From a virus: a DNA stretch of 21,742 bases. The DNA lies in IMG/VR virus record IMGVR_UViG_3300031951_001377, positions 1 to 21,742 of that record, one strand, 5' to 3'. Of the stretch, positions 1 through 21,742 are shown in pieces. The position numbers and the translations under genes are program-made. The stretch's first letter is position 1, and each line of letters begins with the position of its first letter. Below the pieces are notes generated by a model that made no database searches, was not told where the DNA came from, and saw only the letters and a program-made list of their open reading frames with translations.

Positions 1-497
1 ACTGCTGCGGGACCTGTACCGCCTGTTCCAAAGCCGCCAATTGAGCCGCCGCTGCCGGCAATAAACGCTTGATTGGCATAACATAAAGTATATCCTACTG
101 CAGTTGCTGGGTTTGAATCTGGCCAAAAAGAAACCCAAGTAGCCTGGCCAGCCGCGCCTTGGGAGCCTATAATATCACCAATACCACCTGGGCCACCGGT
201 ACCTACACTAATATACAAAGTATCAGGAACTAAATATGCCGGAAGAAATGTCGAAGTTATTGCACCTGAAGCTCCTCCTCCTCCTCCTCCTACCTGGATT
301 CCGGCATTACGTGCCACGGTACCACCTGCACCCGAGCCGCCGCCTACGCAAATAATATGAACAAAACTTATACCTGGCGGTTTAGTCCAAATTTCAAGTC
401 TATTAATAAGACTAGGATCTATTCGCTGACTTTTAGTACTACTAAAAACCCAAAAGCGTTGATCTTGTTGTGAAGGTAAATGTTGAAATCCGTTCAT
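1..497 (-). CDS. Glycine-rich adhesin-like protein, C-terminus cut by window edge
   Basis: I read this frame from ATG at 497 to the window edge with no stop, about 165 residues. It starts MNGFQHLP and is rich in Gly runs (VGGGSGAGG, then a GGGGGGASGA stretch). It is a clear paralogue of the next gene upstream (499-1443): both share M[DN]GFxHLP, a GGGGG-A-x-A/G block, a following (L)(V)P-(K/D)TLY-(L/I)xVG segment and a Gly-rich region. Only one base separates the upstream stop codon from this ATG, so the two are co-translated or closely coupled; no Shine-Dalgarno is visible. Glycine-rich sandwich domains occur in the tip adhesin gp38 of T-even-like phages, where they form polyglycine-II helices. 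By analogy this may be a receptor-binding tip or virion surface protein; that role is inferred. The end of the gene is outside the window. Confidence 0.75.
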   Translation of the reverse strand, partial: MNGFQHLPSQQDQRFWVFSSTKSQRIDPSLINRLEIWTKPPGISFVHIICVGGGSGAGGTVARNAGIQVGGGGGGASGAITSTFLPAYLVPDTLYISVGTGGPGGIGDIIGSQGAAGQATWVSFWPDSNPATAVGYTLCYANQAFIAGSGGSIGGFGTGGTGPAA

Positions 498-498
498 A

Positions 499-1443
499 TT
501 AACTTACTGCTATTATTATTAGACCATCACCACCTGATCCTCCAGTTCCACCGATAGTGCCGGCTGCTCCACCTCCACCTCCTCCACAACCATAAGCTCC
601 TTTCCCTCCATTTCCTCCGTTTGCACTTACAGATCCTCCACCGCCACCAGCTCCACCAGTAGCTATAAATGGCCGCCATGAAAAATATCCATTACTGCCA
701 TTACTACCAGCTGCTGGGTTTGTTCCTCCTGCTCCACCATTAATAGCCGTTGTTACATATGCACTTATGCTAGTCATGGTTATACCACCTCCTGCATTTC
801 CGTTGTTGTTGCTAGCAGGTTTAGATCCACCTCCTGCACCGCCAGTTAATAAACCAGCATACGTCACACTAGCACCGCCACCAACTGCACTAGCACCTCC
901 GGCAGTTTGGGCTACTGTATTTCCTACTATACCTAACCACTTTAAGTTAGTCGTATCTGCAATTGTTATAGGTGTACCCGTTGCTCCTGTTACAGAACCT
1001 CCTACTCCACCTCCTGGAGCGGTATTGCTTGATTGCATTAAAACAGATCCTGGATTGATTTCTGGATATAAACATATATATGAAATAGTACCTGCATTAC
1101 CAGACTGACCTGCTATAGCTTGGTTATTACTTCCCGTACCAGGCGCACCTCCATATCCTACTTGTAAATATAAAGTTTTAGGAAGTAAAATAGTAGGTAT
1201 AGAAACTGCTACTAGTCCAGCTGGAGCTCCGCCGCCACCTCCTACCCGTCCTGATGCATTTGGTACACCGCCACAACCACCGCCTCCTCCACCTCCTCCA
1301 CCAATTACAGTGAAATGTAGAAATGAAGCATACTCAGGTACATTCCAGGCTTGGAAGCTTCCAGATGTAGTTGTAGTAGCATTTGCATAAAATACAAAAG
1401 TATTAGCGTCTATTTTATTAGGTAAATGACTAAAGCCGTCCAT
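499..1443 (-). CDS. Glycine-rich adhesin-like virion protein
   Basis: A 314-residue protein with a short non-repetitive N-terminus (MDGFSHLP, residues 1-8, then Thr/Ser-rich strands) followed by repeated poly-Gly blocks: nine Gly before a Cys near residue 57, GGGGGAPAG, GGAGGTNP, GGAGGGGGS and GCGGGGGGAAG near the C-terminus, which ends in the hydrophobic GLIIIAVS. Poly-Gly patches separated by short variable stretches resemble the Gly-rich domain of gp38-type phage adhesins, where Gly strands pack and the loops between them contact the receptor. No enzyme motif is visible. It sits after a fibre gene and a small beta protein and immediately before a paralogue (1-497), as expected for a distal-tip cluster. 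There is no Shine-Dalgarno before the ATG. The structural call is strong from composition and position; the receptor-binding role is inferred. It could instead be a generic Gly-rich virion decoration protein. Confidence 0.75.
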   Translation of the reverse strand: MDGFSHLPNKIDANTFVFYANATTTTSGSFQAWNVPEYASFLHFTVIGGGGGGGGGCGGVPNASGRVGGGGGAPAGLVAVSIPTILLPKTLYLQVGYGGAPGTGSNNQAIAGQSGNAGTISYICLYPEINPGSVLMQSSNTAPGGGVGGSVTGATGTPITIADTTNLKWLGIVGNTVAQTAGGASAVGGGASVTYAGLLTGGAGGGSKPASNNNGNAGGGITMTSISAYVTTAINGGAGGTNPAAGSNGSNGYFSWRPFIATGGAGGGGGSVSANGGNGGKGAYGCGGGGGGAAGTIGGTGGSGGDGLIIIAVS

Positions 1444-1462
1444 AACTAGTTATTTATTTTTA

Positions 1463-1876
1463 TTAATAGTCGCCGGCAATTGTAGTAATATCTAATCCGC
1501 CACCTAATGCAGTAGCAGTTGTTGCAAACAAACGATAATTAGCCGGTAATGCAATATTCATTGGTATTTCAAAGTCATTTTGTGCAGTAGTATTACTAGT
1601 AGTAATAGTCGGTAATGATAATTCTCCGTATAGAGAGTTATTAGTAGCTGTAGTTGTAGTTTGCCCATTATTAATAAACACACGCACTACTGTAGCATTA
1701 ATTGAGCCAGAAGGTTTGAAACGTATTTTGTTTACGTAACTACCTGAAGGGCCTGCTAGAAATATTGATGAACTTACTCCAGTTGCCATGGTGTGATCTG
1801 GATTTGCTGTTGTGATCATTCTAGCAAATTGAATATCAGGTGTTTGTGTAAATATTGGAGCCGTATTCTGTGACAT
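1463..1876 (-). CDS. Small beta-rich virion protein, function unknown
   Basis: A 137-residue protein with no signal peptide or membrane segment. The composition is Thr/Asn/Ala-rich, with alternating hydrophobic and polar stretches (for example KIRFKPSGSINATVVRVFIN) that suggest beta strands. I do not recognise the family. It lies between the beta-helix fibre (start codon of that gene at 4317, end at 1900) and the Gly-rich adhesins, with a 23 nt gap upstream and 19 nt downstream, so it is probably transcribed with them. AAAGAGAT about 6 nt before the ATG at 1876 may be a weak ribosome site. By position it could be a fibre accessory, a fibre-tip connector or a small trimeric tip protein; none of these can be shown from the sequence. 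Confidence 0.65.
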   Translation of the reverse strand: MSQNTAPIFTQTPDIQFARMITTANPDHTMATGVSSSIFLAGPSGSYVNKIRFKPSGSINATVVRVFINNGQTTTTATNNSLYGELSLPTITTSNTTAQNDFEIPMNIALPANYRLFATTATALGGGLDITTIAGDY

Positions 1877-1899
1877 AATGTATCTCTTTTATATAATTA

Positions 1900-4317
1900 T
1901 CAAGGCATTAAATATCCTAATGAAACTGCATATACTAATCCTAGGTTGGTGCCACCGCCGGTAGAATTAATAGTAACGTTACCAGTACCCCCGACCGGGT
2001 CAATTGTAATATTAGAGCCGGCTGTAATTTGTGTTACGCCACCACCTCCGCCAGCACCAAATCCTGATGCTGCGGCTGATGATGATATAAATATTGGATC
2101 TATATATGAAGCAGTAAAGGCATATGATGCCGTAACTGTCTGTAAACTATTATTTGCCCAGGATGATGTGCCTTGTAGATTAGCAATTAAACTTGTATAA
2201 TATATAGTACCATTTTTAATTTCCGTGTTATCACCTTGGTCTAAAATAACTGACGAACTAAGAGCCGCGCCGGGTCCACTATTACTACCAGTGTATATAT
2301 AACGGCCAGTATTTGTAAGTATAGTACCTGTAGCATATGAACTTGTAAATATATCCTGAGTGAGCAAATGTACAGTACCGTCTTCGACTGGATTAAAAAA
2401 CAAATTCACATCACGAGGAGCATTGGTACCATCATCTTCAATACTGATATCATATCGCAGTGGCGTATCACCAGTGCACCTAGGATTAACCAGATATACT
2501 GCACGAGCATTTCCTCGTATTTTATAATGACGAGTACCGTTATATTCAACTACAGTAGCAAATGCATTATCACCTGGATCTTTTGAATATGGCACTGGTA
2601 TGTAGATATTTCTTCCACCAGTTATTAGATAATTTGTACCCCTAAATTCATTCGTAAAACCACTACCTATATCATTAACTGCATATGATCCTAGGCTATT
2701 AGGAAATACTATTCCTAGGTTATTAGGTACGTTCGTCTTTGGTGTGTTTTGTTCAGCTCCACATCCTAACAAAGAAATATTAAATGAACTTCGTAACCAA
2801 TATCCTACACCAAAAAATTCAGCCGCGCAGTTTTGTAACTGGGTATAGCTTGATCCGTCTATGCAAAAACCAGCTAATTCGCCAGAACTAGCATAACAAT
2901 TAAGAATATAGGTAGATGTTGTTCCTGTAGATACATAAAATCCATGGCCACCAGCTTGAGCAACACGACAATTACGTATTTGAGCTAGAATCGCGCCTAC
3001 TACCCATATACCATGATCACGCGTGCCTTGTACGTAAACGCTTTCTAGGAGCACTTGGTTAACGTTATTTCCTCCGCCACTGACATCTGGATCAGGTTCA
3101 ATTAAACATATGCCACCCGAGCCCGATCTAATATTGTAATTATCACTTTGTATACCGTAACAGTCGAAACCTTCAAATGTAAGTACATTTGAACCAGTAG
3201 CAAAAATATGATACCCAGATCCTGAAGTTCTCATTTCAATAGTAGTAGGTGATACTAACAGATCAGCTTTTGGTGATCTACCTAAACCTTCAATTGATAC
3301 GCCGTTTATTCCTTGTATTAAAAATGCATGGGACTGAGTTGTTGGTGATGCAAAACTAGCTGTAATATTAATTTCGCCTAAACGTATACTGATTGGTTTA
3401 GTAAAAACAACGGTCTCTGTTATTTGTTGAGATCCAGTATATGACGTACAATCAAGAATAGCACCTGTCGGTGCATTATTTATACCCGCTTGCAGTATTT
3501 GTCCAAAATTTCCAGAACCTGGGTCAAATTCTCGTAATAGACGTACATTAGTTAATGGCTCAGTAGTTATTGATGTTGAAGAACTTGCATATACTGCACG
3601 GTATGGTGTTAGCCCAGAAAACGATGTACCATTATTTATTATTTCGCTAATATAATTGCCAATATACAAATAGCCTTCTATGAAGGCTGGAACAGTACTA
3701 ACACTAGGATCTTGTACATATAATACTCCGGCAAAAGGATCAAACACCCAATCAATAGGATCACCTGGCGTAATTTCTGTTAAATCTGATTTTAATACCT
3801 TAGGATCAAACTGGTCGATAATAGATCCGGAAGCAAATCGTGCAGGAATAACTTGTAGTCTACCGTTACTTCCGGAGAATGATTGATTAGCCGTGAATGG
3901 AAATGTTCCACGTTTTGCATGCGTATACGCGGAATTACTTTGATAGTCTGACGGCAGTGCTAATGCATATGCATGATGTAAACTTGCGGCTGCTGAAATT
4001 TCTCCGGTATCATCAATACTAGTACCTGATATATCACCTGGTTCCGTAAGTACCAGTGATGTACCAATTCCTGTTAACGTGAATCTTACATATTGTACTA
4101 CAGTTTCACCAGATGCATTTGCATATGTATTACCTAACGTTGCCCCAGTACGTACTGCTGTGGTAGTTGATACATCTTGACCAAATGCCTGAAACGCTGA
4201 TATCTGTACACCTGATCCAATTGTTTCATTGCCAGGGTCAAAATTGACGCTAGTATGTGATTTGCCAGATAATTTTTTGTATGCAATTGCTAATTGATTA
4301 TACTGAGTAGTTGCCAT
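1900..4317 (-). CDS. Tail fibre or tailspike with beta-helix domain
   Basis: This 805-residue protein has three parts. Residues 1 to about 222 (from MATTQYNQLAIAYKKLSG to YLYIGNY) are nearly identical to the N-terminus of the fibre at 4861-6603 and probably form the virion attachment domain. Residues about 285-600 show repeated short strands with stacked small, aromatic and Asn residues (ILDCTSYTG, GISIEGLG-type turns, HGIWVVGA, HGFYVSTG, AGFCIDGSS, GYWLRSS), the pattern of a right-handed parallel beta-helix as in pectate-lyase-like tailspikes. The C-terminal part has LQGTSSWANNSLQTVTASYA and then a Gly-rich GGGGGVTQITAGSNITID segment, both common in phage fibres. Tailspike beta-helices often bind or cleave surface glycans, but no catalytic residues can be assigned here. 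It has a long leader (see 4318-4444) and no Shine-Dalgarno. Confidence 0.85.
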   Translation of the reverse strand: MATTQYNQLAIAYKKLSGKSHTSVNFDPGNETIGSGVQISAFQAFGQDVSTTTAVRTGATLGNTYANASGETVVQYVRFTLTGIGTSLVLTEPGDISGTSIDDTGEISAAASLHHAYALALPSDYQSNSAYTHAKRGTFPFTANQSFSGSNGRLQVIPARFASGSIIDQFDPKVLKSDLTEITPGDPIDWVFDPFAGVLYVQDPSVSTVPAFIEGYLYIGNYISEIINNGTSFSGLTPYRAVYASSSTSITTEPLTNVRLLREFDPGSGNFGQILQAGINNAPTGAILDCTSYTGSQQITETVVFTKPISIRLGEINITASFASPTTQSHAFLIQGINGVSIEGLGRSPKADLLVSPTTIEMRTSGSGYHIFATGSNVLTFEGFDCYGIQSDNYNIRSGSGGICLIEPDPDVSGGGNNVNQVLLESVYVQGTRDHGIWVVGAILAQIRNCRVAQAGGHGFYVSTGTTSTYILNCYASSGELAGFCIDGSSYTQLQNCAAEFFGVGYWLRSSFNISLLGCGAEQNTPKTNVPNNLGIVFPNSLGSYAVNDIGSGFTNEFRGTNYLITGGRNIYIPVPYSKDPGDNAFATVVEYNGTRHYKIRGNARAVYLVNPRCTGDTPLRYDISIEDDGTNAPRDVNLFFNPVEDGTVHLLTQDIFTSSYATGTILTNTGRYIYTGSNSGPGAALSSSVILDQGDNTEIKNGTIYYTSLIANLQGTSSWANNSLQTVTASYAFTASYIDPIFISSSAAASGFGAGGGGGVTQITAGSNITIDPVGGTGNVTINSTGGGTNLGLVYAVSLGYLMP
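3650..4317 (-). repeat. Direct repeat copy A (fibre N-terminal domain)
   Basis: Encodes the first ~222 residues of the beta-helix fibre and is nearly identical in DNA to 5935-6603. For example, an uninterrupted match of about 37 nt runs from 3731 here and from 6014 in the other copy. Similarity stops sharply at the hinge after GNY. Confidence 0.85.
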
Positions 4318-4324
4318 ATGAACT

Positions 4325-4342
4325 TATTATTAGCTAATAATA
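4325..4342. repeat. Perfect 18-bp palindrome before fibre start
   Basis: TATTATTAGCTAATAATA is its own reverse complement over all 18 bases. It lies 8 nt upstream of the ATG at 4317, where a ribosome would bind, so a protein sitting there, or a cruciform or hairpin, could control the fibre gene. In such AT-rich DNA a chance origin is possible. Confidence 0.6.
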
Positions 4343-4430
4343 TTAGTAATTATAGTTAACTCTATTATAGCGTATACGTTTAATATAAACATTATTCCTT
4401 TACTATGCATGAATACTAGTAGATTCTATA

Positions 4431-4439
4431 TATAAATAT
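4431..4439 (-). promoter_or_regulatory. Promoter-like motif ATATTTATA
   Basis: Minus-strand ATATTTATA, immediately downstream of the stop of the 65-residue gene and 113 nt before the fibre ATG at 4317. It is one of seven matching sites, and the only one far from its gene start. Confidence 0.45.
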
Positions 4440-4444
4440 ACTAG

Positions 4445-4642
4445 TTATTTTTTTGAGTTAGATTTCTGTACAGCTGATACTGGTTTATCGTTCGGTAAAT
4501 TTTGCGTCGTACTTTGAAGTCGTGTAATTTCATTTGATAGTTTTGTCTGTAAGTTTGCAATAAAAATAGCATCTTTACCAGTAATTGTAATTACATCTAA
4601 TGCCGCGCGTATGGTTTGTATTTCAGCTAGATTGATTTCCAT
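4445..4642 (-). CDS. Small helical protein, unknown function
   Basis: A 65-residue protein (MEINLAEIQTIRAALDVI...) predicted mostly helical from its heptad-like hydrophobic pattern (residues about 3-43), with a polar, Lys/Ser-rich tail ending SNSKK. AAAGG 6-7 nt before the ATG gives it a good ribosome site, which supports the start. It overlaps the end of the upstream small gene by 20 nt in another frame, suggesting coupled translation. No family is recognised. Lying between two fibre genes, it might be a fibre assembly factor, but nothing in the sequence proves it. Confidence 0.6.
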   Translation of the reverse strand: MEINLAEIQTIRAALDVITITGKDAIFIANLQTKLSNEITRLQSTTQNLPNDKPVSAVQKSNSKK

Positions 4643-4841
4643 TGTAACCTTTATTTGAATGTTCGATATATTGATTTTGCAATTTGATAACTAGATTATA
4701 AAACATTTCAACTTGATATCCTTTCAGATCAGCATTACGTAAATAATGTAATAAAAAATCTAATTCTTCTGTAGTTAACTTGTTTGATACAATATCATGT
4801 TTTATTTCAGTATCTGTTATAAATTTATCTGCTAGTGCCAT
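4623..4841 (-). CDS. Small helical protein, start trimmed to 4841
   Basis: I place the start at MALADKFITDTEI (4841), giving 72 residues, rather than at 4910, which would put the first 50 nt inside the 3' end of the upstream fibre gene. The promoter-like motif at 4872-4880 sits 30 nt before the 4841 ATG, the same spacing as at other genes, and the extra N-terminus from 4910 would be read through that motif. The protein is charged and helical (LTTEELDFLLHYLRNADLKG) with a basic/Asn-rich tail. No membrane segment or known motif is seen. There is no Shine-Dalgarno. Its function is unknown; it is paired with the overlapping 65-residue gene. Confidence 0.6.
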   Translation of the reverse strand: MALADKFITDTEIKHDIVSNKLTTEELDFLLHYLRNADLKGYQVEMFYNLVIKLQNQYIEHSNKGYNGNQSS

Positions 4842-4860
4842 AACTAATTGTTTTATATAT

Positions 4861-6603
4861 TTACGATTTAATATAAATATTACCGACATCATCAATAAAC
4901 ATAAGTCCATGACTGTTAGTAGCTAAACCACCAGCATTTGTAAAATTATTATCCACGTCAGAGGTACTATTAATACTACCAACGCCATGTACAAATGTAG
5001 TTGTAATATACGATTGGGGTGTCATATTAGTATCTGATATAGATGCTGAATAACGGAATGCTAAACGTTTAGTTGAAAAAGCGTCAAAAAACAATGCCGA
5101 ACCAGTACCTATTTGATCACCATATTCAAATACAATACCCGAATCTAGATCAGAAGAACCAGCAGCTGATCCAGATGCTAACAAAATAAACTGGTCATCA
5201 AAAACACTATTATTAGCATTTACAAATGTAGTATCACCAGTAAAACTAGCTGATAAATTAAATGTTATTAATGCCGCATTAGGGTTATTAGCATTGGTTA
5301 TTTCTATATAATTGTCTAATGAGCTTCCGAAATTAAAAGTAAATGCATTATTAGTACTATTAAATGAATTCTCATCTATAGTCACTGCACCGATAGTTAA
5401 TTGACCACCGTCCACAGCAGGGTTAAAACTTAATAATCCACTGCCAGTAACTTGACCAGTACCGTTAGATATTAAAATTTGATTATTAGGTGCTACTATT
5501 GACCCGACAAATGCTGTACTAATATTACTAGCAGTCAATGCTGAGCTTGCAGTAGTTGTTAATATGTTAGTACTTGGATTATAAGATAATGTATTAGTAT
5601 CAATAGTTAATGCCTGACTACCTGATGCTGTTACAAATACTGGATAATAACTTGCATTAGTACTAGTATTATCCGTAATACTAGCCGATACAGCCACTAC
5701 TGACCAACTTCCAGTTCCTTGTAAACTACCAGTAAATGATGTCGCTACTACCGGAACACCAAATGATGCTGAGGTAGTACTTAAATTAACAATTGTAACT
5801 GCTGTAGTAGTGTAATCGCCTTGTACTAAAATATTTTCATTACTCGCCGATACAATATTATTACCATTACTTGATGATATATAATTACCAGAACCACCAC
5901 CACCTCCTTCAATACTATTTATAACTTCATCGACATAATTACCGATATACAAATAGCCTTCTATAAATCCAGGCGTTTTAGTTGAACTAGGATCTTGTAC
6001 ATATAATACTCCAGCAAAAGGATCAAACACCCAATCAATAGGATCACCTGGTGTGATTTCTGTGGTGACATTGCTTTCTAATACCTTAGGATCAAACTGG
6101 TCGATAATAGAACCGGAAGCAAATCGTGCAGGTATTACTTGTAACCTACCATTACTTCCAGAAAATGATTGATTAGCTTTGAATGGAAATGTTCCGCGTT
6201 TTGTATGTGCATATGCGGAATTACTTTCATAGTCTGATGGTAATGATAACGCATATGCATGATACAAGCTTGCAGCTGCTGTTTCATTTCCGGTATCATC
6301 GATACTAGTATTGCCTGTTACATTACCAAGTCCAGTGGCTACTAGTGATGTACCAATTCCCGTTAACGTGAATCTTACATACTGTACTACAGTTTCACCA
6401 GATGCATTTGTGGATGTATTACCTAATGCTGTAGAACGTACTGCAGTAGTAGTTGATACATCTTGACCGAATGTTTGTAATGCTGATATTTGTACACCAG
6501 ATCCGATTGTTTCATTGCCAGGGTCAAAATTGACGCTAGTATGAGACTTTCCGGATAATTTTTTGTATGCAATTGCTAATTGATTATATTGTGTAGTTGC
6601 CAT
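4861..6603 (-). CDS. Tail fibre protein, paralogue of the beta-helix fibre
   Basis: A 580-residue protein. Residues 1 to about 222 match the fibre at 1900-4317 almost residue for residue (MATTQYNQLAIAYKKLSG, FDPGNETIGSG, IDWVFDPFAGVLYVQDP), and the DNA is also near-identical. After a Gly-rich hinge (IEGGGGGSGNYISS) the two diverge completely. The C-terminal part is Ser/Thr/Asn-rich with SFTGSLQGTGSW and repeated short beta strands, ending in VGNIYIKS; no beta-helix turns or chaperone-type autoprotease motif are seen. The N-terminal domain probably docks both proteins to the same virion site, while the C-termini differ in what they bind. It starts 14 nt after the upstream fibre stop, and AAGAGAAT lies before the ATG. 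Fibre role is well supported; receptor specificity is unknown. Confidence 0.85.
   Translation of the reverse strand: MATTQYNQLAIAYKKLSGKSHTSVNFDPGNETIGSGVQISALQTFGQDVSTTTAVRSTALGNTSTNASGETVVQYVRFTLTGIGTSLVATGLGNVTGNTSIDDTGNETAAASLYHAYALSLPSDYESNSAYAHTKRGTFPFKANQSFSGSNGRLQVIPARFASGSIIDQFDPKVLESNVTTEITPGDPIDWVFDPFAGVLYVQDPSSTKTPGFIEGYLYIGNYVDEVINSIEGGGGGSGNYISSSNGNNIVSASNENILVQGDYTTTAVTIVNLSTTSASFGVPVVATSFTGSLQGTGSWSVVAVSASITDNTSTNASYYPVFVTASGSQALTIDTNTLSYNPSTNILTTTASSALTASNISTAFVGSIVAPNNQILISNGTGQVTGSGLLSFNPAVDGGQLTIGAVTIDENSFNSTNNAFTFNFGSSLDNYIEITNANNPNAALITFNLSASFTGDTTFVNANNSVFDDQFILLASGSAAGSSDLDSGIVFEYGDQIGTGSALFFDAFSTKRLAFRYSASISDTNMTPQSYITTTFVHGVGSINSTSDVDNNFTNAGGLATNSHGLMFIDDVGNIYIKS
4872..4880 (-). 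promoter_or_regulatory. Promoter-like motif ATATTTATA inside fibre 3' end
   Basis: Minus-strand ATATTTATA, 30 nt upstream of the ATG at 4841. It overlaps the last codons (N-I-Y-I) of the upstream fibre gene, so if functional it would start a separate message for the two small genes. Confidence 0.5.
5935..6603 (-). repeat. Direct repeat copy B (fibre N-terminal domain)
   Basis: Second copy of the ~670-nt repeat, same orientation as 3650-4317, with the copies starting about 2.3 kb apart. Small codon-sized indels (for example SALGN against TGATLGN) show the copies have begun to diverge. Confidence 0.85.
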
Positions 6604-6617
6604 GTTATTCTCTTACG

Positions 6618-8621
6618 TTATGTTAACGATATACTTGTAATTGTACCAGTCCATCCGGCAGCTGCTGTAATGCGTATTAATACATATTGATTTGCAGCTG
6701 CATTTTGGTTTACAAAATTTACTGAACCGGCTAGGCTAGTAGCGAGTGGAGTAATACCTGATCCACATCCGTATGTGTTATCTGTATCTGTTGGTATTCC
6801 AACTGTCGAACCAGGTGCGCCGGTAAGTACGTCTCTCCAAGCTGTTGTACCAGGAATCTTTGCTGATACTTTTATACTTGACCCAATTGAAGCTCCTTCT
6901 GTTACAAATGTTAATCCACTGCCGGCAATTGCAATAGTAAATTGTGCCTTAACACTGTCACCATTTTGGAAGGCACGCAGATAATAACGTGTACCAGTTG
7001 CTCCACTATAATTTGGATGCGATGCAAATGCGTTATCAGGATATAATGCACCTATACCGCTTATATTTCCTCCTACACTACTGCCGAATGCTCTAGTCGG
7101 GTATGTTAAACGTCCAACCGGCGAACTACCAGGCGCAACCCAGACTGCTAACTCATCAGTATTACCACCTGCGACTAAACTAGATGCACTTGGATATTGA
7201 TTTAGGTACGTAGTAACATTAGCTTGGCTATCATATGTAATACCATATTCTAATCGATAATTTTCACCAGTAAATGTCTCACTGGTAGTACTATTGGAAT
7301 TACTATGTCTGTTAACAATTACTCTTGGCGTTGTTAATGCTGTTGAATTTGCTGTCTTTCCAAATGCATTTGTAACAGTAAATCTTGATGATAAAGTAGA
7401 ACCTGTTATAGCTTGGTTGGAGTTAACGCTATGAGTGCTAGCAACTTGTAAACTGCTAGACGGTGATGTCGGTGTAGCAATCGATACAGCCGCCGCTGTT
7501 AATATAGTAGTAGTTATGTTACCTAGTTGGAATGTATTAAACCCTTGTGCAGCATTACTTGCGCCAATTGCTGTAGTTGCAAATGTATTACGATAGTAAT
7601 TATCAATAGATGAACTAAACACATATTCAAATTTATTACAATATGGAATTCCAGATAACCATACAATACTACCCGTATCGATAGAAGCTGATACAGGTGT
7701 TGTTATGCTATACTGAAATAAAGTATCGGTTGATGATGCTAATGGATCATATACCCAATCTACATATGCGGATGATACACCTAATGATGATGATACAATT
7801 GCAAAATTAGAACCACTTCTCCACATTGATGTCGGTATTGATACCGAACCGGTTCTGTGCCACCATAAATTAAATGACTGACCGGAATTTATAAATGAAC
7901 CTGTTTTTGCTGCAGCAAGTGTTATAGTTGCAGGACCTGCTCCTAAATTTTGGCTAGATACTGCATTAGCATTAGCAGTAGTATAACTAAAATTATTACC
8001 ATTAACATTTAATGTATAAGACTCACCAAAACCGACATCATTAGTTACTCTAAATGCATTTGCTGGATAGTTAACAGCTGTTGCTGAATCGGCAGATACA
8101 TCATTATTTAATGTTAAAACGACTGGATTAGTACTTGATGCTATAACTCCTAATCGTATGTTATTGCCACCGTCACCGGCTGTTTGTGCATAATCCATAT
8201 TAAATGCAGTAATATTAGCAAATGCAGTAATACTACCGGACATAGGCGAATATGAAGCAGTTGTATTAGTAGCGTCAAATGATAGCCGCTGATTATTTGC
8301 CCTTGTACTAGTACTAGTAGCATCAATATAATCTAATAACGGTGCTTGTAATGGAGCTAGTCCACGTAATACCTCATTAAATCTATCAACAGCTGTACCA
8401 ATTGGAGTTGTTGTTATAAAGTCAGTAAATAAACCATCTGTATAAGTTCCATCTTCAGCAGGTCCTATACTAAAATTACCTGAGAATGATCCGGAAAATG
8501 ATCCAGATAAAAATGTATCCGCTGCAGAGCTAGATATTTGTTGGTTAGCACCGACGTTTAACTCACCTAACTCAGCTTGACTTCCTGATACTATAACTTT
8601 TTTCCAAGTCGGAGTTGACAT
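6618..8621 (-). CDS. Long fibre or virion surface protein
   Basis: A 667-residue Ser/Thr/Ala/Asn-rich protein. The N-terminus (MSTPTWKKVIVSGSQAELGE) resembles a head-proximal segment I know from fibre proteins of marine T4-like phages, and is followed by a short repeat (SGSFSGSFSGNFS, residues about 39-51). A YVDWVYDPLA segment near residue 290 echoes IDWVFDPFAG in the two paralogous fibres, hinting at a shared beta module. The rest is alternating beta-strand-like sequence without a known enzyme motif. It has a good AGGAT ribosome site and a promoter-like motif 31 nt upstream, and is probably transcribed with the fibre at 4861-6603. It could be the fibre shaft or a baseplate-proximal fibre; the exact T4 counterpart cannot be assigned. 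Confidence 0.75.
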   Translation of the reverse strand: MSTPTWKKVIVSGSQAELGELNVGANQQISSSAADTFLSGSFSGSFSGNFSIGPAEDGTYTDGLFTDFITTTPIGTAVDRFNEVLRGLAPLQAPLLDYIDATSTSTRANNQRLSFDATNTTASYSPMSGSITAFANITAFNMDYAQTAGDGGNNIRLGVIASSTNPVVLTLNNDVSADSATAVNYPANAFRVTNDVGFGESYTLNVNGNNFSYTTANANAVSSQNLGAGPATITLAAAKTGSFINSGQSFNLWWHRTGSVSIPTSMWRSGSNFAIVSSSLGVSSAYVDWVYDPLASSTDTLFQYSITTPVSASIDTGSIVWLSGIPYCNKFEYVFSSSIDNYYRNTFATTAIGASNAAQGFNTFQLGNITTTILTAAAVSIATPTSPSSSLQVASTHSVNSNQAITGSTLSSRFTVTNAFGKTANSTALTTPRVIVNRHSNSNSTTSETFTGENYRLEYGITYDSQANVTTYLNQYPSASSLVAGGNTDELAVWVAPGSSPVGRLTYPTRAFGSSVGGNISGIGALYPDNAFASHPNYSGATGTRYYLRAFQNGDSVKAQFTIAIAGSGLTFVTEGASIGSSIKVSAKIPGTTAWRDVLTGAPGSTVGIPTDTDNTYGCGSGITPLATSLAGSVNFVNQNAAANQYVLIRITAAAGWTGTITSISLT

Positions 8622-8652
8622 ATTATATCCTGTTATTCTTTTTAATTATATA

Positions 8653-8661
8653 TATAAATAT
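8653..8661 (-). promoter_or_regulatory. Promoter-like motif ATATTTATA
   Basis: Minus-strand ATATTTATA, 31 nt upstream of the ATG at 8621, in the 54-nt gap after the collagen-like gene. Confidence 0.5.
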
Positions 8662-8675
8662 TTCATTTTAACTAT

Positions 8676-9029
8676 TTATTCTAATCCTACAAAAAAACTA
8701 GACGATGTAAAATATATTCCGCCATATGGTGCAGGATTAGTTAATAACATACTCTGTGTAGCTATAACCACATAACCACTTTGCGTTACAGTAAAAATAG
8801 TACTGCCAGTACTGTTATTAACTGTTAATAAATTATCCTCATCACTTTGTATTTGCAATGAACTAGAAATTAAAATACTACTTGTAGTAAACCACGTATT
8901 ATATTGATCTGCTTTAATAAAAAATGGACCTGCCGCTGTTGAAGATCCTGCAGGACCTTGTGGGCCTTGTGGGCCTATTGGTCCAGGAATACCTTGCGGT
9001 CCTTGTGAAAATACCTGTATTACTCGCAT
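8676..9029 (-). CDS. Collagen-like short virion protein
   Basis: A 117-residue protein with six G-X-Y triplets at residues 10-28 (GPQGIPGPIGPQGPQGPAG), enough for a short collagen-like triple helix, then a Ser/Thr-rich region with beta-strand patterns (residues about 40-110) and the C-terminus FFVGLE. Collagen-like repeats are common in phage tail fibres, where they make a stiff trimeric stalk. AGAAGAG precedes the ATG at 9029, and a promoter-like motif lies 23 nt upstream. As first gene of the fibre module it is plausibly a short fibre or fibre connector. Fibre association is inferred. Confidence 0.7.
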   Translation of the reverse strand: MRVIQVFSQGPQGIPGPIGPQGPQGPAGSSTAAGPFFIKADQYNTWFTTSSILISSSLQIQSDEDNLLTVNNSTGSTIFTVTQSGYVVIATQSMLLTNPAPYGGIYFTSSSFFVGLE

Positions 9030-9052
9030 GTAGCTCTTCTATGCATTTTTTA

Positions 9053-9061
9053 TATAAATAT
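9053..9061 (-). promoter_or_regulatory. Promoter-like motif ATATTTATA
   Basis: Minus-strand ATATTTATA, 23 nt upstream of the ATG at 9029, in the 163-nt gap after phoH. Confidence 0.5.
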
Positions 9062-9084
9062 GTATTTCATGCAGTACATGTAGT

Positions 9085-9122
9085 ATGATAACTATGGTAT
9101 TTTTATTATACTATAGTATCAT
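9085..9122 (-). terminator. Long imperfect hairpin after phoH
   Basis: Inverted repeat with arms of about 15 bases (ATGATA-A-CTATGGTAT and ATACTATAGTATCAT) around a 7-base AT loop. It has one bulged base and one imperfect pair (G-U if read on the plus strand, A-C on the minus). It sits between the phoH stop and the next promoter-like motif, so it may end or stabilise the phoH message. No T-run follows on the minus strand, so it is not a classical intrinsic terminator. Confidence 0.4.
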
Positions 9123-9192
9123 TACCGAACAAGTATACTATTCTATAAGTCCTAGTTAATATCTAATTCATAGTAGATACACTTTGACTTTT

Positions 9193-9873
9193 TTAATCAC
9201 GGTATTCTGAGTAAATATTAAGGATTGGCTCAACAATTTCATGTCGGTGATTAGTCTTAAGAGTACAAACACGTACACCTTTAACATTTTCTTCAAGACG
9301 AGTAAAGAAACTAATACCAGAATCTTTTTTATTTTTTAAGTCTGTTTGACTAATATCACCACAGAATACCATCTTACCGCCCTTACCTAAACGACCTAAC
9401 ATCATTTCAGTCTGACTATGTGTTATGTTCTGGCATTCGTCTACAAGTACAAATGTATTTGGAAAAGTACGTCCACGCATAAATGCAAATGGCACAATTT
9501 CAATATTACCTTCAGCTGCCATTTTATCTACACCTTCTCTATTATATAACATGTATAGATTAGCATAGATAGGAGCTAACCATGGATCCATTTTTTCTTT
9601 TAAGTCGCCAGGTAGGAATCCGATATCTTCTTTTGCAACCGTCGGTCTTGTGATAACTATTTTTTCAATTTCACGTTTAAAAAACATATCTAATGCACAT
9701 TGGCATGCAAGTAGAGTTTTACCAGAACCTGCTTGTCCTTTGATCAATACTACTGGATTATCAAATATTAATGACTTAGCTACCTTTTGCTCTTCATTAA
9801 GTTCCAATTTAAACTTAATAGGATTCTTAGGCTTACGCTTTTCTAAATTTGATAACTTGGTTGGTTGGTCCAT
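9193..9873 (-). CDS. phoH: PhoH-like P-loop ATPase
   Basis: A 226-residue single-domain PhoH-family protein. The Walker A motif GQAGSGKT is at residues 46-53, the ITRPTVAKEDIGFLPGD block characteristic of PhoH follows at 73-89, and Walker B VLVDECQN is at 141-148, then FCGDISQTD and a C-terminal NHRHEIVEP. PhoH proteins are cytoplasmic ATPases related to superfamily 1 helicases; they are frequent in marine phages, where phosphate-stress, RNA-metabolism or helicase roles have been proposed but not settled. The gene is apparently its own transcription unit: a UUCG terminator lies upstream (9906-9934), a promoter-like motif at 9889-9897, and a hairpin downstream. AAAGGT before the ATG is a fair ribosome site. 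The family call is secure; the role in this phage is not. Confidence 0.93.
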   Translation of the reverse strand: MDQPTKLSNLEKRKPKNPIKFKLELNEEQKVAKSLIFDNPVVLIKGQAGSGKTLLACQCALDMFFKREIEKIVITRPTVAKEDIGFLPGDLKEKMDPWLAPIYANLYMLYNREGVDKMAAEGNIEIVPFAFMRGRTFPNTFVLVDECQNITHSQTEMMLGRLGKGGKMVFCGDISQTDLKNKKDSGISFFTRLEENVKGVRVCTLKTNHRHEIVEPILNIYSEYRD

Positions 9874-9888
9874 AACTTTTACCTTTTG

Positions 9889-9897
9889 TATAAATAT
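9889..9897 (-). promoter_or_regulatory. Promoter-like motif ATATTTATA before phoH
   Basis: Minus-strand ATATTTATA, 15 nt upstream of the phoH ATG and directly after the capsid-gene terminator. This is the arrangement expected if phoH has its own promoter. Confidence 0.55.
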
Positions 9898-9905
9898 AAA
9901 GACAT

Positions 9906-9934
9906 AAAAAAAGGGAAACCGAAGCTTCCCTTTT
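9906..9934 (-). terminator. Intrinsic terminator with UUCG tetraloop after capsid gene
   Basis: On the minus strand: AAAAGGGAAGC, loop TTCG, GTTTCCC, then seven T. The stem closes with C(UUCG)G, an unusually stable tetraloop, and one G-U pair. It starts 19 nt after the capsid stop codon. Confidence 0.9.
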
Positions 9935-9953
9935 AATATACAATCAGTTAAGA

Positions 9954-11657
9954 TTATACGCGGTCTAAACCATGTACAAATACTTTACCATAGAATTCTG
10001 GACGTACCATTTTCTTAGCGTAACGAGTCATCACACCTTTTCTTGGAGTGAAGTTAGTTGGATCGTACACTAATGGAGTCATGATCAATGGAATATATGG
10101 AGCATATACAGCACCTGTTTCCAAGAATTGACTTCCACGGTATCCCATTAAGATGGTATTTTCAGTCATGTATGGGTTCTTATAAACTTGGAATCTATTG
10201 TTAATAGCACCAACTTTCTGAACACCCATTGCAAACTGCATCTTATCACCGTCAGTATCAGCAGCATATCCTGGGATAGACTCTAGGATAGTTGCTACAG
10301 TTGGAGAACATACTAAGAAGTTAGCTCCACCACGTAAAGTTAAACGGTGAATTTGGTTTGATACCTTTTGAATCTTAGTTCCTAAAGTTTGGAACCAAGT
10401 TCCTTGGTTGTATGCTTGACCAGAGATTGCTCCATTCACGAATGAAGTAGTAGCTGCGTCATATACAAAACCAATTTGAGCTGACCAACGCTCAGTTGTT
10501 TGGGCATTTTGAATCAACATATCCAAGATCTCTAAATCAATTTCTTGAGAGATATACTCAGATAACATTGAAGTCAATTCTGCTTCAGCGTCAATTGAAT
10601 GATAAGCATTCAAGTCTTGAGCAAATTCTGGACTCCAGATTGCCTTTAACTTACGTGTCTTAGCAACAATAGCCTCAGAGCGCAATTCCAAGTTAATTTC
10701 TGGAATATCCAAAGTTGAACCTGGCGTTGCTCCGTTTACACCGATTGCATTTACATCTTCAAAATCACCACGAGTGCTTGAACCTGGTTGCTTATGGTAT
10801 ACTACGTTTGGTGTTACTGTAACACCGGCGGAAGCTAATTTAACAACGAAACGAACAGTATCATTAGTAGCTGCACGAGTTACCAATTTAGTGAATTGAG
10901 GATATACAGCTGTAATATCACCGTCAGCATCAACTAAGTTAAATGCACGTACACCGTTAGTATCAGCACCATCAAGGTCAGACAACTTAACATCTAAAGT
11001 TTGAATTAAAGCAGCAGTTGAACCAGTGCTATTCAAGAATTCAGTGTCAAAGTTAACATCAGCTGGGCTAACTGAGCCGGTTGCAAATCTAGTAGTTGCA
11101 ATAGCAGTAGTTGCAGTAGCAGGCGTTATATTAGTTAATTGAGATGAGCTATAATCGTTAATAGTATATCCAAAACGACCAGCGCCATAAAGACCTTCGG
11201 TTCCGGCAGTAGTACCTTTAGTAGCATCAGTTACACCGAATACAGAATCGTTTTGTGAAGTACGACCAACACCGGATAAGAAATCGTTACCACCAGCTGT
11301 ACCAGTAGTTCCTTGCTTGTTTCCATATTTGAAATCCAAGAAGAACACTAGACCAGATGGCAAGTTCATTGGCTGAACACTAACGAAATCTTTCGCAGCA
11401 ATTTCAGCAAAGATACGACGAACCAATGGAAGGGCAACACCGTTCCAATCTTCTGCATTTGCACCAGTACCAGTTTGGTTTGCTTCAGTTACAAGTTGCT
11501 TGGCTTGGTTCTCTAAAAGAACAGCCATACCACGTCTTTCAACCTCTCCGTTCAAACCTTCCAACAAACCGGTCTTCTGCCACTTCTTTTCCAAAGCGAT
11601 CGCAGCAGCATGTTGAGTTGCATTTGATTCATGAGGTAATAATGAGTTTAAATTCAT
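9954..11657 (-). CDS. gp23: Major capsid protein, T4 gp23 family
   Basis: A 567-residue protein; T4 gp23 has 521. Landmarks align with gp23: KTGLLEGLNG (29-38; T4 KPLLEGEG), LVRRIFAEIAAKDFVSVQPM (78-97; T4 MVRRAIPNLIAFDICGVQPM), KTRKLKAIWSPEFAQDLNAY with the DAEAEL segment, and the C-terminal YRGSQFLETGAVYAPY and RKGVMTRYAKK. It forms the hexamers of the shell. Residues 54-59 (QLVTEA) match the T4 maturation site LTE|A, so the prohead protease probably removes residues 1-58. The segment after about 105, rich in Gly/Thr/Ser, is longer than in T4 and may form a surface insertion. AAAGGA gives a good ribosome site. The gene follows the scaffold by 21 nt and ends at a strong terminator. Confidence 0.96.
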   Translation of the reverse strand: MNLNSLLPHESNATQHAAAIALEKKWQKTGLLEGLNGEVERRGMAVLLENQAKQLVTEANQTGTGANAEDWNGVALPLVRRIFAEIAAKDFVSVQPMNLPSGLVFFLDFKYGNKQGTTGTAGGNDFLSGVGRTSQNDSVFGVTDATKGTTAGTEGLYGAGRFGYTINDYSSSQLTNITPATATTAIATTRFATGSVSPADVNFDTEFLNSTGSTAALIQTLDVKLSDLDGADTNGVRAFNLVDADGDITAVYPQFTKLVTRAATNDTVRFVVKLASAGVTVTPNVVYHKQPGSSTRGDFEDVNAIGVNGATPGSTLDIPEINLELRSEAIVAKTRKLKAIWSPEFAQDLNAYHSIDAEAELTSMLSEYISQEIDLEILDMLIQNAQTTERWSAQIGFVYDAATTSFVNGAISGQAYNQGTWFQTLGTKIQKVSNQIHRLTLRGGANFLVCSPTVATILESIPGYAADTDGDKMQFAMGVQKVGAINNRFQVYKNPYMTENTILMGYRGSQFLETGAVYAPYIPLIMTPLVYDPTNFTPRKGVMTRYAKKMVRPEFYGKVFVHGLDRV

Positions 11658-11678
11658 TTTTTTCCTTTTGTTAATTTT

Positions 11679-12554
11679 TTACTTTAAGTTAGCTAATTTC
11701 TTCCAACGAGCAGCTAAAGCATTTCCTTCAGAAAGAATTTCTTTCTTTGGAGCAGTACTACGGGTTGGTTTAGAAGCATAGCTTTCTTTGATTTGTTTTT
11801 TTGCTTTTTTAGTTGTCAATGACTCACAGATAGTACTGTAAACTAATTTAACTTCACGCAAGCTATTTGCACGGTCAAAGTTTTCAATTACTTTCATCTT
11901 TTGAGATTCATTTAACTCATAATTTCTAAACAACTTGTTAGAAAATAATAATTTTGCATTAAGAAGATTTACTTCATTAAGTTTAGATTGCATGAATTTG
12001 ATAACACGATAAGCTTCTTCTAGATCCTTACTTGGCGTTTCTTCAGAATCTTCTTCTTCGTTAGTCATTTCTTCAGAATCTTCTTCTTCAGTTAAAGAAC
12101 GGATGATTTCATTGATATCAATTTCCTCGTCCATTTCTTTGTCCTCAGCCTCATTAGCCATTTCTTCTTCTTCACCTTCCATAGGCATTTCTTCTTCTTC
12201 ACCTTCGGTAGCCATTTCTTCTTCATCGCCTTCAAGTTCACGGATGATAGCTTCTAGATCTAATTCTTCATCTACACCGTCCATGTCATCTTCTTCTTCA
12301 ATAGCTGGTCCTGGATTAGGAGTACCATCTTCATCATTTTCATATCCTTCTTCAGCAGGAGCAGGAGCTGGCATTTCTTCATCGTCCATGTCATCCATGT
12401 CGTCGTCCATATCCTCTTCTTCAGCTAAACGGGCAGAAATCATGTTTTGAAGTCTTGGTCTGAATGTTTCTTCTAATGCAATTTTTGCGTTTGCTAATGC
12501 AGTCTCACGAACAGCTTTAGCATCTGCGATTGCCTCTTTTAAGAGTTTGTTCAT
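11679..12554 (-). CDS. Prohead core scaffold, T4 gp22-like
   Basis: A 291-residue highly charged protein immediately before the capsid gene, as gene 22 is in T4. Order: a basic/Ala-rich helix (1-45), a long acidic stretch of Asp/Glu/Met (46-172), then a helical C-terminal part (173-270) and a basic tail (KKAKKQIKESYAS ... ARWKKLANLK). The acidic part holds three tandem 9-residue units (MATEGEEEE, MPMEGEEEE, MANEAEDKE) and two copies of an amphipathic module (LDLEAIIREL at 98-107; IDINEIIRSL at 145-154). Scaffold cores fill the prohead and are cut to peptides by the prohead protease; several L/I-x-E sites are present. The ribosome site is strong (GAGGA). Identification rests on position, charge and layout, not on close similarity. 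Confidence 0.85.
   Translation of the reverse strand: MNKLLKEAIADAKAVRETALANAKIALEETFRPRLQNMISARLAEEEDMDDDMDDMDDEEMPAPAPAEEGYENDEDGTPNPGPAIEEEDDMDGVDEELDLEAIIRELEGDEEEMATEGEEEEMPMEGEEEEMANEAEDKEMDEEIDINEIIRSLTEEEDSEEMTNEEEDSEETPSKDLEEAYRVIKFMQSKLNEVNLLNAKLLFSNKLFRNYELNESQKMKVIENFDRANSLREVKLVYSTICESLTTKKAKKQIKESYASKPTRSTAPKKEILSEGNALAARWKKLANLK
12157..12233 (-). repeat. 27-nt tandem repeat within scaffold gene
   Basis: About 2.85 units of a 27-base repeat (12157-12183, 12184-12210, 12211-12233), encoding the 9-residue acidic units. Units 1 and 2 differ at only a few bases, so slippage could change copy number. Confidence 0.8.
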
Positions 12555-12681
12555 AATTTGTCCTCGTATTTAATTTGGAAATAAGACTATTCAGAGTCTT
12601 AATAATTTGTATAATATAATTTGAGTGACCGTATAATAGACTGTTACGGTATCATTAACAATTATATATATAACGAATAGT
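12555..12681 (-). other. Scaffold-gene leader with two hairpins
   Basis: No gene is seen in this region. Two short hairpins are present: 12582-12601 (stem TAAGACT/AGTCTTA, 6-base loop) and 12628-12650 (stem ACCGTA/TACGGT, 11-base loop). There is a degenerate promoter-like ATATTATAC around 12610-12620 but no exact ATATTTATW. The scaffold and capsid message probably begins here, because a terminator lies just upstream; the hairpins would then be in its 5' leader. It is not a tRNA. Confidence 0.5.
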
Positions 12682-12710
12682 AAAAAAGATGCCGTTACTG
12701 ACATCTTTTT
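12682..12710 (-). terminator. Intrinsic terminator after bS21 gene
   Basis: On the minus strand a 9-bp stem (AAAAAGATG with CATCTTTTT) encloses a 10-base loop and is followed by six T. It begins 16 nt after the bS21 stop and would end the portal-to-bS21 message. Confidence 0.8.
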
Positions 12711-12725
12711 ATAAACTTTGTTTTG

Positions 12726-12983
12726 TTAACCGTTTCGTTCTGATTCTCTTTGAGCTATAAACCTAGCCCTTTCTCTATTAATCCTTTTAGTAACTGAAGC
12801 AGGAATATATTCTTGCCGTTCCTTTAGGATTTCTAATTTACCAGAATCTTTAAGACCCTTTTTCCATTTACGTAAAGCAAATGAAATGTCTCCACGGTCT
12901 CCAATTTTTACTACTCGAGCTCCAATTTCTACTCCGGGTTGGATGCTTGCAAAATGTTTTTGTTTTTTACTTATGTAATTCAT
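12726..12983 (-). CDS. rpsU: Ribosomal protein bS21, phage-encoded
   Basis: An 85-residue, strongly basic protein. Residues 24-80 align with bS21: [20 protein letters not shown] matches E. coli [38 protein letters not shown] matches the CEKAGVLAEVRRREFYEK region, and the C-terminus is a basic helix ([15 protein letters not shown]). About 23 residues are added at the N-terminus compared with cellular bS21. bS21 sits on the small subunit near the 3' end of 16S rRNA and the anti-Shine-Dalgarno; the phage copy probably replaces or competes with the host protein. bS21 is among the ribosomal proteins repeatedly reported in phages. The gene follows the candidate spanins by 35 nt, has no Shine-Dalgarno of its own, and ends at an intrinsic terminator. 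The family call is strong; the effect on translation is inferred. Confidence 0.9.
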   Translation of the reverse strand: [85 protein letters not shown]

Positions 12984-13018
12984 ATAACTTATTTTTGATT
13001 ATTATAATAACTATTTCT

Positions 13019-13453
13019 TTATTTAACAAGAAAAATAGCAACTATTATTATGCCTTCGGCTATTGCTGCCATTCTCCAGTTACGCTTACGATTGGTTTCA
13101 GTATCTAATAATGCTTTAGTATTAGCATGTAATACAATTTCATTCTGATATTTAGTACGAAGACTATCTGCTTCCGTTTCTAGGTCTGTATATAACTTGT
13201 TTAAATCTTTGTAATATTTACGTTCTATGGTTAATTGCTTATTACAATCATTCCATAACGAGCGAGTCTCTGTTAATTCAATTTCAACGCCGTTACATAA
13301 TTTAATTTTACGTAATAGATCCAACTCTTGTTTATATGAAAAACAAACTAAGGAGTCGTTATTATATACTATACGTTTAGGACTAAAATGTTGTCCAGAC
13401 ACTATCGCGGCCAGCAGTAGACAACTTATCAAGAGCGTTAATTTCTTCAGCAT
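13019..13453 (-). CDS. Exported, C-terminally anchored protein; candidate spanin partner
   Basis: A 144-residue protein. Residues 1-20 (MLKKLTLLISCLLLAAIVSG) look like a signal peptide, with likely cleavage before Gln21; Gln at +1 is frequent in Bacteroidota. An alternative lipoprotein reading exists at LISC (8-11), but its hydrophobic core would be very short. Residues 40-120 are charged and coiled-coil-like, with Cys at 37, 53 and 70, and residues 128-143 (MAAIAEGIIIVAIFLV) form a membrane segment. The first 71 nt lie in a shifted frame within the end of 13383-13697, which starts with a membrane anchor and has a coiled coil. Nested or overlapping genes of this kind are typical of Rz/Rz1 spanins that fuse inner and outer membranes at lysis. 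Unlike Rz1 it is long and has a C-terminal anchor, so the spanin role is only likely. Confidence 0.7.
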   Translation of the reverse strand: MLKKLTLLISCLLLAAIVSGQHFSPKRIVYNNDSLVCFSYKQELDLLRKIKLCNGVEIELTETRSLWNDCNKQLTIERKYYKDLNKLYTDLETEADSLRTKYQNEIVLHANTKALLDTETNRKRNWRMAAIAEGIIIVAIFLVK

Positions 13454-13697
13454 TGCGTTCTTTTATTTTTTTTATTCGTGTAACTGTTTCACCTTGTTTA
13501 TTATCATAAGCCGTTTGTAGATTTGATAGATCTGAGTTTAACTTATTAACTTGTTCCCTAAGGCGTTCAATCTGTTTGGTATCTTCTATAGTTACCGTAA
13601 CAGTTGGTTTATTATATAACATAGAAAGAGTTATTAACAATGATACAAATAATACCAATATCAATAACTCTCTCCAGTAACTTGTTATGAAATTCAT
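13383..13697 (-). CDS. Rz-like inner-membrane spanin candidate
   Basis: A 104-residue protein with an N-terminal membrane segment (residues 10-28, ELLILVLFVSLLITLSMLY) and an external region with heptad-like coiled coil (residues 40-90: TKQIERLREQVNKLNSDLSN). This N-in, coiled-coil-out layout is that of Rz, the inner-membrane half of the spanin complex that disrupts the outer membrane during lysis of Gram-negative hosts. Its last 71 nt overlap the start of the next, exported protein in another frame, as in many Rz/Rz1 pairs. A strong AGAAGGAT site precedes the ATG. No endolysin or holin is seen in the window. The similarity is in architecture only; it might instead be another membrane-anchored structural helper. 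Confidence 0.65.
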   Translation of the reverse strand: MNFITSYWRELLILVLFVSLLITLSMLYNKPTVTVTIEDTKQIERLREQVNKLNSDLSNLQTAYDNKQGETVTRIKKIKERNAEEINALDKLSTAGRDSVWTTF

Positions 13698-13698
13698 T

Positions 13699-14109
13699 TT
13701 ATCCTTCTAATGCATTATTTACATTATAGTACTTGTTTAGTACTGTACCAATATCTTCGTATGCAGCTTCTAAACGTTGTTGCATGCCTGACATCTCACC
13801 GGCAGTCTTTTCAAATACCTTAAAGGCTTCTTGTATTTGCTTCATATGACGGCTAACCGTAACATTATCAAACCAATGTTCAGACTCTTGCATAGTTAAA
13901 TTTTCTGCAGTAGTAACAATGTTACTTAATGTCTCTGATAATTCTGATAACTGATTGTTACGGTAAACCATTTCTCCTAACTTATGATATTGAGATACTG
14001 CTTCCAAGAAAGCTTTCTTTTCCTCTTTAGTCATTTTAGGTTTTTCAGTTTCTCCTAAATACTTTTCATTTAAGATACTACGTAGTAATTGTTGTTCAAA
14101 CTTTTTCAT
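13699..14109 (-). CDS. Helical cytoplasmic protein, function unknown
   Basis: A 136-residue protein beginning MKKFEQQLLRSILNEKYLGE. It is predicted almost entirely helical, with a Lys/Glu-rich N-terminal third (MTKEEKKAFLEAVSQYHKLG) and long amphipathic stretches through residues 45-125. No signal, membrane segment or recognised motif. GAGGATT is a strong ribosome site, and the start overlaps the upstream stop by 4 nt (ATGA), implying coupled translation. It ends just before the candidate spanin gene. Its head-operon position suggests an assembly helper, but that is only guilt by association. Confidence 0.65.
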   Translation of the reverse strand: MKKFEQQLLRSILNEKYLGETEKPKMTKEEKKAFLEAVSQYHKLGEMVYRNNQLSELSETLSNIVTTAENLTMQESEHWFDNVTVSRHMKQIQEAFKVFEKTAGEMSGMQQRLEAAYEDIGTVLNKYYNVNNALEG

Positions 14110-14444
14110 TTTGATAATCCTCTAAGTACTTTTCTAATACCTGCTATATTTTTCATTGCAGCTGAACCGTAACGGTTAATTGTTGTACGTGCAGCTTTCA
14201 CTTCATAATCATATGCCATATCATCTTCTGTCTGAGCATCTATATCAGCTATTACCTGATTAAGTTGTGCTACAGCTTCATCTAATTGTGACATAAGATC
14301 CTGATAATATGAGGCATTTTCTGCTTCATTAATTTTACGTTTAGCGTTTCCAATACCTAAAAATACAGTACCTTCCGTAAGTAACTGATCATTAGACTTT
14401 GGCTTACCCGTAAACAGTTTATTATACTTATGTTTTAAGTTCAT
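14106..14444 (-). CDS. Small helical protein, function unknown
   Basis: A 112-residue protein. A basic N-terminus (MNLKHKYNKLFTGKPKS) precedes a Gly-containing turn (TEGTVFLGIGNAKRKI) and a long helix-rich part with Asp/Glu-Ala patterns (residues 45-85), ending in a basic KNIAGIRKVLRGLSK. No membrane segment is seen. AAGGAT gives a good ribosome site, and its stop overlaps the following start by 4 nt. No family is recognised. It might be a small internal head or core protein, judging only by neighbours. Confidence 0.65.
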   Translation of the reverse strand: MNLKHKYNKLFTGKPKSNDQLLTEGTVFLGIGNAKRKINEAENASYYQDLMSQLDEAVAQLNQVIADIDAQTEDDMAYDYEVKAARTTINRYGSAAMKNIAGIRKVLRGLSK

Positions 14445-14452
14445 ACTAATCC

Positions 14453-14713
14453 TTATAGTTCAGGCGGTATATTTGCAAATGGATCTGGAATAAATCCAGC
14501 GCCTGGCTGACCTGGCGTATTATAAGGACCATAAAGACTGTTATGAGATGCTTGTTCCAAACTATCAAATGATACAGAACTAGCAACTGGGTTACCTAAT
14601 TGCATGTTAACCAATGGTTCTGCATTAGGACCAGTAGTATATCCAGTTCCCATTTGTCCTGGATTGATAGGCCCGTATTGTGATGTATGTGCTAATTCTA
14701 ATAATGATGGCAT
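14453..14713 (-). CDS. Small protein with duplicated YGP-PGQxGxG motif
   Basis: An 86-residue Pro/Gly/Asn-rich protein with an internal duplication: residues 5-26 (LELAHTSQYGPINPGQMGTGY) and 52-74 (LEQASHNSLYGPYNTPGQPGAGF) share LExA-x2-S-x-YGP-x-N-x(1,2)-PGQ-x-G-x-G-aromatic. Each unit looks like a short helix then an extended Gly/Pro loop, as in peptides that bind a partner surface in several copies. GGAG lies before the ATG. The gene is one base past the protease gene (stop at 14715). I do not recognise the family; a minor capsid, cement or internal head protein is possible. Confidence 0.65.
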   Translation of the reverse strand: MPSLLELAHTSQYGPINPGQMGTGYTTGPNAEPLVNMQLGNPVASSVSFDSLEQASHNSLYGPYNTPGQPGAGFIPDPFANIPPEL

Positions 14714-14714
14714 A

Positions 14715-15320
14715 TTAAAACTCCATTATGATATCTTGTATAATACGATTTATATGACCGTATTTGTCATTTATTACTTTATTAACTGACTCATTGACGG
14801 GTGATAAGAAAGCTCCGTGGGTGGATGGATTACTTACAAAGTCAAATGCAATCAAATCAAAGTCATCTTGTACTACTAATGTAGCATTTCCTTCACGCAT
14901 TACTTCTTTAACTGACCCCATGCCGCGTGATGAAATACCTAAACGAATTCCTGATTGAAATAATGCTTTAAGTATATTACCTGACGGTGTATTGAGAATT
15001 TCTACTGTACCGACAAGATCGTTACCATTCCAATTCATACCTAATACATTATGACTAACGTTATTCAAATTAACAACAGATGAATCTGGATGGTCTAGTT
15101 CTCCTAATGCTCTACGTTCCGCAATAAATGTTTGACTATATTTTTTTGCTTCACGTTGTAATATTTCCATTGGATATACACGGCCGTTTTGATTCTGAGC
15201 ATTAGCACGTTGTAGTACTCCATTAACAATTAAACGTCCGTTATTTTGTGTTAATGATTCGTTTATTTGTTGAGGTGATACTTCAAATACTGTATAATCA
15301 ACTAAAAGTTGTTTGCTCAT
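14715..15320 (-). CDS. gp21: Prohead core protease, T4 gp21-like
   Basis: A 201-residue serine protease of the T4 gp21 type (herpesvirus assemblin-like fold). Landmarks: GVLQRANAQNQNGRVYPMEI (34-53), LGELDHPDSS with the likely catalytic His77, the GTVEILNTPSGN strand-loop (104-115), and GIRLGISSRGMGS, where Ser130/131 is the nucleophile candidate; FDLIAFDFVSNPST follows. It would process the scaffold and trim the capsid protein at L/V-x-E sites; a fitting site exists in the capsid protein. Length is close to T4 gp21 (212). AAAGGAT is the ribosome site. It sits between unidentified head genes and the 86-residue protein; in T4 the scaffold gene follows directly, here six genes intervene. Confidence 0.95.
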   Translation of the reverse strand: MSKQLLVDYTVFEVSPQQINESLTQNNGRLIVNGVLQRANAQNQNGRVYPMEILQREAKKYSQTFIAERRALGELDHPDSSVVNLNNVSHNVLGMNWNGNDLVGTVEILNTPSGNILKALFQSGIRLGISSRGMGSVKEVMREGNATLVVQDDFDLIAFDFVSNPSTHGAFLSPVNESVNKVINDKYGHINRIIQDIIMEF

Positions 15321-15321
15321 A

Positions 15322-16137
15322 TTATCCTTTACGAGTTAATGATGTATATGGATACACAGCACCATCTACTAAAATTGTATCATAATACGTACCTGTCTCA
15401 TCATATATCTTATCTGTACCGTTTGTAGTTACTGTGATTGATGCTGTAGCTGATATAAAGTTTGTATATGGATCCGGTACACCACCTTCATTGTCATGTT
15501 CAATTGTCAAAGAGCCACTTCCTGCTGTTAATGTTACAGTAAATAAATCAGCTGGTGCGATTGTATTTGTAAATCCAGCAACTACTGCTCCGGCGGCTTG
15601 GGTATTAACGGCATCTTTAAATCTGTTTAACAAACTACCAGTAATATTACCAGTTTCAGATCTTGTATAAGATGCAGTAATTAATCCTGCTAAACCAGTT
15701 GTATTACTATATGTATATCCAGCTGCTCCAGATACAATTAAAAATCTGAATTTTTTAAATGTATCAACGTGGTCATATGTATAGTCAACTCCTCCGTTAT
15801 AAGCAGTTACATCAAAATAATATTCATGTATACTAGCACTTGTCGGATGATTAGAACCGGTAATATTATTAGTCAATCCAGATGCCCATGCAAAGCTCTG
15901 AGTTTCAGCTGTTACGCTAATCAACTGTGGATTAGTACCGACCGCAGCTGAATTATTAGATGATACCGACGTACCAGGTGATTCATATGATTCGTTTATA
16001 ATAAATGGATCATCCCATAATGCCTTATTACTTTCTTTTACGAATTGTATACGGGCAGCTTCAACGCCTTTTGTTTCAATTAATTGTTTGATATGTGGCT
16101 GTCTTGTATAATCACGCCAATCTAAAAAATTACTCAT
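15322..16137 (-). CDS. Probable virion protein, function unknown
   Basis: A 271-residue protein. The N-terminal 50 residues are helical and charged (MSNFLDWRDYTRQPHIKQLI, FVKESNKALWDDPFIINESY); the rest is Thr/Ser/Gly-rich with beta-strand patterns (TAYNGGVDYTYDHV, ADLFTVTLTAGSGSLTIEHD, ATASITVTTNG). This helix-then-beta plan fits a head or neck surface protein, but I do not recognise the family. Its start overlaps the upstream stop by 4 nt (ATGA), with AAAGGA before it, and its end is one base from the protease start. Its position suggests a head component. Confidence 0.65.
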   Translation of the reverse strand: MSNFLDWRDYTRQPHIKQLIETKGVEAARIQFVKESNKALWDDPFIINESYESPGTSVSSNNSAAVGTNPQLISVTAETQSFAWASGLTNNITGSNHPTSASIHEYYFDVTAYNGGVDYTYDHVDTFKKFRFLIVSGAAGYTYSNTTGLAGLITASYTRSETGNITGSLLNRFKDAVNTQAAGAVVAGFTNTIAPADLFTVTLTAGSGSLTIEHDNEGGVPDPYTNFISATASITVTTNGTDKIYDETGTYYDTILVDGAVYPYTSLTRKG

Positions 16138-16955
16138 TTTGATAATTCCTTTAATCTATTTGAAATACGAACTATACGTTCGTTAATTTTTGAAAAACGA
16201 GCCCCTGTTGATTTCCAGAATTGTCCAGAATTAACACCAGATTCATTTTTTAATTTTAAGTTATGTGCTACTACTCGTTCTATTTCAGCTAACATACGAT
16301 TAACTTCCATAATACTTTTGTTTACCTTTTGTGATGGTGTAGCAGATTCATCTTTTTTGTATTCACGATATGATACTGCTTCATCAATACTATAGCCTGA
16401 AGGTGATTTGTATTCAACGCTTTTATGTAAAAATCCTTTTCGCTTAAGTGCTTCAAATATTGATATGATAGCTTCTGATGTTGGATACCCATTTCTATCC
16501 GCTATCTTATCAACAAATGCCGTAACTAACTTATCCATTTCTGGATTACTAGATTCTGTAATACTAGGGTTAACACCGTACATTTCGGACATCATTTTTT
16601 TATAATCAGATGTTTTACTTTCCATACGTTTAAAGAATTTATTTGTCTTAGGAGTTTTTTTCCAACCATCAGCTTCAATAGTATCATCATCAGCTTTACC
16701 AAATGCCATTGGCGAATCATAGCCAGGTACACCTGCAGTCGTAGACATTTCATCTAACTCTTCTTCTTCGTCCATTTTAGCAACTTTACTTAAACGCTTT
16801 TTTAGATATCGATCTGAACTATCAGTATCGCCATCATTGTCTAAATCTTTATCGTCCAAGTCTTCAAAATCCGTGTTGGCTTCTTTATCAGAAACGCGGT
16901 CTACTGCTTCCATTAACCGACGAAAATTCTTTTCTATATCTTTACGTAGGCCCAT
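16134..16955 (-). CDS. Head-assembly protein with EF-hand-like acidic loop (inferred)
   Basis: A 273-residue, charged, mainly helical protein. Residues 37-48 (DLDNDGDTDSSD) fit a calcium-binding EF-hand loop: Asp at loop positions 1, 3, 5, 7, 9 and 12 and Gly at 6. A basic RYLKKRLSKV helix and an acidic MDEEEELDEM follow. The middle (PEMDKLVTAFVDKIADRNGY) and the C-terminus (ARFSKINERIVRISNRLKEL) are amphipathic helices. No membrane segment. I recall similar loops in scaffold-like proteins of marine T4-type phages, but cannot check here. The position between portal and protease is that of T4 core genes 67/68, so a prohead-core role is reasonable inference. AGGATT lies before the ATG; its stop is coupled (ATGA) to the next gene. 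Confidence 0.65.
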   Translation of the reverse strand: MGLRKDIEKNFRRLMEAVDRVSDKEANTDFEDLDDKDLDNDGDTDSSDRYLKKRLSKVAKMDEEEELDEMSTTAGVPGYDSPMAFGKADDDTIEADGWKKTPKTNKFFKRMESKTSDYKKMMSEMYGVNPSITESSNPEMDKLVTAFVDKIADRNGYPTSEAIISIFEALKRKGFLHKSVEYKSPSGYSIDEAVSYREYKKDESATPSQKVNKSIMEVNRMLAEIERVVAHNLKLKNESGVNSGQFWKSTGARFSKINERIVRISNRLKELSK

Positions 16956-16956
16956 A

Positions 16957-17259
16957 TTAGAATCCTGTTTGACGCTTTAGTACGTAAATAACACTAGCCG
17001 ATCCACCTTTAATCTGTCTCACTGACAAGTCATATATAACACCGGCTGTTAAGTCATTTAATATAATTTCTCCGCCGTCCGATAAACTAGCGGTTGCATT
17101 ACCAGGTGTCTTAACAATAATACTACCATATCCATAATTACTACCAGTAAAGTCTACTTGACCACTAGTATATAAATACGATGACACATACTTACCAGGA
17201 TGCCCTAGTCTAGTAAATTGATTTTGTTCTGTGGCTGTATATCCAGGATAAAAACTCAT
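16957..17259 (-). CDS. Small beta-rich protein, function unknown
   Basis: A 100-residue protein with Tyr/Ser/Gly-rich, alternating strand patterns (KYVSSYLYTSGQVDFTGSNYGYGSIIVKT, then EIILNDLTAGVIYDLSVRQI), ending VIYVLKRQTGF. It reads like a compact beta barrel or jelly-roll, as in minor capsid or spike proteins. The ribosome site AAAGGAG is the best in the window, and the start overlaps the upstream stop by 4 nt (ATGA). No family is recognised. Confidence 0.6.
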   Translation of the reverse strand: MSFYPGYTATEQNQFTRLGHPGKYVSSYLYTSGQVDFTGSNYGYGSIIVKTPGNATASLSDGGEIILNDLTAGVIYDLSVRQIKGGSASVIYVLKRQTGF

Positions 17260-18104
17260 TTTGCTCCTTTAATGCTTTTAAGTTCTTCTACTAATTCATA
17301 GTAACGAAGCATTGTTAATATATCTTTATCTTCGATATTATTACGACGGCTCATTGTAGTTAATAAATTAGCGACTTCATTTAATTTGATACGTATAACT
17401 TTGCTAGGTACTGTAGTTTTTAGTTTATTAATAGTATCACGTAACATAGCAGATTCTTTAACAATAAACTGTTTAAGTGTCACTGAGTTAGTTACATTAT
17501 TAATATATTCGCGTAGTAAACGTTTTTGTGATTCGTTTAATGTAGCATATTTTTCGTTAAAACGATCAATGATTAATTTAGATGCTAATAATCGAACATC
17601 TTTATCTTCATTAGTTAATACCGGTACTGCTTCAGTATCTGTCTTACGTACTGTACAAATATATTCGGTTAATGAAAATCGATTTTCTACATATTCTTTT
17701 GGATCATCTGATTCTGCAAATTCAAATAATTTATAAATCGAAGCATGTAGTTTATAATTATTAACACGTGATTTGAAAAAATCTTCAATGTTATAATTGT
17801 TACGTATTTCTTTTATTAAATTATATTTTTCACGCTTTAAAGCTGTTTCGTTAATACTGCGTTTTGTACGAAGTACTGCTTCTAAAAACATTTCTGCTTT
17901 ACGCTGTGAGTTAAACGTTTCTTCATGTAAAGAACGGTATAATTTTAACTCTTTTGATAATTCTGAGTTCTTTCTAAAATTTCTTTTAATTATACGAAGT
18001 GCTGCCGAATCTTTATTGTTCATAGTATCCGATGCTACTTGGCGTACGAGTAACTCAAAAATTAAACCAGTATTCTTTACTTTCGCATGTTTAATCTTAC
18101 TCAT
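17256..18104 (-). CDS. Helical head-operon protein, function unknown
   Basis: A 282-residue, basic, almost wholly helical protein. The N-terminus (MSKIKHAKVKNTGLIFELLV) resembles, from memory, conserved hypothetical proteins placed after portal in marine T4-like phages. Residues 189-194 (LNESQK, in ATLNESQKRLLREYINNV) match a segment of the scaffold (214-219, LNESQKMKVIENFDRA), suggesting a shared helical unit. The C-terminus is KDILTMLRYYELVEELKSIK. No enzyme motif or membrane segment. AGGAT lies before the ATG and a promoter-like motif 31 nt upstream. A core or portal-associated assembly role is inferred from position only. Confidence 0.7.
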   Translation of the reverse strand: MSKIKHAKVKNTGLIFELLVRQVASDTMNNKDSAALRIIKRNFRKNSELSKELKLYRSLHEETFNSQRKAEMFLEAVLRTKRSINETALKREKYNLIKEIRNNYNIEDFFKSRVNNYKLHASIYKLFEFAESDDPKEYVENRFSLTEYICTVRKTDTEAVPVLTNEDKDVRLLASKLIIDRFNEKYATLNESQKRLLREYINNVTNSVTLKQFIVKESAMLRDTINKLKTTVPSKVIRIKLNEVANLLTTMSRRNNIEDKDILTMLRYYELVEELKSIKGAK

Positions 18105-18135
18105 GTTTATACATCCTGTTTGTACGTATCTTTTT

Positions 18136-18144
18136 AATAAATAT
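18136..18144 (-). promoter_or_regulatory. Promoter-like motif ATATTTATT
   Basis: Minus-strand ATATTTATT, 31 nt upstream of the ATG at 18104, in the 45-nt gap after the portal gene. Confidence 0.5.
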
Positions 18145-18149
18145 AGTTA

Positions 18150-20051
18150 TTATGTTAAATTTATATCTAGTAAATTGTTTTCATCTAACATAGTACCAGC
18201 ATCATCATTTTTAATCTCAATATCTAATGACTCTTTTAATACTTGTTTTGTTTTTACTTTACTAGCCATTGATTTTATTATAGCTTTAGTATCAATATGC
18301 TCCGTACTTAATGCACTACCACCACGGAAATTATGTTGTAATGGTGATTTATCAGTAGTAAATGTTTTACCTAAATCTTTAATACCTAATGGATCTCTTC
18401 CATGCGGACTTGCATGGCTACCCCAAGTACCTGGCTCTTGAGGTCTTCCTGGCCCGGCTACATGTTCTTGCTCCATACCTGGTAACAATCCACCTTTATT
18501 AGCAACGTGCATACTAGCAATATCATGAGGTGTACCAAAACTCATATTAGTTTTCTTTGGATCATTACCTTCTGACTTAATTTGTTCCTTACGGAAGTCT
18601 TGTTTTAAGTCCTCAATAACTAATTCACGTTCAGCTTGCCATTCTTCTTCACTTAATCCAAATACATTTTCATAAATATATTTTTCTGAAAACATGGTAG
18701 TCTCTTTAAGATTACCGGCCAAACTTACCTTTTCATTAAGAGATTCAATTTTTTGCTTTTCATATATTAATGATGGGTTAGTTAGTGATAAACTAAAATT
18801 AACCAAATCTTCATCACGGAATCCTTGTGCATATAAATGTACAATAGCAATTTTAGTTAACTCTGATACGAATATTTTTTGTATACGTTCAATAGTTCTA
18901 GCAAAACGTACATCTTCAGCCGCTAAAGTAGCTTTACCTTCTACACCTTCATCATATCCTAAAAATGCTTTAGGTATTTTAAGAGCGGCATGCATTTTAT
19001 TACGTAAGTATTCAATATCTTCAATCTGACCATCCGAACTTAATCCAGATAATGTATCAATAGCTGTTCCCGAATCTCCACCACGTACCGGAAGATAATA
19101 GTCTTCCATCATGTTTTGTATATTAAACTTTAAATTATATTGCCCAGTTGTTTCATCAATATACGGGGTCTTTTTCATCTTGTTGATAATCTGTTGCATA
19201 TAACTATCAACTTCGTTAGGTGGTATATTACCGACATCAATTTTAAAAATACGACGTTCTGGTGCTCTCATAATACGATGTATTAACATAGCATCTTCCA
19301 TCAACGTAAGTTGTTTAAAAATCTTACGTGCTGGTTCAATCATTGATTTACCATATGGTAAGAAATTAGTATCTGATAATAAACGGAAATGAGCTATTTG
19401 GTAATTTTCAAATTCATTACGTGGATTTTGTCCTCCGGTACCCGCAAAATGTCTAGTAGTAGTATGAGCACCTTGCATTACAAATCGATATGCATATGGA
19501 TTTTCTTGATCATATCCTTCTTCACGTACCATTTCATATGCAGACATTGGAATTACATTAATAACTCCTAACTCATCTTCAATATCTAGATAAAGATAAA
19601 AGTCTCCATACTTACAAGCATTACGTATCCATGGCCATAAATTATAATCTATATTAAGTATATCATAAAACAAATTATGAAGTACTTTACGTATTTCATT
19701 ATTAGGCGATGATATTGTTAAAGTATCACCTTCCGAATCTTTAACTGTACTTTCATCTGCATATATGTCTAATGCCGATGCGATAATAGGATCTAAATCC
19801 ATAGCCTCATAATCTGAAAATAATTCTACTTTAGATTGATGAAAGTTATATGTACCATTGTAAACTGACTGGCCTCCTTGACCTCTATGTAGACCGGCAA
19901 AACGATCTATATATGCAGTTGTTGACAATGAACCGTTTGATTGTAACTTATTAGTATCAATAGCCTTTAAACGGTTTTTTGCTATTCTACGCACAACGAC
20001 ATTAGTTGAAAACAGTCGTTTAAGTCTAGCTTGTAGTGAAGTATCTGCCAT
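18150..20051 (-). CDS. gp20: Portal protein, T4 gp20-like
   Basis: A 633-residue portal; T4 gp20 has 524. The core shows the gp20 pattern: DPIIASALDIYADESTVKD near residue 87, the wing strands with FRLLSDTNFLPYGKSMIEPARKI (about 223-245), EDAMLIHRIMRAPERRIFKI (252-271), then HAALKIPKAFLGYDEGVEGKATL (about 352-374). Twelve copies would form the DNA channel at one prohead vertex, dock the terminase and nucleate the core. About 130 residues at the C-terminus (from about 505) are polar, with HDIASMHVANKGG and SHASPHGRDPLG and little predicted structure, beyond the T4 length. There is no Shine-Dalgarno; a promoter-like motif ends 14 nt upstream. It begins 22 nt after the terminase stop. Confidence 0.95.
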   Translation of the reverse strand: MADTSLQARLKRLFSTNVVVRRIAKNRLKAIDTNKLQSNGSLSTTAYIDRFAGLHRGQGGQSVYNGTYNFHQSKVELFSDYEAMDLDPIIASALDIYADESTVKDSEGDTLTISSPNNEIRKVLHNLFYDILNIDYNLWPWIRNACKYGDFYLYLDIEDELGVINVIPMSAYEMVREEGYDQENPYAYRFVMQGAHTTTRHFAGTGGQNPRNEFENYQIAHFRLLSDTNFLPYGKSMIEPARKIFKQLTLMEDAMLIHRIMRAPERRIFKIDVGNIPPNEVDSYMQQIINKMKKTPYIDETTGQYNLKFNIQNMMEDYYLPVRGGDSGTAIDTLSGLSSDGQIEDIEYLRNKMHAALKIPKAFLGYDEGVEGKATLAAEDVRFARTIERIQKIFVSELTKIAIVHLYAQGFRDEDLVNFSLSLTNPSLIYEKQKIESLNEKVSLAGNLKETTMFSEKYIYENVFGLSEEEWQAERELVIEDLKQDFRKEQIKSEGNDPKKTNMSFGTPHDIASMHVANKGGLLPGMEQEHVAGPGRPQEPGTWGSHASPHGRDPLGIKDLGKTFTTDKSPLQHNFRGGSALSTEHIDTKAIIKSMASKVKTKQVLKESLDIEIKNDDAGTMLDENNLLDINLT

Positions 20052-20065
20052 AAGTTCTATTTATT

Positions 20066-20074
20066 AATAAATAT
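20066..20074 (-). promoter_or_regulatory. Promoter-like motif ATATTTATT before portal
   Basis: Minus-strand ATATTTATT, 14 nt upstream of the portal ATG; its first base is the last base of the terminase stop codon. If it is a -10 type element, the leader would be only a few bases. Confidence 0.4.
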
Positions 20075-21657
20075 TAGATAAGCCAGGTAAGGCTCTCGTT
20101 TCCATTAGCTGTACCCCATGACCAACTATTATTAGCAGCAGTATTATTACTACTATATACACCCGGGGTAGTCTTGCCAAAATGACCTAACGTTTTTCTA
20201 GATAAATCTATACCTTGTTGATGTAGACGAAGTGCTGTATCACGTACCCATAAAGCGGTACCAAAGGACATTACCAAGTCATCATTATAACCTCTTTGTG
20301 CTTCTGCACGTTGACCAGTCCATATAAATACTAACAGTTCATCTATTAATCGTTTACTACGTACTACTGGACTTTTTTCACGAAAATATGTTTCTAGTTT
20401 AGATATTACAAGTGGACGAGTTTTTGAATTCATTGAAAAGCCAGGAACTTTATCTGACTTACTTTTCAAATCATATCCTTTTGCTAAATGTACATTTTCA
20501 TCTACATATGCATCTGAACGATATGAATAATATAAGTTATTGTAATTACGATCTATCGCTACTTGTAGTACTGCCCATCCTATATTAGCATTTTCAATTA
20601 CTAGTAAGGCATTATCATATTCAGTTGCTACAGATACAAGCATATTACCGTAATCAGTTGTTCCTATCTTACCACGATATTCAGCTACTTGAGTCATTGA
20701 ATTGATTTCTATAACATGGAAAGCTGAATAGTCTGCTCCATCGCCTCGGGCAACGTCAGCTACAACTGCATAGCTTTTGTTAGTACCGTATTCTGGATAT
20801 TCCCATACCCAATAATTACTATCAAATCCACGTTTTTCTATTGGCTCTTTAATATATGTTTGTTCATACCATTGCAGAATAGGACCGTCAATAACAGTAT
20901 GTCCTGATGATATAAAGTCACAATCACATTCTTGGGCTGCTTGTTTTTCTCCTAACAACTCTGTCTGTTGAACTCTCCATTTGTCATCACGATCTGGATG
21001 TACTGTCCAATGCAGTTTTATCGGATGAAATTGACCACCCGCTTCCGCATCTGACCAAATTTTATGAAACCAATTACCAGTACCATTAGGAGTAGATAAA
21101 GAAATACATCCACCACCTGTCGCAAGTGTTTGTTGAGCCGATGTCCATATTTCATCAATGTTTCTAATAAACGCTGCCTCATCAATTACTAAAAGAGATA
21201 ATGCTTCAGAACGACCGGCAGTACCAGTACTTGATACAGCTTTAACTTGAGAACCGTTCTTAAAGCGTAAGGATAATTTGTTATCTTCAATAGACGTACC
21301 CTTTAACCAACTAGGAAGATTTTCGTGCATTACACGTATCTTTGTAACCAAGTTTTTAGCAACGTCTTGAGTAGTTGCAATAACTAATACATTATAATCT
21401 GATTTAAACAACATAGCCCATAACACATATCCAGCAGTAACAGTTGATATACCTAACTGTCGTGATTTAAGTATTACACTATATCGGTTATGTTGTAGTG
21501 ATGTTAGTACCTCTTCCTGGAATGGATAAAGGTTAAAATACATTTTACCTTTTGTAGGATGTTGTATAATACAATACTTGCGCATGAAATGGATAGGATC
21601 CACTGCACAACGTTTGTATTCTTCTGAAATTATTTCACGTAAACTTTTCTGTGCCAT
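20074..21657 (-). CDS. terL: Terminase large subunit, T4 gp17-like
   Basis: A 527-residue packaging motor; T4 gp17 has 610. ATPase domain: KSRQLGIST (64-72) is Walker A, LLVIDE (155-160) is Walker B with catalytic Glu160, and STPNGTGN (188-195) is the coupling motif. Nuclease domain: VVADVARGDG with Asp301, VIENANIG with Glu355 and GYNDDLVMS with Asp459/460, matching the acidic triad of gp17 nucleases. The protein docks on portal, translocates DNA with ATP and cuts the concatemer at headful. The C-terminus is Asn/Ser/Trp-rich. The start MAQKSLREII has only a weak TAGAG upstream; 21 nt separate it from the preceding gene. The portal gene follows at 22 nt. Confidence 0.97.
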   Translation of the reverse strand: MAQKSLREIISEEYKRCAVDPIHFMRKYCIIQHPTKGKMYFNLYPFQEEVLTSLQHNRYSVILKSRQLGISTVTAGYVLWAMLFKSDYNVLVIATTQDVAKNLVTKIRVMHENLPSWLKGTSIEDNKLSLRFKNGSQVKAVSSTGTAGRSEALSLLVIDEAAFIRNIDEIWTSAQQTLATGGGCISLSTPNGTGNWFHKIWSDAEAGGQFHPIKLHWTVHPDRDDKWRVQQTELLGEKQAAQECDCDFISSGHTVIDGPILQWYEQTYIKEPIEKRGFDSNYWVWEYPEYGTNKSYAVVADVARGDGADYSAFHVIEINSMTQVAEYRGKIGTTDYGNMLVSVATEYDNALLVIENANIGWAVLQVAIDRNYNNLYYSYRSDAYVDENVHLAKGYDLKSKSDKVPGFSMNSKTRPLVISKLETYFREKSPVVRSKRLIDELLVFIWTGQRAEAQRGYNDDLVMSFGTALWVRDTALRLHQQGIDLSRKTLGHFGKTTPGVYSSNNTAANNSWSWGTANGNESLTWLI

Positions 21658-21678
21658 GTAACTCTAGTTAATTTATTA

Positions 21679-21742
21679 TTATGCTAATGCCTTTTCCAAT
21701 ACACCTTTCAATATAGCTACTGACATATCACCAGCTTTAATA
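21679..21742 (-). CDS. C-terminal end of an unidentified gene
   Basis: The minus strand reads in frame from the window edge to TAA at 21681-21679, giving IKAGDMSVAILKGVLEKALA, a likely helix. The frame is open and the spacing (21 nt to the terminase ATG) is like neighbouring genes. In T4 the gene before 17 is 16, the small terminase, so that is one possibility, but twenty residues cannot show it. Confidence 0.5.
   Translation of the reverse strand, partial: IKAGDMSVAILKGVLEKALA

Follow-up and report, generated by a model that had tools for sequence, protein, structure and literature searches.

A paralogous N-terminal module on two putative fibre proteins of a T4-like phage, with counterparts in giant phages

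Two genes in a 21.7-kb viral record (the window, meaning the whole stretch analyzed) open with similar N-terminal modules and end in different tips. The initial annotation read this pair as "one socket, two heads" and proposed that the repeated DNA could recombine and alter host range. The question is whether these modules are a switch or a part that has been moved between fibres. One N-module on two different tips was indeed found, with "tail fibre" and "socket" being readings of its possible function.

Gene order and the two copies of the module

The window contains a T4-type block on the minus strand with terminase, portal, further genes and a gp23 capsid gene. The gp23-type major capsid protein (9954..11657; PF07068, E 6.4e-79; phrog_138, E 1.7e-74) was the query for finding relatives, and the portal (phrog_213, 2.9e-76) and terminase large subunit families in the same block likewise place the window among T4-like phages. 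After the capsid gene, the minus-strand order is PhoH, a collagen-like protein, g3 (6618..8621), g2 (4861-6603), the small open reading frames smA (4626..4841) and smB (4445..4642), and g1 (1900-4317). g3 ends 14 nt upstream of g2, and smA and smB have homologues in the same position in relatives. Just upstream of the capsid gene, gene 11679-12554 contains repeats (12039-12233) with 27-nt spacing that are rich in acidic codons. At the other end of the window are two adjacent minus-strand glycine-rich genes with similar starts (3-497 and 499-1443), the second matching PF21722; a tandem pair in relative L049 (17501-18517 and 18521-19498) has 49% identity.

The N-module of g1 covers residues 1-226 (3640..4317) and that of g2 covers 5923..6603, as delimited by repeat comparison and family alignments. 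The copies matched at 3652-4317 and 5935-6603, both on the minus strand, with an offset of 2283-2289 nt. Over the 222-amino-acid module, the copies agreed at 192 of 221 aligned residues and at 86% of bases; apart from small indels, 29 residues and 94 of the 663 aligned bases differed. The second copy matched the first with an E value of 5.7e-122, so the likeness is not due to chance. The 670-nt module was thus correctly placed and measured by the initial annotation, but "near-identical" was too strong. The abrupt divergence that it described was confirmed: in 15-codon DNA blocks, identity was 73-96% as far as residue 226 and fell to 36-40% in the four blocks beyond it, with the likeness ending at a Gly-rich hinge in g2 and at Asn-Asn-Gly in g1.

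A base-by-base comparison gave no sign of gene conversion, which had been suggested as something to look for. Among degenerate codons for the same amino acid, 44 of 190 differed, and these differences were evenly spread (variance P 0.72). The longest unchanged codon run along the module was 16 (P 0.46), and the longest exact match, one of six shared blocks of 27-38 nt, was 38 nt and did not exceed that of shuffled codons (P 0.37). Only non-synonymous differences clustered (P 0.015). We therefore rejected conversion between the copies, there being no conversion patch. Synonymous divergence (NG86 dS, all rough values) was 0.46 between the two copies and 0.69-1.24 between the window and relative L003 for g3, capsid, PhoH and the collagen-like gene. 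Across the 40 codons that could be compared with L003, dS was 1.65 for g1 and 1.01 for g2, as opposed to 0.45 between g1 and g2. The copies therefore either separated once the L003 lineage had branched off or were acquired from a closer relative, and neither would be a very recent event. The g1 and g2 modules are paralogous copies.

Fibre slots of the relatives and the division of slot A

We defined slot A as the fibre directly before smA and slot B as the fibre behind smA and smB, as in the pair of the Flavobacterium phage immuto. A scan of viral_contigs with smA, taking the best 80 of 135 relatives, gave 82 loci together with immuto and the window; some overlap or are near-identical, and 54 of 70 slot-B starts were distinct over 100 residues. 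In slot A of these loci, 72 of 80 readable genes had a WKKV-like start, 6 were cut off by the contig and 2 had the N-module, namely the window and L094, which is L020 again. In slot B, 70 had the WKKV-like start (70 of 77 usable loci), 5 contigs were too short, 3 had none, 3 had an endonuclease at the slot start, and the window was the only one with the N-module. Complete slot-B proteins (n = 48) ranged from 114 to 1669 amino acids. Two genes of the WKKVxxSGS type were present in 8 of 86 sequences (85 loci and the window), these being L020, L025, L031, L044, L048, L049, L057 and L064. Among the two-slot loci found by capsid protein, smA was present in 8 of 8 and smB in 7 of 8. The WKKVxxSGS start is probably the part that fixes slot-A and slot-B fibres to the virion; a literature search for the WKKV strings found no paper in the library used.

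Several relatives showed other features near these slots. L098 has an HNH endonuclease-like gene between smB and slot B (4967-5572), and slot B of L171 (6574-7290) has NUMOD1 and a sub-threshold GIY-YIG match, with L170 and L172 starting alike. Such endonuclease-like genes could drive exchange in those relatives. Other tandem paralogues, a 70% identical pair and a triplet, were seen in L034 (17846-19648 and 19684-21030) and L055 (16834-18909).

Gene order around smA and smB in the window is the same as in the immuto-type pair, and so is the slot-A C-terminal domain. However, immuto-type fibres have WKKVxxSGS starts, whereas in the window the tip before smA and the fibre behind both small genes start with the N-module, and the WKKV start lies on an extra gene. 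This gene is g3, which begins with WKKVIVSGS and has a different body. The g2 tip (4861..5922) follows the Gly-rich hinge, and its residues 396-578 match the slot-A C-terminal domain. When the tip was compared with the open reading frames of the fetched loci, most of its matches, beyond its own copies and L020, were slot-A proteins with a WKKV start (best 9.1e-12), and a few weak ones were in slot B. When the g2 tips of the window and L020 were compared by HMM-HMM alignment with 7 slot-A proteins, chosen because they matched, the probability was 99% and the E value 5.5e-18 over 268 columns. A less selected comparison used profiles from 51 distinct proteins of the 72 WKKV slot-A proteins against 94 open reading frames of the window, L020 and L003. 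The profile covering the last 190 amino acids found only g2 of the window (8e-18) and of L020 (1.1e-10), the next value being 0.66. The profile of the first 45 amino acids recovered the g3 gene of each of the three sequences (1e-11 to 6.5e-10) together with the slot-B gene of L020, but neither g2 nor g1 among the same 94 frames. Ser, Thr and Gly are abundant in the slot proteins and may inflate weak matches; despite this bias, the slot-A C-terminal profile gave no match to g1 or g3. These results rule out g2 as a plain resident gene with an unrelated tip.

The slot-A C-terminal domain directly before smA is therefore on g2, while the WKKVxxSGS start is on g3 rather than on the same protein. 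The slot-A fibre of the window now seems to be two proteins, judging from these profiles, with the N-module opening the tip protein. A module gene behind g3 was found, besides the window, only in L020 and L003. L020, found via its capsid protein, has a g3-like gene, a g2-like gene whose tip is 56% identical to that of g2 over 273 amino acids, smA, smB, and then a gene starting MPSWKKVITSGS. The L003 contig ends before any g2 tip and retains 40 residues of the module. Its rarity among these loci is our reason for treating the divided form as derived, and the order of events rests on few outgroups (L020 and L003). Alternatively, the divided form could be the older one, with fusion having taken place in the other phages.

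The initial annotation had called the tips a beta-helix and an unrelated beta-rich end. The first part held, since the g1 tip (1900..3639) matches Pfam Beta_helix (PF13229, 7.3e-8, residues 417-541), followed by a C-terminal stretch of about 115 amino acids. The second part did not, since the g2 tip has kin in the slot-A C-terminal domains; in Pfam it had only a sub-threshold LptC match. The C-terminal stretch of g1 had weak matches in slot B and neighboring genes of some relatives, including L049. Residues 227-690 of g1 matched nothing among the open reading frames of the fetched loci except the window's own. The g1 tip had no relative in viral_contigs and no PDB sequence match; its one match, in a Levilactobacillus phage, covered 93 query residues at 40%. 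A structure model of g1 residues 227-700 was too poor to use (mean pLDDT 37.1).

The module family and its giant-phage counterparts

Further members of the module family were found in L085 and L087, which are close but not identical, in L088, L092 and L093, and, more distantly, in L154 and L167. At E 1e-3, the C-terminal parts in L087, L092 and L154 gave no match to either tip of the window or to one another; related phages do carry other tips after the same N-terminal domain, a point that the initial annotation had proposed to check. Within one genome, g1 and g2 share an N-terminal domain and differ in their C-terminal domains, and they are the strongest such pair among the 86 sequences; L005, L035 and L037 have weaker ones that are partial. 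Support inside the window group of the module tree was weak (0.14 and 0.34).

The module of the window had no direct match in 50,697 phage records at E 1e-3, and none was found in cellular genomes. By way of L154 and Sinorhizobium phage Phosso, we reached 52 records with 77 places carrying a module of the PHROG 9417 type, and 25 of the 52 have two such places (GenBank and RefSeq copies counted apart). These include the giant phages Phosso, Agrobacterium phage Atu_ph07, Caulobacter phages CcrSC and phiCbK, and Brevundimonas phage Kabachok. One HMM-HMM comparison (hhalign) of 7 window-type modules, with L154 and L167 left out, against 10 giant-phage modules gave 96% and E 4.4e-9 over 162 columns, which is homology across the module, although pairwise identity to the window copies is 18-27%. 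Direct membership in PHROG 9417 was not found: g1 and g2 had no PHROG match at E 0.1, none of 4 module sequences matched PHROG 9417 at E 1 (one matched phrog_26200 at 0.033), and L154 matched it weakly (0.0018). A search of the same literature library for PHROG 9417 found no paper. A structure model of the N-module was poor (mean pLDDT 54.7) and had no PDB match at E 0.001. In a viral structure library, the same model matched a 354-amino-acid protein first (3.4e-10), then a protein of Tenacibaculum phage PTm1 (0.002) and Atu_ph07 proteins of 712 and 310 amino acids (0.01 and 0.028). The latter two are as long as the module proteins of Atu_ph07, which may lend the link slight support from this predicted structure. 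The similarity of g3 to giant-phage proteins was weak and local.

In the 4 of 4 two-copy giant phages that were examined (Phosso, Atu_ph07, CcrSC and Kabachok), the two module genes are next to each other, and their likeness is confined to the first 160-191 residues. The giant-phage copies lie side by side, whereas those of the window are separated by smA and smB. Between Phosso and Atu_ph07, identity is higher for orthologues (38-42%) than for paralogues (31-33%), and the pair is therefore old; for CcrSC and Kabachok, orthologue and paralogue values do not differ (56-60%).

The age of the Phosso and Atu_ph07 pair bears on the proposal that the repeats of the window recombine, deleting about 2.3 kb, fusing the start of g2 to the tip of g1, and thereby trimming or changing host range. 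The repeats do have the same orientation and a spacing of about 2.29 kb, they share six exact blocks, and spike genes with similar starts recombined in engineered Ackermannviridae phages (PMC11414711). However, the copies are 86% identical with even synonymous differences and not homogenized, no fused form was present among the assembled loci found with the module, and none of these carries the g1 tip. The deletion would also cost the phage its slot-A tip, smA and smB, and the two copies in Phosso and Atu_ph07 are old yet still separate. We consider a switch very improbable, and this part of the initial annotation was not upheld. Given the engineered Ackermannviridae phages, a rare recombination event is possible; nothing marks such an event as programmed.

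Contigs L003, L088 and L093 end inside the N-module, which is 3 of the 7 other module contigs compared to 0.57 expected (Poisson P 0.02), two of the seven being close relatives. Perhaps repeats or strain variation caused these ends. Together with the metagenomic origin of the contig, they could indicate that two phages were joined inside g1 during assembly. However, a misjoin by long k-mers would usually require exact matches longer than 38 nt, the maximum here. In addition, the gene that follows g1 (1463-1876) has a homologue in L049, two genes beyond slot B, and glycine-rich genes come next in both L049 and the window. An artefact of this kind is scarcely credible.

Another alternative is that the module is an assembly or trimerization domain, or part of a head decoration, rather than a joint of a tail fibre. 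The genes lie between the capsid and neck genes. In phiCbK, the module protein gp74 is encoded close behind the capsid genes and two genes before gp76, a head-filament candidate (PMC3556154); the main text of that paper does not mention gp74. The slot-A protein of immuto also has a weak PHROG match to a structural protein of the "head and packaging" class. Against these points, CcrSC module protein gp131 is annotated as a tail protein and its counterparts in Atu_ph07 and Phosso have neighbors annotated as tail fiber and minor tail protein, all of these being annotations and not tests. The C-terminal end of L087 has a weak endosialidase tail-spike match, and slot B of immuto is annotated as tail fiber-like. 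We think a head or assembly role unlikely, though it deserves real weight.

The module as a candidate joint

The explanation that we favor, and regard as probable without being secure, is that g2 and g1 serve this T4-like phage as structural fibre proteins and carry paralogous N-modules, with the slot-A fibre divided and the module reused at slot B. A one-piece slot-A fibre would have been divided such that g3 retained the WKKV start and g2 retained the C-terminal domain, with g2 opening with the N-module. The likeliest function of the module would be that of a joint fixing the tip protein g2 to the product of the long upstream gene g3. This partnership is suggested because a tip without a mount of its own directly follows a gene bearing the mount. 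In 14 of 14 module genes measured, a set that leaves out g1 and the second copies of the giant phages, the gene begins 2-51 nt after a long preceding gene; by their coordinates, those of L154 and L167 begin 23 and 29 nt after it. A paralogous module would then have replaced the WKKV start of the slot-B fibre g1, having come from either duplication or import of a whole gene from a close relative. The outcome would be two different tips carried on the same kind of joint, and any part that these tips play in host recognition, like their place on the virion, is something we infer.

g1 is the exception to the close spacing behind a long gene. It lacks the slot-B start, has the module, and is preceded by a 127-nt AT-rich stretch (4318..4444, minus strand) between smB and g1; it may use the same joint as g2. 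The leader is possibly a promoter of its own for g1. It contains the octamer TATTTATA at 4431-4438, which occurs 8 times on the minus strand of the window, 4 of these within the 805 intergenic nt of the region 499-21657. The other intergenic sites (8653-8660, 9053-9060 and 9889-9896) are 23-39 nt before the starts of g3, the collagen-like gene and PhoH, and the octamer is possibly a late promoter element. A promoter scan was uninformative, with 34 sites compared to 36.2 expected.

A stronger form of this explanation is that the joint is portable: the slot-A fibre would have split into a shaft that bears the mount (g3) and a tip that bears the joint (g2), the joint would be reused at slot B, and the two tips would share or compete for one shaft. 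We offer this form tentatively, as possible but somewhat doubtful. A comparable arrangement is the tail-spike complex of Ackermannviridae (TSP1-4, with XD domains in TSP2 and TSP4), in which several spikes of one phage are joined via N-terminal domains and differ in their receptor-binding ends (PMC11414711). Pfam found no XD domain in g1 or g2.

Modular fibres as such are already well known. What is new here is the division of the slot-A fibre around the module, the reuse of the module at slot B, and the link to the giant-phage modules. Taken together, the gene comparisons suggest that both fibres exchanged their usual start for the module, by mixing and matching of fibre parts and not by a built-in host-range switch. 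With undivided fibres in many relatives for comparison, the locus shows a possible way for one fibre to turn into two proteins that a reusable module connects; it ties a module of environmental T4-like phages to that of giant phages, and it predicts the g3 product as the binding partner of the module. If the portable joint is real, then gaining a joint would be a general route from single to multi-part fibres with exchangeable tips, in T4-like and giant phages.
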